DNA of 64,000 bases, taken from assembly GCA_023512135.1 (NCBI GenBank), contig JAIMAG010000001.1, forward strand, positions 186,001 through 250,000, read 5' to 3'. This DNA comes from Terriglobia bacterium. GTDB lineage: Bacteria > Acidobacteriota > Terriglobia > Acidiferrales > UBA7541. The notes under the pieces were generated by a model, which did not search any database, was not told where the DNA came from, and worked only from the letters and a program-made list of their open reading frames with translations. Both the position numbers and the translations under genes were made by a program. Position 1 is the first letter of the stretch, and the number at the start of each line of letters is the position of its first letter. Positions 1 to 64,000 of this stretch are shown here, piece by piece.

Positions 1-389
1 TCTTCGAAGCGACGCACGGCACAGAAGCGTGCCAGAAACGATTCCAGGCGGAAGTTGCTGGCCAGGCCGAGCCAGGAAAGTGTCCACTGGCCGAAATCTT
101 TGAAGCGGGTGGCGGCAGCCAGCCGTTCGAGTTCCACCAGCGGGGTGCCGCAGGCATAGGCAGCACCAATCAGCGCCCCCACGCTGGTGCCGGCCAGGCA
201 GTGGATGGGGATGCGCTCCCGTTCAAAAACTTTCAGTACGCCGATGTGGGCGATGCCGCGCGCGAAGCCTCCACCCAGCGCCAGGCCGATTTTCGGCTCT
301 GACGCCGGAGAGAAGCTCTCCGGGGGCCGGTAGGCGAATTCCCGGACGCGCTCGAGAGCGCTGGACACCCATCGGACCAGCGAGCCCAT
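1..389 (-). CDS. Patatin-like phospholipase, C-terminus cut off by the window edge
   Basis: The first 129 codons of a patatin-family lipid acyl hydrolase are visible. The oxyanion-hole glycine run ([12 protein letters not shown]) lies near residues 40-51 and the nucleophile elbow GTSVG follows near residue 72; the catalytic Asp would lie beyond the edge. The start is the ATG at 389, preceded by a GGAGGG ribosome site. The N-terminus has no signal peptide, so a cytoplasmic or membrane-associated enzyme is likely. It is transcribed divergently from fadN, which would fit a role in lipid turnover, but the substrate cannot be read from the sequence. Confidence 0.9.
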
Positions 390-586
390 CTTTCTTTGCC
401 CTCCGCCGAATCGCTGTCGGCTAACCAATTGGATGCAAGTCCTCTGCCATTGACCGCAACGGAGCCCTCTAGTACCCTCGTTTCCCCTGTTGCTTGAGTT
501 GGCTGGACTTACAACAGTTTACCGAATCGCATGCTGGCGTGCACAGCTACATCATGCACAGCGCTGAGCAAGGATGGACGAAGGCG

Positions 587-3034
587 ATGAGCTACAGGGT
601 CGAAAAGGTAACCGTTCTGGGAGCCGGAACCATGGGAGCGCGGATCGCCGCGCACCTGGTCAACGCGGGTCTGGCCTGTACCCTGCTCGACTTGCCCCCC
701 AACACGCTGACGGCCGAGGAGCAGGCCCGCGGACTTTCCCTGCAGCATCCGGAAGTGCGCAACCGCATCGTGCGCCAGGGACTGGAAGCCGCAAAGAAGT
801 CCCGCCCGGCTGCGTTCTTCACTCCGGATCACGCCCAGCGGATCCGCCTGGGGAATTTCGAGGACCATATGGCCTGGTGCGCCGAGTCGGACTGGATCAT
901 CGAGGCGGTGGCGGAAAATCTGGACATCAAACGCGGGCTGCTCGAGCGGGTGGAGCAGCACCGGCGGCCGGGCACGATCGTCAGCACGAACACCTCCGGG
1001 CTGCCTATCCGACAGATTGCAGAAGGGCGATCCGAAGAGTTCCAGCGACATTTTGCCGGGACGCACTTTTTCAACCCTCCGCGGTACCTGAAACTGGTCG
1101 AGCTGATTCCGGGACCGAAAACGGAACCGGCGGTGCTGGCGGCCCTCGAGCAGGTCTGCGACCGGCGACTGGGCAAGGGCGTGGTGGTGGCCAAAGACAC
1201 GCCGAACTTCATCGCCAACCGGATCGGAACCTACTCGATGCTGAACGTGCTCCGGCTGATGCAGGAGCTGGAGATGAGCGTGGAAGAAGTGGACGCCTGC
1301 ACCGGGCCGGCGGTGGGCTGGCCGAAGTCGGCCACATTTCGTACCGCCGACATCGTCGGGCTCGACGTGCTGGTGCACGTGGTGCGGAATCTGTATGAGC
1401 ACGTGCCGGAAGATGAATCGCGCGAGATCTTCCGTGTGCCGACGCTGGTCGAAGCCATGGTTCAGCGTGGCTGGCTGGGCGAGAAAACCGGACGCGGCTT
1501 CTACCAGCGAGTGAAGAAAAACGGGGAAAGCGAAATCCTCGCGCTCGACTGGCGGACAATGGAATATCGTCCGCGGCAGAAGGTGCGGTTCGCTTCCCTC
1601 GAAACCGGCAAAACGATCGAGGACACCCGGGAACGGCTGCGGATGCTGCTGGCCGCCGGGGACAAGGCGGCACAGTTTCTGTGGGGCGCGGTCTCGCGCA
1701 TGTGTCTGTATGCGGCGCGGCGCATTCCGGAAATCGCCGACCGCATCGTGGATGTGGACCGCGCCATGCGCTGGGGGTTTGCCTGGGAGCTCGGCCCGTT
1801 CGAGCTGTGGGATGCCGTCGGCGTGGAAGCGATGGCGCGGCGCCTGGAGCAGGAAGGCGAAACCCTGCCGCCGCTGGTGACCCGGCTGCTCGCCTCCGGC
1901 AAAAAATCGTTCTACGAATCCCTGCACGGCACGACGAAATATTTCGATCTCAGCTCGGGCGAGCACCAGCCGGTGCCCGAGCCGGAAGGCATCCTCATCC
2001 TGAAGGCGCTGAAAGACCGCACGAAGGAGATCGAACGGAACGCAGGCGCCAGCCTGATCGACCTGGGCGACGGCGTGCTTTGCTGCGAGTTCCACTCCAA
2101 GATGAACGCCATCGGCGCCGACACGGTGGCCATGCTGCACAAGGGGCTGACGCGGTTGCAGTCGGAGTTTGAGGCCATGGTCGTGGGCAATCAGGCCCAG
2201 AACTTCTGCGTGGGCGCCAACCTGATGCTGCTGTTGCTTTCCGCCCAGGAAGGGGAGTGGGACGAAATCGATTACGCGGTTCGGCAGTTTCAGAATGTCA
2301 ATCAGGCCATCAAATATTCTCCGCGGCCGGTGGTGGTGGCCCCGCAAGGGATGGCGCTCGGCGGTGGCTGCGAAATCACGTTGCACGGCGCCCGCGCGCA
2401 CGCTGCTGCAGAGGCGTACATCGGGCTGGTCGAAACCGGCGTAGGACTGATTCCGGCCGGCGGCGGCACAAAGGAAATGCTCGTCCGCGCCAACGAAAAG
2501 GCGCGTTCGGCCGGGGCCGGCATCTCGCTGAGCGGGCCGCCGGGTCCGCCGGATTCCGACCTTGACCTCTACCACGCGCTGAAAGCGGTGTTTGAAAACA
2601 TCGCGATGGCCAAGGTGTCCACCAGTGCGGAAGAGGCGCGCGCGCTGGGGTATCTGCGCGAGGCGGACCTGATTTCCATGAATACGGACCGGCTGATTGC
2701 CGATGCCAAGCAAACCGCGCTCGCCTTGGTGCGCGCCGGCTACCGGCCGCCGGCGCCGACTGCGGTGCGCGTGCTTGGCGAATCGTTCCTGGCGGCGGCG
2801 AAGCTGGCCATTCACATGCTGCTCCGCGGGGAGTACATCAGCGAATACGATGCGCACGTGGCGCGCAAACTGGCCCACGTGCTGGCCGGCGGGCCGCTCA
2901 GCGCGCCGCAGTTTGTGAGCGAGCAGTACATTCTGGATTTGGAGCGCGAAGCCTTTGTTTCGCTCTGCGGCGAACGCAAGACGCAGGAACGCATCGCGCA
3001 TACGCTGAAAACCGGCAAGCCGCTGCGCAACTAG
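587..3034 (+). CDS. fadN: 3-hydroxyacyl-CoA dehydrogenase / enoyl-CoA hydratase fusion (FadN-like)
   Basis: A bifunctional beta-oxidation enzyme of about 815 aa. The N-terminal NAD-binding motif VLGAGTMGARIAAHL is followed by the hydroxyacyl-CoA dehydrogenase fold (THFFNPPRYLKLVE, then DTPNFIANRIG). The last 300 or so residues form the crotonase domain (GMALGGGCEI, then AEAYIGLVETGVGLIPAGGGT). Domain order, dehydrogenase first, matches Bacillus FadN rather than enteric FadB. The frame is open from a TTG at 494, but the family N-terminus fits ATG 554 or 587; 587 is chosen because the dehydrogenase fold starts directly after it. Ends with TAG, which shows TAG is a normal stop here. The thiolase and acyl-CoA dehydrogenase partners lie 6-8 kb downstream. 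Confidence 0.92.
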   Translation: MSYRVEKVTVLGAGTMGARIAAHLVNAGLACTLLDLPPNTLTAEEQARGLSLQHPEVRNRIVRQGLEAAKKSRPAAFFTPDHAQRIRLGNFEDHMAWCAESDWIIEAVAENLDIKRGLLERVEQHRRPGTIVSTNTSGLPIRQIAEGRSEEFQRHFAGTHFFNPPRYLKLVELIPGPKTEPAVLAALEQVCDRRLGKGVVVAKDTPNFIANRIGTYSMLNVLRLMQELEMSVEEVDACTGPAVGWPKSATFRTADIVGLDVLVHVVRNLYEHVPEDESREIFRVPTLVEAMVQRGWLGEKTGRGFYQRVKKNGESEILALDWRTMEYRPRQKVRFASLETGKTIEDTRERLRMLLAAGDKAAQFLWGAVSRMCLYAARRIPEIADRIVDVDRAMRWGFAWELGPFELWDAVGVEAMARRLEQEGETLPPLVTRLLASGKKSFYESLHGTTKYFDLSSGEHQPVPEPEGILILKALKDRTKEIERNAGASLIDLGDGVLCCEFHSKMNAIGADTVAMLHKGLTRLQSEFEAMVVGNQAQNFCVGANLMLLLLSAQEGEWDEIDYAVRQFQNVNQAIKYSPRPVVVAPQGMALGGGCEITLHGARAHAAAEAYIGLVETGVGLIPAGGGTKEMLVRANEKARSAGAGISLSGPPGPPDSDLDLYHALKAVFENIAMAKVSTSAEEARALGYLREADLISMNTDRLIADAKQTALALVRAGYRPPAPTAVRVLGESFLAAAKLAIHMLLRGEYISEYDAHVARKLAHVLAGGPLSAPQFVSEQYILDLEREAFVSLCGERKTQERIAHTLKTGKPLRN

Positions 3035-3156
3035 ACGGTGGTTTTCCACACTGCGTGCCGGCCGGAAGTGACCGCACCTGATTCCTGTCCGCTCGAGACG
3101 GATGATACTTTTCGTAGGCCAACAAACGGAGTCGACATGTTTTCAGATATTCGTTT

Positions 3157-3894
3157 CTAATCCGTTGGCCGGTCGGTATCGTTCTTTGAATGTCGCCAGG
3201 TTGTTCCATCGCTGAACTTGACTTCCCCTACGAAGAAGGCAATTCGTGTTGCGCCGCGGCGGGCGAGTTCGACGGAAACAGCCTGCGGCGGAACCTGTGC
3301 GATCTCGCCGGGAGGGATTCCGGGCGGGACATTCATCCATTCGCCTAAAGTCGTCTCTGGTTTTTTCTGGTCGGGGATGTGAATTTCCCAACCTATACGG
3401 TAGGCGACGATGGTTTTCTCTCCCACATTCTTCAGTCGAGCGCCGGCCAGCAGGTCGGAGCTGGTGTGGGTGGCGGAGATAAGAACCGCAGGCGCACCCT
3501 TGTGCGACCTCAGTGCGAAAATGGTCTGAGTAGGCTGCGGCGTCGCGCTGTTAGGAAACGCTGCCAAAACTGGTCGTCTGAGTGGAACCTCGGAGAGATG
3601 CCTGCAATCCCCAAGCTGGCGAGAGTTGGACATGAAGACTTCACCAGGCGACAACGATACTGAAACACCGCTCTCCAGCAACACTTCCTCACCACAGCTC
3701 GTATGCGTACAACTGCGACAGCTATCGACCCGACACCCGAATCCCCTGCCCGCGCCACACTGCCAGCAATCTTCTCCGTTCTAGGCGCACAGTTGATTTT
3801 GGCACTGCGCCTGAGCCGTTGTGCTGAGCACCAGCAAAACTGGAAGCAAAAGGCTTGTTCCTACAAGCTGGAGGAACATGGCACCGCGCTCCAT
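3157..3894 (-). pseudogene. Secreted Cys-rich protein interrupted by one in-frame TAG
   Basis: A strong ribosome site (AAAGGAGG) precedes the ATG at 3894, which opens a clear signal peptide (hydrophobic core LLLPVLLVLS, then AQAQ). After 37 codons the frame meets TAG at 3781-3783, then continues in the same frame for about 207 codons to 3157. The region around the stop is cysteine-rich (CQNQLC before it; CWQC, CRVDSCRSC after it). The distal part alone could be translated from an internal start, but it would lack the signal peptide. The distal half has the look of an immunoglobulin-like secreted domain; I do not recognise the family. Either a recent nonsense mutation or a read-through product. 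Confidence 0.6.
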
Positions 3895-4015
3895 CTTCTC
3901 GCCTCCTTTTGGGAGATGTGGATACATACTGTGTGCGCGAAGTATGCCGCGCAGGCAACACCAAAGAGTTGAAAGATCTTACTATTTTTGCCTTTTTCTG
4001 CTTTGGCTGCGGCTG

Positions 4016-4354
4016 TTATCTCGGATCGTGTCCTGCACCAGCTCTGTGCCGGAACTGTCGCGCCGTAACGCCGTAGGCTTGCTTGAAGTCCCTTGCGAAC
4101 TGGCTCTAGCTGCCGTACCCCACTTGATTCGAAATCTCCTTGACGCGCAGGAATGTGGTTGCGAGCAACTGCTTTGCTTTGTCCAGCCGAAGACGCTTTA
4201 TGTATTCCCGGAGGGGAAGGCCTGTTTCCGAGTGGAAAAGATGGGAGAATCGCGTGGGTGAAAGGTTGACGGAACTGGCCAGATCACGCAGGCGCCAGCG
4301 CCGGTGACAATTTTGCTGGAGGTACCGAAGGACGTGCTGGATTCGGCGATCCAT
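4016..4354 (-). pseudogene. Stand-alone AraC-type DNA-binding domain interrupted by an in-frame TAG
   Basis: From ATG 4354 the frame encodes an AraC/XylS double helix-turn-helix domain (RYLQQNCHRRWRLRDLAS, LSPTRFSHLF, LREYIKRLRLDKAKQLL, then VGYGS). A TAG at 4106-4108 falls where family members normally read a Gln in the motif GY-x-x-Q-S-x-F, and the frame resumes perfectly with SQFARDFKQAYGVTARQFR to a TAA at 4016. A CAG-to-TAG change would explain it. No N-terminal effector domain is present: an in-frame TGA lies just upstream of the ATG. The truncated product lacks most of the last recognition helix and is probably inactive. Confidence 0.7.
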
Positions 4355-4618
4355 CCAAAATCAGCAGCGGCCACGGGCGCGGACCGCATCTGGCCTTCCT
4401 GCGGCGACGCAATCAGCGTTCAGCGCCTGCGCCTCTGCCGGGTTTGCCGCATCCAGCAGCATCGGGTTGCGGTCTTGACTCTGTGGAAACCTGTCGCTAG
4501 CATCGCGCGTTCTTTCTAAGCTGACAGCTTGCGGCCACTCGTGTGCGTTTTTCTGACGTCCTCGCGCGTGCCGCAGGCGGGCGGGAAGCAGCGAAAACTT
4601 CGTTGTACGAGGTGCGGG

Positions 4619-6310
4619 ATGCCACGTCGAACTGTGCGCAGATTTCTGCTGCTGGCGGCTGCAGCGTCACTCGTGGTGATGTTTGTCGCGACCACGGCGG
4701 TGCCGCAGAATCCGCCGCCGTATTTTGCGGTGCGCGGAGCGCGCATTGTCACCGGCAGCGGCCCGGTCATCGAAAACGGCACGGTAGTGATCGCCAACGG
4801 GCTGATTGCGGCAGTCGGCACGGACGTGGCGATACCGCCGGAGGCCTGGGTCATCGACGGCAAAGGCCTAGTGGTGTACCCGGGCCTGATCGATGCGCTC
4901 ACCGACCTCGGCCTGCCGACCGGGCAGCCCCAGCGTCCCGGCCAGCAGCCAGCCGGCCCGCCTGCTCAGCAGGCCCAGCAGCGGCTGGCGCAGGGCCCGG
5001 AGGATCGTCCGGCGTCGACGCCGTGGGAGGTGGCCGCCGACGAGTTGAACGCGGAAGACCGCCGGTTCGAGTCCTGGCGCAACGCCGGGTTCACCACGGT
5101 GCTGAGCACGCCCCAGCGCGGCATCTTTCCCGGGCAGGGTGCGGTAGTCAACACGGCGGGTGCGCGCGCCAGCGAGATGGTGGTGAAGGCTCCGGCCACG
5201 CTGCACCTGACGTTCCGCTCCGCGGGCGGATTCCGGGAGTTCCCCGGCTCGCTGATGGGCACGCTGGCGTACATCAAGCAGGTGTTCCTGGATGCCGAGC
5301 ACTACGGGCAGGCCAGCGCCATCTATGAGCGGAATCCGCGCGGGATGGAGCGGCCCGGCTATGACCGCACCGAACGCGTGGTGTATGAAGCACTGGCCGC
5401 CGGTCGGCCCGTATTTCTGCCCGCCAATACGGCTGTGGAGATTCACCGCGCCATCCATATCGCCCGGCAGATCGGCCTGCGGAAGTATGTCCTGTACGGC
5501 GCGCAGCAGGGCTATGAAGTTGCCGGCGCGCTGGCTGAAGCAAAGGTGCCCGTGCTGGTGAGTCTGCGCTGGCCGGAACGCGACCGCGAAGCCGACCCTG
5601 AAGCTCCGGAATCGCTGCGGTCGCTGCGCTTCCGCGACCGCGCACCGTCCACGCCCGCGGCGCTGCATCGTGCGGGTGTGAAGTTCGCGTTTTATTCCGA
5701 CGGGATCTCCAACCCGAGGGACCTGCTGAAGAACGTGGCCAGGGCCATCGCGGCCGGATTACCCCGCGAAGCCGCCCTCCGCGCCCTGACCCTGAACGCC
5801 GCAGAGATTTTGGGAGTGGCAGACCGGCTCGGCTCGATTGAAGCCGGCAAGATCGCCAATCTGGTGGTGGCCGATGGCGATCTGTTCGACGAAAAGACCA
5901 GGGTGAAGCTGGTTTTTGTGGACGGGCGCCGATTTGAGGTGCGCGAGTCGGCGCGGCCCGCTGAGTCGCCGGCCAGCAACCTGAGCGGGCGATGGTCGCT
6001 CACCGTCGATACCCCGCAGGGCAGCCAGCAGGTCACCGCGGATCTGTCCATGGCACCCGACGGCACCCTCACGGGCACCGTCACCAGTCCGATGGGCACC
6101 GCGACGATCGGCAACGGGTGGCTGAGTGGCAACCGGTTCAGTTTCACGATCAGCTTCGCGATGGGTCCGCAGCAGGTCGAGGCCACGTTCTCGGGCACGG
6201 TGGAAGGGAACCGCATGAGCGGCACCGTCAGTTTCGGCGGGTTTACGGCGGAATTCACGGGCACGCGGCCGGGCGCGTCGGCCGACGCGACGGCCGAACT
6301 GGCCGAGTAG
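4619..6310 (+). CDS. Secreted amidohydrolase-like protein without the HxH metal motif, with C-terminal beta domain
   Basis: First gene of a three-gene operon. The frame is open from 4529, but the ATG at 4619 starts a good signal peptide (RRFLLLAAAASLVVMF) and gives about 563 aa. The amidohydrolase skeleton is present (ENGTVVIANGLIAAVG, YPGLID, then [19 protein letters not shown] near the end), yet the HxH normally following PGLID is replaced by ALTD, and the later metal-binding His positions are also absent. After the fold comes a beta-rich domain of about 100 residues (LSGRWSLTVDT to FTGTRPG). Likely periplasmic and probably not a conventional metal hydrolase; a scaffold or partner for the intact paralogue next door is one option. 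Confidence 0.8.
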   Translation: MPRRTVRRFLLLAAAASLVVMFVATTAVPQNPPPYFAVRGARIVTGSGPVIENGTVVIANGLIAAVGTDVAIPPEAWVIDGKGLVVYPGLIDALTDLGLPTGQPQRPGQQPAGPPAQQAQQRLAQGPEDRPASTPWEVAADELNAEDRRFESWRNAGFTTVLSTPQRGIFPGQGAVVNTAGARASEMVVKAPATLHLTFRSAGGFREFPGSLMGTLAYIKQVFLDAEHYGQASAIYERNPRGMERPGYDRTERVVYEALAAGRPVFLPANTAVEIHRAIHIARQIGLRKYVLYGAQQGYEVAGALAEAKVPVLVSLRWPERDREADPEAPESLRSLRFRDRAPSTPAALHRAGVKFAFYSDGISNPRDLLKNVARAIAAGLPREAALRALTLNAAEILGVADRLGSIEAGKIANLVVADGDLFDEKTRVKLVFVDGRRFEVRESARPAESPASNLSGRWSLTVDTPQGSQQVTADLSMAPDGTLTGTVTSPMGTATIGNGWLSGNRFSFTISFAMGPQQVEATFSGTVEGNRMSGTVSFGGFTAEFTGTRPGASADATAELAE

Positions 6311-6320
6311 GAGGTGGACG

Positions 6321-7742
6321 ATGAAGCGCGCACAACGTTTCTGGCCAGCACTGGCCATGCTGGCGCTGGCACTGTCGCCAGCACGGGCGCAGGATGCGAG
6401 CACCATCGTCATTCGCAATGCGACGATTCTGACAGTGACGAACGGTACGATCCGGAACGGCTCGATTCTCATCCGCGACGGGAAAATTGCCGCAGTGGGC
6501 CGGAACATTCGCGTGCCCGAAGGCGCCACGGTGATTGATGCCACCGGTCAGTATGTGATGCCGGGCATCATTGACTGCCATTCGCATATTGCGGTGGATG
6601 GCGGCGTCAATGAAGGCAGCGTCGCCGTCAGCTCCATGGTGGCTATCGAAGACGTGCTCGACCCGACCGACATGGATATCTACCGCGACCTGGCGGGCGG
6701 GGTGACCACCGCCAACGTGCTCCACGGCAGCGCCAATCCCATCGGCGGGCTGAACGCCGTCATCAAGCTCCGCTGGGGCGCGGATGCCCGCGGCCTGCTG
6801 TTTGAGGGCGCCCCGCCGGGAATCAAGTTCGCGCTCGGCGAAAATCCCAAGCGCTCGAACTTCACTCCTCAGCCGGGCACGCCGCGGCGCTATCCGGCCA
6901 CCCGCATGGGCGTGATGGACGTGATTCGCCAGGCGTTTACCGAAGCGCGGGAATACCAGAAGCGCTGGGCGGAATACCGGCGCCGGACGGCGGCGGGCGA
7001 GCAAAACCTGATTCCTCCGCGGCGCGACCTGAAGCTGGAGCCGCTGGTGGAAATTCTGGAAGGGAAGCGGCTGGTCCACGCGCACAGCTATCGTTCTGAT
7101 GAAATCCTGCAGCTGATCCGGCTGGCCGAGGAGTTCGGCTTCAAAATTGCCACGTTTCAGCACGTGCTGGAAGGCTACAAAGTAGCGAAAGAAATTGCCG
7201 CGCACGGCGCCGGCGCTTCCACCTTTTCCGACTGGTGGGCGTACAAGGTGGAGGCCTACGATGCGATTCCGTACAACGCGGCGCTGATGACCGAGCGGGG
7301 CGTGGTCGTTTCGATCAACTCGGATAGCGCGGAAGAAGCCCGGCACCTGAATCAGGAAGCCGCCAAGGCGATGAAGTGGGGCGGGCTTTCTGAGACCGAG
7401 GCCCTGAAACTGGTCACGCTGAATCCAGCCAAGCAACTGGGCATTGCGGACCGCGTGGGCTCCATCGAGGTGGGCAAGGATGCCGATCTGGTTCTCTACG
7501 ACAAGCATCCGCTGAGCGTGTACGCCGTGGTGCAGAAGGTCCTGATCGACGGCCGCGTGTATTTCGACCGCGCACAGGACATCGCCCGCCGCGCCGAACT
7601 CGAAAAAGAAAAGAAGGAGCTCACCGAAAAACTGCAACGCAGCGGCGAGCGCGAGCAGCCTTCGCGGCCGGGCGGGCGCCGGCCGGGCGGTCCGCCGCGT
7701 CCCGGTGAGGGCGTCCAGCAGGACGGGGAGGTGCGGCCATGA
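6321..7742 (+). CDS. Secreted amidohydrolase, metal site intact
   Basis: A 473-aa protein with signal peptide (MKRAQRFWPALAMLALAL to ARAQ). It retains the imidazolonepropionase/dipeptidase-like metal set: HSH at residues 87-89 (DCHSHI), a later His in LVHAHSYRSDEI, another in FQHVLEGYK, and an Asp in NSDSAEE. It ends in a charged, Gly/Pro/Arg-rich tail. It starts 10 bases after the preceding gene with GGAGGTGG in between and overlaps the next gene by four bases, so all three are one transcript. The substrate is unknown; peptidase or cyclic-amide hydrolase activity in the periplasm is the usual expectation for this family. Confidence 0.85.
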   Translation: MKRAQRFWPALAMLALALSPARAQDASTIVIRNATILTVTNGTIRNGSILIRDGKIAAVGRNIRVPEGATVIDATGQYVMPGIIDCHSHIAVDGGVNEGSVAVSSMVAIEDVLDPTDMDIYRDLAGGVTTANVLHGSANPIGGLNAVIKLRWGADARGLLFEGAPPGIKFALGENPKRSNFTPQPGTPRRYPATRMGVMDVIRQAFTEAREYQKRWAEYRRRTAAGEQNLIPPRRDLKLEPLVEILEGKRLVHAHSYRSDEILQLIRLAEEFGFKIATFQHVLEGYKVAKEIAAHGAGASTFSDWWAYKVEAYDAIPYNAALMTERGVVVSINSDSAEEARHLNQEAAKAMKWGGLSETEALKLVTLNPAKQLGIADRVGSIEVGKDADLVLYDKHPLSVYAVVQKVLIDGRVYFDRAQDIARRAELEKEKKELTEKLQRSGEREQPSRPGGRRPGGPPRPGEGVQQDGEVRP

Positions 7743-9040
7743 ACATCGCCAATCGCAGGCGAGCTCTGCTGGCGGGCATCTGCGCGCTGGGGCTGCTGGC
7801 TCCGCTGGCCTGGACGCAGTCGCGCCGGGTCTATGCCATTCGCAACGCCAAAATTTACACGTTGGCGGGGCCCCCGATCGAAAACGGCACGGTGGTTGTC
7901 CGGGACGGGAAGATTGCGGCTGTGGGACGGAACGTCGCAGTGCCCTCGGGCGCGCAGGTGATCCAGGCCAGCGGGCTGCAGGTCTACCCCGGGCTGTTTG
8001 ATTCCGTCAGTTTGCTCGGCCTGACCGAAATCGGGCAGGTGGCGGCTACGGTGGACACCACCGAGCTGGGCGACTACAAACCCCAACTGCTGGCTGCGGT
8101 GGCCATCCATCCTGCGAGCGAGCACATTCCGGTGGCGCGCGCCAACGGCATCACCCACGCCGTTTCGGCACCGCGCGGCGGTGTGCTCAGCGGTCGGGCT
8201 TCGGCGATTCATCTCGATGGCTGGACGGTGGAGGAGATGCGGCTGGAGCCCGCGGTGGCCATGGTGCTGGAGTGGCCTTCGCTAGCCACCGGCTCGTTCG
8301 ACTTCGCCACATTCACGATGCGGCGCCGGCCGTTCAGCGAAGTCCAGCGCGAGTACGAGCAGAAGGTGGCCGAGCTGCGCGACTGGCTCGTGCGCGCGCG
8401 CCACTACCGCCAGGCGTTGCAGCAGGGCTCACCGGCGAAGTTCGAACGCGACCTGAAGCTCGAAGCCCTGGTGCCGGTCGTCGAGGGCAGGCTGCCCGTG
8501 CTCGTGCTGGCCAACAACGAGCGGGACATCCGCAACGCGATCCAGTTCTGCGAAGAAGAAAAACTGAAAATGATCCTGGGGAGCGGCGCGGAAGCCTGGA
8601 GGGTCAAGGACCTGCTGAAGGAGAAAAAGATTCCGGTCATTCTGCGGCCGACGCAGAGCCTGCCGGTGCAGGAAGACGATCCCTATGACAAGCCGTATAC
8701 AGCGCCGGGCGAGCTGCATGCGGCCGGGGTCAAGATTGCGTTCGCTACGTTCAACTCTTCTGATTCCCGCACACTGCCTTACGAAGCGGCCCAGGCGGTG
8801 CCGTTCGGGCTGCCGTGGGAGGAAGCACTGAAAGCCATCACCATTTATCCGGCGCAGATGTTCGGTCTGGACGATCGCCTGGGCACGATCGAGGTGGGCA
8901 AAATCGCCAACCTCGTCGTGACCGACGGCGATCCGCTCGAAATCACCACGCAGTTCCGCTACGTGTTCATTCAGGGGCGACCGGTGTCGACCGACAATCG
9001 CCACCGGCAGCTCTACGAAAAGTACCGCGCCCGGCCGTAG
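7739..9040 (+). CDS. Secreted amidohydrolase-like protein without the HxH metal motif
   Basis: A 433-aa protein starting in an ATGA overlap with the preceding gene. The N-terminus has a signal peptide ([17 protein letters not shown]). The fold is recognisable by [25 protein letters not shown] and [21 protein letters not shown], but the HxH after PGLFD is replaced by SVSLLG, and the central His ligands are missing ([12 protein letters not shown] stands where HAH is expected). It resembles the first gene of the operon in this respect, so one intact enzyme is flanked by two degenerate paralogues. Probably acts with the intact protein; direct evidence is lacking. Confidence 0.82.
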
Positions 9041-9173
9041 CTCGGCCGGGAAGCCTTCGCGCAGGCGCACGGGGCCCTGCCCCGAAGGACGCGGTGCACC
9101 GGGATTGCTTTTCGCGCCGGTTTGTCATCCAATACTCGAGGGTTATTCCCCGCAGGCAGTCAGGTGGTGCGAA

Positions 9174-10361
9174 ATGCGCGAAGCCGTGTTGGTCAGTTCG
9201 GTGCGCACAGCGGTGGGCAAGGCCTTCAAGGGCGCGCTGCGCGCGACGCGTCCGGATGATCTCGCCGCGGTAGCCATCCGGGAAGCGGTGGCGCGCGTCC
9301 CGGGCCTGGATCCCGGAGAAATCGAAGACGTCATTCTGGGCTGCGCCATGCCGGAAGCCGAGCAAGGCATGAATGTGGCGCGGATTGCTTCACTGCGCGC
9401 GGGATTACCGGTGGAAGCCGCCGCCCTCACGGTCAACCGCTTCTGTGCCTCCGGACTGCAGGCGATTGCAATGGCCGCGGAACGCATCCTGCTCGGGCAC
9501 AGCGAAGTGATCGTCGCCGGCGGCACCGAATCCATGAGCCTGATTCCGATGGGCGGACACAAAATTTCGCCGAATCCCTGGCTGATGGATCACTACCCGG
9601 ACGCCTATCTGGGCATGGGCCTGACGGCAGAAAATCTGGCGCGCAAGTACGGAATCACGCGGGAGGATGCGGATCGGTTTTCCTATGAAAGCCACCAGAA
9701 AGCGCTGGCCGCCATCCGTGCGGGAAAGTTTCGCGACGAGATTGTGCCGGTAGAAGTGACGCTGACCGAAGTGGACGGGGCCAACGGGCATCGTCCTCAC
9801 ACACAGAAGTTCCTCTTTGACACCGACGAAGGCCCCCGTGCCGATACAACGCTCGAAGCCCTGGCCAAGCTGAAGCCCGCCTTTCATGCGCGGGGCACCA
9901 TCACGGCGGGCAATGCTTCCCAGATGAGCGATGGCGCCGCCGCCGCGGTGGTGATGAGTGCCGAGCGTGCGCGTGCCCTCGGAGCCCAGCCGCTGGCGCG
10001 ATTTGTCGCCTATGCGGTGGCCGGTTGCCCGCCCGAGGAGATGGGCATCGGACCGGTGTTCGCCATCCCCAGGGCGCTGAAGATGGCCGGACTGAAGCTG
10101 GAGCAGATCGACGTCATCGAGCTGAATGAAGCGTTTGCCGCGCAGGCCCTGGCGGTGATCCGGCAGGCCGGGCTGGACCCGGCACGCGTGAATCCCAACG
10201 GCGGGGCGATCGCGCTCGGACATCCGCTCGGCTGCACCGGGGCCAAGCTGACGGCCACCATTTTGCGGGAGCTGCAGCGGCGCAACGGTCGCTACGGACT
10301 TGTAACCATGTGCGTGGGCGGCGGAATGGGTGCCGCCGGTATTTTTGAGCGCCTGGCTTGA
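9174..10361 (+). CDS. fadA: Acetyl-CoA acyltransferase (3-ketoacyl-CoA thiolase)
   Basis: A 395-aa thiolase for the last step of beta-oxidation. The acylated Cys lies in [10 protein letters not shown], the His in [19 protein letters not shown], and the second Cys in [12 protein letters not shown]. The start is ATG 9174, because the family begins with [19 protein letters not shown] and an upstream extension to 9105 adds nothing conserved. It partners fadN (587-3034) and fadE (10928-12727), an arrangement known as fadNAE in Bacillus, here split by other genes. No signal peptide; cytoplasmic. Confidence 0.95.
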
Positions 10362-10456
10362 GCGGGGAGACCCACCGGACCCTTGGCGATTCGGTCCGGC
10401 GGCGGTACCATAGTGGGTCTGCCGCAGTGGACACGCCCTGAACCATACGGAGTCGA

Positions 10457-10909
10457 ATGTCGGGATCGGTCTGGTACTTTGCCTACGGAAGCAACCTGAA
10501 CCGAGCGCAGATGAAGTCGCGCGTGGGGCAGATTCTGGAAGAGCGGCCGGCGCGCTTGGAAAATTACGAGCTCGTGTTCAACAAGAAGGCGCGAGGCGGC
10601 TCGGCGACGGCCAACATCCGGCCCGCGCCCGGCAAGACGGTCCACGGGGTGCTGTACCGCATCTCCGAGCAGGCGCTGCGTGCGCTTGACCGTTTCGAGG
10701 GCGTGCCGGAGCACTACCGCCGGATTGAAGTCACCACGGTGGATCACGAAGGCAACAAGATCGAAGCGCAGACGTACATCGCCACGAAGGTGGAAAACGG
10801 TCTGCGCCCGGCTCCCCATTACCTGCAGACCATCTTGCAGGGTGCGCAGGAACACAACCTTCCTGAAGAGCACATCAAGTCCATCAAACAGGCGGCAGGC
10901 CTGGCCTAG
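10457..10909 (+). CDS. Gamma-glutamylcyclotransferase-like protein
   Basis: A 150-aa protein of the GGCT/AIG2-like fold. The substrate-loop motif FAYGSNLN is at residues 8-15, and the catalytic Glu lies in LDRFEGVPEHYRR. The length fits the family. It sits between fadA (95 bases upstream) and fadE (18 bases downstream) and probably shares their transcript, although there is no obvious biochemical link to beta-oxidation. Expected activity is release of 5-oxoproline from gamma-glutamyl peptides or related amines. Confidence 0.85.
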   Translation: MSGSVWYFAYGSNLNRAQMKSRVGQILEERPARLENYELVFNKKARGGSATANIRPAPGKTVHGVLYRISEQALRALDRFEGVPEHYRRIEVTTVDHEGNKIEAQTYIATKVENGLRPAPHYLQTILQGAQEHNLPEEHIKSIKQAAGLA

Positions 10910-10927
10910 CCGGCCAAGGAGGCAACC

Positions 10928-12727
10928 GTGGCCAGCCCAACAGCAACGCGCTCCGTCATCCGGGGCGGGAGTTTTCTGATCGAAACCCGCCAGCCCGAGG
11001 AAATTTTCACGCCGGCAGATCTGAGTGACGATCAGAAGTTGATCGGTCAGACGGCCGAGGAATTTGTCACCCAGGAAGTGCTGCCCCATGTGCACGAGCT
11101 CGAGCAGCACAAGGAAGGCCTGATGCCGGCGCTGCTCAAGAAAGCCGGCGAGATCGGCTTGCTCGGCGGAGGCGTGCCCGAAGAATATGGCGGCGCGGGG
11201 CTCGACAAGGTTGCTTCGACCCTGCTGGCCGAAAAGCTTTCCATCTATGCTTCGTTTGCCGTGACGCATGGTGGGCATGCCGGCATCGGAACCCTGCCGA
11301 TTGTCTATTTCGGCACCGAAGAGCAGAAACGGAAGTATCTGCCCAAACTGGCCACCGGCGAGCTGATCGGCTGCTACTGTTTGTCGGAGCCGCAGGCCGG
11401 CTCGGATGCGCTGGCCGCCCGCACCCGCGCCGAATTGACCCCGGACGGGAAGCACTGGGTGCTGAACGGACAGAAAATGTGGATCACCAATGGCGGCTTC
11501 GCCGATGTGTTCATTGTGTTCGCCAAGGTGGACGGCGAGAAGTTCAGCTGCTTCATCGTGGAGCGGGGCACGCCGGGATTTCAAATCGGCGCGGAAGAAA
11601 AGAAGATGGGCATCAAGGGCAGCTCGACGGTGCCCATCTTTTTTGAAAATTGCCGGATTCCGCGGGAAAACCTGCTGCACGAGGTGGGCCGGGGGCACAT
11701 CGTCGCCTTCAACATCTTGAATGTGGGCCGGTTCAACCTGGGCGCCTACTGCCTGGGCGGCGCCAAGAATGTGCTGGCGGTTGCGGCGAAATATGCGAAG
11801 GAGCGGGAAGCGTTCGGCGGGCCGATTGCCCGCTTTGGTCTGATTCAGCACAAACTGGCCGAGATGGCCATCCGCACGTTCGCGGTGGAGTCCATGATTT
11901 ACCGCTCGGCGGGCATGATCGAAGACGCCATGGCCTCGGCGAAAGCGGGCACCGACCGGACCCAGCACCTGATGCAGGTGCTCGAAGAGTATGCCATCGA
12001 AAGTTCCATCAGCAAGGTGTACGGCAGCGAGGTGCTCGACTACGTTGTGGACGAAGCTGTGCAGATCTACGGCGGCTATGGCTACCACGAGGAGTACCCC
12101 GTCGCCCGCGCGTACCGCGACAGCCGCATCAACCGCATCTTCGAAGGCACCAACGAAATCAACCGGTTGCTCATCATCCAGATGCTGATGAAGCGAGCCA
12201 TGAAAGGCACGCTGCCGCTGATCCCGGCCGCGATGCGGCTGGCGGACGAATTGCTGGCCGGGCCAGCGCTGGAAGAAGCGCCCAAGGGCGAATTCGGCGC
12301 CGAGGAGCGCGCCGTAGCCGGCAGCAAGAAGGCGTTCCTGCTCGCCGCCGGTGCCGCCGTGCAGCGCCACCGGGAAAAACTGGAAGAGCATCAGGAGGTG
12401 ATCGGGCAACTGGCCGACATGGTGATGGAAATCTACGCCATGGAAAGCTGCCTGCTGCGCACACAGAAAGCTGTCCACAGCCGGGGTCGCGCCGGCGCCG
12501 GGGTGATGGTGGATGCCACGCGAGCGTTCCTCTATGACGCGACCGACCGGCTGGAGAAGGCGGCGCGAACGGCGCTGGCGGCGGTCAGCGAAGGCGACAC
12601 GCTGCGGGTGCAGTTGAGCGCGCTGAAACGTTTCACCCGACGCGATCCGGTAGATACGATTTCCCTGCGGCGGAATGTGGCCGCGGCGGTGCTGGACGGT
12701 AACCGCTACCCGTTCGAGGGCCGTTGA
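10928..12727 (+). CDS. fadE: Acyl-CoA dehydrogenase, FadE type
   Basis: A 599-aa FAD-dependent acyl-CoA dehydrogenase, longer than the usual 380-aa form and similar in length to Bacillus FadE and to very-long-chain dehydrogenases. GTG start at 10928 with an AAGGAGG site six bases upstream. Family signatures: CYCLSEPQAGSDA, WITNGGFADVFIVFAKV, and IYGGYGYHEEYPVARAYRD with IFEGTNEINR. The C-terminal 180 residues form the extra helical domain. It catalyses the first oxidation step of beta-oxidation and completes the fadN/fadA/fadE set in this region. Confidence 0.93.
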   Translation: MASPTATRSVIRGGSFLIETRQPEEIFTPADLSDDQKLIGQTAEEFVTQEVLPHVHELEQHKEGLMPALLKKAGEIGLLGGGVPEEYGGAGLDKVASTLLAEKLSIYASFAVTHGGHAGIGTLPIVYFGTEEQKRKYLPKLATGELIGCYCLSEPQAGSDALAARTRAELTPDGKHWVLNGQKMWITNGGFADVFIVFAKVDGEKFSCFIVERGTPGFQIGAEEKKMGIKGSSTVPIFFENCRIPRENLLHEVGRGHIVAFNILNVGRFNLGAYCLGGAKNVLAVAAKYAKEREAFGGPIARFGLIQHKLAEMAIRTFAVESMIYRSAGMIEDAMASAKAGTDRTQHLMQVLEEYAIESSISKVYGSEVLDYVVDEAVQIYGGYGYHEEYPVARAYRDSRINRIFEGTNEINRLLIIQMLMKRAMKGTLPLIPAAMRLADELLAGPALEEAPKGEFGAEERAVAGSKKAFLLAAGAAVQRHREKLEEHQEVIGQLADMVMEIYAMESCLLRTQKAVHSRGRAGAGVMVDATRAFLYDATDRLEKAARTALAAVSEGDTLRVQLSALKRFTRRDPVDTISLRRNVAAAVLDGNRYPFEGR

Positions 12728-13374
12728 GCACGGGTGCATCGGCTCCGCTCTGGATTCGCGAACTCGCACAACCCTATCTGCGTGCGTTTCGTCCGCTCCG
12801 GCAAACCGGTCGACTGTGCGGCTGGTGGTTTTTGTGCACTCCCGGTGGAAGAAGGACGGCCCGCCGGCAGGGAGCGGCTGCGGAAGGGTTGCCGCCGCAG
12901 GCCGCCGGATTTTTCGTCGGTCATCTGCTCGACACGACGGCGTGCCCGCCCCTGCAGGTTCGGCCGCCGGAGGCGGTGGTCTTCGCGTTTGTCCACCCGG
13001 TGAACGGAGCCCTGCACAGCCGGTTGGTGGCGGCTCCCGATTCCCTGTTTCGGAAGACCTTCGATTACATTCGCTGGCTGACGCACCGCCCGCCGCGCTT
13101 CGAGCTGCACACGCAGGCGCTGGCGGCGCTGGTGCGACACGAGTCCTTGCGGGACCGGCCGACGCGATTGCGCCTGCGTTACTCCCGGAATTTTTTCATC
13201 GAAACGCTGGCCTGGCTGGTGCGCAGCGGGCTGGTGCGGCGCCTGCATGAGGAATGTGCAGGGCAGCTCCGGCTGCCGACGGCACACTCGGAATCACCGC
13301 ATGCGAGCCATTCCGGTCGTGGCCGCCGCAGGGCCGGCTCTGAGCGCTCCCAACTGGATGCGCACCCTGGATGA
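12724..13374 (+). CDS. Hypothetical protein
   Basis: A 216-codon frame starting at a TTG that overlaps the fadE stop, with GAGGG just upstream, and ending 47 bases before ispH. I do not recognise a family. The middle (AVVFAFVHPVNGALHSRLV, then FFIETLAWLVRSGLVRRL) looks like ordinary soluble protein, and the last 30 residues are low-complexity Ser/Arg/His. No signal peptide or membrane segment stands out. The tight coupling with fadE favours translation, but an antisense frame is also open here, so coding on this strand is likely rather than certain. Confidence 0.5.
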   Translation: MSTGASAPLWIRELAQPYLRAFRPLRQTGRLCGWWFLCTPGGRRTARRQGAAAEGLPPQAAGFFVGHLLDTTACPPLQVRPPEAVVFAFVHPVNGALHSRLVAAPDSLFRKTFDYIRWLTHRPPRFELHTQALAALVRHESLRDRPTRLRLRYSRNFFIETLAWLVRSGLVRRLHEECAGQLRLPTAHSESPHASHSGRGRRRAGSERSQLDAHPG

Positions 13375-13421
13375 AATCAGCATGGCGGCCCGGCGGGGGA
13401 TGGGGTATCATACGACTTCTG

Positions 13422-14396
13422 ATGCAGATGGAAACCGAAGCCGTTCCTTCCGGAAACAGTGCAGGGAAACTGCTGGTGCGGGTGCGTCCGCGCGGGTTCT
13501 GTGCCGGTGTGGTCCGTGCGGTGGATATCGTGGAGCTGACCCTGGAACTGTATGGCCCGCCGGTGTACGTGCACCACGAAATTGTCCACAACCGGTACGT
13601 GGTCGAGCAGTTGCGCAAACGGGGCGCAATTTTTGTGGAAAGCGTCGAGGTTGTGCCGGAGGGTGCGGTGCTGGTATTCAGCGCCCACGGGGTGCCGCCG
13701 CAGGTGCGGGAGCAGGCGGCGGCGCGGCGGCTGCAGGTGATCGATGCCACCTGTCCGCTGGTCACCAAGGTGCACATGGAAGCGGTGCGCTTTGCCCGCG
13801 AAGGACGCACGATTATCCTGATCGGCCACCGCGATCACCAGGAAATCATCGGCACTTCGGGCGAGGCGCCGGATCGCACCCTGGTGGTGGGTTCGGTAGA
13901 GGAAGTGGATGCGCTGCAGGTGCCCGACCCGGACCGGCTGGCTTTTCTGACGCAGACCACGCTGAGCATCTACGACACGCAGGAAATCGTGGCGCGGCTG
14001 CGCCAGCGCTTTCCGACCATTGTCGGTCCGGCTTCAGACGACATCTGCTACGCGACCCAGAACCGGCAGGAAGCCGTCGAGCAACTGGCACGGCGGGTCG
14101 AACTGGTTCTGGTCGTTGGCTCCGCGAACAGTTCCAATTCGAACCGGCTGGTCGAAGTGGCTGAACGCGCCGGCGTGCGCGCAAAGCTGATCGAAGATGC
14201 CAGCGCCATCGACCCGAGCTGGCTCGAGGGCGTGCAGCGCATCGGGCTGACGGCCGGCGCCTCTGCTCCCGAAATCCTGGTCGAGCAGGTGAGCGAAAAA
14301 CTGGCCGGTTTGGGGTATACGGAACAGATCGATCTGCCAGTGATCCACGAAGACGTGCGGTTCAGCCTGCCGGCCGAACTGACGGTCCTCCGCTGA
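13422..14396 (+). CDS. ispH: 4-hydroxy-3-methylbut-2-enyl diphosphate reductase
   Basis: IspH (LytB), the last enzyme of the MEP isoprenoid pathway, making IPP and DMAPP. The three Cys that bind the [4Fe-4S] cluster are in PRGFCAGVVRAV, VIDATCPLV and DDICYATQNRQEA. His residues of the active site are in YVHHEIVHN and VFSAHGVPP. About 324 aa from ATG 13422; the frame opens at 13371, but family members begin close to 13422 or 13428. Cytoplasmic. No functional link to its neighbours is apparent. Confidence 0.95.
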   Translation: MQMETEAVPSGNSAGKLLVRVRPRGFCAGVVRAVDIVELTLELYGPPVYVHHEIVHNRYVVEQLRKRGAIFVESVEVVPEGAVLVFSAHGVPPQVREQAAARRLQVIDATCPLVTKVHMEAVRFAREGRTIILIGHRDHQEIIGTSGEAPDRTLVVGSVEEVDALQVPDPDRLAFLTQTTLSIYDTQEIVARLRQRFPTIVGPASDDICYATQNRQEAVEQLARRVELVLVVGSANSSNSNRLVEVAERAGVRAKLIEDASAIDPSWLEGVQRIGLTAGASAPEILVEQVSEKLAGLGYTEQIDLPVIHEDVRFSLPAELTVLR

Positions 14397-14445
14397 GGGC
14401 ACAGCAGAACCCGGTTGGGAACACTCCATACCCAAGGGGTACGAT

Positions 14446-15573
14446 TTGGCGGTCAAGATTGTCCGTCAAGCGAATCAGATTGCCCTGATTGGCGCGGCGA
14501 CCAGCGCCGGCGCCCATGCGCCCGGAACGGAACGCGCCCCGGCCGCGCTGCGCGCAGCCGGCCTGGTCGAGCGGTTGCGGGCGATTGGATACGAAGTCAT
14601 CGACCTGGGCGACATCGAGCCACAACGGTTTCAACCGGATGAAGAGGCCCCGCGCGCCCGCAACCTGGCTGCCGTGCTCGCGGCGCTGAACGAGCTGCGA
14701 CCGAAGGTGGAGCAGGCGGTCCGCTCCGGCGCGCTCCCGCTGATTCTGGGCGGCGACTGCACCATCGCGCTGGCCACTGCGGCGGGGCTGCGTCGGTATT
14801 TTCGCCAGCTCGCTTTGATCTACTTCGACCGGGACGCCGATCTGCATGTGCCGGCCACGACGCCTTCCGGACGGCTGCACGGCATGGCCGTCGCCCACCT
14901 GATCGGCAAGGGCGCTGCCGAGCTGGTGCGCTTCTGGGGCGAGCCGCCCCTGGTGCGCGAGCCGGAGATTGCTCTGTTCGGTCTGGACCGCCTGGACCCG
15001 CCGGAGCTGGAGTTCCTGGAACACTCGCCCATGCTGCGGTACTTCTCTGCGGAAATCAGCAGCCAGGGTGCCGCAGCAGTTGCCGAAGCTGTCTGCCAGC
15101 GACTGCAGGCTGGCGGACGGGAAGTGCTGCTCCACTTCGATGTGGATGTGGTGGACGCAGACGAATTCGGCGCCTGCGATGTGCCTGCCCGCGGCGGGCT
15201 GCGCTGGAACGAGGCGCGCCAGGCGCTGGAAGTCTTCGTTCGGCAAAAACAACTGGCCGCCATCGAAGTGACCGAATTCAATCCGGAAAAGGACCCCGAC
15301 GGGAGCAAAGCCGCTGCCCTGGCGGAGCTGCTGGCGGAGGTGCTGGCGGCGCGGCGGGCTACGCTGCAGGAGGTTCCGGCTGCCGCCGCAGAAGCCGCCG
15401 AAGTTGCGCGTGCCGAGACGCCGAATCCGCCGGCAACGCCAGCCGAGCCGGGCGAGCAGCGCATCGGCGCAGAACGCGCGAGCACCGCGGAATCTATTTC
15501 GAGCGAATCCGCTCCGGAACGATGGGCCGAAGAGAGGGCAGCGGACACAGGCGAACCGGGCGAGTCGGCCTGA
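14446..15573 (+). CDS. Arginase/agmatinase-fold protein with altered metal ligands
   Basis: A ureohydrolase-fold protein of 375 aa with a TTG start and an AAGGGG site upstream. The fold signatures are present but changed: GGDCT replaces the usual GGDHS, FDRDADLH replaces the DAHxD motif, and HFDVDVVD keeps the last Asp pair. Thus two His ligands of the binuclear metal centre appear to be Cys and Asp. The N-terminal substrate-loop motif (GAHAPGTERAPAALR) is typical. The last 70 residues are a Glu/Ala/Pro-rich tail, probably disordered. Located directly before the his attenuator, which suggests nitrogen or amino-acid metabolism, but the reaction is unknown. Confidence 0.75.
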   Translation: MAVKIVRQANQIALIGAATSAGAHAPGTERAPAALRAAGLVERLRAIGYEVIDLGDIEPQRFQPDEEAPRARNLAAVLAALNELRPKVEQAVRSGALPLILGGDCTIALATAAGLRRYFRQLALIYFDRDADLHVPATTPSGRLHGMAVAHLIGKGAAELVRFWGEPPLVREPEIALFGLDRLDPPELEFLEHSPMLRYFSAEISSQGAAAVAEAVCQRLQAGGREVLLHFDVDVVDADEFGACDVPARGGLRWNEARQALEVFVRQKQLAAIEVTEFNPEKDPDGSKAAALAELLAEVLAARRATLQEVPAAAAEAAEVARAETPNPPATPAEPGEQRIGAERASTAESISSESAPERWAEERAADTGEPGESA

Positions 15574-15636
15574 ACCCGCCGGCCGGCGACCGCACAAACA
15601 GGGAATCACCGGAACCGCCTGACCTACAGCTCCGAC

Positions 15637-15665
15637 TTGACAAAATTCTGTTCTCCATCTACAGT
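15637..15665 (+). promoter_or_regulatory. Promoter of the his operon
   Basis: TTGACA at 15637-15642, a spacer of 17 bases and TACAGT at 15660-15665 make a near-consensus housekeeping sigma promoter. The predicted transcription start, about seven bases after the -10 box, falls at about 15672, only a few bases before the leader-peptide ATG at 15675. Confidence 0.75.
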
Positions 15666-15674
15666 GCAGCCCGC

Positions 15675-15746
15675 ATGACTCTGCGGACGCATCGCCATCA
15701 CCATCATCGCGGCCGGTGGCCGTGTCCGCGGGGGTGCATGCGCTGA
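15675..15746 (+). CDS. hisL: his operon leader peptide
   Basis: A 23-codon frame whose product contains THRHHHHR, five His in six sense positions, followed by a Gly/Arg/Pro/Cys stretch and a TGA stop. It sits between a strong promoter and a terminator hairpin directly before hisI, the classic layout of histidine attenuation: ribosome stalling at the His codons under histidine shortage lets an antiterminator form. The ATG is so close to the predicted start of the RNA that there is no room for a Shine-Dalgarno site, so the leader may be translated as a nearly leaderless message. Confidence 0.85.
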   Translation: MTLRTHRHHHHRGRWPCPRGCMR

Positions 15747-15776
15747 TTCGCACTAGTCGTTGCACATCGAACCCGC
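15728..15776 (+). promoter_or_regulatory. Candidate antiterminator of the his attenuator
   Basis: The end of the leader frame (GCGGGG at 15728-15733 and GTGCA at 15734-15738) can pair with TGCAC at 15761-15765 and CCCGC at 15772-15776. The second half overlaps the 5' arm of the terminator, so the two structures exclude each other. The pairing is read by eye and its energy was not computed. Confidence 0.5.
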
Positions 15777-15804
15777 TGACGCGGCAGACGTCAGCGGGTT
15801 TTTT
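15770..15804 (+). terminator. Intrinsic terminator of the his attenuator
   Basis: A perfect 12-bp stem, AACCCGCTGACG (15770-15781) with CGTCAGCGGGTT (15789-15800), a 7-base loop, and a run of six T followed by TTTT after one G. It lies between the leader peptide and hisI. Confidence 0.9.
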
Positions 15805-15819
15805 GTTTTCGGGGGAACG

Positions 15820-16209
15820 ATGGAGCTGGATTTTTCCAAACTCGGTGGGCTGGTTCCCGCCGTTGTGCAGGACTTCGCTACGGGCGAAGTCCTGATGCTC
15901 GGATTCATGAACCAGGAAGCGCTGGCGGCGACGCTGGCCACCGGCGCGGTGACTTTCTACAGCCGGTCGCGGCAGAGGCTGTGGCGGAAAGGCGAGCAGA
16001 GCGGTCACCGGTTGCTGCTGCGCGAGCTGCGCGTGGATTGCGACGCCGACGCCGTGCTGGCTCGCGTCGAAGCGGTTGGCCCCGGGGTGTGCCATCAGGG
16101 CTACCGGAGCTGTTTTTATCGCCGGCTGGAGCCGGATGGCAGGGCCCGGCCGGTTGCGGAACGCACGTTTGATCCGGTGCAGGTGTACCGGCAGGAGGGA
16201 GAACGATGA
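15820..16209 (+). CDS. hisI: Phosphoribosyl-AMP cyclohydrolase
   Basis: HisI, the third step of histidine synthesis, opening the purine ring of PR-AMP. 129 aa, the single-domain form. Zn/Mg ligands are in [10 protein letters not shown] and in the [14 protein letters not shown] segment; [12 protein letters not shown] and [11 protein letters not shown] are family signatures. The start is ATG 15820 downstream of the terminator; the frame is open upstream through the attenuator but cannot be coding there. HisE, often fused to HisI, is absent and not elsewhere in the window. Overlaps hisG by four bases. Confidence 0.95.
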
Positions 16210-17078
16210 GCCCGCTTCGCCTGGGCATACCCAAGGGCAGTCTGCAGGAGGCCACCCTGCAACTGTTCGCGCGTGCCGGCTGGCGCATTTCGGTCAACGC
16301 ACGCAGCTATTACCCGGCGATTGACGACCCGGAGATTTCCTGCACGCTGGTGCGGGCGCAGGAGATGGCCCGCTACGTGGCGAGCGGCGCGCTCGATGCC
16401 GGCATCACCGGCCGCGACTGGGTGCTGGAGACAGGCGCGGAGGTCCTCGAGATCGCCGAGCTCGTCTACGCGAAGCAGCGGCTGGCGCCGGTGCGCTGGG
16501 TGCTGGCGGTGCCGGAGGATTCTCCGGTGCACTCGGTGCGCGACCTGGAAGGCAAGGTGATTGCCACGGAAATTGTCCGCCTGACGCAGCAGTACCTCGA
16601 GCGTCACGGCGTCCGTGCGCAGGTGGAATTCTCCTGGGGCGCGACCGAAGTCAAAGTGCCGGAACTGGCCGACGCCATCGTCGAGGTGACCGAAACCGGC
16701 AGCTCGCTGCGCGCGCACCGTCTGCGCATCGTGGATACGGTTCTGGAATCGGTCACCACCCTGATCGCCAACCGCAACGCCTGGGCTGATGCCCGCAAGC
16801 AGGAACAGATTCAAAACCTGGCGCTGCTCCTGCAGGGCGCCATCGCGGCGTACAACAAAGTGGGCCTGATGCTGAACGTGCGCCGCGCCGACCTGCCCGG
16901 TGTGCTCGCCGTGCTGCCGGCGCTGAAGAATCCGACCATCTCCACACTGAGCGATCCCGACTGGGTGGCGGTGAATACCGTGGTGGACGAAACCATCGTG
17001 CGGGAACTGATTCCGCGGCTGAAAGCGGCCCGCGCGCAGGGGATTGTCGAGTATCCCCTGAACAAGATTGTGCTGTAG
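16206..17078 (+). CDS. hisG: ATP phosphoribosyltransferase, long form
   Basis: HisG, the committed first step (ATP plus PRPP). 290 aa, the long HisG_L type with its own C-terminal regulatory domain, so no HisZ partner is needed. Signatures: LGIPKGSL at the N-terminus, [10 protein letters not shown], the PRPP-loop region [13 protein letters not shown], and a C-terminal ACT-like domain from about residue 210 ([22 protein letters not shown]). Histidine feedback inhibition through that domain is expected from the family. ATGA overlap with hisI. Confidence 0.95.
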
Positions 17079-17082
17079 ACCG

Positions 17083-18375
17083 ATGCGCATCCTGACGCTG
17101 ACGCCCGACGTGGAAGCCGAGCTGCTCGATCGCCGCCTGACCGTTGATCCGCAGGCCGAGCGCGTGGCCGCACGGATTGTCGCGGATGTGCGCCGCCGCG
17201 GCGACCGCGCACTGCTGGCCTGGACCCAGCGGCTGGATCGGATCCGAGCGGAATCGGTGGCGGAGCTGCGCGTGCGACCGAAGGAATTTCTCGCCGCTCG
17301 CCGTCAGGTCGACCGCGGTCTGCTGCGCGCGGTGAGGGCAGCCGCGCGGAACATTCGCCGGGTGGCCGAGCGGCAGTTGCCGCGTCCCTGGAGTCTGCGC
17401 GTGGTGCCCGGGGTACGCGTCGGCCAGCAGGTGCGACCGCTGGAATCCATCGGGTGCTACATCCCTGGGGGGCGCGCCGCGCTGCTCTCCACGCTGTTGA
17501 TGACGGTCGTGCCGGCACAGGTCGCCGGCGTGCGGCGCATTGTCGTTGCCTGCCCGCAGCCTTCCCCGGCACTGCTGGCCGCAGCCGACCTGCTCGGTGT
17601 GCGCGAACTGTTCCGCATCGGCGGAGCCCAGGCCGTGGCCGCGCTGGCCTACGGGACCGAGTCGCTGGAGCGTGTCGAAAAAATCTTTGGACCGGGCAAC
17701 CGCTACGTCACGGCGGCCAAGCAGCTGGTCAGCCACGACTGCGCCACGGATCTGCCCGCCGGGCCCACCGAGTTGGTGGTGCTCGCCCGCCGGGGCCGCC
17801 CGAGCTGGATCGCTGCCGATATGATTGCCCAAGCCGAACATGACCCCGATGCACTGGTGTTCCTGGTGACGCCCTCACGGCAACTGGCGCGGGCGGTGCG
17901 CGCCGCCGTGGCGCAGCAGTTATGGAGTCTGCCAGAAACGAATCCCGCCTGGCGCTCGCTCGAAGAACGGGGCGCCATTCTGGTGGCGCGCACGCTGCAA
18001 TCTGCCGTCGAGTTTGCCAGCCGGTTCGCTCCGGAGCACCTGAGTTTGCCCGTAGCCGAGCGCGGACTGCTGCGGGCCGTTCGCGCCGCCGGCAGCGTGT
18101 TTCTGGGGCCGTGGAGTGCGCAGCCGCTGGGTGATTACGCGACAGGAAGCAATCATGTGCTGCCTACCGGTGGCTGGGCACGGGTTCGCGGCGGGCTGAG
18201 CGCCGGCGACTTCGTCAAGACCATTGCGGTGCAGCATGTCTCGCGCGAGGGTCTGCGCCGACTCGCCCCGGTGGCGCTGGAGCTGGCCCGGGCAGAAAAT
18301 CTGCCGGCGCACGCGCGCGCGGTGCGAATCCGACAAGAATCCCGCGCCGGTGCTGCGCGAAGGAGGCAGCCGTGA
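17083..18375 (+). CDS. hisD: Histidinol dehydrogenase
   Basis: HisD, the last two oxidation steps to histidine. 430 aa. Signatures: PGGRAALLSTLLMTVVPA, the NAD-binding region IGGAQAVAALAYGTE, KIFGPGNRYVTAAKQ, the AGPTELVV segment (written here as PAGPTELVVLA), the Zn ligands in DMIAQAEHDPDA, and the C-terminal TGSNHVLPT. Start ATG 17083, four bases after the hisG stop. Overlaps hisC by four bases. Confidence 0.95.
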   Translation: MRILTLTPDVEAELLDRRLTVDPQAERVAARIVADVRRRGDRALLAWTQRLDRIRAESVAELRVRPKEFLAARRQVDRGLLRAVRAAARNIRRVAERQLPRPWSLRVVPGVRVGQQVRPLESIGCYIPGGRAALLSTLLMTVVPAQVAGVRRIVVACPQPSPALLAAADLLGVRELFRIGGAQAVAALAYGTESLERVEKIFGPGNRYVTAAKQLVSHDCATDLPAGPTELVVLARRGRPSWIAADMIAQAEHDPDALVFLVTPSRQLARAVRAAVAQQLWSLPETNPAWRSLEERGAILVARTLQSAVEFASRFAPEHLSLPVAERGLLRAVRAAGSVFLGPWSAQPLGDYATGSNHVLPTGGWARVRGGLSAGDFVKTIAVQHVSREGLRRLAPVALELARAENLPAHARAVRIRQESRAGAARRRQP

Positions 18376-19427
18376 GCACGCTGCCGCCGGTGCGGCGTTC
18401 GGTGCTGCGGATGCAGGCCTATCGGCCGCCGCTGGGCAACCGCCACGGCGCGCTGCGCCTGGACTTCAATGAAAATACGGTGGGCTGTTCGCGCCGGGCG
18501 CTGGACGCGTTGCGCCGGCTGACGCGAGCAGAGGCGGCTGTCTATCCGGAGTACGAGCGCACCCGGCAGCGGCTGGCGCGCTGGTTCGGCGTCGCTGCCG
18601 AGCAGTTGGTGCTGACTGCAGGCACCGACGATGCGCTGCGGCTGGCGATAGACGTTGTGGTCGAGCCGGGCAGCATGGTGGTGCTGGTCGAGCCGACCTT
18701 CGCCATGTATCGCTTCTACGCGGAGCGCGCTGGCGCACGGATCGTCGTGTTGCGCTACGGCGCGCAGATGCAGTTCCCCGAGCAACCGGTGTTGCGCGCG
18801 CTCGAGCGCCGTCCGCGACTGTTCGTGCTGGCCAATCCGAACAACCCGACGGGCACACTGGTGCCGCGGGCGGTCCTGCGCCGGATTCTGCAGGCCGCGC
18901 CACGAACCTGGGTGCTGGTGGACGAAGCATACTTCGAGTTCAGCGGCGTAACGGTGCTGCCCTGGATTCGCCGGTACCCGCACCTGCTCGTCACGCGCAC
19001 GTTTTCGAAGGCGTTCGGCCTGGCGGGGCTGCGGGTGGGTTGCCTGTTCGCTCACCGCCGCGCAGTCGAACTGTTTCGTCGCGCCCAGAGTCCGTATCCA
19101 GTCGCAGCCCCGGCACTCGCGGCGGCCGAGCAGGCGGTGCGCGACCGGCGCTTCCTGCGCGAATACCTGCGGGCCGTGCAGACGGGTAAGCAAGTTCTGG
19201 TTGCGGGACTGCAGCGGCTGCGCATCCCGCAATTCCCCAGTGCGGCCAACTTTGTCCTGGTGGATTTCGGCCGCCGTGCCGATGTTGTGCTGCAGGGGCT
19301 GTGCCGGCGGGGGATTCTGTTGCGCGATCGGCGCAGCGATTTCGGTCGCGTCGGCTTTGTGCGCATCACCGTGGGCACGCCCGCACAGATGCGTCGGCTG
19401 GTGCGCGCGCTGGAGGCACTCTGGTGA
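18372..19427 (+). CDS. hisC: Histidinol-phosphate aminotransferase
   Basis: HisC, a class I/II PLP aminotransferase making histidinol phosphate. 351 aa, GTG start overlapping hisD with a perfect AAGGAGG site. Signatures: LDFNENTVG, the ANPNNPTGTL motif, DEAYFEF, and the PLP Lys in TRTFSKAFGLAGLRVG. The end overlaps the HAD phosphatase gene by four bases. Confidence 0.94.
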   Translation: MSTLPPVRRSVLRMQAYRPPLGNRHGALRLDFNENTVGCSRRALDALRRLTRAEAAVYPEYERTRQRLARWFGVAAEQLVLTAGTDDALRLAIDVVVEPGSMVVLVEPTFAMYRFYAERAGARIVVLRYGAQMQFPEQPVLRALERRPRLFVLANPNNPTGTLVPRAVLRRILQAAPRTWVLVDEAYFEFSGVTVLPWIRRYPHLLVTRTFSKAFGLAGLRVGCLFAHRRAVELFRRAQSPYPVAAPALAAAEQAVRDRRFLREYLRAVQTGKQVLVAGLQRLRIPQFPSAANFVLVDFGRRADVVLQGLCRRGILLRDRRSDFGRVGFVRITVGTPAQMRRLVRALEALW

Positions 19428-20110
19428 AATCTCCGGAGCTGATCATTTTCGATGTGGATGGTGTGCTCGTGGATGTGCGGGAATCGTTTGACCGCACGAT
19501 TCTGGCGGTGGTGCGCCAGTGCACCGGGCGGCGGGTGGCCCGCGGGGAAATTCAGCGGTGGCGAAGTCGCTCGGGGTTCAACGATGACTGGGCGCTGAGC
19601 TATGTGTGGATTCGCCAGCTCGGCGGCCGGGTTCGGTTTGCCGACGTGAAACGCCTGTGCAACGGGCTCTACTGGGGACGGAACGGGGACGGCTTCGTCT
19701 GCCGGGAACGCTGGCTGCTGCCCCGAGCAGTGCTGCGCCGGCTCGCGCGGCGCGCGGAGCTGGCCATCTTCACCGGACGCACTCGACGGGAGTTGCGCTG
19801 CGCGCTGCAGCGCTTCGGCGTGGAAGAATTTTTCGCCTGCACCGTTACGCAGGACGATGTGCGCCGCAGGAAGCCAGACCCGGAAGGCCTGCGGCGGATT
19901 CTGCGCGGCCGCCGTCCCGATGCGGCCCTCTACCTGGGAGACAACGTGGACGATGCGCTCGCGGCCCGGGCTGCCGGCGTGCCGTTTCTCGGCGTGCTGC
20001 CGCGCAACAGTGTGGCACGGCGGCTGCGCGGAGCGAAGCTGCGCCGGCTGGGTGCGCTCGCGCTGCTGGGTCACGTCGCGGAGCTGGAATCATGGCTCGA
20101 CCGAGAATAG
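19424..20110 (+). CDS. HAD-family phosphatase, probable histidinol-phosphatase
   Basis: A 228-aa haloacid dehalogenase-superfamily hydrolase. The nucleophile motif IIFDVDGVLVD is at residues 6-16; motif II is IFTGRTRRE, and the later acidic motif is LYLGDNVDDALAA. GTG start at 19424 overlaps the hisC stop. No other histidinol-phosphatase gene (bifunctional hisB, hisN or PHP type) is in the operon, and the hisB here has only the dehydratase domain, so this gene is the natural candidate for the missing phosphatase step. That role is inference from position and family. Confidence 0.8.
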   Translation: MKSPELIIFDVDGVLVDVRESFDRTILAVVRQCTGRRVARGEIQRWRSRSGFNDDWALSYVWIRQLGGRVRFADVKRLCNGLYWGRNGDGFVCRERWLLPRAVLRRLARRAELAIFTGRTRRELRCALQRFGVEEFFACTVTQDDVRRRKPDPEGLRRILRGRRPDAALYLGDNVDDALAARAAGVPFLGVLPRNSVARRLRGAKLRRLGALALLGHVAELESWLDRE

Positions 20111-20688
20111 CTACCGTCCGGCGCACGACGCGCGAAACCGACATCCGGGTCCGGTTGAATCTGGACGGGCGCGGTCGCGCGCGAGTCCGCACCGGTATCC
20201 AGTTCTTCGACCACATGCTGGAGTTGGTGGCCCGCCACGGCGCGCTGGACCTGGAGATTTCGGCAGCCGGCGACCTGGATGTGGACCAGCACCACACGGT
20301 CGAAGACACCGGCATAGCTCTGGGTGAAGCGGTGCGGCAGGCGCTCGGCACCAAGCGGGGCATCCTGCGCGCCGGCTACTTCCTGATGCCCATGGACGAA
20401 ACGCTGGCCGCCGCTGCGGTGGACTTCAGCGGACGTCCTTTCTGTGTGTTTCACGCCCGTTTCCGGGCGCAGCGCGTCGGGCAATTGCCGACGGAGCTCG
20501 TCGAAGACTTCTTCCAGGGATTCGCGCAGGCCGCGCGGGCCAATCTGCATCTGCGGCTGCTGTACGGACGCTCGACGCACCATCAGGTCGAGGCGCTGTT
20601 CAAAGCCTTTGCGCGGGCGCTGCGGTTTGCCGCCACGCGCGATCAGCAGCTGAAACGCATCCTGCCGAGCACGAAAGGGCTGCTGTGA
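20092..20688 (+). CDS. hisB: Imidazoleglycerol-phosphate dehydratase
   Basis: Single-domain HisB, 198 aa. The Mn-binding repeats are DQHHTVEDTGIALGEA and THHQVEALFKAFARAL; FFDHMLELVARHG is also a family signature. ATG 20092 lies inside the end of the HAD gene (18-base overlap). It lacks the N-terminal phosphatase domain of enteric HisB. Confidence 0.95.
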   Translation: MARPRIATVRRTTRETDIRVRLNLDGRGRARVRTGIQFFDHMLELVARHGALDLEISAAGDLDVDQHHTVEDTGIALGEAVRQALGTKRGILRAGYFLMPMDETLAAAAVDFSGRPFCVFHARFRAQRVGQLPTELVEDFFQGFAQAARANLHLRLLYGRSTHHQVEALFKAFARALRFAATRDQQLKRILPSTKGLL

Positions 20689-21290
20689 TGCTCGCACTGG
20701 TGGACTACGGCGCGGGCAATCTGGCTTCGGTGGAACGCGCTCTGGCCCGTCTGGGTGCGGCCACGCGTCGCGTCGCCGCACCTGAGCAGCTGGAAGGCGC
20801 ACAGGGCATTGTGCTGCCCGGTGTGGGCCACTTTGCCACCATGATGCGCGCGCTGGCCGCCGGTGGTCTGCAGGAGCCGATCCGGCGCGCCGTGGCGAAC
20901 GGTGTGCCGCTGCTGGGCATCTGCCTTGGATTGCAGACGCTGTACGCGGGAAGCGAGGAAGCCCCGCAATGGCCAGGCCTGAGCGTGTTTGCCGGTACGG
21001 TGCGGTCGCTTCCCCGCACGGTCAAGCTGCCGCACATGGGCTGGAATCAGATTCAGAGGGTGCGTCCGAGCCGGCTGCTGCGCGGGATTGACGATACGAC
21101 CTGGTTTTACTTCGCGCATTCCTACGCAGCGCTTGACGATGCTCCGCAGGTCTGTGCCGTGTGCGAGCACGGCGCCCGGTTCGCGGCGGTCATCGAGCAG
21201 GGCCATGTGATGGCGGTGCAGTTCCATCCGGAAAAATCCGGCGCCGCCGGCCTGCAGGTGTTGCAGAACTTTCTGGAGGCAATCCGATGA
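20688..21290 (+). CDS. hisH: Imidazole glycerol phosphate synthase, glutaminase subunit
   Basis: HisH, the class I glutamine amidotransferase half of IGP synthase, about 200 aa. Catalytic Cys in [12 protein letters not shown], catalytic His and Glu in [11 protein letters not shown]-terminal [10 protein letters not shown] and PGVGHF are typical. Start at ATG 20688 in a TGATG overlap with hisB; an adjacent GTG at 20685 is also possible. Works in complex with HisF, encoded next. Confidence 0.95.
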
Positions 21291-22051
21291 TGCTGGCGCG
21301 GCGCATTATTCCTTGCCTGGATACGGACGGGGCGCGAGTGGTGAAGGGCGTGCAGTTCGAAGCGTTGCGCGATGCCGGTGATCCCGCCGCACTGGCCGCC
21401 CGCTACAACCGCGAAGGCGCCGACGAAATCGTCGTGCTGGATATTGCCGCCGCGCGCGATCGCCGGCCGACATTTCTGGAAACCATACGTCGGGTGGCGT
21501 GCGAGCTAACCATCCCGTTGACGGCGGGCGGAGGGATCCGTTCGCTCGAAGATGGTCGCGCTGTGCTCCAGGCCGGCGCCGACAAGATCACAGTGAACAC
21601 TGCGGCCGTGGAGCGACCGGAGCTGATCACGGAACTTGCGCAGGCCTTCGGCTCGCAGGCCGTGGTGGTGGCCGTGGACGCGAAGTGGACGGGGCAAACC
21701 TGGGAGGTGTTCGTGCGTGGCGGACGCGAGCCGACCGGTCGAGCTGCGGTCGCCTGGGCCGGCGAAGCCGTGGCACGCGGCGCGGGCGAAATTCTGCTGA
21801 CTTCGATCGACCGGGACGGGACTCGCAGTGGCTTCGACTGTGCGCTGACGGCTGCAGTGGCGCGCGCCGTTGCGGTGCCCGTCATCGCCTCGGGCGGGGC
21901 AAACAGTCCGGAACATTTCACGGAAGTGTTTCGTCACGGGATGGCCGATGCGGCATTGGCGGCTTCGATATTTCACGATGGCCTCTGCGCGATCGCAGCG
22001 CTGAAGCGCTCCCTGGCCGCCCGGGGGATACCGGTGCGCCTGAGCGCATGA
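21287..22051 (+). CDS. hisF: Imidazole glycerol phosphate synthase, cyclase subunit
   Basis: HisF, the cyclase half, a (beta/alpha)8 barrel of about 254 aa. Signatures: [20 protein letters not shown] with the catalytic Asp, [20 protein letters not shown], and [15 protein letters not shown] with the second catalytic Asp, then IASGGA. ATG 21287 overlaps the hisH stop; a second ATG at 21290 follows directly. The order hisH-hisF-hisA differs from the commoner hisH-hisA-hisF. Confidence 0.95.
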
Positions 22052-22749
22052 ATAAGACGATGATCGTGCCGTGCATTGACCTCCAGAGTGGACGCGCCGT
22101 GCAACTGGTGCGCGGGCGGCGGCTCGCGCTGGCGGTGGAGGACGTCTTCGGCCTGCTGGAGCGGTTCCGGCACTATCGTTATCTGCATGTGATTGATCTG
22201 GATGCGGCGATCCGCGGCGGGAGCAACGCGGCGCTGGTGCGCGCCCTGTGTCGTCGCGCGGTGCAGGGGTTCGGGCTGCGCGTGCGGGTAGGCGGCGGCA
22301 TTCGCACCGTCGCGCGGGCCGAGCGCATCCTTGGCTGGGGCGCAGAAAAGGTGATCATCGGCACGGCCGCATTTCGCAACGGGCAGGCGAACACAACCTT
22401 CCTGGAACGACTGGTGGACCGGGTCGGCCGGCAGCGGGTGATGCTCGCGCTCGATGCCGAACGGGGACAGATCGTCATCCGCGGCTGGCGGACGCGATTG
22501 CGTCTGCGACCGGAGCAGGTGCTGGCGCAGCTGGAGCCGTACGGCTCGGAGTTTCTCTGCACCTGTGTGGATCGCGAAGGCAGCCTGCGCGGAACCAACC
22601 TGAGCTGGTTTCGCGCGCTGCGGCGGCTGACTCCGCTGCCCATCACCGCGGCCGGCGGTATCCGCAGCCGGGCCGAGGTGCGTGCCCTGGCGCGGCTGGG
22701 CATCAAGTCGGCGGTGGGCATGGCGCTCTACACAGGCAGACTGCGTTGA
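22048..22749 (+). CDS. hisA: Phosphoribosylformimino-AICAR-phosphate isomerase
   Basis: HisA, paralogue of HisF, 233 aa. Catalytic Asp in [40 protein letters not shown] and ITAAGGIRS are the other barrel motifs. The second catalytic Asp lies in [14 protein letters not shown]. The ATGA overlap with hisF makes it the last gene of the operon. A trpF-like bifunctional role is possible in some bacteria but nothing here points to it. Confidence 0.92.
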
Positions 22750-22756
22750 GGGTCCC

Positions 22757-22784
22757 CTCACCGACGTTCGTGCAAGTCGGCGAG
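22757..22784 (+). terminator. Weak hairpin after hisA
   Basis: CTCACCGAC (22757-22765) can pair with GTCGGCGAG (22776-22784), with one mismatch and a ten-base loop. There is no T run after it, so it may be a rho-dependent or processing element rather than an intrinsic terminator. The 223 bases between hisA and the next gene hold nothing else I can name. Confidence 0.3.
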
Positions 22785-22972
22785 GCACTGCGTCGCTTTT
22801 GGAGGACTCGCACCGCGCACCACCCGCCATCGTTCTCCGCGGGACTACGAAAACATTTCAGGCCGGCTCGCCCCGATTGCATTAATCGCGCAATGTGGAG
22901 AGGACTGCACGGCTTTCCCGAAACCACATCTTTTCCCGGTTCTGCACCGGGTGCTTCTGTTCAGCTGGTTTT

Positions 22973-24649
22973 CTACCGCTTCGTGAATTTGAAGTTCCGC
23001 ACGCGGTGGCCGTTCAAGATAAAACCGTTGACGGCACCGGAAGGATCGCGCGTGAAGCGAATCGTGCCCAGGGTGGTGAAGAAAACATCCGGCAGCGCCG
23101 GTTTCAGCTCGGCCGGCCGAGCCTTCAGCCGGTGCAGCACCAGCCGGTTTCCTTGCTGGAGCACAATTCGGTAGATGGGCTCAATTTCCTCCGAGACATA
23201 GGTGCCGCTGTAGCTGGCCAGCACGGTCGCTTCCGGATGATGTCGCGGTACACGGACATAGGTGTCTGGTTTATCTCCCGGGAAGCGTTCCAGCAGAATC
23301 GGCTGATCGGCGTTCTGTGTCTCGAAACGAATTTCCCGGTAGGCACGTGGGGTACGGAATCGGTCAGCCGCCAATGGCTGCAAAGCCACGGATTCGCCAC
23401 CGGAGCCGATCCACAGGGCTCCGTTTTGCAGCGTGACTTCGCGAAATGCGTCACGCGCTTCGCTCCAGTACAGGCCCGTCCAGCGAGCAAGCTGCTCCGG
23501 CGCAACCGCTACCGTTTCTGCAGCAGGTAGCCAGTCGGCGGGCTCGGTCATCTCAGCCTCGAGGAAGAGGTCAGCCACGCGACGCACGAGCACGGTTGTG
23601 TTGACGGTCGAGCCGGCGTTGCACAGCAGCGCCACCGAGAAGCGCTGCTCCGGGAACCGGATGAAGTGCGCGCGGTAGCCCGCATCCGAACCCGGGTGAT
23701 GGACGACCGGCAGGCCACGGTACTGTCCGCGCATCAACCCAAACGCGTAATCGAGCGGCTCGCCGCTGTTCAGCGTGCCGCGTTCGACAAGCTGCTGCAC
23801 GAGCCAGTCGCCGCCTACTTTTGGTTCGTAAAAATTCCGGTCCCAGCGGGCCAGGTCTTCGACGGTCGTCAGCAGACTGGTGGCCCCGACTGTGTCGAAC
23901 TGCGTGAGGCTGAGCCCGAAGCCTCCCTGGGCGGTGGGGTTGTAGCCGTAGGCTTGCCCGCGGACAATTTCCGCGTGATTGTCTCGAAAGTGAGTTCGGG
24001 ACATGCCCAGCGGCGCAAAAATGTTCCGCGTGGTGAATTCACGGAAGGATTGTCCGCTGATGCGCTGCACAATCTGCGCCAGCAGCGTGTAGCCGGTGTT
24101 GCAGTAGAGGAACTGGCTGCCGGGAGGAAAATTCAGTGCTCGCTGCCGCCGGAACACGGCGAGCACATCGTCGTCGGTAATCAGGTCGAGTGAGTAGCGC
24201 CAGCCCGCCAACCCCAGCAGTTCCCACTGATCTCGAAGTCCGCTGGTGTGGTGGATCAGGTGGCGGAGGGTGATGGTCGCGCCCAAATCGGGCATTTCGG
24301 GAAGGTACCGAGCGACGGGATCGTCCAGGGAGAGTTTCCCCTGTTGCACCAAGAGCAGGATCGCCGCGACGGTGAAGTGTTTCGAGACCGAGGCGACGTG
24401 GAATACCGTGGACGGACGAATCGGAATGCCGTGATCCAGGTTGGCCATGCCGAAGCCGCGTGCGTAGATCAGCCTGCCCTCGCGCATCACACCCAGAGCA
24501 CAGCCGGGCGAGTCGGGCCGATCCCATTCCGCAAAGATGGGCTGGATGGCCTGCTCCAAGTTCTGCGGCGCATCTGTCGAAGCCGAGAATTGCGTTGTGC
24601 TCAGAGCGATCAGCAGAGTCAGTGCGGTGATTTCCAGCGCAAGGCGCAT
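22973..24649 (-). CDS. Secreted serine hydrolase of the class C beta-lactamase / D-aminopeptidase family
   Basis: A 558-aa protein with signal peptide (LALEITALTLLIALSTT). The penicillin-recognising active-site set is complete: SVSK at residues 87-90, Y-C-N at 182-184 and HPG near 318-320. After the hydrolase domain come about 190 residues of beta-rich C-terminal domain, as in D-aminopeptidases and related esterases. Start ATG 24649 with GGAGA upstream, 49 bases downstream of the RpiR gene, so the two are likely co-transcribed. Its place beside a D-amino-acid cluster suggests action on D-peptides or muropeptides in the periplasm. Beta-lactamase or esterase activity cannot be excluded. Confidence 0.87.
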   Translation of the reverse strand: MRLALEITALTLLIALSTTQFSASTDAPQNLEQAIQPIFAEWDRPDSPGCALGVMREGRLIYARGFGMANLDHGIPIRPSTVFHVASVSKHFTVAAILLLVQQGKLSLDDPVARYLPEMPDLGATITLRHLIHHTSGLRDQWELLGLAGWRYSLDLITDDDVLAVFRRQRALNFPPGSQFLYCNTGYTLLAQIVQRISGQSFREFTTRNIFAPLGMSRTHFRDNHAEIVRGQAYGYNPTAQGGFGLSLTQFDTVGATSLLTTVEDLARWDRNFYEPKVGGDWLVQQLVERGTLNSGEPLDYAFGLMRGQYRGLPVVHHPGSDAGYRAHFIRFPEQRFSVALLCNAGSTVNTTVLVRRVADLFLEAEMTEPADWLPAAETVAVAPEQLARWTGLYWSEARDAFREVTLQNGALWIGSGGESVALQPLAADRFRTPRAYREIRFETQNADQPILLERFPGDKPDTYVRVPRHHPEATVLASYSGTYVSEEIEPIYRIVLQQGNRLVLHRLKARPAELKPALPDVFFTTLGTIRFTRDPSGAVNGFILNGHRVRNFKFTKR

Positions 24650-24698
24650 AGGTTTCTCCAAAACGGATGAGAGACTGCGGAGTGGGTGACCGGACACG

Positions 24699-25592
24699 CT
24701 ACACTTCCCGGTACCAGCGAAAACCGCTGAGCTGTTCCTTGTTCGCTTCGTGCAGCAGGGAAAGAGTGCGCGCCCGCCGGTAGTTGGCACAGGCCACAAT
24801 CAGTACGTTCAGCAACGCCATCGGGGCGACGTAGGAGCCGGCAAAGGAAGGACTGTCGATCGAAGCCAGAAAGCATTCGTGAGAATACCGCGCCACCGGA
24901 GAGACGAAAGTATCCGTGATGCCCACGCAGTAGGCCCCCTTGGCCCGCGCCTGTTTCAATCCTTCGACCGTCTGCCGCAGCCCGCGGCGGAAGCTGATGG
25001 CCAGGACCACGTCTCGGCGGTCAGCGGTGCGCACCAGATGCGAGACCAGACCCGGGGTGGTGCCACTGAAAGCCGGGAGTCCCAGGATGCTGAAATTGTA
25101 GTGCAGGAAATGCACCAGACTGATCGCCAGATCACCGCCGAAGATCAAAATGCGTCGCGCAGCATACAACCTGCGCGCCAGGCGCAGGGCCGCTTCGGCA
25201 TCGATGCTGTGTCGCAGACCCTGCAGGTTCCGCAGATCGCGGTCCAGGGTTCCGCGGATGTGCGAGGGGATGTCGGAATCACGCGCAGTGGCGTCGCGCA
25301 TCAGGTCGAACGGCGTAGCCTGGATCACCGCCAGCTCATGGAGATAGCGCTGGAAATCTCGAAAGCTGGCGAACCCCATGCTCTGCACGATGCGCAGCGT
25401 GGTGGCGGGATCGGTGCGCAGACGTTCGGCCAGGCCCCGTACGCTCAACAGGACAAACTCCCGCGGATGCTCCAGCACAGGTCGGATCAGCTCGCGCCGC
25501 CTGCGGCTCAGTCGAGCGAGCAGGTCGCTCACGCTGGGCAGGTGGGGGCGGCCAGCTTGCCCGGATGCGCCGTACTTTGGCCGACGGGCCAT
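24699..25592 (-). CDS. RpiR/MurR-family transcriptional regulator with SIS domain
   Basis: 297 aa. N-terminal RpiR-type HTH at about residues 20-95 (LSVRGLAERLRTDPATTLRIVQSMGF), then a sugar-isomerase (SIS) domain at about 135-265 (RRILIFGGDLAISLVHFLHYN, DVVLAISFRRGLRQTVEGL, CVGITDTFVSPVARYS). Members of this family sense sugar phosphates; MurR senses MurNAc-6-phosphate. It is transcribed divergently from the TonB receptor, with a palindrome in the shared region, so it probably controls both directions. The SIS Ser/Thr that holds the sugar phosphate is in AISFRRG, where Phe-Arg replaces the more usual S-x-S/G pattern. Confidence 0.9.
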   Translation of the reverse strand: MARRPKYGASGQAGRPHLPSVSDLLARLSRRRRELIRPVLEHPREFVLLSVRGLAERLRTDPATTLRIVQSMGFASFRDFQRYLHELAVIQATPFDLMRDATARDSDIPSHIRGTLDRDLRNLQGLRHSIDAEAALRLARRLYAARRILIFGGDLAISLVHFLHYNFSILGLPAFSGTTPGLVSHLVRTADRRDVVLAISFRRGLRQTVEGLKQARAKGAYCVGITDTFVSPVARYSHECFLASIDSPSFAGSYVAPMALLNVLIVACANYRRARTLSLLHEANKEQLSGFRWYREV

Positions 25593-25743
25593 GTGCCTGG
25601 CCAGCCAGATAAAACAGAACCCCCCTGCAAGTCAAATGAAATATTTGTTGACACTCCCGGGAGGTTCTGCCGGAACGTCCAATATTCGGCAATTGTTTAT
25701 CTGCATCATATGTTGCGATTGCGCCGATACAAAAATTTTGTTC

Positions 25744-25773
25744 TTGACAGGCTGTTTTGAATTGTGCTATTTG
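25744..25773 (+). promoter_or_regulatory. Promoter of the TonB-receptor operon
   Basis: TTGACA at 25744-25749 and TATTTG at 25768-25773, spaced 18 bases, in a clearly AT-richer stretch between the divergent RpiR and receptor genes (25593-25907). The -10 match is moderate. Confidence 0.5.
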
Positions 25774-25797
25774 GGCGCGAAATTGGCGCATCGAATA

Positions 25798-25813
25798 TGC
25801 AACGTATGTTGCA
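25798..25813. promoter_or_regulatory. Palindromic operator candidate
   Basis: TGCAACGTATGTTGCA is a perfect 6-4-6 palindrome about 25 bases after the -10 box and 95 bases before the receptor ATG. Half-site matches (ATGTTGCG near 25708, CGTTGCAAT near 25872) lie on both sides. Position fits a roadblock or repressor site for the divergently encoded RpiR protein. Confidence 0.5.
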
Positions 25814-25907
25814 AATTGAGGAATGGTTCATGAAAAGGCGGACGGGGACACCTATCCTCAGACCAAACATTCGTTGCAATTCACGTTTCATCCGGGAGGG
25901 AATTCCC

Positions 25908-28900
25908 ATGCCAGGACAAGTGATGCGGGTGCGGGGATGGCTCTGGGTGCTGGGACTGCTGGGGCTGCTCGGGGTCTCCAGCGCTCTGTACGGTCAGACA
26001 GCTTCCACGGGTACCGTTGTGGGTACGGTGACGGACGCCAGCGGTGCGGTGGTCCCCCGGGCAACCGTGTCTTTATCGGAAGAGGGCACGGCGGCGGTGC
26101 GAAAGACGGAGACGAACGACCTGGGTCAGTACATCTTCACGAATGTTGTGCCCGGCCGCTACACCGTCACGGTGACGGCGCCAGGATTTCGGCAGGCTGT
26201 TGTTTCCGACGTGCAGGTCGAGGTGGCAAAATCTACGCGCGTGAACGTGGTGGTGCAGCTTGGCGAGCTGGCTGAGACAGTGGAGGTCACGGCGGGTGCC
26301 CAGGCCGCCTTGCAGACGGTCGATGCCACCGTGGGGGACGTGGTGGATACGACTTCACTGGTCAACCTGCCCACGGTGACGCGTCGTACCGTTGAGCTCG
26401 TTTTTCTCCAGGTGGGCGCGCATCCCTGGACAGGTTGGGCGGGCAACGGAGACAGCGGCACCGTAGCCGGGGCGCGACCGGATCAGAACACGTTTCTGCT
26501 GGATGGATTGGACATCTCCGACACCCAGGTGGGCGGTACCTGCTGTGGCAACATCGGCATGGGCATTCCGATTCCGGTGGAGTCCATTGCCGAGTTTCGC
26601 GCCAACATCACCAATCAGAACGCCAGCTTCAATCGTTCCCCGGGCGGGCAATTCACCCTCACCAGCCGGCGCGGCACGAACAATTTCCACGGAGCCCTCT
26701 ACTGGTACCATCGCAATGACAATCTGAACGCGAACTCCTGGGCGCGGAACCGGCTGAAGCAGCCGAATCCGGAGCTCAAAGACAACCGGTACGGCTTCCG
26801 CGTGGGCGGTCCGTTTCTGCCGGACAAGCTGTTTTTCTTTGTCAACATGGAAGGGAGGCGTTTTCCGCAAAAGACAGACGTGGCCGGCGCGGTGCCCAGC
26901 GATACGCTGCGGCAGGGTATTTTGCGGTTCCGCGACCTGCAGGGCAACGTGGTCAGCTACAACGTTGCGAGCTTCGATCCGCGCGGCATCGGCATGAGCC
27001 CTGCCATCGCCACACAGTTCTCGCTGATCCCTGCGGGCAACGACACCACCGGCGGCGACGGCCTGAACACCATCCTGCTGCGCGGCCCGACCGCCTCGGA
27101 CCAGAACAACGACAACATCCTTGCGCGGCTGGACTATCAGCTCCATCCAAACTGGCGAACCAGCTTCACCTGGACCTGGGCGCAGAACCGGTTCCTCTCG
27201 CCCAATTTGAATCCTGGAATTGACTGGCGAGGTGGACCGAATGCCATCAAAACGGTAGCGTCGATTCCCAACGATCCGTATCACTACAATCTGGGCGTCA
27301 TCGGTCAGATTACGCCTTCGTTGAACAGCGAAACGCGCGTGGGCCTCACCCAGACGACCATCGAGTTCAACATGCCCGACCCGGAGCCGCTGTTCCCGCA
27401 AGCCGGCGTGGCGTTGAACCTGATTGGCGTGGAAGAGCCGATTCAAATTGCCAGCGCCCGCAAACAACTGGGGATTTCCCGCACGTGGCAGGTCGCTCAG
27501 AACATGAATTGGGTGAAGGGGAGCCACGTGTTCCAGTTTGGCGGTCAGTATCAGCACCTGTGGTTCTACCATTCCCGCGTGGGCGCCGTTCCCCTGCACG
27601 TCAATCCCATCGCGGATATTGGTGGCACCGTCTTTACCACCATTCAACCCTCTTCCCGTCCACCCACCTGTGCGCAGGGGGTGATCGAGACGAACTGCTT
27701 GCGCCCGGGTGACGTGGCCCGCTGGAACCAGTTCTATGCCATGTTGCTGGGCTTGGTGGATACGGTGGGGTTGTTTGCCGTCCGGGATCCGAACGGCAAC
27801 GATCTGCCCGGCACCCCGCCGTTGGTCAACGACGGCACCTGGCACAACATCCAGCTCTACTTCAACGACATCTGGCGGATGAGCAACTCACTCACCCTGA
27901 CGTTCGGAGTGAACGGGATGATCGAGGTGCCTTACAAAGACTCCCAAGGACGAAGGCACTTCCTGATTCGTCTGGATACGGGACAACCCCTGTCGGTCAA
28001 CGACTACTTGCGTGAGCGTGAGCTGGCGGCGCGACTGGGACGAGGCGTCAACCCCGGGCTGGCCTTTGCGCCGGTGGACTTTTTCGATCGCCGAGAGTTC
28101 CCGTTGCACCGCAGTCTGTCCCCGGTCGTTTCGGCGGCTTGGAATCCGGCGTTCGAAAACGGCTGGTTTAGGACGCTGTTCGGGAATCGCTCGACCGTGT
28201 TCCGGGGTGGTTACCGTTTGTCTCACCATCGACCGATGGCCGTCGGATTCGTGCAGTTCCCGCAGATCGGCAATTCCGCGATCGGCACGCCGCACACGCT
28301 GAATGCGCCGGCGTGCAATTTCAGTGGGTCGGGTGGGGCCGGCTGCACTCCGGGCAGTACGGATCCGGCTTTATCCCAGTTCCGCGTGGGTGTGGATGGT
28401 CCGGCGCCCTTCCCGCCTGTGCCCCAGCAGATTCCCATTCCGTTCGTGCCGGCAATTCCGTTCAGCAACCCTACGCGCCTGCACTGGGACCCGGACTACA
28501 AATACGGCTATGTGCACAGCGCGAACTTCACCATCCAGCGGGAATTGCCCTGGGATCTGGTGCTGGAGCTGGGCTACATTGGCCGCTTTGGCCGTCGTCT
28601 GGAGATCAGCAAAAACATCAACGCCGTTCCCTTTTTCATTGCGGATCTGAGCGGGCTTTCTCCGCAGACGTTTGCGCAGGCATTTGACGCTGTCGCGCGA
28701 CAGTTGCGTGCCGGTGTTCCTCCGGCCAGTGTTACTCCGCAGCCCTGGTTTGAGAACAGCCTGGGACCGGGGGCAACGGTCGCTCTGGCCAGTTCCAATC
28801 TGACGAACTTCATCAACGGGTTTGTGGTGAACCTGTGGCTGAACGCCATTGACCCGATGCTCGTGGCCATGCGCGGCGAAGCAGCAGCCATCAACAATCG

Positions 28901-29756
28901 GCAGATCCGCCAGACCATTTCGCACACCTATGGTGGCTGGAACAACTACAATGCGTTCTTTGTCAGCACCGAGAAACGCTTTTCGCAGGGCTTAACCTTT
29001 ACCTTTAACTACACGCTGTCGAAAAATCTGGACACCCTCGGAGCCATCGCCGACTCGGCCGGGGGGATGAGCATGAATCCGTACGACCTCTCCTACGCGT
29101 ACGGGCCATCGCTGTCCGATCGGACCCACGGGGTCAACGCACACTGGGTGTACGAGCTTCCCTTCGGACGCGGGCGGTACTTCGATGCGCAGGGATGGCT
29201 CGACAGATTCGTCGGCGGCTGGCAGGTTTCCGGTATCTTCACCTACTTCACCGGGCGCCCGCTGTTTGTCACTCAGGGTGGGCAGCCGTTTGGTTCGTTC
29301 GCGGCTCAGGAAAGTGCTCCGGCCATCCGGGACCCGCAGGCCAACCCCGGCCGCTATCTGGGAGTGCGTGGGTCAGGAGGTGTGGGCACGGCAGGCGATC
29401 CGGCCAACGGTGGCACCGGCATGAACCTGTTTGCGAATCCGCAGTATGTCTACGAGAGCTTCCGCTTCTTCGAAATCAGCCGCGACCGGCGCAGCTCGCG
29501 CGGATTGATTCGTGGCCTGTCGCGGTGGACGTTCGATATGTCATTCAGCAAGCGGACGTCCATCACCGAACGGATCAGCACGCGCCTGAGCTTCGATTTC
29601 TTCAACATCTTCAACCATCCGTTGTTCAACGATCCACAACTGGATTTGTTGAACCCGGCTACCTTTGGCGTGATTACCAGCCAGCCGGGCGATCCGGGAA
29701 ACGGCGACTTCTGGGCACCCCGCCAGATTCAGTTCGGATTCCGGATCGAGTTTTAG
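25908..29756 (+). CDS. TonB-dependent receptor, Oar-like, with N-terminal carboxypeptidase-regulatory domain
   Basis: A 1282-aa outer-membrane protein. Signal peptide (LWVLGLLGLLGVSSALYG), then a carboxypeptidase-regulatory-like beta domain at about residues 32-115 (GTVVGTVTDASGAVVPRATV, GRYTVTVTAPGF), a plug region (LPTVTRRTVELVF, FLLDGLDISDTQVGG) and a long barrel ending in FGFRIEF with a terminal Phe, as expected for BAM-assembled proteins. FFNIFNHPLFNDP near the end is typical of the Oar-like family of acidobacteria. The start is ATG 25908 with GGGAGGG upstream; the frame is open from 25764 but that extension has no signal peptide. Heads a five-gene operon and probably imports its peptide or oligomer substrate. 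Confidence 0.92.
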   Translation: MPGQVMRVRGWLWVLGLLGLLGVSSALYGQTASTGTVVGTVTDASGAVVPRATVSLSEEGTAAVRKTETNDLGQYIFTNVVPGRYTVTVTAPGFRQAVVSDVQVEVAKSTRVNVVVQLGELAETVEVTAGAQAALQTVDATVGDVVDTTSLVNLPTVTRRTVELVFLQVGAHPWTGWAGNGDSGTVAGARPDQNTFLLDGLDISDTQVGGTCCGNIGMGIPIPVESIAEFRANITNQNASFNRSPGGQFTLTSRRGTNNFHGALYWYHRNDNLNANSWARNRLKQPNPELKDNRYGFRVGGPFLPDKLFFFVNMEGRRFPQKTDVAGAVPSDTLRQGILRFRDLQGNVVSYNVASFDPRGIGMSPAIATQFSLIPAGNDTTGGDGLNTILLRGPTASDQNNDNILARLDYQLHPNWRTSFTWTWAQNRFLSPNLNPGIDWRGGPNAIKTVASIPNDPYHYNLGVIGQITPSLNSETRVGLTQTTIEFNMPDPEPLFPQAGVALNLIGVEEPIQIASARKQLGISRTWQVAQNMNWVKGSHVFQFGGQYQHLWFYHSRVGAVPLHVNPIADIGGTVFTTIQPSSRPPTCAQGVIETNCLRPGDVARWNQFYAMLLGLVDTVGLFAVRDPNGNDLPGTPPLVNDGTWHNIQLYFNDIWRMSNSLTLTFGVNGMIEVPYKDSQGRRHFLIRLDTGQPLSVNDYLRERELAARLGRGVNPGLAFAPVDFFDRREFPLHRSLSPVVSAAWNPAFENGWFRTLFGNRSTVFRGGYRLSHHRPMAVGFVQFPQIGNSAIGTPHTLNAPACNFSGSGGAGCTPGSTDPALSQFRVGVDGPAPFPPVPQQIPIPFVPAIPFSNPTRLHWDPDYKYGYVHSANFTIQRELPWDLVLELGYIGRFGRRLEISKNINAVPFFIADLSGLSPQTFAQAFDAVARQLRAGVPPASVTPQPWFENSLGPGATVALASSNLTNFINGFVVNLWLNAIDPMLVAMRGEAAAINNRQIRQTISHTYGGWNNYNAFFVSTEKRFSQGLTFTFNYTLSKNLDTLGAIADSAGGMSMNPYDLSYAYGPSLSDRTHGVNAHWVYELPFGRGRYFDAQGWLDRFVGGWQVSGIFTYFTGRPLFVTQGGQPFGSFAAQESAPAIRDPQANPGRYLGVRGSGGVGTAGDPANGGTGMNLFANPQYVYESFRFFEISRDRRSSRGLIRGLSRWTFDMSFSKRTSITERISTRLSFDFFNIFNHPLFNDPQLDLLNPATFGVITSQPGDPGNGDFWAPRQIQFGFRIEF

Positions 29757-29782
29757 CCTGATGGGCATGCGCACCCCCGCGG

Positions 29783-29809
29783 CGGGCGAGCTGACAGCCA
29801 GCTCGCCCG
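29783..29809 (+). terminator. Hairpin between receptor and D-amino-acid enzyme genes
   Basis: CGGGCGAGCTG (29783-29793) pairs perfectly with CAGCTCGCCCG (29799-29809) around a five-base loop. No T run follows, so it may attenuate or stabilise the receptor message instead of ending transcription, letting the receptor be expressed at a different level from the enzymes. Confidence 0.5.
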
Positions 29810-29839
29810 TTGTCGTGGGGAAGTCTGGGAAGCGGCTTC

Positions 29840-30934
29840 ATGCACATTGACGAGCTACCGACGCCGGTTCCGCTGTTGGATCTCGACATAATGGAGCGGA
29901 ACCTGGAACGCATCGTCTCGCTCTGTCGCGAGGCCGGCGTCGCCTACCGACCGCATGTGAAGACTCACAAAACGCCGGAACTGGCTCGCGCGCAGGTGCT
30001 GGCCGGAGCGACCGGAATCACCTGCGCGAAGGTGAGCGAAGCCGAGGTGATGGCCCGGGCCGGGTTGCGGGACATCTTCATCGCCTACCCGACAGCCGGC
30101 CGCCGTCGGCTGGAGCGGCTGGAGCGGCTGGCGCGGGAGAGCACGATCTCGGTGGGCGTGGATTCTGCGCAGGGCGCAAAAGATTTGAATGAGTATTTTC
30201 AGTCCCGCCGGCGCCAGATTTCTGTCCTGCTGGAGGTCGATACCGGGCATCACCGCTGCGGAGTGCTGCCGGGCAACGCGCTGGAATTTGTGCGGTTCCT
30301 GGGGAATCTGCCGGCTCTGCGTTTCCGCGGCATTTACACGCATGAAGGGCACGTCTACGCAGACGGCGAGTTGTGGGAACGACTGGACCGCGCACGGTGC
30401 GCCGGCGAAACCATGGCACAGCTGGCCGGGGCGTTGCGCGCTGCCGGGCTGCCCTGCGCTGTGGTCAGCGTCGGTGCCAGCCCGTCGCAGCATGCCGCCT
30501 GCGCCATCCCCGGCGTGACCGAAAACCGGCCCGGAACCAACGCCCTGAACGACGCCACTCAGGTGCACCTCGGCGCCTGCGGGTGGGAAGACTGTGCGCT
30601 GAGCTACCTGTGCACCGTGGTTAGCCGACCGGCAGCGGAGCGGGTGATCATTGACGGCGGCTCCAAGACGTTCACCTCCGACCATCTTTCCGGTTGGAAG
30701 GAATTCGGGTTCCTTCCCGAACATCCTGAGCTGCGGTTCGTCGCTGCCTCTGAGGAACACGGAATTCTGAAGACCACCGCTGGAAACGGCTCCAACCTGC
30801 AGGTAGGGGAACGGATTCGAGTCATCCCCAGCCACGTCTGCGGAAGCTTGAATCTCCACGACCGCCTGTACACAGTGCGAGGCGACCGGGTCGTGGGCGA
30901 ATGGCGCATCGCTGCGCGCGGCTGTGTGGAGTGA
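29840..30934 (+). CDS. D-serine dehydratase / D-threonine aldolase family PLP enzyme
   Basis: A 364-aa fold-type III PLP enzyme. The PLP Lys lies in YRPHVKTHKTPEL (residues 32-44 region); the metal pair typical of eukaryotic-type D-serine dehydratase and D-threonine aldolase is in IPSHVCGSLNLHDRL (His-x-Cys). No signal peptide, so it acts in the cytoplasm, after import. It degrades D-hydroxy-amino acids to keto acid and ammonia or to glycine and aldehyde; which reaction cannot be decided. Position between a receptor and three exported hydrolases supports a D-amino-acid catabolic role. Confidence 0.88.
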   Translation: MHIDELPTPVPLLDLDIMERNLERIVSLCREAGVAYRPHVKTHKTPELARAQVLAGATGITCAKVSEAEVMARAGLRDIFIAYPTAGRRRLERLERLARESTISVGVDSAQGAKDLNEYFQSRRRQISVLLEVDTGHHRCGVLPGNALEFVRFLGNLPALRFRGIYTHEGHVYADGELWERLDRARCAGETMAQLAGALRAAGLPCAVVSVGASPSQHAACAIPGVTENRPGTNALNDATQVHLGACGWEDCALSYLCTVVSRPAAERVIIDGGSKTFTSDHLSGWKEFGFLPEHPELRFVAASEEHGILKTTAGNGSNLQVGERIRVIPSHVCGSLNLHDRLYTVRGDRVVGEWRIAARGCVE

Positions 30935-30951
30935 CCGCTTTAGGAGGCAGC

Positions 30952-32394
30952 ATGACACGGTGTGTGTTGGCAACACTGCTTTTGCTCGCGCTGCCGGTGC
31001 CGGCGTGGCCGCAGTCAGCACCCGCCAGGCCCGTCGCTGAAGACCCGGAAATCACCGCGGCACTGGCCCTGGTCGAAGCCCGACTCGAGACCGAACGCAT
31101 TCGCAGGAAGATTCCGGGGCTTTCGGCTGCGGTGGTCTATGATCAGCAAATCCTCTGGTCGAAAGGGTTCGGATTCGCCGACGTGGAGCGGCGCATCCCG
31201 GCCACCCCGCGAACCATCTACCGCGTGGCTTCCATCACCAAGCTGTTCACCGCAACGATGTTGATGCAGTTGCGAGATGCCGGCAAAGTTGGCCTGGAAG
31301 ATCCGGTGACCCGGTACGTTCCGGAGCTGCAGCTGCGGAGCCGCTTTGCCGATTCTCCTCCGATCACGCTGTTGCAACTGGCCACGCACACGTCCGGGCT
31401 TTCCCGGGAAGCGCCGATGGACTACTGGCGCACGCTGCGTTTCCCTGCGGTGGAGGCGATGGTGGCGGCGCTGACGCAGGATGGCGAGCGAATCTTCCCC
31501 CCCTATCGCGAATGGAAATATTCCAATGTCGGCTACGCCATCCTGGGGCTGGCGCTTTCGCGGGCTGCCGGTCAGCCTTACTTCGACTATGTGGAACAGA
31601 ACATCCTGCGACCGCTCGGGATGCACGACAGCGGGTTTCAACCCACGGCTGGGCTGGCGACCGGTTACGCTCTGCCTGAAGGCGATGCTCCGCCGAAACC
31701 TGTATTCCAGCCCGACTATGGCGGCTACGGGCCGGCCACCAGTCTGTACACGCACGTCGAAGACATCGCCAAGTTCATCTCCCTGCAGTTCCGCGACGGG
31801 CCCGTTGGAGGCAATCAGATTCTTCGCGGCAGCTCGCTGCGCGAGATGCATGCCGCACACTGGATTCAGCCCGACTGGCAAAGCGGCTGGGGCATCGGCT
31901 TTCGAATCACCCGCATAGGTTCCTACACCGCCATCGGTCACGGAGGCGGGATTCAGGGCTTCCGCACCGACGTTTCTTTGATTCCTGCGCTGAAACTGGG
32001 CGTGGCAGTGTTCACGAACACGAACAGTGACCCTGATGAACTGACCGCTATGGTGCTCGAGCTGCTCGGGCCGGTGGTCGAACGCGCGCAGCAACGAAGC
32101 CGACCCGCACCGCCGCCGGCTCCTGCGGAGTGGCGGCACTACCTCGGTGTCTACCGAACGGATTTCGGCAGTCGCGTGCGCATTCGCCTCCACGAGCATC
32201 GGTTGGAGATGGTGCCGGCGGAAGAACCGGCCGCCACACCGGTTGTGCTGACCGCCATCGCACCACATCAGTTTCGCATGCAGGGTGGCTGGGCGAGCGG
32301 AGAGGTGTTGCGGTTTGAAGTGGATAGCCAGGGGCAGGTGACCGGCGTGTGGATCGGAGCTTACCCTGCACGAAAAGAAGCTTTGCCGGAGTAA
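30952..32394 (+). CDS. Secreted serine hydrolase of the beta-lactamase / penicillin-binding family
   Basis: A 480-aa protein with signal peptide (VLATLLLLALPVPAWP). Active-site motifs: SITK at residues 94-97, YSN at 190-192 and HGGG at 330-333. A C-terminal beta domain of about 100 residues follows (WRHYLGVYRTDFGSRVRIR). It begins 17 bases after the D-amino-acid enzyme with TAGGAGG upstream. Second such hydrolase in this cluster (the other is at 22973-24649), the two sharing only family-level similarity. Likely cleaves D-peptide, D-ester or muropeptide substrates in the periplasm. Confidence 0.87.
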   Translation: MTRCVLATLLLLALPVPAWPQSAPARPVAEDPEITAALALVEARLETERIRRKIPGLSAAVVYDQQILWSKGFGFADVERRIPATPRTIYRVASITKLFTATMLMQLRDAGKVGLEDPVTRYVPELQLRSRFADSPPITLLQLATHTSGLSREAPMDYWRTLRFPAVEAMVAALTQDGERIFPPYREWKYSNVGYAILGLALSRAAGQPYFDYVEQNILRPLGMHDSGFQPTAGLATGYALPEGDAPPKPVFQPDYGGYGPATSLYTHVEDIAKFISLQFRDGPVGGNQILRGSSLREMHAAHWIQPDWQSGWGIGFRITRIGSYTAIGHGGGIQGFRTDVSLIPALKLGVAVFTNTNSDPDELTAMVLELLGPVVERAQQRSRPAPPPAPAEWRHYLGVYRTDFGSRVRIRLHEHRLEMVPAEEPAATPVVLTAIAPHQFRMQGGWASGEVLRFEVDSQGQVTGVWIGAYPARKEALPE

Positions 32395-32428
32395 ATCGGG
32401 GTCCGACTCTCTGAAGGAGAACAGCAAG

Positions 32429-34096
32429 ATGAAGCATGCGTTCTTGTGGATCGCTTTCGTGCTGCTTGTCGCACAGCCGGGCGGGCGAGTCCAGTTGGAG
32501 GACCCGTTCGACGTACTGATAACGGGTGGCCGCATCGTGGATGGCAGCGGTGCGCCTTGGTATCGTGCCGATGTGGGCATCCGAGATGGCCGCATTGCCG
32601 CGATCGGAAAACTGGCGGGCCAGCCTGCGCGAAAAACCATTTCGGCCGAGGGGATGGTAGTTGCTCCGGGCTTTGTGGACATGATGGGAGGCAGCTCGTA
32701 TCCCCTGCTGGTAGATCCGGCCAGCGCTCAGAGCAAGCTGCGGCAGGGCATCACCACGATGCTGGTTGGTGAAGGCGGCTCGCCCGCGCCCCAGAGCCCG
32801 GCCACTGCCGCCGAAGATTCCGCCGGAGGGCTGCGCATCACCTGGCAAACGTACGCAGAATATTTCCGCCTGCTGGAACAGAAAGGCGTAGGTCTGAATG
32901 TGGTGCACAACGTCGGCGCCGCACAGGTACGTCGGATCGTCGTGGGCGAAGCTGATCGGAAGCCGACCCCGGCGGAGCTCGATCGGATGAAGGAGCTGGT
33001 GGCAGAGGCCATGCGCGATGGCGCCGTCGGCCTTTCCACGGCATTGATCTATCCCCCGGGAGCCTATGCCACTACCGAAGAAATCATCGAGCTGGCGCGC
33101 ACGGCCGCAGAATATGCCGGCGTCTATTTCACGCACATGCGGAACGAAAGCGGAGCCCTGCTCGAAGCCATCGAGGAAACGATCCGCATCGGCAGGGAAG
33201 CCAGCATTCCCGTGCATATCTATCACCTGAAAGCGGCCGGACAGCAGAACTGGCCGCTGATGGCGCAGGCGATTGGCCGCATCGCTGAGGCGCGTCGGCA
33301 GGGTGTGGACGTGACTGCCGACATCTATCCCTACATCCGCAACGGCATCGGTTTGCGCTCGTTCATCCATCCGCGCCATTACGCTCAGGGCGATGCTGCC
33401 TTTCTCCCGCGACTGACTGACCCGGACCTGCGCCACCGCCTGCGTCAGGAAATCGAAAACGACGCGAGCTGGGAAAACTGGTATGTGCACGTGGGCCGCG
33501 ACTGGAACAATGTCCTGATTTCTGCAGTGGGCGAAGGGGTTCGTCGCGACCTGCAGGGCCTTTCCATGCAGCAGGCGGCGGAACGACTCGGCGTGGATCC
33601 CTGGACAGCGTTTTTCGATCTGGTGCGACAGGGGCCGGTGTTCGTGGCCCCGAGGAGCATGAATGAGGAGCAGAAACATCTGGCGCTGCGCGCTCCGTTC
33701 GTGGCCATCTGCACCGATGCGGCTCCCATTCACGCTGAGGCAGCGGGAAAAGCGCTGGGGCAGAGCTTTCATCCGCGTGCCTTTGGGGCTTTTGCGCGTG
33801 TACTCGCGAAGTATGTGCGGGAAGATCGAGTGATCTCGCTGGAGGAAGCAATTCAAAAAATGACTTCCCTTCCTGCCAACCGTTTGCGACTCTATGACCG
33901 GGGCCGGCTCAGTCCGGGGCTTCGCGCCGATGTGGTGGTGTTTGATCCAGAACGAGTGCAAGACACAGCCACTTTCACAAAACCGCTTTCGTATTCGGAG
34001 GGATTTGTCTACGTATTGGTGAATGGCCAGCCGGTGATCGAGCAGAATCGCTGGACCGGCGTTCTGCCCGGCACGGTCATCCGTCACCGTCGCTGA
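32429..34096 (+). CDS. N-acyl-D-amino-acid deacylase family protein (D-aminoacylase-like), exported
   Basis: A 555-aa amidohydrolase with signal peptide (FLWIAFVLLVAQPGG). It matches the D-aminoacylase family by ITGGRIVDGSGAPWYRADVG, GLSTALIYPPGAYATTEEI, YFTHMRNES, VHIYHLKAAG and ICTDAAP, which hold the later His and Asp ligands. The early HxH after APGFVD is replaced by MMGGSS, as I recall for a subgroup of this family, so the metal centre may be mononuclear. Releasing D-amino acids from N-acyl forms would feed the PLP enzyme two genes upstream. Confidence 0.83.
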   Translation: MKHAFLWIAFVLLVAQPGGRVQLEDPFDVLITGGRIVDGSGAPWYRADVGIRDGRIAAIGKLAGQPARKTISAEGMVVAPGFVDMMGGSSYPLLVDPASAQSKLRQGITTMLVGEGGSPAPQSPATAAEDSAGGLRITWQTYAEYFRLLEQKGVGLNVVHNVGAAQVRRIVVGEADRKPTPAELDRMKELVAEAMRDGAVGLSTALIYPPGAYATTEEIIELARTAAEYAGVYFTHMRNESGALLEAIEETIRIGREASIPVHIYHLKAAGQQNWPLMAQAIGRIAEARRQGVDVTADIYPYIRNGIGLRSFIHPRHYAQGDAAFLPRLTDPDLRHRLRQEIENDASWENWYVHVGRDWNNVLISAVGEGVRRDLQGLSMQQAAERLGVDPWTAFFDLVRQGPVFVAPRSMNEEQKHLALRAPFVAICTDAAPIHAEAAGKALGQSFHPRAFGAFARVLAKYVREDRVISLEEAIQKMTSLPANRLRLYDRGRLSPGLRADVVVFDPERVQDTATFTKPLSYSEGFVYVLVNGQPVIEQNRWTGVLPGTVIRHRR

Positions 34097-34149
34097 GTTC
34101 ACCGATTCGTGTGAGCTCGTGCCGCGAGATTCCAGGAGGAACAACCGCG

Positions 34150-35187
34150 ATGAACCCCATCCTGCGACGTGCCGCAAAGCCCGTGCTTGCCCTGTTGCTG
34201 GTTCTGCTGGGGACGACCGCGATCCCCGGGCAAACGCCCACCGCCAGGCGGAACACGCGTTTGGAGCAGGCCCTGCGCGAGTCGCTCGCGCGGTCGCCCG
34301 GTATCTGGGGCGTCAGCGTCAAACATATCGAACGTCAGGAACTGGTCGAAATTCGTGGCGAAGAGCGTTTCCAGATGGCCAGCGTGTTCAAGGTGCCGGT
34401 ATTGCTGGAGCTGCTTCACCAGGTGCGGGAAGGGAAACTTTCGCTCGAGGAGCGCGTGGAGTGGACCGCGCCAGAGCGCTACTTTGGCAGCGGCATCCTG
34501 GTGACTCTGGCGCCAGGCCTGCGTCCCACGATTCGCGACCTGGCCACCCTTATGATGATCGTCAGCGACAACGCCGCAACCGACATCCTTTGCCATCGCC
34601 TGGGCTTTGACAGAATCAATGCCCGTCTGCGCAGCCTGGGTCTGTCGAAGACGGCCGTGGACATGGGCACACGGGACCTGATCCTTCATGCCCTCGGCCT
34701 GCCGGAGGAAAAGTATCGAGGGATGACAGTGGACGAGTTGCGCCGTTTCGACTGGGCGGCCCACGAAACGCAGGTTCGGCGCAACCAGCAGCAGTTTCTC
34801 CGGGAATGTCCGAACTGCTCGACGCCGGCGGAGATGACGTTGCTGCTTGAAAAAATCGTCACCGGTCAGGCGCTCGACCCCGAGGGAACGCAGACGCTGC
34901 TGGACATCCTGTTCCTGCAACAGTTCAATCAGCGGCTACCGCGCTGGATTCCTTACGGCGTGCGATTCGCCCACAAGACGGGCACGTTGACGGCTCCGGT
35001 GTGGGTGGTGAACGATGCCGGCGTGCTCTTCCTGCCGAACCAGCAGCGCGTGGTTGTTACGGTGTTCAGCCGGGGAGAGGATCTCGGTCTCAGCGACGGC
35101 GAGCGGAAAGCTGCCATTGCTGCCGCCGAGGATCAAATTGCGGAAATCGGACGCATGGTCTTCCAGTTCTATCGCGGTCAGGACTGA
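34150..35187 (+). CDS. Class A beta-lactamase-like serine hydrolase
   Basis: 345 aa with signal peptide (PVLALLLVLLGTTAIPG). The class A motifs are present: SVFK at residues 78-81, SDN at 139-141 and KTG at 276-278. The omega-loop Glu expected about 27 residues after SDN is not obvious (the stretch has DMGTRDLILHALGLPEEKY), so hydrolysis of beta-lactams is not assured. GGAGG precedes the ATG at 34150. Last gene of the receptor operon; in this setting a D,D-peptidase-type or beta-lactam-scavenging role is as plausible as antibiotic resistance. Confidence 0.82.
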   Translation: MNPILRRAAKPVLALLLVLLGTTAIPGQTPTARRNTRLEQALRESLARSPGIWGVSVKHIERQELVEIRGEERFQMASVFKVPVLLELLHQVREGKLSLEERVEWTAPERYFGSGILVTLAPGLRPTIRDLATLMMIVSDNAATDILCHRLGFDRINARLRSLGLSKTAVDMGTRDLILHALGLPEEKYRGMTVDELRRFDWAAHETQVRRNQQQFLRECPNCSTPAEMTLLLEKIVTGQALDPEGTQTLLDILFLQQFNQRLPRWIPYGVRFAHKTGTLTAPVWVVNDAGVLFLPNQQRVVVTVFSRGEDLGLSDGERKAAIAAAEDQIAEIGRMVFQFYRGQD

Positions 35188-35357
35188 ATCCAAAGTTTGA
35201 CGACGGCCGCGACTTCGCCCTCCTGCCTTCGGCGCGGTGTTTGACCGCGGAGGATTCGGCGGCAGCCTTCGCAGCCCACAGCCCGGCCCCAGATGCAAAC
35301 GACTCGGTGCAGAATACACCGGAGGGTTTTGGATTGTGTTACTGTTGTGCTGTTCAT

Positions 35358-35445
35358 GCCCGGGTGGCGGAATGGCAGACGCTGGGGACTTAAAATCCTC
35401 TGGGGATTTTACCCCGTGTGGGTTCAACTCCCACCCCGGGCACCA
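35358..35445 (+). tRNA. tRNA-Leu (UAA)
   Basis: A complete class II tRNA. The acceptor stem pairs GCCCGGG (35358-35364) with CCCGGGC (35435-35441), followed by A and an encoded CCA. The anticodon loop is CTTAAAA with anticodon TAA between stems GGGGA and TCCTC. There is a variable arm, and the T-loop is GTTCAACTC. A recombinase gene points at its 3' end, the usual sign of a tRNA used as an integration site. Confidence 0.95.
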
Positions 35446-35459
35446 ACATTCTGTTGGAC

Positions 35460-36545
35460 TTATTGAATGAGGGCAGTTGCCCGTTTTCCGGGCTCGAAAA
35501 GCCCGGTGTCAGTTGTGGTGTCAGTTGGCTTCCGCACGATGGCCTCGACCGCGTCTTGGATCCGGGAAGGCATCAAATGGGCATAGCGGAGTGTCATCTG
35601 GATCGTCTTGTGACGCATGGCCTCTTTGATTTCCAGGAGACTCCTGCCCGCCATGGCCATGCGGCTGGCGAACGTGTGACGCAGATCGTGCCATCTCAGA
35701 TCTGAGACGTTCGCCTTCGAGAGGACTTCTTTCCACCAGTCTCTGTGGTCTTAGTAGGATTTTCTGGGGCATACGAATTCGGAGCCGGGATGGAGAGCGC
35801 GGAGGCTCAGCAGCGCCTTGCGGGCTTCCGAGTTCAGACGCACGTACTCTTTCTTCCCGCTGCCTTTGCCCTTGGCGATGGTGATCAGGTTGAGCCTTAG
35901 ATCGACATCACTCTAGCGGAGGCAACACTGCTCGCTCCTCCGGAGCCCGGTGTGGAGTGCCAGGTCCAGCTCTGGCTCGCGCTGCGGCCAGTGCTGACGG
36001 ATTGCTTGCCGGATCGCTATCTCTTCTTTGTCTTCGAGCCAGCGTACCCTCTCGTTATTTTCTCGCTGCAGCGGGACCAGCCGCGCCGGGTTATTTGAAA
36101 CCTTCCCGTTTGTGATCGCTATGGAATAGATTCGGCTCATGGCCGCACGATAGCGATTGAGTGTGGCCGGCTTTCGACCTTGCTGCGCCAATTAGATCAA
36201 CTTTCTGCTGATTTCCTAGGGTGTGATAGAGTCTGCCGACCGGTTGCCAAACCACTCTTGCAGCTTTTTCACCTTGGCCGCGTTCAACGTTCCCGGCCTT
36301 CCACTTACTTTTGCATGTTCGCGGGCAATTCTGACCAGGTCGGAGAATGAAATGGCCGGCGCCTGGCGCAGCGACTCTGGAAGCTTCTCGCCCATCAGGG
36401 CTTCTGTCTTTCGTTTGGCGTAGAGCTTAATGGCTGCGCCCTTGGTTCCGGCTTTCTCCCGACGAATGCGGCCACTGCTGTCCGCAAAACGAATCCACCA
36501 GACACCGGTTCCCGGCACCTTCTCAAAGACTCCCCATGGTTTCAT
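35460..36545 (-). pseudogene. Tyrosine recombinase (phage-type integrase) with four in-frame stop codons
   Basis: Read from ATG 36545, one uninterrupted frame covers a full integrase: an N-terminal beta domain (GVWWIRFADSSGRIRREK), a SAM-like core-binding domain (LNRYRAAMSRIYSIAI), and the catalytic domain with Arg in HTGLRRSEQ, HDLRH, the RHKTIQ motif and the Tyr in LRYAHL. Stops interrupt it at 36216 (TAG), 36192 (TAA), 35913 (TAG, where Trp is usual) and 35751 (TAA). There is no frameshift and all catalytic residues survive. Its 3' end is 15 bases from tRNA-Leu. Its start overlaps the small upstream gene by four bases. Confidence 0.8.
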
Positions 36546-36733
36546 GCGCCCCCTTCCTTCTTGCGCGGCCGGCCCCCCAGCTTCGCCCATTGGCTGAGCT
36601 GCTCTCGGGAATAGCGACGCGCACGCGCCAAACCGCCGCGCCTCGCCCACCTGCGTCTCTGCTCGGGAGTCGTGCGGAACACTCGGGCGATCCCGCCCAA
36701 CTTGCCGAGAGCCACTGCATGAGGATTCTTCAT
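36542..36733 (-). CDS. Small basic protein coupled to the integrase
   Basis: 63 aa, rich in Arg and Gly, with a thrice-repeated GG motif: ALGKLGGIA, ARRGGLARA and AKLGGRPRK. Similar short proteins occur in integrated elements, but I cannot assign a function; a DNA-binding accessory (excisionase-like) role would fit. Its TGA overlaps the integrase ATG (ATGA), so the two are translationally coupled. No Shine-Dalgarno site is visible. Unlike the integrase, the frame is intact. Confidence 0.55.
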   Translation of the reverse strand: MKNPHAVALGKLGGIARVFRTTPEQRRRWARRGGLARARRYSREQLSQWAKLGGRPRKKEGGA

Positions 36734-36739
36734 GCTTTA

Positions 36740-36769
36740 AACTTACTTAACGCTATGTAAGATTGTCAA
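36740..36769 (-). promoter_or_regulatory. Promoter candidate for the small gene and integrase
   Basis: A consensus TTGACA (minus strand, 36769-36764) with a weak TAAGTT 18 bases on. The interval contains an inverted repeat, CTTAC and GTAAG, that may be an operator. Confidence 0.35.
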
Positions 36770-37282
36770 GAGGAATCTGTTGAGAGGAGCCGCGGACCCT
36801 TCCGAGAGCTTCGGACTGCCATTTCGCACCGGTCATAGAGGCGGCGGTGCACGATTAGCCGGCGAAGAAAACCGGTCACGATGCCTGCCAGTTTCTGCCT
36901 GGAAGTTTGGGGAGAGCGACATCAGGGAATTTCAGGTAAGTCAACGAGTCGCAGGTGTATGACGGTTTCAGACCACAGCCATGTCTTCATGTCATGATCT
37001 CGATGGCTGTCGTGTTGAATGAAAGGCGAACCGTGGTTTGTCCCTCCCCGAGGTAGTACCCCGATGAGCGTAGGCTCCCTGGTTTCCCGAGATAACGGCG
37101 AGGGGGTGTGGGTGGTAAAAAGGCGGGGAGGTCCATCAGGTACCCTTCCCTCGCGACAGATATTTTTTTGAGTTGCTAGTTCTATGGGCTAAAAGTCTAC
37201 AACTCCGGACTGATGTGGAGACTCTCAGATGCTGACTGAATGTGGACAGACACAGCCCGATTCTCGGCCCCTCAGCTTTTTT
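36770..37282. other. Non-coding stretch between integrase module and IS element
   Basis: About 510 bases without a convincing gene. Frames here are short and have no ribosome site or known motif. Only weak hairpins are visible, for example around 37190-37225. Probably decayed mobile DNA. Confidence 0.5.
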
Positions 37283-38568
37283 GGGTGATGTAAAGAATTG
37301 TGTGGAAATTGGGAAGAGAGGGTGTTTCTTTCAACAGGTTGAGAAAACTGAAGGAAGGAGAACACCCTCATGAACGCAGAGTCGCATTCACGGCCCCGGA
37401 GCCTAGAGCAAGAGCCAGGTTCACTGCAAGGGGAGATTTGGTCTCAGTTCCGAGCCGTGTTGAAGCAAGAGTTGAAGACCATGATCGAGCAAGCCCTAGA
37501 AGAAAAACTCACCGCGCACTTGGCGGCCCGCTCCCATGAAAGCGCCGCCGGGCGGCGGGGCTATCGCAACGGGCACTGCCGGTGCCGCCCCTGACCCGCC
37601 ACGGAGAAATTCCTGACCTGGTCGTCCCGCGCGCGGAGGAAGGAGGCGTCGAGTTTCAGACGCTGGGCCGCTATCAACGCCGACAATTGGAAATCGACAA
37701 GATCCTGGGGCAACTGTTTCTGGCGGGGATCAGCAGCCGGCGGCTGCGGCAACTGAGCGAGGCCCTCTACGGCCAACGGGTCAGCGCCACGACCATTTCC
37801 CGGACCACGGCGCACTGGGCCGAGGAACTCGAGCAGTACCGCACGGCGCCGATTGCCGACGAGGAGGTCGAGTTTCTCTTCCTGGACGGGATCAGCGAAC
37901 GAGTCCGGGAGCTCGGCGTGGAGCGGAAAATTCTGCTCTGCGCGTTAGGGAGGACCGCGGCGGGGAAGAAACGCATCCTGGGATTCCGTCTGGTGGACGC
38001 CGAAGACACGGCCAGTTGGAAGGCTCTGCTGATGGAGCTGAAGGTTCGTGGTCTGACAGGAAAGCATCTGCGACTGATCACGGTGGATGGCTGTCCCGGG
38101 CTGCTGGCGGCGCTGAAGGAGATGTACCCGTTTCAGAGGGTCCAGCGCTGTCTGGCTCACCGGCTGCGCAACGTAGTGGTGAAACTCAAGCGCCATCAGT
38201 GCGGGCCAGTGATGGCCGAGTGCAAGCGCGTCTTCGCCGCTCCCTCGAAGTCGGAGGCAGCCCGCCGCTTCCGGGTCTGGGTCCAGCGCTGGCAAGTCGA
38301 AGCCTAGCGCGTGGTGCGCTGCCTGGAGAAAGATTTCTACCACCTGCTGCACTACTACGCTTTTCCGCCCGAGCTGTGGAAAAAGATCCGGACGACGAAC
38401 GTGCTGGAGAGAACCTTCTGGGAGTACCGACGACGCACGCGGCCCACGCAGGTCTTTCCTAATCCGGAGAGTGCGAAGAGGATTTATTACGGCGTGACCG
38501 ACTACCTCAACCAGAACTGGAAGGAGCGCCCTCGATGAGCATTTTCTACAAAAATCCTTGCATTACCC
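37283..38568 (+). mobile_element. Decayed IS256-family insertion sequence
   Basis: About 1.29 kb bounded by imperfect inverted repeats: the left end begins GGGTGATGTAAAGAATTGTG at 37283, and the right end, read inward from 38568, begins GGGTAATGCAAGGATTTTTG. The interior is a Mutator/IS256-type transposase broken by a frameshift and a stop. I see no matching 8-9 bp target duplication at the borders (GCTTTTTT against GTTGCATT), so the element is old or was rearranged. Confidence 0.75.
37370..38538 (+). pseudogene. IS256-family transposase, frameshifted and interrupted by TAG
   Basis: The N-terminus runs from ATG 37370 to GRRGYRNGHCR at about 37585, where the frame must shift to continue in the frame that covers 37582-38307. 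DDE residues are recognisable: Asp in FLFLDGISER, Asp in ITVDGCPGLL and Glu in VLERTFWEYRRRTRP. A TAG at 38305-38307 separates QRWQVEA from RVVRCLEKDFYHLLHYY in the same frame. With both lesions repaired the protein would be close to the normal 390-400 aa. Certainly non-functional as it stands. Confidence 0.85.
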
Positions 38569-38602
38569 GTTGCATTCTGCCCTCCTTCAGAGTATCTTTT
38601 GC

Positions 38603-39169
38603 CTAACCGAACTGCGTACCACATTCCTCACAGAACAGATTGGCGATGCTGTTTCTAGAACCACATTGGGTGCAGAACTTGTATCCTTGGCCATTGCTGG
38701 ACAAAGGCAGTGGAGTACGCTTCCCTTCAGAAAACAACACATACGCGCTCAGGCTTGCCGCCAAAAGCGAGAAAATCAGGGCTAGATAGAAGCCCGGTTC
38801 GAAACTGATTTGAATTAACCCTCCTGCCTGCTTAGAAAGCTCCGAGGTCAGTCTGGATTTCGAGGCAAGAAGAAACAAGCAAGCCAGTCCGCCGGCGGCT
38901 GCTGATGTCCCCGCAGCAGTCCTCGCCCGAGACAAGCTGAGCCCAAGTCCGCCCATCAGCGAGAAAAAGGCCAGCAGTGCAAGGGGTTCTGGGTCCACAC
39001 GCTCGGTCTTGGCCTGACCGAAGCCGGCGGGAACCTCGATCTCAGTCCCCGTGACGAGCTGTCTCCCGCTGAGTGTCAAGACTCTTACCCCGCTGCATGA
39101 GACGGTTGTGAATGGGAGGAAGAAACAAATTATTCCCAGAGCGAAAGTTGCGAGCCTGGCAAGCCTCAT
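38603..39169 (-). CDS. Membrane protein with C-terminal zinc ribbon
   Basis: 188 aa. Hydrophobic segments at about residues 5-25 (ATFALGIICFFLPFTTV), 64-80, 88-103 and 125-147, then a C-terminal zinc ribbon with two CxxC pairs (FCTQCGSRN and FCEECGTQF). The zinc ribbon most likely faces the cytoplasm. GGGGGG-type ribosome site just upstream of ATG 39169. Proteins of this layout are common and uncharacterised; I cannot name a role. A 40-bp repeated sequence lies 60 bases upstream of its start. Confidence 0.75.
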   Translation of the reverse strand: MRLARLATFALGIICFFLPFTTVSCSGVRVLTLSGRQLVTGTEIEVPAGFGQAKTERVDPEPLALLAFFSLMGGLGLSLSRARTAAGTSAAAGGLACLFLLASKSRLTSELSKQAGGLIQISFEPGFYLALIFSLLAASLSAYVLFSEGKRTPLPLSSNGQGYKFCTQCGSRNSIANLFCEECGTQFG

Positions 39170-39228
39170 CGCTGCCCCCCGGCACAGCTAGACTCGCTCT
39201 TGCCCTTGCCATGGGCGAGAGCACTCTA

Positions 39229-39268
39229 GCAATCGGCATGAGCCGGCAGGAACGGACATAAGCCGACA
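39229..39268. repeat. 40-bp repeat, copy 1, with 10-bp phased units
   Basis: This 40-base stretch matches 45921-45960 at 34 of 40 positions without a gap. It is built of ten-base units each starting near GGCA (CGGCATGAGC, CGGCAGGAAC, GGACATAAGC). It lies upstream of the minus-strand gene that starts at 39169. Confidence 0.6.
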
Positions 39269-39415
39269 ACCACTGTCCCTCTCCATCGGAGCCCCTGCGC
39301 CGACCCAAAGCGACACCTGAGCACTAGAGCCGGCGTCCTTGGCAGCTATGCGGCAAGCGAAAGCTAAATGCCTGCCAGTCCCTGGGTTCCCGGTCCAGCG
39401 CCCAGCGCCCTTAGC

Positions 39416-39619
39416 CTAGCGCACGATAAGGGTGACGTTGGTGGTTCGCTGGAGCGAGCCGGACGAGGCGGTGACCGTCACCGTGTAAGTTCCCGGCGGC
39501 GTGCCTGGCTGCCGGCTAGAAGGTGGAGCCTCCGCGCCCGCGCACGCCAACTGGAAAAGACCAATTGCAATCAGCAACGGGACCGAAAGATTGCTGACGC
39601 CAGTCGCTGGGGCATCAGC
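39416..39619 (-). pseudogene. C-terminal remnant of a large Ig-like repeat protein
   Basis: The minus-strand frame ending at TAG 39416 reads a hydrophobic segment (PLLIAIGLFQLACAG) and then PPGTYTVTVTASSGSLQRTT and NVTLIVR, the typical C-terminus of long acidobacterial Ig-like/FG-GAP surface proteins. Nothing upstream on this strand belongs to it: the neighbouring lipoprotein gene ends at 39619 in another frame. No start codon with a ribosome site is apparent. It is probably the stump left by deletion of a large surface-protein gene. Confidence 0.6.
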
Positions 39620-41847
39620 TAAAAAACGATTGTAATTATCCGAACTAGGTCACCGACGCGCACCGTCAACGTGTCAATCACACCTTCAAAGGTACCTGGA
39701 ACAAACAAGCTGCACGATTGATTGCCGCTGATGACGCACTGGGTTGCGTCTTGGTAGCCATCAGTACCGGAGATCGAGAGATGGACCACTGTTCCTGGTG
39801 GCGCACACCGGATTATAGCGGTGGCTACGTAGTTCTCGAACGGATCCGGATCCTCCGGAAACGTGAAGAACTCAGCGATATTCAACTTTCCTGGCAGCTC
39901 AAGCGGCAAGAGCGGGAACGGACCAGCCGGGCCTGCCAAGACGGTTTCACCAACGAAAGTGCCCTGCCCGGGAATGGTGACAACGGGCTTAAGGTGTACT
40001 CCTGAACCGAACAGAAGCTTTGTGTCTGCTAGCAGTGTCCTGCAGTCCTCTTTGGTGCCAGCCTTTACCTCATCCCACAAGATGCAACCTATCGTGAGGG
40101 CAAGAGACAGAGGTTTTCGTTTTCCTCCCGCCGCAAACCCGAGTTTGCACCCAGTAGCCCACACTTTCCCAAGGTCTTTCCCGAAGATTTTTTGCGACAG
40201 CGTCTCAGAGGTGCACCCTAATCTCAGAATGTTCTCATACCAACTTTTCGCAGTGCAGAATGCTGTCGCGACACCGACTGAGAACAGACAAGCATTCTCC
40301 ACAGCGACGTCTGCCAAGCCCATGCTTGTGGGTATCTTAAAGCCATACAGTCCGTCTCCAATTCGCTCTCCCAAAATCGTTCTTGTTTCGCTGGCATCAG
40401 TAAACTGTATCTGAGCCAGCGCGTTGTTTATTCCGGTCTCGCACTGTCGCACTTCCAATGTCGCGTTAACCCATGGAGGTAGCTCCTCCGCCGGGTCTAG
40501 CCCATGCCCTTTCGGCGGTTGTAATGCACTAGCACACTGCGGCAGGATTGTTCTCATTCGGGGAGCGGCTGGCGGAGGGATTTGCTCGGTATGGGAAATT
40601 TCGTCGGTCACGCCGGCTTTCTCCAACTCCGAGAGATCAATATCAACGACAATCTGTTCTGCGCCATCGGCGGAAATCACTGTGACCCCCACCAGGGTCT
40701 CTGACTTACGCACCATGCGCAAAATCGCACCATCAGAGGTGTAAAAGATGTGACGCAAGCCCTGCTCCTCGATCTTCTGGATGACCACATCTCCTTCGGG
40801 GGAGCGGGTCACTATGGCCGTAAGTTCGGCGGGTAAGCCCGCTGCATCGCGTGTCCCAATGTATTCAATGTTTTCCTGACTTGGTCCAACGATGCGCCAC
40901 AGCAGGGGGTCTGTCGGCGTGACGGCAAACTCCACCTCTGCGACGAGTAGTGAAGTCCTCGCTTCTGAGCTGCGGAAGCGAGCAAGAATGGTAGCGGTAC
41001 CGGACTTGGTAGGCCTGGCCAAACCCTGTTCGTCGATGGTGGCGATCGCCGTATCAGAGCTGATCCATTCCACCCGGGATGTGAGGTCTCGCAGGCTGTC
41101 ATCGGTGAAGCGGCCGATCGCAGTGAACTGCTGTGCCAGTCCAACCCTCGTTAGCGGACTCTCCGGCGAAATGGAAAGCGAAACGATGTCAATCACATTG
41201 ACAGGACTACTGCCCTGGATGGCTCCTTTGGTCGCGCGCACGATGGTCGATCCGGCACCGACGGCGGATAGAAGTCCGGTATTGCTCACGGTGGCGACGG
41301 TCAAGTCTGCGGTGGTCCATTCAACCTGGTCGGTCAAGTTTCGCGTGGAATTATTTGTATAAGTACCGGTGGCAGTGAGTTGTTGGCTGTCGCCAGCGAG
41401 CAGTGTGCCAAGCGTCGGTGTAATTGCAATGGATTGTAGGGCGATGAGAGTTACGCTGGCGGAGTCGGACTTTGTGGGATCGGCGACGCTCACCGCCTTA
41501 ACGCTAACGGTGTTCGGGGTGGGCAGGTTGGCGGGGGCTGTATAAAGTCCAGCCGACGTGATGGTCCCGACGGTGCTGTTACCACCTTCAACGTCATTCA
41601 CCAGCCACCGCACAGCCGGGTTGAAGCTGCCCGTCCCTTGTACCGTGGCGGTGAACTGCTGCGTGGTGCCCACCTCCACCGTCGCGGAGGCAGGCGACAC
41701 ACTCACCGAAGCGATTGTTGGAGCCGGTGGCGGAGGTGGAGGTGCCACCTCTTGCGTTGCACACCCTAGGATGCCATTCGTAAGCACCAGAACAGCCGCG
41801 AGGGCAACGCCAGGGCCTGGATGGAAAGATCGAGGCTCGAATCGCAT
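39619..41847 (-). CDS. BIG2-domain surface lipoprotein
   Basis: 742 aa. The signal ends in a lipobox (LTNGILGC), followed by a Pro run (PPPPPPAP) and about three bacterial Ig-like (BIG2) domains at residues 45-310, marked by VSVSPASATVEVGTTQQFTA, ITPTLGTLLAGDSQQLTA and LSISPESPLTRVGLAQQFTA. The C-terminal 400 residues are unlike these, contain about ten Cys (for example LPQCA, CETGIN, NACLF, RLGCTSE) and are not recognised. Expected on the outer membrane surface. It is one of a row of minus-strand secreted proteins. Confidence 0.85.
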   Translation of the reverse strand: MRFEPRSFHPGPGVALAAVLVLTNGILGCATQEVAPPPPPPAPTIASVSVSPASATVEVGTTQQFTATVQGTGSFNPAVRWLVNDVEGGNSTVGTITSAGLYTAPANLPTPNTVSVKAVSVADPTKSDSASVTLIALQSIAITPTLGTLLAGDSQQLTATGTYTNNSTRNLTDQVEWTTADLTVATVSNTGLLSAVGAGSTIVRATKGAIQGSSPVNVIDIVSLSISPESPLTRVGLAQQFTAIGRFTDDSLRDLTSRVEWISSDTAIATIDEQGLARPTKSGTATILARFRSSEARTSLLVAEVEFAVTPTDPLLWRIVGPSQENIEYIGTRDAAGLPAELTAIVTRSPEGDVVIQKIEEQGLRHIFYTSDGAILRMVRKSETLVGVTVISADGAEQIVVDIDLSELEKAGVTDEISHTEQIPPPAAPRMRTILPQCASALQPPKGHGLDPAEELPPWVNATLEVRQCETGINNALAQIQFTDASETRTILGERIGDGLYGFKIPTSMGLADVAVENACLFSVGVATAFCTAKSWYENILRLGCTSETLSQKIFGKDLGKVWATGCKLGFAAGGKRKPLSLALTIGCILWDEVKAGTKEDCRTLLADTKLLFGSGVHLKPVVTIPGQGTFVGETVLAGPAGPFPLLPLELPGKLNIAEFFTFPEDPDPFENYVATAIIRCAPPGTVVHLSISGTDGYQDATQCVISGNQSCSLFVPGTFEGVIDTLTVRVGDLVRIITIVF

Positions 41848-41927
41848 GACTGACTCCTTTTGTTCTCAATTCTCCTCAGCCAATTTTCGCGGATGCCGTC
41901 CGGAAGCTTTCCTTTTCGTTTGTCTAG

Positions 41928-42100
41928 GTCACCACTTCACCTCGCAGGGTCTATGCCGAAGTCGAACAGCTTGCCGCCCGCCGTGCCCAGACCACTTTGG
42001 TGCCGGCGTCAAAGAAGCTATACCCACCCGGGACGACGGCGACTCCACATCCGAGCTGGGTGTGCATACATCGTTGTGTTGCGGCAAACGGTTTGCCCAC
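41928..42100 (-). pseudogene. Truncated paralogue of the gene at 44907-45797
   Basis: The stretch near 41945-41985 repeats almost exactly the 3' end of the gene at 44907-45797 (GTAGGKLFDFGIDPAR and stop). Just upstream, in a different frame, VVPGGYSFFDAGTK resembles that gene's LAPGEYCFFYAGTN. A frameshift joins the two, and no start or upstream part is present. A duplicated and decayed gene end. Confidence 0.7.
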
Positions 42101-42113
42101 AACCGATGAGGCA

Positions 42114-43013
42114 TCACCTGGGCATCCCTCCAATAGCCATTACCTGCGAACGCGTCTCGAATTGCGCTCCTTCGAGCAGTCGCGTGTGCCGTTCGATGGC
42201 CAGCACTGCCAGAACCAGGCCGAACAGCATGAAGGCGCCCAAAGCCAGCCCTGCGGCCGTTACGGCAAGGTCGCGCGCTGCCCGTTTGCGCAGCACGGTC
42301 GCTTCGTGCTCGGCCTTGGCCTTTTGGTAGGCCTCGAGAACCCGTTTCTGCTCACGCCTGAACTCTTGCGCCCGAGCGTTTTCCCGGGCGGTACGCAGCT
42401 CCAGCCAAGCCCAAAATATCCGGGGGGCCTCCGCCGCGGTGGTACTGCGAAGAATAGACTGCGCCTCCTTGAGAATGGCCACCTTGATCTCTGGCCGGGA
42501 AGGGTTGATGCGGTAGCGGAAGCCGCTGAGGTCAACCGATTCCCGCGCATTGCCCTCGTCGAAACGAGCAAGCAGTGGCCGCAGCGAATCGCCCACTCCA
42601 GAGGCCACCTTGCGTCTCTGCCACCATTCGATGACGTACTGATCTTCCCAAGGGAGCTCTCTCTCGGCTGCCAGCATTCGAAGTGAATGCAGTTCATTGG
42701 CGATCGCTAACGCCGCAGCGCTCGGACCCGGTGCAGCCAGGGCGGAAGCGGTTGGAGGTTCGTCAGCAGTCGCGGCGGGCTGCTCCCTGCGACTCAAGAA
42801 ATTGTCCACGTCCACACGAGTGAGAGCCACGAGGGGTGGTTCCTTCACGGGGCCAGGCTCCTTGGGGGCCCAACTGGGCACAAGCGAATAAGTAAACGCC
42901 AGGCCCGCCCCAACCAACATCAGCGTCGCAATCACAGACAGAAACAGCGGCAGGAATCGAGCCCACCGCAACACAATGCCCCGCTCAAATTTCTCAACTA
43001 TCAGCTGCTTCAT
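42114..43013 (-). CDS. Membrane protein of unknown function
   Basis: 299 aa from ATG 43013, which has a strong AAAGGAGG site. One membrane segment near residues 21-45 (FLPLFLSVIATLMLVGAGLAF) and another near 250-275 (LAVTAAGLALGAFMLFGLVLAVLAI) flank a periplasmic region with a coiled-coil-like charged stretch (TARENARAQEFRREQKRVLE and on). No family recognised. It sits between the lipoprotein and the CsgG-like gene on the same strand and may belong to the same envelope system. A perfect palindrome lies 32-47 bases upstream of the start. Confidence 0.75.
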   Translation of the reverse strand: MKQLIVEKFERGIVLRWARFLPLFLSVIATLMLVGAGLAFTYSLVPSWAPKEPGPVKEPPLVALTRVDVDNFLSRREQPAATADEPPTASALAAPGPSAAALAIANELHSLRMLAAERELPWEDQYVIEWWQRRKVASGVGDSLRPLLARFDEGNARESVDLSGFRYRINPSRPEIKVAILKEAQSILRSTTAAEAPRIFWAWLELRTARENARAQEFRREQKRVLEAYQKAKAEHEATVLRKRAARDLAVTAAGLALGAFMLFGLVLAVLAIERHTRLLEGAQFETRSQVMAIGGMPR

Positions 43014-43044
43014 GTTTAGCCTCCTTTCTGAGAACCACATGAAC

Positions 43045-43060
43045 TGACTTTCCAAAGTCA
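43045..43060. promoter_or_regulatory. Palindrome upstream of the membrane-protein gene
   Basis: TGACTTTCCAAAGTCA is a perfect 7-2-7 palindrome just upstream of the ribosome site of the minus-strand gene starting at 43013. Possible operator; no regulator can be named. Confidence 0.4.
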
Positions 43061-43134
43061 ATTTCGTAAGAACCTTGCACCTTCGACCTGCGACCGGTGC
43101 CAACGGGATGACGGGGCATACTCAAATTCAACTC

Positions 43135-44745
43135 CTACGACTTCACGTAGTCTCGGATCATGCGGAGGACAAGGTTAATCAGGCGGCGGTTGTTTTCTTC
43201 GCCGCCCTCGTCTTCGCCGAAGACCAGGAAGACGAAATCGTAACGTCGCTCCTTGTTCTCCTTGCGGATGCGAAGCATTAGGCCTTCGCGATTTATCGTC
43301 TTGTTGAAATCTCTTGTGAAGATGAGGACGTCGCTGCCGGGAACAACGAAGCCGTGGTCCCCACCCCTGGGAACGAAGGACAAGCGGCCGAGCTGAATCC
43401 GCAGGGAGCCAATACACTGGCCGAGAAGGTGTCCGTGCAGCACATGGAATTCGACCGCGTCGCCGCGCTTCAGCAGTTGTTCCGCGGTGATTTCGGTCTC
43501 ATAAAAATCTCCCAGATAAAGCAGCGCTGCTCCGATGCGGCTCAGGATTTCATAAGTGCCGGGCTTCAGTGCGTCGGCTTTTCTGTACTCATCCAGCGCC
43601 TGCCCAAAATATTTATCCTCGAAGAATCGGTCTCCGCGGCGGATGTGTTCTCTGACTTTTTCCTCAACATCTATGGGATTTTCTTCACTTTTTCCGGACG
43701 GACTATTGGAACCAAGCACCTGCCGCAATTCTCGTGCGCGATTCATGTCCACTTTGAGGACATCCCCTTCTCGGCCGACCGACGCGATGTTCGCTCCGGC
43801 CTCGCTAACCTCGACCACACGCGCCATGGAGCGATCCGGGGCGCTATCCACATCGACAATCTCAACAATCCCGGTCTGTCGCCGCACCCGGTACACTTCC
43901 TGGCCTCTTTGGTCCCGGATGACCTGCTCGCCGGAGACAATCAGACGGTCTCCGACACGAAGTGAGTGGTTCTTTCCGACGCCTAGAATGCGGGTCTCCG
44001 CGCCAACCTGGGCCAGTACCTTTCCTTCCAGCTTCTCCAGTGCGGTCAGCTCTATCTCCGCGGCGGTTGGCCCGGCTTCTGGAGGTGGAAGCACCCGAGC
44101 CAAGTCGTTGAGCTTGCGCACAACCGCCTGGACGGCCTGAATCGTCGCCCGGCCGATCAGACTGTCCAGCCCTTCCTTGCTGGAGGCATGGAACATTCCG
44201 CCGGCAAGGATTTGGTCCCAGACCAGGGCTCCCGAAGTCGTGCTGATCCGCGTCTCGCTGCCGCTGCCGGATTCGCTCAGGGCAATTTGGCCGGTCTTCA
44301 GATTGATCAGACGGAAGTCAACACGGACGTCAACCCGCTGCCGGTAGCGGTCTAGAAATTGGATCACCCCCTGCACCAGCACTTGTTCTCTGAACTTTTG
44401 CTCGTTGAAGCTGAAGTTGGAAACTTTGCCCGCCAGGACGTAGTGGGCACCGGCCAGCTGCTGGGAGGCGAGGGGATTTTCTGCCCAATACGAGCTGTTG
44501 AAATCGATCCCGCGCAGCGCGTCCGCCACGGTCCCGGGATCCACCAGCTCGTAGTGGCGAGCTCCGGCGCGAGAGAGTTCCGTAATCAAGATCTCTGTAA
44601 GAGCGTTCCCAATGGTTGACTTTTCGGCGTTCGCAGGATTCTCCAACGCCTTAACCGCCACCCGGTGACGCAATGTCTGGGCCTCTGCCGAACCGAATGC
44701 AGCGCTCCACAAGACAATTACGCTGATCAGAACTCGAATCCTCAT
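43135..44745 (-). CDS. Secreted CsgG-like protein with tetratricopeptide-like region
   Basis: 536 aa with signal peptide (VLISVIVLWSAAFGSAEAQ); ATG 44745 has GGGAGGAAG upstream. Residues 25-215 resemble the CsgG family (VAVKALENPANAEKSTIGNA, LTEILITELSRAGARHYELV, HYVLAGKVSNFSFNEQ, RVDVRVDFRLINLKTGQIAL), which form or service outer-membrane secretion pores. A middle beta domain (KNHSLRVGDRLIVSGEQVIR) and a helical repeat near residues 370-440 (RRGDRFFEDKYFGQALDEYR) follow. The C-terminus (SDVLIFTRDFNKTINREGL) is not recognised. The lack of a lipobox argues against a canonical CsgG pore. Confidence 0.75.
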   Translation of the reverse strand: MRIRVLISVIVLWSAAFGSAEAQTLRHRVAVKALENPANAEKSTIGNALTEILITELSRAGARHYELVDPGTVADALRGIDFNSSYWAENPLASQQLAGAHYVLAGKVSNFSFNEQKFREQVLVQGVIQFLDRYRQRVDVRVDFRLINLKTGQIALSESGSGSETRISTTSGALVWDQILAGGMFHASSKEGLDSLIGRATIQAVQAVVRKLNDLARVLPPPEAGPTAAEIELTALEKLEGKVLAQVGAETRILGVGKNHSLRVGDRLIVSGEQVIRDQRGQEVYRVRRQTGIVEIVDVDSAPDRSMARVVEVSEAGANIASVGREGDVLKVDMNRARELRQVLGSNSPSGKSEENPIDVEEKVREHIRRGDRFFEDKYFGQALDEYRKADALKPGTYEILSRIGAALLYLGDFYETEITAEQLLKRGDAVEFHVLHGHLLGQCIGSLRIQLGRLSFVPRGGDHGFVVPGSDVLIFTRDFNKTINREGLMLRIRKENKERRYDFVFLVFGEDEGGEENNRRLINLVLRMIRDYVKS

Positions 44746-44906
44746 CACTTCCTCCCACTTTGCGATCAGTAAGATTCTGAGTTCGGTCCAAGAGGCGCGG
44801 GGCGTAGGCACCTGGCGACAGGAAGCCGGACTTGCCGGCAGATGTCGAATCCGCTTCGTCCGAGCCTCTCTTGAAAATTCTCCTCCCGACTGCTCGGGAA
44901 CATGGT

Positions 44907-45797
44907 TCACCGTGCAGGGTCTATGCCGAAGTCGAACAGCTTGCCGCCCGCCGTGCCCATGGCCATGTTCGTCCCTGCGTAGAAGAAGCAGTATTCGCCA
45001 GGCGCAAGGGGACTGCTGGGCACGACCTTGTAAATGCCGGGCGCGATCTTCTGGAATTCAAACTCGACGATGTCTTTGGAGCGGGTGCCGGTGGACGACC
45101 CGTATGCTCCGAATTCCCCCACTATGAGTTCCCGGTCTTTCTTCTTGCTATTCATCTTCGCCAAGATGAATTCATTGGGGCTGGAAGCGCCTCCGAAGAA
45201 ACTGCCGGAATAGCTCAGCCCGGACGTTTTTTGTTCAAAGTAGAACCAGAACTCGGGTCGCTCCTCGCTGATGCGCAGGTTTGACCGCGCACCGCGCACC
45301 ACTGCCTTCCATTTGGCTTTGGCGATTCCATAGGTCATTGCCGAGGCGAACATCCCGCCCGTTTTCCCCTGCGAATAGACCGACGGCTCCAACTGCACCA
45401 TTCGTTTGTCTCGCTTTTCCTTAGGTAGCCAGTAGATCCCGGGGTCGTGAGGCGAAAGTGGATCGTTCGAATCCGGTGGGGGATTACTGGCCGCCCCGTT
45501 TTGCTTCGCCGTTGCCTCGGCTGCGCCAGCCGCCTTGCCTGCTGCGTCCACCATCGCCTGGATGATGGCCTCGCTAACGCCAGCGTTCTTCAGCACCACA
45601 AGAGCTTCCAGCGAGGTGTCAAAGGCGGTTTTCTTGGCTTCGATAGCTTTGATGATCGTCGCTTCACTGAATCCAGCAGCGATCATTCGAAGGATGTCAT
45701 CGTTGGTGAGCGGTTTTTCTGACTGCGCAGTTGTGGTCGTGATGGCCAGCAAAACAGCGAAAGACGCCAGCCCCAGCCGAACAAGGTGTGTCTTCAT
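44907..45797 (-). CDS. Secreted protein of unknown function
   Basis: 296 aa with a clear signal peptide (LGLASFAVLLAITTTTAQ) and an AGGAGG ribosome site. Residues 28-75 form two short helical repeats about response thresholds (LTNDDILRMIAAGFSEATII, LEALVVLKNAGVSEAIIQAM), a pattern common in acidobacterial secreted proteins. A linker rich in Pro and Asn leads to a beta-rich C-terminal domain (EFWFYFEQKTSGLSYSG, LAPGEYCFFYAGTNMAMG). A decayed partial copy of its 3' end lies at 41928-42100. Function unknown. Confidence 0.75.
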   Translation of the reverse strand: MKTHLVRLGLASFAVLLAITTTTAQSEKPLTNDDILRMIAAGFSEATIIKAIEAKKTAFDTSLEALVVLKNAGVSEAIIQAMVDAAGKAAGAAEATAKQNGAASNPPPDSNDPLSPHDPGIYWLPKEKRDKRMVQLEPSVYSQGKTGGMFASAMTYGIAKAKWKAVVRGARSNLRISEERPEFWFYFEQKTSGLSYSGSFFGGASSPNEFILAKMNSKKKDRELIVGEFGAYGSSTGTRSKDIVEFEFQKIAPGIYKVVPSSPLAPGEYCFFYAGTNMAMGTAGGKLFDFGIDPAR

Positions 45798-45920
45798 GCC
45801 TTTTCCTCCTAGCCCGACGGGGCGGCGAGCGATTTACGAAATAGGCCCCTTGGAGCTGCGTTGCCCCACGCTGCCGCCCTCAATCCGCTTGATACCCTAT
45901 AAGGATGGGTATACAATTCG

Positions 45921-45960
45921 GCAATAGGCAGGAGCTGGCAGGAACCGGCACAAGCCGACA
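45921..45960. repeat. 40-bp repeat, copy 2, with 10-bp phased units
   Basis: 34 of 40 bases match copy 1 at 39229-39268. Units GGCAGGAGCT, GGCAGGAACC, GGCACAAGCC follow at exact ten-base spacing. It lies in the divergent region between the secreted protein gene (start 45797, minus) and the HTH-membrane gene (start 46009, plus). Confidence 0.6.
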
Positions 45961-46008
45961 TTTCGGACTCCGCAGGACAAACAGGCTGGTTTAAACGGCG
46001 GGTTTGCC

Positions 46009-47343
46009 ATGGGAGACCCTCCGCCCGGCAAGCGGCTCGATTCCTGGAAAGAGATAGCCGCGTATCTGAAGCGCGACCAGCGCACCGTAATGCGCTGGGC
46101 CAAGCAGCGGGGCCTGCCCGTGCACCACACGCCCGGCCCAGGCCGCGGCAGCGTTTTCGCCTTCACCGATGAGATCGATGCTTGGCTGAAGCAGCCCAAC
46201 GGTCAGGTGGCGGCTGAACTGCCCAGCAGAGCACGGACGGAGTTCGCTGCAAGGTTACGGCTGAATCCGGTTCTCCTGCCGGCCGTCCTGGGAGTGCTTG
46301 CGCTGGTCGCGACGGTGCTTTTCCTGGCCATGCGCCGTGGACCCTCAGAGCAGCCGTCCGAAGTGCGAATCCTGAAGCAAGGGTTCGAAGTCCTGGACCG
46401 CGACGGCCGAGTGCTATGGCAGCACGAATTCCTGGAGCCCCTGCGCGAAGCAGGGGGACGGCCGAGATCGATCGGCGAGATGGCGCGCGTCACGGACCTC
46501 GATGGTGACGGTCAGCCCGAAGTAATTGTCGTGGCCGATTTCGCAACCTCCGCAGCAAGCTTCGAGACACCACACAGCATCCTATTTTGCTTTTCCGCCG
46601 ATGGTCGGCTGGTCTGGCAATGGAAGGCGGAGATGACGCTGCGGTTCGCCGGACGGGAGTTCACCGGGCCGTGGGTTTTCTACGACTTGGTCGCATCCCC
46701 GTCGGGCACAGCGGGAGCGGTGTGGCTAGCAGTGGCACACCATGCCTGGTGGCCGTCCGCGGTCGTGCGGGTTGATCCGACCGGGAATGCAGAGATCGTC
46801 TTCGTCAATTCGGGCCTCATCTATGCAATGAACTATGTCCGGACTCCTGCAGGCGACTTCGTGCTCGCGGGCGGCTTCAACAACGGGCACGATGGAGCAT
46901 TTTTGGCCGTACTCGCAATCGAAGGAACGTCCGGCAGTTCGCCGCAAGGAGAAGATTCGCCATTCCGGGCAGTGGACCCGCCTGGCGGTGCTCCGGCGCG
47001 CTACTACCTATTTCCGCGCTCCGAGCTGAATCTACTTGAGCGCCAACAGAGGAGTCAGGTGACTCAAATCAGCGTGGGGCCGGAGGAAGTCACGGTCGTT
47101 ACTTGGGAGGGGAAAGAGGTAATGTCCGCGCTTTACAGTTTTCGCTCTTCCCCGGAGTTTGCCCCGGCCTACGCCGACTACAGTGACGGCTATTGGCACC
47201 GACATCGCCTGTACGAGGAAGAGGGCCGGCTCGACCACACCGTGGAGCAGTGCAAACGGCTTGTCCATCCCCTCCCGGTCCGCGAATGGCGCAATGGCTC
47301 ATGGTACACCCTCCGCATCCCCTCGCAGTATTTTTCTCGCTGA
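46009..47343 (+). CDS. Membrane protein with N-terminal HTH and extracytoplasmic FG-GAP-like domain
   Basis: 444 aa. Residues 9-65 form an excisionase/MerR-like helix-turn-helix (LDSWKEIAAYLKRDQRTVMR, then AFTDEIDAWLKQ). A single membrane segment follows near 88-108 (VLLPAVLGVLALVATVLFLA), and the rest is an extracytoplasmic beta-propeller-like domain with a calcium-type FG-GAP loop (VTDLDGDGQPEVIVVADF). The layout, DNA-binding inside and sensing outside, suggests a membrane-bound regulator like ToxR/CadC in topology. Good candidate reader of the repeat just upstream, but that is inference. Confidence 0.75.
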   Translation: MGDPPPGKRLDSWKEIAAYLKRDQRTVMRWAKQRGLPVHHTPGPGRGSVFAFTDEIDAWLKQPNGQVAAELPSRARTEFAARLRLNPVLLPAVLGVLALVATVLFLAMRRGPSEQPSEVRILKQGFEVLDRDGRVLWQHEFLEPLREAGGRPRSIGEMARVTDLDGDGQPEVIVVADFATSAASFETPHSILFCFSADGRLVWQWKAEMTLRFAGREFTGPWVFYDLVASPSGTAGAVWLAVAHHAWWPSAVVRVDPTGNAEIVFVNSGLIYAMNYVRTPAGDFVLAGGFNNGHDGAFLAVLAIEGTSGSSPQGEDSPFRAVDPPGGAPARYYLFPRSELNLLERQQRSQVTQISVGPEEVTVVTWEGKEVMSALYSFRSSPEFAPAYADYSDGYWHRHRLYEEEGRLDHTVEQCKRLVHPLPVREWRNGSWYTLRIPSQYFSR

Positions 47344-47901
47344 GCTGAAGCAGATTCGTGGTTGCATCTTTTTGGGCAGAAGATTGCTCGATTTTCAGCA
47401 CGAAGCTTTCTGTCTCGACGGTCAGGGAGGAGCGTCATGTTCTTGGGAATCCGAAAAGGTATCAGGCGTTGAGTTCGGCGGCTTCGTCCTTGCGGCAAGC
47501 TGCCGGCGGGCTGGGAAGGAAACGACGTTGGGGGCGCTGGGCGGCGCACTAGCGGTTGGGAGCTGTCCTTGGGCTTGGTGAGCGCTCTCAGGCCCATGCC
47601 GGCGAGGTTGTCGCACGTCTCGGCAGGTGCCAGGCAGATATGCGGCCACTGTGGCGCGCGACCATCTTGGCGTCGACGTGGCCCAACTGCTCGGCTACGA
47701 GTTTTCAACGGCACGCCCAGTCTGATCCAACGGCTGCCGGTCGCCCTCCGAGAAAACACACTAGTTATAACGCTCGAAGCTTGGAAAGGGAGTCCCCCGA
47801 CCGACTGCGTCTAAGGCTCCTGTGGTAGGATTTGCAGCCAGGCAGGTTTCAGCCATGTGCGCTCGGTCGCACAAGATGCCGGAACGTGACTGGCCTTGAC
47901 G
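47344..47901. other. Gap before the defence operon, mostly without genes
   Basis: No convincing intact gene. The only recognisable content is a tyrosine-recombinase C-terminal fragment on the minus strand (47588-47704). A possible -10 box (TATAAC near 47767) lies about 130 bases before the helicase start, without a clear -35. Confidence 0.5.
47588..47704 (-). pseudogene. C-terminal fragment of a tyrosine recombinase
   Basis: The minus-strand frame ending at TGA 47588 reads VAEQLGHVDAKMVARHSGRI, the conserved LGH helix of tyrosine recombinases with the region where the nucleophile Tyr is normally found (here RHSG in place of RHYG). Upstream the frame is closed. It complements a middle fragment of a recombinase at 59319-59520 in the same orientation. 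Confidence 0.55.
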
Positions 47902-50900
47902 ATGGCCCTCGTACCGCAATCAGGCCAAGTACTCATAGGGAGGCTATTCAACGAGCCTATGCGGGTGGAGACTGCCGTCCAAATTGCAGATGGCACATGG
48001 CGGCTCGGTTTGGTCGGAACGCAGAGTGAGAAATTCCGGAGTGTGACTCTGTCGGCAGCGGAACTTTCTTCCCTCCAAGTCCTCGAAGTCACCCGGACTT
48101 TCAAAGGCGATGGCAGTTTGCTGCGTTTAGGGCTTCAAGCACATTCGCTGGGAATTGCCTATGAGTTTGATCCTTATTTTGGCCTCTCAGTATCACGCGT
48201 AGACCCGCTTCCTCATCAACTTGAGGCCGTCTATGACTTCTTGCTTAAGCTTCCGCGTGTCCGGTTCTTGTTAGCCGACGATGCTGGAGCAGGGAAGACC
48301 ATCATGGCCGGCCTCTTGCTCCGCGAGCTCAAGCTCCGAGGTCTTATTGAGCGCACGTTGGTGGTGTGTCCCGCCAATCTTACGTTCCAGTGGCAGCGCG
48401 AACTGAAGGAAAAGTTTGACGAGAAGTTCACAGTGCTCCGGGGCTCCGACATAAGGGAGCAGTATGGCGTGAACCAATGGCTCGAAAACAGCCAAATCAT
48501 AACCTCACTTGACCTGGCGAAGCGTGACGACATCTTGCCCAGCCTTCGGCAGGCCAGTTGGGACCTGGTCATTGTTGACGAAGCCCATCGCATGTCAGCG
48601 GCGGCGGAAGACAAGAAGAGTCTACGCTACCGATTGGGTGAGCTTCTGCGGGACAGGACCGACCATTACCTACTGCTTACGGCTACACCTCACAAAGGCG
48701 ACCCATTGAATTTCAGTCTCTTCTTGCGGTTGCTTGATGAGGATGCGTTCGCCGACGTGCGCTCGATCCGCGAAGCCATGGACCGGCGCCGGGCGCCCTT
48801 CTATCTGCGGCGCATAAAGGAAGCAATGGTTTACTTTCCCGAACAGCAACCCGATGGGAGTTGGGCTGCCCAGAAAATCTTCACGAAGCGGATCCCGCAC
48901 ACTGTGGATTTCAAGATCGATGGTGCAGAGTTTGAGCTCTATTCAGAAGTCACGCGTTTCGTAAAGGCCCAGAGTCAACGTGCTGCCGCGAGGGAGGAAG
49001 ATCCAACGGCACGTGCCGTAGGTTTCTTGATGACCTTGTTCCAGCGACGGTTGGCTTCAAGCACCTACGCGGTTCGTCGGTCGTTGGAAAACCGAGCCCA
49101 GAAACTTGAGACTGCCTTGAAGAAGGGTCAGCAACTACTGGCCGATGAGCTCGAACTTCCTGATCCGGAAGACTTGGAGGAAATGGAGGAATCCGAGCGG
49201 GAAAAGTGGGAAGAGCGGCTGTCACTAATTTCCCTCGCCCGTGACCCTCAGGAGGTAAGGCGAGAAATTGAGGACCTGACCCGGCTAGCGCAAATGGCTG
49301 AAGCTGTTGAAGCGTCTGGCACTGAAGAAAAGCTGTCTCGGCTTCGTGCGCTGTTGCAGGATCAGGGGTTCTTCGAGCGACCCGACCAGCGCCTGCTCCT
49401 TTTCACCGAATTCAAGGATACGCTGGATTACTTGGTGGACCGCTTGAAGGGATGGGGCTTTCGAGTCGGCTTCATCCACGGTGGCATGAAGCCGGGCTCA
49501 CGGGACGAGGCTGGCAGTCGCCTCTGGGCGGAGCAACAGTTCAAGGAGGGAAACTTCCAAGTCTTGGTGGCCACGGAGGCCGCGGGAGAAGGCATCAACC
49601 TCCAGTTCTGCCACATCCTGTTCAACTATGACATCCCTTGGAATCCGAATCGCCTGGAGCAGCGGATGGGCCGAATCCATCGTTACGGCCAACGGAAGGA
49701 CTGCCTCATATTCAATTTTGTGGCCACAAACACGGTGGAAGGGCACGTGCTCCGCCGACTCCTTGAAAAGCTCCAGGAGATTCGCGATGCCCTTGATGAC
49801 GACGCCGTATTCAATGTGGTGGGTGAGGTTCTTCCTGCGGCGCATATCGACAGGGTCTTGCGCGACTATTATGCAGGCAAACTAGGAACGGAGGACCTGG
49901 AGAGCCGCCTGCTGCGGGATGTTAGCGAAGAGCGCTTCCGCGCCATCTGCCAGACTGCTTTGGAGGGATTAGCCACGAAGCGGCTGAATCTCGAAATGCT
50001 CGTCGAACGGCGCGCGCGGGCTCAGGAGCGCCGCGTGGTGCCCGAGACCATTGCGAGGTTTATTTCTGATGCGGCCCCACTGGCTTCGATGACGCTGACA
50101 CGCCATAGTTCGCTTCCGCACACCTTTGACCCTGGGCCCACGCCGGGACGCTTGCGCCGCTTCGAGCGACAGGAAGGTTGGCGGCTCCCTGCGCTGAGCA
50201 ATCGTTACCCGCGGCTCTCGACCGACAGAAAGATAGCGGAAGAACATGCGCTCGAATGGGTTACACCTGGGCATCCCCTGTTCGAGGCCCTGCGGCGAAA
50301 CACAGTAGAGGAAGCTCAGCCGGTGCTTGCTGAAGGTGCCTGTTTCTATTCGCTCCGGCACGATCGCCCGGCAAGGATTGACTTTTACCGGGCGCGGATT
50401 GTCGACGGCATGGGGCACGTCATCCACGAGCGGCTCTTTGCCGTTGAGCAGTCAGAGAATGGCGACCCGGTGCTACGCGAGCCCGCCGTTCTGGGAGATT
50501 TGCAGCCAACTGCGCCACCCGATCCTTTGCCAAGCGTTGCAAGCTTACCGGAGCCCATGGCCTTTCTCCAGGAGCGCGCATTAAAGCCGTTCTTGGAGGA
50601 AATCAAAGCTGAGCGCGTGGCTGAGGTGGAACGAATCCGCCACCACGTGGAAATTTCTCTCACGGAACTGATTGCGCGCGCCGATCAGGAGATTGGGCGC
50701 TGCGAGGAAGAGAAGAATCGGGGGGTGGAAGGTGCTGCTGGACGGCTGGCCGTTGCCATCCAGAAGCACGACGAACTCGTCCGGCGTCGAGAGCGCCGGC
50801 GCGAAGAACTGGACCGGCAGAAAGCCCTGACCCTTCAGGGAGTCGAACGGATCGCCTCTGCGCTTGTCCTCCCCCATCCCGAGCGTGAGGCCCCCGAGCT

Positions 50901-51291
50901 GCGCCGCCTGCGGCCCAATCCGGAAACCGAACAGACTGCTATGCGCGTGGCGATGGAATACGAGCGGGCTCAAGGGCGCACTGTCGCCGACGTTCACGAG
51001 AAAGACTTGGGCTACGACTTGACCAGCCTCGACACTCGCAGCGGCGAGCTCCGCCTGATCGAAGTCAAAGGTCTGGCCGGCAGCGAGGGCGACATCATCC
51101 TGACGCCCAATGAGTATCGCGTTGCCGAAGACCGCCGAGACTGCTACTGGTTGTACGTCGTGACCGACTGCGCGAACACTCCTAAGTTATTCCACATCTT
51201 TGATCCAGCCTCTAAACCTTGGATACCCGTCCAGAAGGTGGATCATTTCAGGCTTCCTTGGAAGCAACTCACCCATGGTGGTTCTGATTAA
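47902..51291 (+). CDS. SNF2-type helicase/translocase with C-terminal DUF3883-like domain
   Basis: About 1129 aa. Superfamily 2 motifs: Walker A in LADDAGAGKTIMAG (residues 125-138), DEAH in VIVDEAHRMS (from about 223), LLLTATPHKGDP, and the C-terminal lobe with ATEAAGEGINLQF and RLEQRMGRIHRYGQRKD. Coiled-coil-like charged segments lie around residues 370-450 and 910-1000. The last 110 residues (EKDLGYDLTSLDTRSGELRL, IEVKGLAGSEGDIILTPNEY) resemble DUF3883/NOV-type domains with a nuclease-like IEVK core. First gene of the defence-like operon, 23 bases before the next. DISARM DrmD is a related helicase type. A TTG six bases upstream is an alternative start. Confidence 0.9.
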   Translation: MALVPQSGQVLIGRLFNEPMRVETAVQIADGTWRLGLVGTQSEKFRSVTLSAAELSSLQVLEVTRTFKGDGSLLRLGLQAHSLGIAYEFDPYFGLSVSRVDPLPHQLEAVYDFLLKLPRVRFLLADDAGAGKTIMAGLLLRELKLRGLIERTLVVCPANLTFQWQRELKEKFDEKFTVLRGSDIREQYGVNQWLENSQIITSLDLAKRDDILPSLRQASWDLVIVDEAHRMSAAAEDKKSLRYRLGELLRDRTDHYLLLTATPHKGDPLNFSLFLRLLDEDAFADVRSIREAMDRRRAPFYLRRIKEAMVYFPEQQPDGSWAAQKIFTKRIPHTVDFKIDGAEFELYSEVTRFVKAQSQRAAAREEDPTARAVGFLMTLFQRRLASSTYAVRRSLENRAQKLETALKKGQQLLADELELPDPEDLEEMEESEREKWEERLSLISLARDPQEVRREIEDLTRLAQMAEAVEASGTEEKLSRLRALLQDQGFFERPDQRLLLFTEFKDTLDYLVDRLKGWGFRVGFIHGGMKPGSRDEAGSRLWAEQQFKEGNFQVLVATEAAGEGINLQFCHILFNYDIPWNPNRLEQRMGRIHRYGQRKDCLIFNFVATNTVEGHVLRRLLEKLQEIRDALDDDAVFNVVGEVLPAAHIDRVLRDYYAGKLGTEDLESRLLRDVSEERFRAICQTALEGLATKRLNLEMLVERRARAQERRVVPETIARFISDAAPLASMTLTRHSSLPHTFDPGPTPGRLRRFERQEGWRLPALSNRYPRLSTDRKIAEEHALEWVTPGHPLFEALRRNTVEEAQPVLAEGACFYSLRHDRPARIDFYRARIVDGMGHVIHERLFAVEQSENGDPVLREPAVLGDLQPTAPPDPLPSVASLPEPMAFLQERALKPFLEEIKAERVAEVERIRHHVEISLTELIARADQEIGRCEEEKNRGVEGAAGRLAVAIQKHDELVRRRERRREELDRQKALTLQGVERIASALVLPHPEREAPELRRLRPNPETEQTAMRVAMEYERAQGRTVADVHEKDLGYDLTSLDTRSGELRLIEVKGLAGSEGDIILTPNEYRVAEDRRDCYWLYVVTDCANTPKLFHIFDPASKPWIPVQKVDHFRLPWKQLTHGGSD

Positions 51292-51314
51292 GGGGGCACC
51301 GCTGAGGGGGTCAT

Positions 51315-52058
51315 ATGCCGGATGAGGGAGCAGAAGAACAGCAAGGGGAGCCACGGTATGCTGAACAGGCAAAACGGCTTACCGAACGCTTGTTGAGAAT
51401 CGTTGAGAACATCGGGCAGCAAGAGCCCGAGTACAGCCTAGAGCCCCAGGGAATCTACATCGCAGATGTCGAAGCTGCAGTTGAAAGATTCGCATGGCAG
51501 CTATGGGCGTGTCGCGAATTTGGCTACGGCTTTCCTTGTCTAGAACTCGAAGAGGCTGAGCCTGTTCCTGTAGATATTCTTGGCCCCTATGGGCCAGATA
51601 CTTGGCGTTTCTGGCCGCCATGGCTGGAACGCTACTGGTTAGAGACGATGCACTTGTTGTGGGAAGCGTGGCGGCGGGGGCGGAGGGCTAAGAGGCCTCC
51701 ACACATTTTTGACTTTAAGATATCGGAGCATAGTCTTTCGGAGACGAAAGGGTTTTTTGCAAGTCATCTTGTGAGTTTTTTGACCAGCCGATTCCGGGCA
51801 CAACAGTTCAGTGGTTCCGCCAGTCCCGGTTTGCGGTTAAAGGTGGTCACTCATCGGCATGGACTGCGCGTACATTACTCACCTGCGTACTTTTTCAACC
51901 CTTGGAATGTGTTTGGGTCTCCTACATCCCCCGTGTATGGTTGGATTCACCCTGGCCGCTACATGTTCGGTGCAATGGGACCCAGGTTTCCTTTGACATT
52001 TGACCCAGCCAATTTTGATATTCCGCCATGCACTGAAGCTCGACTGACGACCATATGA
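51315..52058 (+). CDS. Trp-rich protein of unknown function in the defence operon
   Basis: 247 aa, ATG 51315. Not recognised. Acidic N-terminal helices (EQAKRLTERLLRIVENIGQQ) are followed by an unusually Trp/aromatic-rich middle (WRFWPPWLERYWLETMHLLW) and a beta-rich end (LRLKVVTHRHGLRVHYSPAY). No signal peptide. Its stop overlaps the start of the membrane-protein gene (ATGA), so the two are probably made in fixed ratio and may act as a pair. Lower GC than the methyltransferase and helicase genes by eye. Confidence 0.75.
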   Translation: MPDEGAEEQQGEPRYAEQAKRLTERLLRIVENIGQQEPEYSLEPQGIYIADVEAAVERFAWQLWACREFGYGFPCLELEEAEPVPVDILGPYGPDTWRFWPPWLERYWLETMHLLWEAWRRGRRAKRPPHIFDFKISEHSLSETKGFFASHLVSFLTSRFRAQQFSGSASPGLRLKVVTHRHGLRVHYSPAYFFNPWNVFGSPTSPVYGWIHPGRYMFGAMGPRFPLTFDPANFDIPPCTEARLTTI

Positions 52059-52648
52059 GCGCAGCAGACCCAACCGACTACGGGCCTCTAGGCGGACTAG
52101 TTAGCCTGGCAGGGGCGATCATGGCTGCTGCTCTTGCCATTGGGTTGGCTTGGCGCAGGCGGACCAAGTGGGAACCTTCTGAGGAGGATGTGTCCAAAGG
52201 TCCTCAAAAAGTCGGAGGTCTGTTGAGCGGGGTACTCGTGGTTGTAATTTGGTCTCAATTCTCGGACCCAGTTTATCTTCCTCAGGCAACGCGGGTTGCC
52301 CTCATCATGGCTGGTGGCTGTGTCCTATTTCTCCTGCTCTACGGTTTTCTGGTTGCAACGCAAACCTTCCAAGTCGTCTATTCACCGAAGCCCAACACAA
52401 CTGCCACTCGAAACGTCATTGGAGGATTGTGGCTCACGAAGGAAGCGGTAACGATTAAGCGCAAGAACAAGCTAACCACCCAGGAGTTATTGAAAGGAGC
52501 GGCTTACGACCCGGACAAGCTGTGGAGCCGCTTCTCGAGAGCCCTTGCGAAAGCGTGCTTCGTCATCTTCTATCTCGGCTTAACAGTGTCCGGAAGCGTT
52601 GCGCTCGCTTGCGCCGCGATAGTACTGGATCTGCGAACTAGGAAATGA
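52055..52648 (+). CDS. Multi-pass membrane protein in the defence operon
   Basis: 197 aa with about four membrane segments: residues 12-33 (LGGLVSLAGAIMAAALAIGL), 53-70 (VGGLLSGVLVVVIWSQFS), 80-104 (TRVALIMAGGCVLFLLLYGF) and 165-190 (ACFVIFYLGLTVSGSVALAC). A cytoplasmic loop of about 55 residues lies between the third and fourth. No family recognised. ATGA overlaps at both ends couple it to the Trp-rich protein and to the methyltransferase. A membrane protein in a defence operon is a candidate abortive effector, but no motif proves this. Confidence 0.75.
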   Translation: MSAADPTDYGPLGGLVSLAGAIMAAALAIGLAWRRRTKWEPSEEDVSKGPQKVGGLLSGVLVVVIWSQFSDPVYLPQATRVALIMAGGCVLFLLLYGFLVATQTFQVVYSPKPNTTATRNVIGGLWLTKEAVTIKRKNKLTTQELLKGAAYDPDKLWSRFSRALAKACFVIFYLGLTVSGSVALACAAIVLDLRTRK

Positions 52649-55600
52649 TTCCGCGAGAATGCAAAAGATTGGCCGAGGTGGATTTTCCGGTTGCTGAGGT
52701 GAGTCGGCACGCGGCGCGGGAGAAGTCCATTCGCCACGGGCACCCCTCCACGCTGCACCTGTGGTGGGCACGGCGGCCGCTGGCGGCCTGCCGAGCAATC
52801 TTGATGGCTCTGCTGCTGCCAGACCCATGTGACCCTCGCTGCCCTGCGGAGTTCCGGGAGAAGGCCCGGAAGCTGCTCCGGTCCATCCCCAACACGGGTT
52901 TTACCGAAACTCACGCCGATCTGCGCCGGGCGCTGCTATCGTTCATTGCCGACTTTGCCAACTGGGATAATTCCGCCAACCCAGTCTATTTGGAATGCGC
53001 CCGCGGACTGGTGCGGGCGGCGCATGGCGAAGAACCGCCACTCGTGGTTGATCCTTTCGCCGGCGGTGGCTCGATACCGCTGGAAGCGCTGCGGATCGGC
53101 TGCGAGGCCTTCGCCAGCGACCTGAATCCTGTCGCCTGTCTTATCCTGAAAGTGCTCCTAGAAGACATCCCGCGCCACGGGCCCAAGCTTGCCGAGGAAC
53201 TGCGGAGGGTGGGCGGTGAAATCAAAAAGCAGGCGGAGAGAGAACTCGCCGAGCTTTATCCGCAAGACTCGGACGGTGCGGTGCCCATCGCGTACCTCTG
53301 GGCGCGCACGGTGGGGTGCGAGTCACCCCAATGCGGCGCAGAGATTCCGCTGGTGCGCTCGTTTTGGCTCTGCAAGAAGACGAACCGCAAGCGGGCATTG
53401 CGGTATCGCATCGAGCGTCGGAACGGCGCACCGCCTCGTGTGGAATTCGAAGTCTTCGAGCCGAAGCACGAAAGGGACGTGCCGGATGGAACAGTCACGC
53501 GCGCCAAGGCCAGATGTGTTTGTTGCGGCGCAGTACTTTCGCCCGAACGCGTGCGGGCGCAACTTGCCGCGCAGCGCGGCGGGGCGGATGTGGTCTTCGA
53601 CGAGCAGGGCCGAAGAGCCGGCGGCGCGCGGCTTTTGGCCGTGGTGACGCTCAAACCCGGCGAGCCCGGCCGACACTATCGGCTGCCCACCGCGCGCGAC
53701 TACGAGGCCGTGCGCAAGGCACAGGCGCGCCTGGCGAAGCTCCTCGCGGACTGGGAACGCAGCGGAAAGCAGGGCCTGTGCCCGGTGCCGGATGAGCCGC
53801 TGCCGCCTATAGGCACGCTGGGCTTTCGCGTTCAGCGCTACGGCATGCTCCAGTGGGGCGACCTGTTCACCGCGCGGCAGAAGGTGGCGCTGGTGACACT
53901 GGTGCGGCTGGTACGCGAGCTTGCCCCTCACCCCGACCCTCTCCCAAAGGGAGAGGGAGAGAATCGCCCCCAACCCCTCTCCCCCAAGGAGAGGGGAGCC
54001 GAAGGCAGGGTGAGGGATTTGGAGGCGCTGCGGACGGGGCTAGCCTTTGCGATTAGCAAACAGAGCGACTTCAACTCTAGTCTGGCTCGCTGGGCAAACC
54101 ATATGGAGAAAAGTGTTGCGACCTTCGCGCGCCAGGCATTGCCAATGCTTTGGGATTGGGGTGAAATCGTTCCCATTAGCGAGTCCTCTGGCGCACTCGC
54201 TGTGGCAGTTGACTGGATAGCATCTGCGTTTGCCACGTTGAGGGGAAAGCTGGCGGGCGAAAGCCATGTGCAACTCGCCGATGCCACCGAGCACCCGCTG
54301 CCGGACGAGGCAGCGCAGGTGTGGTTCACCGATCCGCCGTACTACGACGCAGTTCCCTACGCCGATCTTTCGGATTTCTTCTTCGTCTGGCTCAAGCGGG
54401 CGTTGCCGGGCCATCCGCTGCTGCGCGATCCGTTCGATCCGACTAATCCGCTCACGCCCAAAACGCGTGAAGCGGTGCAGAACGAGCGCTCCGAGACCAA
54501 CGATGGGCGGCCCAAGGACAAGGCGTTCTACGAAGAGGCAATGGCCAAGGCTTTCGCCGAAGGCCGCCGGGTGCTGCATGAGGACGGCATCGGCGCGGTG
54601 GTGTTCGCGCACAAGACCACCGAAGGCTGGGAGGCGCTGCTTTCCGGCATGATTCGCGGCGGCTGGACCCTCACCGGCTCTTGGCCCATCGCCACCGAGA
54701 AGGGTTCTCGTCTGCGGGCGCGGGAATCGGCGGCGCTCGCGACCAGCGTCCATCTGGTCTGCCGCCCGCGGCCTGAGAATGCGCCGGTGGGCGACTGGGC
54801 TGAGGTGCTGCGCGAGCTGCCGCAGCGCGTCAGGGACTGGATAGAGCGCCTTCAGAGTGAAGGCATCCGCGGCGCGGACCTGGTCTTTGCCTGCATCGGT
54901 CCGGCGCTCGAGATTTTCAGCCGGTACGCGCGGGTCGAAACCGCCGAAGGGCGCGAAGTCAAGATGGACGAGTTCTTGGAGAAAGTCTGGGAGGTCGTCG
55001 GGCGGGAGGCTCTCAGGCAGGTGCTGGGCGCAGCCGAAGCAAACGCCCACAACAGCGCTGCCGGTGCGCTCGAAGAAGATGCGCGGCTGACCGCGCTCTT
55101 CCTCTGGACGCTGCAGAGCACCAGCGCAGAGCTGGCGGCGAATGCGGACAGCGAAAGCGACGAGGAGGTCGAGGAAGACGAAGAAGAGGAGGAAGAAGCA
55201 GCAACGCCGAAAAAACAGAAAGGCTATGCCATGGTCTTCGACGTGGTGCGGCGCTTCGCCCAGCCTTTGGGGATCGACCTGCCAAAGTGGGAGGGGCGGA
55301 TCATCGAGACGAAGAAGGGAGTCGTGCGCCTGCTGTCCATCGAGGAGCGCGGGCGTGTGCTCTTCGGAAAGGAAGGGGCGGAAGCGGTCGCCGCGCGACT
55401 CGAGTCAGGTGACCGTTCCCCCCAGCTCGCGCTGTTCGAAAGCGTCACAGGGCGCTCTCGCAAAGGAAGCAGAAAAACCCGCGCTGTGCCCGACGAGCCA
55501 CAGAAGACCAGCCGCGAGGCGACCACCCTCGATCGGGTCCACATGGCCATGCTGCTTCAAGCGGGCGGTCAAACGAACGCACTGCGCGCTTTGCTCAAGG

Positions 55601-55719
55601 CGGAGCAGGAACGCGGGCCCGACTTCCTGCGCCTTGCCAACGCTCTCTCTGCTCTGTACCCTAAGCACACCGAGGAAAAGCGCCTCCTCGACGCCATGCT
55701 CCTCGCCGTCCCCAGGTAG
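52645..55719 (+). CDS. DUF1156-type adenine-specific DNA methyltransferase
   Basis: 1024 aa. N-terminus with the DUF1156 signature (SRHAAREKSIRHGHPSTLHL, WWARRPLAACRA). SAM motif I is VDPFAGGGSIPLEAL near residue 135; catalytic motif IV is FTDPPYYDAVPY near 562. Between them lie a zinc ribbon (CESPQCG, RCVCCG) and a palindromic repeat insertion (53925-54016). An acidic run (EEVEEDEEEEEEAATPKK) sits near residue 845, before a C-terminal domain. Expected to methylate adenine in DNA; in a defence operon it would mark self DNA. ATG overlaps the preceding stop. Confidence 0.92.
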   Translation: MIPRECKRLAEVDFPVAEVSRHAAREKSIRHGHPSTLHLWWARRPLAACRAILMALLLPDPCDPRCPAEFREKARKLLRSIPNTGFTETHADLRRALLSFIADFANWDNSANPVYLECARGLVRAAHGEEPPLVVDPFAGGGSIPLEALRIGCEAFASDLNPVACLILKVLLEDIPRHGPKLAEELRRVGGEIKKQAERELAELYPQDSDGAVPIAYLWARTVGCESPQCGAEIPLVRSFWLCKKTNRKRALRYRIERRNGAPPRVEFEVFEPKHERDVPDGTVTRAKARCVCCGAVLSPERVRAQLAAQRGGADVVFDEQGRRAGGARLLAVVTLKPGEPGRHYRLPTARDYEAVRKAQARLAKLLADWERSGKQGLCPVPDEPLPPIGTLGFRVQRYGMLQWGDLFTARQKVALVTLVRLVRELAPHPDPLPKGEGENRPQPLSPKERGAEGRVRDLEALRTGLAFAISKQSDFNSSLARWANHMEKSVATFARQALPMLWDWGEIVPISESSGALAVAVDWIASAFATLRGKLAGESHVQLADATEHPLPDEAAQVWFTDPPYYDAVPYADLSDFFFVWLKRALPGHPLLRDPFDPTNPLTPKTREAVQNERSETNDGRPKDKAFYEEAMAKAFAEGRRVLHEDGIGAVVFAHKTTEGWEALLSGMIRGGWTLTGSWPIATEKGSRLRARESAALATSVHLVCRPRPENAPVGDWAEVLRELPQRVRDWIERLQSEGIRGADLVFACIGPALEIFSRYARVETAEGREVKMDEFLEKVWEVVGREALRQVLGAAEANAHNSAAGALEEDARLTALFLWTLQSTSAELAANADSESDEEVEEDEEEEEEAATPKKQKGYAMVFDVVRRFAQPLGIDLPKWEGRIIETKKGVVRLLSIEERGRVLFGKEGAEAVAARLESGDRSPQLALFESVTGRSRKGSRKTRAVPDEPQKTSREATTLDRVHMAMLLQAGGQTNALRALLKAEQERGPDFLRLANALSALYPKHTEEKRLLDAMLLAVPR
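53925..54016. repeat. Palindromic repeat inserted in the methyltransferase gene
   Basis: An outer inverted repeat, CCCTCACCC (53925) with GGGTGAGGG (to 54016), encloses two hairpins, CCCTCTCCC/GGAGAGGG and CCCCTCTCC/GGAGAGGGG. The element is in frame and translates to PHPDPLPKGEGENRPQPLSP and KERG, a peptide pattern typical of protein-embedded palindromic repeats. It lies between the zinc ribbon and motif IV, probably in a surface loop. Confidence 0.8.
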
Positions 55720-55728
55720 CCAAAGCCC

Positions 55729-56523
55729 ATGAGGCCGATGGAAGTCTTCAACAGCGGCAGAACGAGAGCGGAGCACCTGTTGAAACTGTCAGAGTTGTTG
55801 TTGAATACGCGGCGAAGGGGAATGCGCGCGGATTGGGCCAGAAGATTCAAAGCTCTCATGCATTGGCCCCAGAAAGAGCAGATTGACCGAGTGGACGGCC
55901 CGGGTGCTGTGCTGATCCTACGGGAAGCATCAGGGCTTAAGTCTAAGCACTTCGATGAGGAATACCTGAACGAGCTGCTTAGAGCCGCGTATGCGGGAAT
56001 AGTGGCCTCACTGGACCGATATTGCCATGAGGTCGTCATCTCGCGTGTCGTAGCGCAGTTAAGCAAATCGCCTAAGGTGGCGAGCAGAGAACTTCGTCAG
56101 TTAAGAATCCCTATTCTCGCAGCCCGAAAGGCAATTCTGCACGCGCGCAAGCCTGGTACGAGGCCTATGAATCTTGTACGGCAGGCTTTGCAGGAAGTCC
56201 TTCACAGGGAGGAAACTTTCCAGCGCCCAGACGACATTGCCAGAGGAATGAAGATCATCGGTGTGGATAACTTATGGGGTAAATGTGCTCAGCGTCTGGG
56301 GTGTCAACCAAGAGACATAGCGAAGCGACTTAACAAGATTGTTGACCGGCGAAACAGAATTGTTCATGAAGGTGATATCCTGCGCCGGAAGAGGGGTGGC
56401 AAGATAGCCTATCATCCGATTCAGGCTACTGAGGTGGCCGGTGACATAAAGTGGTTGAGCGACCTCGTCAATACCATTGAAGATGTGGTGAACGAAAAGC
56501 CATGGAACCCTGGTACAAAGTAG
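55729..56523 (+). CDS. HEPN-domain protein, candidate RNase
   Basis: 264 aa, mostly helical. Near residues 205-216 it reads VDRRNRIVHEGD, which holds the R-x4-H motif of HEPN ribonucleases (R208 to H213), in the style of the RiboL-PSP-HEPN group. An earlier conserved-looking helix is RAAYAGIVASLDRYCHEVVI. Nine bases separate it from the methyltransferase gene, and its end overlaps the ATPase gene by 22 bases. HEPN RNases are frequent toxins and effectors in defence loci. AT-richer than the neighbours by eye, so possibly acquired separately. Confidence 0.75.
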   Translation: MRPMEVFNSGRTRAEHLLKLSELLLNTRRRGMRADWARRFKALMHWPQKEQIDRVDGPGAVLILREASGLKSKHFDEEYLNELLRAAYAGIVASLDRYCHEVVISRVVAQLSKSPKVASRELRQLRIPILAARKAILHARKPGTRPMNLVRQALQEVLHREETFQRPDDIARGMKIIGVDNLWGKCAQRLGCQPRDIAKRLNKIVDRRNRIVHEGDILRRKRGGKIAYHPIQATEVAGDIKWLSDLVNTIEDVVNEKPWNPGTK

Positions 56524-59264
56524 CGCCACCGCGCGCTGAGGTCCGCGAGGGCCGGTCGTTCAATCCCGACGAGTTTGCCATCGCGCTTGAACAGGTCGTG
56601 GCCGGAACGGCGCCGGAAGACTACCGCGACCCCAAGCAGTTCTTTGACCGCACCGTTTTTACCCGCGCGCTGACAGACCACCTGGGCCAGGTCTTGCGGA
56701 GGCTCGCAGGCCGAACCGAGAACACGGCTCCCGTCCTCAGCTTGATAACCCAGTTCGGCGGCGGCAAGACGCACACGCTGGCGGCGCTCTATCACCTGAT
56801 TCAGAACCAGAAGGCTGCGTCCACACACCCCGATGTGCAAAAGCTGCTGCGGAACAATGGCTTAGCCCAGCCGCCGAATGCTCGTGTCGGTGTTTTCGTG
56901 GGGAACGCTTGGGACCCCGCCGAGGGTAAAGAGACCCCGTGGATCGATTTGGCGCGACAGTTGGCAGGCCCTACAGGAGCGGAGCTGCTAGGTCCGAAGG
57001 CGCGGACTACTGCTCCTGGCACAGAAACCCTGGGCAGGCTGTTCCAGGCGGCTGGCGGCCGGGTGCTCGTGCTCTTCGATGAAGTGCTGAACTTTTTCAA
57101 CCGCCACCGAGACTTGTCGGAGCAGTTCTACGCCTTCTTGCAAAACCTGACCGTGGCTATGACGGGCACCACCGGCAGCGCTGCGTTGATCAGCCTACCG
57201 CGTAGCCAGGTCGAAATGACTGACTTCGACCAAGGATGGCTTGACCGCATCAGCAAGGTTGTTCACCGCGTTGCGAAAGACTTGATTGCCAACGACGAAA
57301 GCGAAATCAGTGAGGTCGTCCGCAGGCGCTTGTTCGAGGACATCGGCAAAGAATCAGTGCGGCGATCAGTAGCCAAGACCTACGCCCAGTGGTGTTTCGA
57401 ACGTCGGCACCAACTGCCGCCAGAGTGGACGGCAGTGGATACCGTTGCCACAGATGCAAAGGCACGGGAGCATTTGCTGGCGCGGTTTGAAGCCGCCTAT
57501 CCGTTCCATCCAGCAACGATTTCCGTCTTTCAGCGAAAATGGCAGGGATTGGCGCACTATCAGCGAACGCGCGGCACCCTGGCGATGTTCGCGCAGTGGA
57601 TCTCTTGGGCGGCGCGAGAGGCTTTCCGGAAGGCGCGACGGGAGCCGCTGATTACGCTGGGCTCAGCTCCACTCGATGTGCCGGAGTTTCAGGCGATGAT
57701 CCTGGGCCAGTTGGGTGAACAGCGCCTTCTGCCGGCGATAGAAGTTGACATTGCTGGCGCTAACAGCCACGCACGGGCCTTGGACGCCGACACCAAGGGG
57801 CCTCTGCGGGACATCCACCGGCGCGTTGGCGCTGCCATCCTGTTCGAGTCGACAGGTGTTGCCACCGACAAGGCTGCGCATCTCCCGGAGTTGCGCTTCG
57901 CGCTGGGCGAACCTGACTTGGACATTACTTCAATTGATAACGCAGCTGCAGCCCTTGAAAGCCGTGCCTACTACATCAGGCGAGTGGGCACCGATGGGTT
58001 CCGCATTGGCTACAAGCCAACGCTCCGGAAGGTCATGGGCGACCGCAGGGCAGCTTTGGACGACGCGGAAGTGCTCAAAGCGGTTCGGGCTGCTGTGAGA
58101 AAAGAGTTTGAAAAGAAGGACGGAATCCCAATACATACTTTTCCGGCAGACGGGAGCGAGGTGCCCGACAGCCCGAAGCTTACGCTGGTCGTGCTCGATC
58201 CCGAGATTGAATGGGAGCCAAACGGGCGGATCAGAAAAATTCTGGCCGAATGGACGCAAAAACGAGGAGCGTCTCCTCGCCTTTATCCAGCCGCTCTCAT
58301 ATGGCTTGTACGGAAACCAGGACGGGCATTGCGAGAAAAGGCTGAAGTGCGACTCGCGTGGAAAAGAGTAGCCGACGACTTGGAGTCAGGTGTGCTGGGA
58401 GCGGATTACGACAGGACAGAAAGAGGCGAAATCGCAGAGCAGCTCAGGGAGGCAGAAGAAAGCCTTCGGGATGAAGTTTGGGCAAGTTACCGCTACGCGG
58501 TGCTTGCCGACCCGAAGGGACAAGACGGCCTTCGGGAAATCGATCTCGGTGCAGGACATGCCAGCGCCGCATCCAGCCTGAGCGCACGGGTAGTTGTTGC
58601 GCTCAAGGCAGAAGGGCTGCTCAACGAGACGGTGGGAGCAGGGTACATAGAGCGCAATTGGCCTCCCGCCCTCAAAGAGAGCGGTTTGTGGCCCCTGAAG
58701 GGACTCCGTCAAAGCTTCCTTGACGGATCCCTGACGAGATTGCTCGATCCCGAAGAAGTGCTGCGCAGACAAATCGTGAGTTTTGTGGAGCGCGGCGAAT
58801 TTGGCTTTGGCTCCGGTCTCAAGCCCGATGGTTCTCCCGAACGAGTGTGGTGGAAGGAACCTCTCGGCATTGAGGAAATTGCGTTTGATGACAAGACTTT
58901 TCTCGTGACACGAGCCCGTGCTGCTGCTTTGAAGCAGGTTCCGAGAGAGCCAGCCCCAGTTTCGCCACCAGATTCTGAGGAACCAGTTCTGGAACTGCCT
59001 CAACCGGGTCAGCCACCGGAGCCAGCAGGAGAACAAGTTGTCCGCCTCAATTTGCGAGGTAGGATTCCTCCCGAGCAGTGGAATCGAATAGGCACTAAGC
59101 TGCTTCCGAAACTTCGGGGTGCTGGCCAAGACTTGGCCATCGGACTCGATGCTTCCCTTACCATACGCGCCCAGGATCTCCGCCATGTTGAGGCCGAACT
59201 GCGGCAGGCGCTCCGTGACCTCGGCCTCGAAGGTCAGGTCCGAATCGAAAAAAGTTCCACGTAG
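56502..59264 (+). CDS. DUF499-type AAA ATPase
   Basis: 920 aa. Walker A in LITQFGGGKTHTLAALYHL (near residues 80-98) and Walker B in RVLVLFDEVLNFF (near 187-199), both typical for the DUF499 family (COG1483-like), which is regularly found next to DUF1156 methyltransferases. The middle is helical; a Pro-rich linker near residues 810-850 precedes a C-terminal domain (VVRLNLRGRIPPEQWNRIGT). Last gene of the operon, overlapping the HEPN gene. Likely an ATP-driven component that couples DNA sensing to the effectors; the mechanism is unknown. Confidence 0.9.
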   Translation: MEPWYKVAPPRAEVREGRSFNPDEFAIALEQVVAGTAPEDYRDPKQFFDRTVFTRALTDHLGQVLRRLAGRTENTAPVLSLITQFGGGKTHTLAALYHLIQNQKAASTHPDVQKLLRNNGLAQPPNARVGVFVGNAWDPAEGKETPWIDLARQLAGPTGAELLGPKARTTAPGTETLGRLFQAAGGRVLVLFDEVLNFFNRHRDLSEQFYAFLQNLTVAMTGTTGSAALISLPRSQVEMTDFDQGWLDRISKVVHRVAKDLIANDESEISEVVRRRLFEDIGKESVRRSVAKTYAQWCFERRHQLPPEWTAVDTVATDAKAREHLLARFEAAYPFHPATISVFQRKWQGLAHYQRTRGTLAMFAQWISWAAREAFRKARREPLITLGSAPLDVPEFQAMILGQLGEQRLLPAIEVDIAGANSHARALDADTKGPLRDIHRRVGAAILFESTGVATDKAAHLPELRFALGEPDLDITSIDNAAAALESRAYYIRRVGTDGFRIGYKPTLRKVMGDRRAALDDAEVLKAVRAAVRKEFEKKDGIPIHTFPADGSEVPDSPKLTLVVLDPEIEWEPNGRIRKILAEWTQKRGASPRLYPAALIWLVRKPGRALREKAEVRLAWKRVADDLESGVLGADYDRTERGEIAEQLREAEESLRDEVWASYRYAVLADPKGQDGLREIDLGAGHASAASSLSARVVVALKAEGLLNETVGAGYIERNWPPALKESGLWPLKGLRQSFLDGSLTRLLDPEEVLRRQIVSFVERGEFGFGSGLKPDGSPERVWWKEPLGIEEIAFDDKTFLVTRARAAALKQVPREPAPVSPPDSEEPVLELPQPGQPPEPAGEQVVRLNLRGRIPPEQWNRIGTKLLPKLRGAGQDLAIGLDASLTIRAQDLRHVEAELRQALRDLGLEGQVRIEKSST

Positions 59265-59318
59265 AACCGGTGGCAAAACTGGGTACAAGGCGTTGATGTT
59301 GCCATAGTCGGTCTCCCG

Positions 59319-59520
59319 CTAGGCGCGCTGGGTGAGAGGAACAAACCGTTTCGCGTTGACGGTGTTTCCCTCACCGACGTGCACGACGCGGAACTGTGGG
59401 TCCAGGTCTTCTTTCCGCAACCGACAAACTTCTCCCGGGCGCATTCCGGTCTCCAGAATCACGGTGTCAACATCGCGAAGCAACGGCGAGGCTGCCGCTG
59501 GGAAAACGAGAAGTTGAATG
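59319..59520 (-). pseudogene. Middle fragment of a tyrosine recombinase
   Basis: The minus-strand frame ending at TAG 59319 reads SPLLRDVDTVILETGMRPGE, then VCRLRKEDLDPQF and NAKRFVPLTQRA: the first part of the catalytic domain of a phage-type integrase, with the first catalytic Arg in TGMRPGE. The HxxR and Tyr parts are missing and the N-terminus degenerates above about 59520. It lies 55 bases after the defence operon. Confidence 0.65.
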
Positions 59521-59964
59521 GATTCCGTGACCGTTGCCCGGGCGCATCCTAATTGCCCGGCTGGATGCCGATCGGCCCTTTTCAGCTCGGGGCAGGAATA
59601 AGGGTGAGGGGGTGTGGATGTTAGTTCGGGATGGGCGCCAACCAGAGCCGACTCCTCGAGACGGAGATTTAATATTTTTGTGGTCCTACAATTTATGACC
59701 GGTAGGCTGCTGCCCAGAAATTTTTTCTTGCGGGGCAGGAGGAACTTCTGCTTCTGCGGCTGCAATCGAAAGGAGAAAAGCTACGCATTGCCAAGTCGTA
59801 TTTCGATGGCGAGCTGGTAAATTCAGCCAAAAAGCTTTCCCGAACACCGAGGGGTCCACTTTCGGAGGGAACCTCGATTGCGGAAAAAATCAGCGTGGTT
59901 AAGGACTGAAGTTTGGTTCAAGGATCAGCTTGTGTGAGCCGCGGGGCTATTTGCCGTACCGACA
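59521..59964. other. Non-coding or decayed DNA after the defence region
   Basis: About 440 bases without a convincing gene. On the plus strand a closed fragment ending at TGA near 59909 reads LRLQSKGEKLRIAKSYFDGE and onwards for about 50 codons, which could be a gene remnant but matches nothing I know. Confidence 0.4.
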
Positions 59965-61833
59965 CTACTGAGGCAAACCGATCCGGCCAACCAGGTTACG
60001 GAAACGCGCGTCTGAGCGAAGAGGATCAAAGAGCGGTTGGGATTGCAGGTGCACCAGGAAATCATTACGCTCCTGATAGGCTCGTTCCAGCCAGGCGAGA
60101 GCTTCTTCGTTTTCCCCAAGGCCAGCGTAGATAATCGCGATCGAGACCGGAGAAGGGTACGCACGATGCTTGAGCTCCTCGATGATTTTCATCGCTTCTG
60201 TCCTTCGGCCAGCACGCGCATACGCGTATGCGAGACAGGCAGGCTTCGAGCCACCTCGTGAAAGCTCGATCCCTTTCTGGCAGGCAGCAATTGCTTCGGG
60301 GTACATTCCTTTCCGAATGTAAATCTCCCCCAGGTATATATAGGCAGGGGCAAAATCCGGGGCCAATTCTATGGTTCGCTGGAGGTGCTGCACGGCAAGT
60401 TCCTGTTGTCCAGCAAGGTGATGGAACCAGCCTGCATCGGCACTAATAATGAGAGAGAGCGGATCGAGTTTTCTAGCAATTTCGATCTCGGCCAGACCTT
60501 CTTTGAAACGGCGCATGGCCACAAGATATTCTCCATACCAGTGATGCGCGGTAGCATAGCTGGGCTCCAATTCGATGGCGCGTCGAAAGGCTTCTTCTGC
60601 TTTTTCCCAGTCCCAATCGAATCGGAACCGCGTATAGCCCAGAGCTGCATGAGCGGACGCGAGAGTCTGGTCGAGTTCAAGCGCCCTTAAAGCTGCTGCA
60701 CGCGCTCTTGGAAAAGCTTCCTGCGGCGAGGCCACTAGATAGATGCTCAGCAGGTTGTAACAATCCGCCAATCCCGCATACGCGGGAGCAAAGTTCGCGT
60801 CCTCCCGGACAGCTTGTTGGAATTGAGCAATGGCTTTGCGAAGATCCTCCGGGGTGCGCTGATTCCAGAGGTACCGGCCCTTCAGATAAAATTCGTAAGC
60901 CTGCGGCGAAACCAAACTTGTCCTCGCTAAGCGAGCTTGCACTTGCGGAGTCAGGGTAAGGCTGATCTCGCGAGCGATAGTACTGGCAATGTCACTCTGC
61001 AAGGCCAGAATGTCTTGAATATCCCATTCATAGCTCTTGGTCCAAACCGTGATCTGGTCACCGACTCGGATGAGCCGGGCGCTAATACGCACCCGCTCTG
61101 CTTCACGCCGCACGCTCCCTTCTAGAACGAAGTCCACTCCCAGCTCATGTCCGATTTCATCCACGCGCTTCTTGGTCCCTTTGTAGTACATTGCCGAAGT
61201 TCGGGCGATCACTCCCAGCCGTTCCGGTTGCAGGCGGCTCAGTTGAGTGATCATTTCCTCGGTCAGCCCGTCGCTGAAATATTCCTGCCCGGGGTCCCCG
61301 CTTAGATTTTCCAAGGGCAGCACTGCCAGCATGACTCTATCCGGTGGCTGGACACGCGGTCCAAAGCGGTGCCAAGCTCCGTAGCCCACCGTCACCAGAA
61401 TTGCCAGCGCAGGTACCAGCCACCAAACCGGGTGAATCCGCGCGCGGCGGCCCGCCACCGTTGGAACAGGTTCGGCTGTGGTAGTCAGCCCTGCTGTCGC
61501 CTCCACAACTTCAACGGGTGCGATGAACCGGTAGCCTCGCCGGGGGATCGTCTCGATAAACCTCGGATTTTCGGCCGAGTCTCCGAGCGCCTCGCGCAGC
61601 TTGTTGACTGCCGTGTTCACGGAGTGGTCGAAATCTACGAACGTGTCGGCTGGCCACAGCTTCTCCCGCAGCTCCTCGCGCGTCACCACCTGACCCCGAT
61701 GCTCCAGCAACAACGCCAACACTTGGAAAGGCTTTTCTTGCAACTTGATTCTGAGTCCGTGACGCCGCAGCTCGCGAGCTTCCAGATCGACTTGAAATAC
61801 TCCGAAGCGCACTACCCAATTCCTGGATTTCAC
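59965..61833 (-). CDS. Winged-helix (OmpR/CadC-type) transmembrane regulator with TPR domain
   Basis: About 622 aa. Residues 5-105 form an OmpR-type winged helix (FGVFQVDLEARELRRHGLRI, LLLEHRGQVVTREELREKLW, NPRFIETIPRRGYRFIAPVE). A membrane segment follows near 138-155 (VWWLVPALAILVTVGYGAW), then an adenylate-cyclase-associated TolB-like segment (VMLAVLPLENLSGDPGQEYF) and about eight tetratricopeptide repeats. GTG 61833 is chosen as start, with AGGAG seven bases upstream and family-like N-terminus; the frame is open to 61938. This one-component sensor type is abundant in acidobacteria. It is transcribed divergently from the secreted protein at 62090 and may control it. Confidence 0.85.
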   Translation of the reverse strand: MKSRNWVVRFGVFQVDLEARELRRHGLRIKLQEKPFQVLALLLEHRGQVVTREELREKLWPADTFVDFDHSVNTAVNKLREALGDSAENPRFIETIPRRGYRFIAPVEVVEATAGLTTTAEPVPTVAGRRARIHPVWWLVPALAILVTVGYGAWHRFGPRVQPPDRVMLAVLPLENLSGDPGQEYFSDGLTEEMITQLSRLQPERLGVIARTSAMYYKGTKKRVDEIGHELGVDFVLEGSVRREAERVRISARLIRVGDQITVWTKSYEWDIQDILALQSDIASTIAREISLTLTPQVQARLARTSLVSPQAYEFYLKGRYLWNQRTPEDLRKAIAQFQQAVREDANFAPAYAGLADCYNLLSIYLVASPQEAFPRARAAALRALELDQTLASAHAALGYTRFRFDWDWEKAEEAFRRAIELEPSYATAHHWYGEYLVAMRRFKEGLAEIEIARKLDPLSLIISADAGWFHHLAGQQELAVQHLQRTIELAPDFAPAYIYLGEIYIRKGMYPEAIAACQKGIELSRGGSKPACLAYAYARAGRRTEAMKIIEELKHRAYPSPVSIAIIYAGLGENEEALAWLERAYQERNDFLVHLQSQPLFDPLRSDARFRNLVGRIGLPQ

Positions 61834-62089
61834 TGCGGGACTCCTGATTGCGAGTATTTGTACCACCCCGTCATTACCTTTGCAACTGAGGATATGTTTC
61901 GCTAACGTCCTGCTCATCTGTAGGTTATCGGAGGACAAAAAATTTATCTGCAGTTAATCTCCCGTGCATTGACCCCTGAAGCTGCCTGTCGTCAGATTCG
62001 GCCACTTGAAAAATAAAGAGGGCGTCTTCTAACCCGGCTGAAGAATGTTGGAGGGAGTAAAACTTCACGAACAAAGGGGGAAGTTACCT

Positions 62090-63760
62090 ATGAAATTCTG
62101 TGCAAGATTGCTGACGGGTTTCGCCATTGTGTTGCTCTGCTCGTTCATGTTGAGTCCGCACTCGGCGGTCCAAGGGCAGAGCCTTTCGGCCAAAGGGGCA
62201 GAAACCAGCCTGAAGCAGTCGTCTGAGCCCACCAGAGACCTGAAGGTAGTCACGGCTTACACGCAGGGGGCACAAGTGTTTCAAAACACCACTTACATCA
62301 AAGGAGCACGCCAGCGTGTAGAGTTTCCGGGCATGGTCTCACTGGTTCAGTGCGATTTGCACCGTACGGTGATCCTCAACCCCGCTGCCAAGCGATACAT
62401 GATCCAAGCGCATGCTGCGAATCCACAGGCTTCCCCGGGTCAAGCGGCCCAGGCGGCTCCGCAAAGCTCTTTAGAAAGTTCTCTAGCCGGCGGCCAGGCA
62501 CCCCGCGGCGGTGTGGTCACATGGCTCACCACGTTCACCGACACGAGGGAACGACAGCAGATGTTCGGGCTGGAGGCGCGTCGAATCCGGGCCGTGACCA
62601 TCAAGCAAGTCGACGCCAACGCCTGCGACAAAACGCCCATACGCATCGAAACCGATGGGTGGTACGTGGATCTGCCGCAAAGCGCCTTCGCCTGCAAGAA
62701 ACCAGACGCACTGCCGGAGCAGACCGAGCCCTCGGGCAAGGAATGTCACGACCGTGTGGAGATGCGCGTCGAGGGACAAGCAGTCCTAGGCTTTCCGGTG
62801 AAGACGGTGACCACAACAGTCATCGGAGAAGGCGATAAGCAAGAGACATTCACAAGCACGGCCGAAGTCACCTTCCTGGAAGTTACCACACTCGATGCAT
62901 CGCTTTTTGAGATCCCGTCCGACTATGCTGCGGCATCAGGCGCTACCGAACTGATTCCGGCGATGGCTCAGGGCGCTAGCTTGGAGGACGCGCTCTTCGG
63001 CTCCACTGCCGACGGCAAGGCCATGGCGGCACCGAAAAAGCCGGGCGTCATCCGGATCGGTGTGCTTGAGCCTATCAACCGTTCCACGCGCACGGTGAAC
63101 ACACGGATGCTGTGGCTGGACCTGGTGGGCAAATTCTCGAAGGCACCCTACGAGGCGCTGCGGCTGTCGGGAACCTCGGCCGCAGACATCGAGGCGGAAG
63201 CGAATCGTTTGGGGTGCGACTACATCCTGCTCGCCGAGATCACCGAGGTCAAGACCTCGAAGGGCGGTGGGTTCGGCGGCTTCCTCAAGGCAGCCAGCGG
63301 TGGCGGGCCACCCAAGGATGTACACGAGGTCAAGGCTGGCTACCGGCTGTTCGCTACGGGTGCCACCTCAGCGCCGCGCCTGACCGGGGAAGTGAAAGCC
63401 TCGAGCGGCGGTAAATTCGGGTTCGACTCGGCGCTGCAGATGGCTTCTTTCGGGATGCAAATGTACTCCAGCTTCAGCATGATGCGGGCGATGAAAGGAT
63501 TCGGGGGGATGGGCTTGTTTCCGGGAATGAACCTCCTGGGTGGTTTCGGCTCCTTCGGTGGGGTCGGCGGTATCGGCCAAAGCTACTTCGATCCAAGCTC
63601 GATGGCCATGAACTCGATCATGGGCTTGGCTGCCGGTGGAGGACTCGGCGGAGCGCCCGTCGAACCCTCGCAGGCGGAGGTGCATCAAACGGTGTCTTCT
63701 GCGTTTGACAGCCTTGCCAAGGCCGTCACTGCGAAGCTCGGGCCCGCGAAACCCAAATAG
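62090..63760 (+). CDS. Secreted protein with DUF4412-like and CsgG-like segments
   Basis: 556 aa with signal peptide (RLLTGFAIVLLCSFML); ATG 62090 has AAGGGGGAAG upstream. Residues 50-280 resemble lipid-carrier-like DUF4412 proteins (VVTAYTQGAQVFQNTTYIKG). A second domain at about 325-440 has a CsgG-like pattern (VIRIGVLEPINRSTRT, LGCDYILLAEITEVKTSKGG). The C-terminal 110 residues are Gly/Met-rich low complexity (MKGFGGMGLFPGMNLLGGFG). Probably periplasmic or outer-membrane associated. Function unknown. Confidence 0.7.
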   Translation: MKFCARLLTGFAIVLLCSFMLSPHSAVQGQSLSAKGAETSLKQSSEPTRDLKVVTAYTQGAQVFQNTTYIKGARQRVEFPGMVSLVQCDLHRTVILNPAAKRYMIQAHAANPQASPGQAAQAAPQSSLESSLAGGQAPRGGVVTWLTTFTDTRERQQMFGLEARRIRAVTIKQVDANACDKTPIRIETDGWYVDLPQSAFACKKPDALPEQTEPSGKECHDRVEMRVEGQAVLGFPVKTVTTTVIGEGDKQETFTSTAEVTFLEVTTLDASLFEIPSDYAAASGATELIPAMAQGASLEDALFGSTADGKAMAAPKKPGVIRIGVLEPINRSTRTVNTRMLWLDLVGKFSKAPYEALRLSGTSAADIEAEANRLGCDYILLAEITEVKTSKGGGFGGFLKAASGGGPPKDVHEVKAGYRLFATGATSAPRLTGEVKASSGGKFGFDSALQMASFGMQMYSSFSMMRAMKGFGGMGLFPGMNLLGGFGSFGGVGGIGQSYFDPSSMAMNSIMGLAAGGGLGGAPVEPSQAEVHQTVSSAFDSLAKAVTAKLGPAKPK

Positions 63761-63908
63761 CAGGGGGAAGAAAAAGGACAACGGATGCGGCGTGCGGGGG
63801 AAACTCGTGGCGTGCTTCAGCTGACCCCCGAAGCCGCTTGGCTTGAAAACCGCAGCTCTTCGCCTCGGGTCGGACGGTCCAGAGGCACGCAAGGAGTAAG
63901 GAGTCAGG

Positions 63909-64000
63909 ATGGGAAGGAAGAGAATCGCACTGAGAGGCATTGCAGTTGCCGCCCTGGCGTTGGTGGTGGTTACGCTCCTGCTCGCCTTGAGGGATGAACC
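63909..64000 (+). CDS. Start of a membrane-anchored or exported protein, cut off by the window edge
   Basis: ATG 63909 follows an AAGGAGT ribosome site and opens a basic N-terminus plus a hydrophobic stretch (GIAVAALALVVVTLLLALR), a signal anchor or signal peptide. Only 30 codons are visible; no family can be assigned. It lies 148 bases after the preceding gene on the same strand. Confidence 0.6.
   Translation, partial: MGRKRIALRGIAVAALALVVVTLLLALRDE

Follow-up and report, generated by a model that had tools for sequence, protein, structure and literature searches.

A predicted RpiR-controlled unit for the use of D-amino-acid peptides in an Acidobacteriota genome

Results

A block of seven genes from a Terriglobia bacterium likely forms a self-contained unit for the uptake and catabolism of D-amino-acid peptides, most likely stem peptides of peptidoglycan, under the control of an RpiR-family regulator. 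The block lies in a stretch of 64,000 nucleotides, here called the window. This reading is the best explanation of what the sequence holds, namely the identities of the genes, their co-localisation, the presence or absence of the whole unit and the recurrence of an operator (Table 1).

Table 1. Features of the block, with positions in the window.
Feature	Position	Strand	Description
Whole unit	22755..35318	none	about 12.56 kb between hisA and tRNA-Leu; absent from the same-genus genome G001
SH1	22973..24649	-	PF00144 serine hydrolase, exported (SVSK, YCN, HPG); encoded second in the RpiR transcript; ORF to 24799
RpiR	24699..25592	-	RpiR-family regulator (HTH_6 and SIS) with atypical SIS motif SFRRGLRQT; Pfam and structure-profile match
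Predicted RpiR operator 2	25702..25717	none	TGCATCATATGTTGCG; 10/12 to consensus; rank 3 with the held-out matrix in 188 kb
Predicted RpiR operator 1	25798..25813	none	TGCAACGTATGTTGCA; 95 bp upstream of the TBDT start
Possible third, weak operator	25863..25878	none	CCAAACATTCGTTGCA; rank 5 with the held-out matrix
TBDT	25908..29756	+	large outer-membrane TonB-type (Oar-like) protein; N-terminal carboxypeptidase-regulatory domain, OMP beta-barrel; ORF opens at 25764
DTA	29837..30934	+	cytosolic PLP fold-III D-amino-acid dehydratase-type enzyme, metal motif SHVC; PF01168 (Ala_racemase_N) and PF14031 (D-ser_dehydrat)
SH2	30952..32394	+	exported PF00144 serine hydrolase with weak DUF3471-like part (SITK, YSN, HGG); Pfam
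DAcyl	32429..34096	+	exported D-aminoacylase-fold amidohydrolase (Amidohydro_3) without subtype V Cys and HxH
BlaA	34150..35187	+	exported class A beta-lactamase-fold serine enzyme (SVFK, SDN, KTG); PF13354; ORF opens at 34111

Organisation of the locus

All seven genes named in the original prediction were found by Pfam and NCBIfam profiles and by reading of the sequence. RpiR and SH1 are divergent from an operon carrying TBDT, DTA, SH2, DAcyl and BlaA in this order. A blastn comparison with the corresponding locus of G001 showed that the match on the hisA side stops at 22754 and restarts on the tRNA-Leu side at 35319, and that both segments are 84 bp apart in G001. Because hisA adjoins tRNA-Leu in this genome and the 12.56 kb interval of the window is exactly the cluster, we regard the cluster as one unit; the hisA-tRNA-Leu adjacency was found in G001 only, among the 22 hisA loci scanned. 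The GC content of the block (62%) is not far from that of the other contigs of the genome (64%), and a quick look at its junctions revealed no att-like ends. The absence in one piece from G001, together with an association with RpiR in dozens of genomes and in 0/20 random control regions, shows that the clustering is non-random.

The RpiR regulator and its predicted operator

The profile of RpiR matches the full-length RpiR structures 4ivn and 8ju9, as expected for a regulator of the RpiR/MurR type. Its SIS domain scores 56 bits (Pfam cut-off 25), and its HTH_6 domain reaches 21 bits, which is under the cut-off of 28, but is correctly positioned. In SIS domains, SxSGxT is the phosphate-binding motif for phosphosugars. 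Where it is expected, RpiR carries the motif given in Table 1, whereas the aligned 4ivn shows the canonical SSSGSTKE; the nearest solved structure is 3sho, not MurR. Since the domain is without the phosphosugar motif, the proposed resemblance to sensors of cell-wall sugars is unsupported.

An unbiased palindrome search yielded one operator, TGNAACA-NN-TGTTNCA, and the same operator was recovered separately from the close and the distant RpiR groups. Intergenic sites with at least 11/12 matching positions numbered 39, compared to a mean of 0.41 (maximum 6) for 300 permuted palindromes, in related genomes whose sites are not independent; 20 random control regions contained none. Operator 1 is the sole exact match to TGNAACRNNTGTTNCA in the 2.83 Mb genome. 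It also ranked first with a held-out matrix, trained on other genomes and scanned over 188 kb of the own genome, and the five best sites in this DNA all lie at the RpiR/TBDT promoter or at that of a paralogue. This paralogous RpiR gene is located on contig C24 beside its own TBDT gene, whose product shares 43% identity over 1310 amino acids with the TBDT of the block. As the operator recurs and the held-out matrix places the best own sites at these promoters, RpiR control of the D-amino-acid-peptide scavenging operon, which had been anticipated, is well supported as a prediction. The regulator encoded within the gene set is most likely the one that switches it.

TonB-type protein, PLP enzyme and serine hydrolases

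TBDT was assigned by PF13620 (CarboxypepD_reg, 73 bits) and PF25183 (418 bits). Judged by its domains and metal motif, DTA is a dehydratase-type PLP enzyme: it combines a fold-III PLP domain and a D-ser_dehydrat domain with HxC, as found in D-threo-3-hydroxyaspartate dehydratase (3wqc), and agrees with the D-serine/D-3-hydroxyaspartate dehydratase type. The HxD of D-threonine aldolases (SHVD in 7dib and 4v15) is missing, which refines the prediction of a D-serine/D-threonine PLP enzyme. Genes for RidA, an amino-acid permease or both accompany homologues of DTA; elsewhere, the own genome encodes RidA-family proteins, nine permease matches and one GNAT-racemase pair.

SH1 matches PF00144 with 230 bits. 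The description of both hydrolases as D-aminopeptidase-type holds for their best NCBIfam similarities, D-aminopeptidase for SH1 and AmpH for SH2, but not as an assignment, since both remain below threshold (161/443 and 133/266 bits, respectively). The motifs and signal peptide of SH1 were read by eye, and the predicted localisations derive from signal peptides read in this way. Homologues of PF00144 are common in the own genome (10 matches).

The D-aminoacylase-fold protein

The AlphaFold model of DAcyl (pLDDT 86) showed a D-aminoacylase fold, with a Foldseek TM-score of 0.89 (by target length) and 1v4y, 1m7j and 3gip as top matches. DAcyl and ten relatives lack both the subtype V metal cysteine (Cys97 of PpOngB) and the HxH alpha site. 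Glu115, near the position of the missing cysteine, is invariant in the subgroup of DAcyl, as are His236, His266 and Asp430. A signal peptide is readable from the sequence. The nearest relative (60%) is also encoded in an RpiR-TBDT locus, and homologues are common in the own genome (7 matches).

These features bear on a likeness to the ong cluster of Pseudoalteromonas prydzensis for oxidised amino sugars (GlcNAc1A), which likewise comprises an RpiR repressor, a TonB-dependent receptor, a D-aminoacylase-fold enzyme and a PLP enzyme, and whose route is akin to D-amino-acid catabolism (PMC9537276, PMC12017989). The four families are those of ongR, ongOT, ongB and ongC (PMC9537276), so that an ong-type pathway could be imagined for the block. 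However, the ong deacylase is cytosolic, of subtype V and GlcNAc1A-specific, whereas DAcyl is seemingly exported and without the cysteine ligand, and DAcyl scores lower with OngB structures (about 180 bits) than with D-aminoacylase and N-acyl-D-Glu deacylase (252-271 bits). The kinase (KdgK), RidA, hexosaminidase (GH20) and symporter (SSS) of the ong cluster are absent from the block, and the added serine DD-peptidase-fold enzymes, SH and BlaA, would be without a role in that pathway. We thus set the oxidised-chitin reading aside as very improbable.

The class A beta-lactamase-fold protein

BlaA carries the class A motifs SxxK, SDN and KTG (S78/K81, S139-D140-N141 and K276-T277-G278), which are invariant in its group A2. 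The deacylating Glu166 is replaced by Thr187, according to an alignment to PBP-A L158E (2j9o) that was extended by two residues, in an omega region of low model confidence; in an ungapped reading, one relative also has Thr and others have Asp at this position. The nearest folds include PBP-A and LRA-5. PBP-A of Thermosynechococcus elongatus (2j7v), a DD-carboxypeptidase and DD-endopeptidase acting on muropeptides (PMC11189452), shares with BlaA the class A fold without Glu166; both proteins are about 25% identical and BlaA has the longer omega region. In agreement with the original prediction, the residue at the Glu166 position and these folds suggest that BlaA is probably not a resistance enzyme. 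Three penicillin-binding-fold enzymes within 12 kb might also indicate an island for beta-lactam defence or antibiotic degradation. Against this stand the Thr of BlaA, the HxG in place of KTG in the PF00144 proteins, the failure of any NCBIfam beta-lactamase model shown to reach its cut-off, and the lack of a BlaR- or AmpR-type sensor in the block, which make such an island extremely unlikely.

Related RpiR loci

Homologous RpiR genes were found nearly all in Acidobacteriota. The set of 66 loci comprises the window, the own paralogue and 64 others from related genomes, which are not independent. At least one peptidoglycan-peptide or D-amino-acid family lies beside RpiR in 52 of them, and 20 random 20 kb control regions of relatives contained none of the tested families. 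D-aminoacylase-like enzymes occur in 26/66 loci, N-acylamino-acid racemases in 23, M15 D-Ala-D-Ala dipeptidases in 22, S13/PBP4 in 18 (often fused to a D-aminoacylase-like enzyme), GNAT in 13, M19 dipeptidases in 6 and NlpC/P60 in 5; M23 enzymes also adjoin some RpiR homologues. SH homologues occur in 17 loci after the M15 part of an SH-M15 fusion seed was cut, the 34 obtained before being inflated. DTA and BlaA each recur beside RpiR in 2/66 loci only; another class A-like homologue near RpiR is found in locus L124. In gp2 loci, ilv genes adjoin RpiR, which we treated as a conserved location, not as a pathway.

The gene content of these loci sustains the proposed theme of D-amino acids and muropeptides. 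Because amidase, PBP4, M15, NlpC/P60 and racemase genes are lacking in the window itself, peptidoglycan as the substrate rests on the relatives, whose gene neighbourhoods make it a likely source of the peptides. Alternatively, the unit might import D-amino-acid peptides or N-acyl-D-amino acids of other origin, such as non-ribosomal peptides, aged protein or lipopeptides. The enzymes of the window are generic for D-residues, with no glycan- or peptidoglycan-specific enzyme in the block, and a TBDT beside a D-aminoacylase was previously interpreted as serving N-acyl-D-amino-acid uptake (PMC3400609). Yet D-Ala-D-Ala dipeptidase, PBP4, NlpC/P60 and M23 enzymes beside RpiR homologues point to stem peptides, and we consider the alternative origin unlikely.

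Discussion

Stem-peptide use would link the block to murein-peptide catabolism by ykfABCD of Bacillus and mpaA-ycjG-pepD of E. coli; an association of ykfBC was reported in Acidobacterium and Solibacter (PMC2954226). NlpC/P60 with SH3 domains, adjoining some homologous RpiR genes, adds to the likeness to ykf-type systems. In contrast to these, the window has no epimerase, NlpC/P60 or L,D-carboxypeptidase, and both regulator and outer-membrane receptor are different. The enolase-superfamily partner in relatives was rejected as an L-Ala-D/L-Glu epimerase, as NCBIfam and PDB searches led to the N-acylamino-acid racemase/OSBS type. In several homologous RpiR loci, as well as once in the own genome, a racemase gene adjoins a GNAT gene, which recalls the N-succinylamino-acid racemase and GNAT pathway that turns D- into L-amino acids (Sakai et al. 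2006, as cited in PMC8762209); in the block, a PLP dehydratase-type enzyme takes the place of this pair. The literature searched, mostly outside subscription journals, contained no paper on the RpiR regulon and no RpiR control of the racemase/GNAT pathway.

For the preferred reading, D-amino-acid peptide use, we infer substrate, ligand, repressor sign and localisation as follows. RpiR, probably a repressor, would sit on the palindromic operators between its own gene and that of TBDT and govern both transcripts until its SIS domain takes up a ligand. This ligand would probably be not a phosphosugar but a small compound of acidic, amino or N-acyl-D-amino type. Once the unit is on, TBDT would import peptides, most likely stem peptides from dead cells or cells in turnover, from which the exported SH1, SH2, DAcyl and PBP-A-like BlaA may release D-residues in the periplasm. 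The block holds no inner-membrane transporter; the residues would enter the cytosol via a permease encoded elsewhere. There, DTA, assisted by RidA, could form keto acids by dehydration of D-Ser/D-Thr-like amino acids.

In soil, the Acidobacteriota belong to the most abundant bacteria and also to the least understood; the wall material of dead cells makes up a large nitrogen pool there. We tentatively put forward, at slightly less than an even chance, a phylum-wide regulon for eating peptidoglycan-derived D-amino-acid peptides. It would be run through a single conserved operator by a branch of RpiR regulators whose SIS site is of a non-phosphosugar kind, and would comprise PBP-A-like feeding enzymes as well as a fusion of PBP4 with a D-aminoacylase-like enzyme whose metal site is rebuilt. 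Given the regulator, its 16 bp operator and a short target list, whether and how Acidobacteriota feed on D-amino-acid peptides becomes open to direct binding, reporter and enzyme tests. The block also supplies candidate penicillin-fold enzymes that may serve in nutrition, a point relevant to the annotation of 'beta-lactamase' genes from soil.

Gene organisation

The source genome (2.83 Mb, 97% complete) carries the seven genes as two divergent transcripts: rpiR with the PF00144 serine hydrolase gene SH1 on the minus strand, and the genes for the TonB-type outer-membrane protein (TBDT), the PLP enzyme DTA, the second PF00144 hydrolase SH2, the amidohydrolase DAcyl and the class A beta-lactamase-fold protein BlaA, with short intergenic gaps, on the plus strand. 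N-terminal signal peptides were readable in TBDT, SH1, SH2, DAcyl and BlaA; none was readable at the N-termini of RpiR or DTA. Since hisA and a tRNA-Leu(taa) stretch lie only 84 bp apart in a same-genus genome and are separated in the window by 12.56 kb occupied by the cluster, the latter is, by this comparison, a single unit. Of the RpiR genes, the same-genus genome contains just the distant paralogue. Directly after the cluster lies the tRNA-Leu(taa); a Mutator-family transposase and lower GC content (55-60%) follow downstream.

A second, paralogous unit on contig C24 encodes RpiR2 (39%), TBDT2 (43%), a PF00144 hydrolase and a tricorn-type protease. An Acidobacteriota RpiR2-TBDT2 pair was also present in a record titled 'Bacillota bacterium HOT.MB2.40' (JAIMBE010000114.1), a title that is probably a wrong assignment.

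Locations of features in the window and related loci
Feature	Location	Remark
Source of window	G000:C44:186001-250000	
Predicted operator	window 25798-25813	sole exact pattern match genome-wide
Predicted operator	window 25702	
DAcyl gene	window 32429-34096	
tRNA-Leu(taa) and DNA downstream of it	window 35358-38307	
Short ORF	window 36216-36650	integrase-like by eye; no Pfam match
Mutator-family transposase	window 37582-38307	
Paralogous unit	G000:C24, L062 813-11451	same operator ahead of RpiR2: TACAACAGTTGTTGCA
GNAT-racemase pair	G000:C6, L149 7817-9749	N-acylamino-acid racemase; distant from any RpiR gene
PBP4 (S13)-D-aminoacylase-like amidohydrolase fusion	L082, L094, L120, other RpiR loci	L120: PF00144-M15 fusion as well

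A predicted RpiR operator

A scan of the genome collection with an RpiR alignment gave 63 loci, which together with the window, the paralogue in the source genome and a G043 locus made 66; homologues found by name came nearly all from Acidobacteriota MAGs, which places the source organism in the Acidobacteriota. Exact inverted repeats were counted in the non-coding DNA of these loci with no pre-set motif. The top family, TGNAACA-NN-TGTTNCA, was recovered from close and distant RpiR groups searched separately. Sites matching at least 11/12 positions numbered 39 in intergenic DNA (32 loci) and two in coding DNA, as against an average of 0.41 (at most 6) for 300 permuted palindromes and none in control regions, counts which overstate significance as the loci are related. 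Predicted sites preceded TBDT (20), rpiR (18) and racemase (7) genes. A held-out matrix with no training site from the source genome, tested on 188 kb of its DNA, ranked window 25798 first, the C24 paralogue promoter second and window 25702 third; this ranking is unaffected, since it does not depend on the counts.

We presume a repressor role and a ligand for RpiR. The original prediction likened its SIS domain to sensors of cell-wall sugars, a comparison that was not supported: the domain lacks the SxSGxT motif and its nearest structure is 3sho, so that a phosphosugar ligand such as MurNAc-6P appears unlikely.

Gene families at RpiR loci

At least one peptidoglycan-peptide or D-amino-acid family was found at 52 of the 66 loci, whereas none of those tested occurred in 20 random 20 kb control stretches, which held one TBDT and one permease. 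Neighbours included TBDTs (36/66), D-aminoacylase-like enzymes (26), enolase-superfamily racemases (23), M15 (22), S13/PBP4 (18), PF00144 hydrolases (17, after correction), gamma-glutamyltranspeptidase (15) and GNAT (13), besides tricorn, S9 and S15 peptidases, M19 dipeptidase, NlpC/P60 and amino-acid permease. In many gp2 genomes a single ORF (~1070-1130 aa) encodes both PBP4 and the D-aminoacylase-like enzyme. RpiR also has, in many gp2 genomes (L074-L100), a conserved location immediately following ilv genes (ilvC; ilvB nearby).

The racemase belongs to the N-acylamino-acid racemase type, scoring 326-333 bits with TIGR01928, over the cut-off, and 353-362 bits against structures 1sja and 1r0m. 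GNAT adjoins it in several loci, and these pairs match the D- to L-amino-acid pathway using both enzymes, as the citing paper PMC8762209 describes it from Sakai 2006. The nearest relative of DAcyl (60%) lies within an RpiR-TBDT-GNAT-racemase locus (L121); L124 unites RpiR, TBDT, DAcyl, racemase, SH and BlaA homologues.

Enzymes of the cluster

Both SH1 and SH2 carry HxG as third motif, which is found in D-aminopeptidase- and esterase-type PF00144 enzymes. Both scored under the curated cut-offs. BlaA retains SxxK, SDN and KTG, and has Thr at the Glu166 position in an alignment to PBP-A. Its nearest folds include LRA-5 and PBP-A, a DD-peptidase acting on muropeptides (PMC11189452).

Because DTA carries SHVC as metal motif where D-threonine aldolases carry SHVD (NHAC in D-threo-3-hydroxyaspartate dehydratase), dehydration seems more likely than aldol cleavage. 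DTA homologues in G053 and G045 adjoin an amino-acid permease gene, and that in G053 RidA too, neighbours which fit with enamine products.

The predicted model of DAcyl has the D-aminoacylase fold, and its top score was for N-acyl-D-glutamate deacylase. The zinc Cys and HxH ligands of subtype V (PMC12017989) are missing from DAcyl and ten relatives in their alignment; His236, His266 and Asp430 are kept in all and Glu115 is invariant. The metal site, in a metal-free model, has likely been rebuilt, and these proteins possibly constitute a subgroup with a new metal-site type.

Relation to known systems and putative substrate

The literature searched contained no description of this RpiR-operator regulon. 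As a working model, the marine ong cluster comes closest; it has four families in common with the window cluster but differs in the remainder, and its substrate is an oxidised sugar. In purpose, the closest parallels are murein-peptide catabolism of the ykf type and TBDTs whose predicted substrates are N-acyl-D-amino acids or peptidoglycan. An inner-membrane transport step is presumed; elsewhere the genome has nine amino-acid permease and three RidA-family matches. By itself, the window block points to D-amino-acid peptides as substrate, and from the partners of RpiR in other genomes we infer that this substrate would be peptidoglycan.
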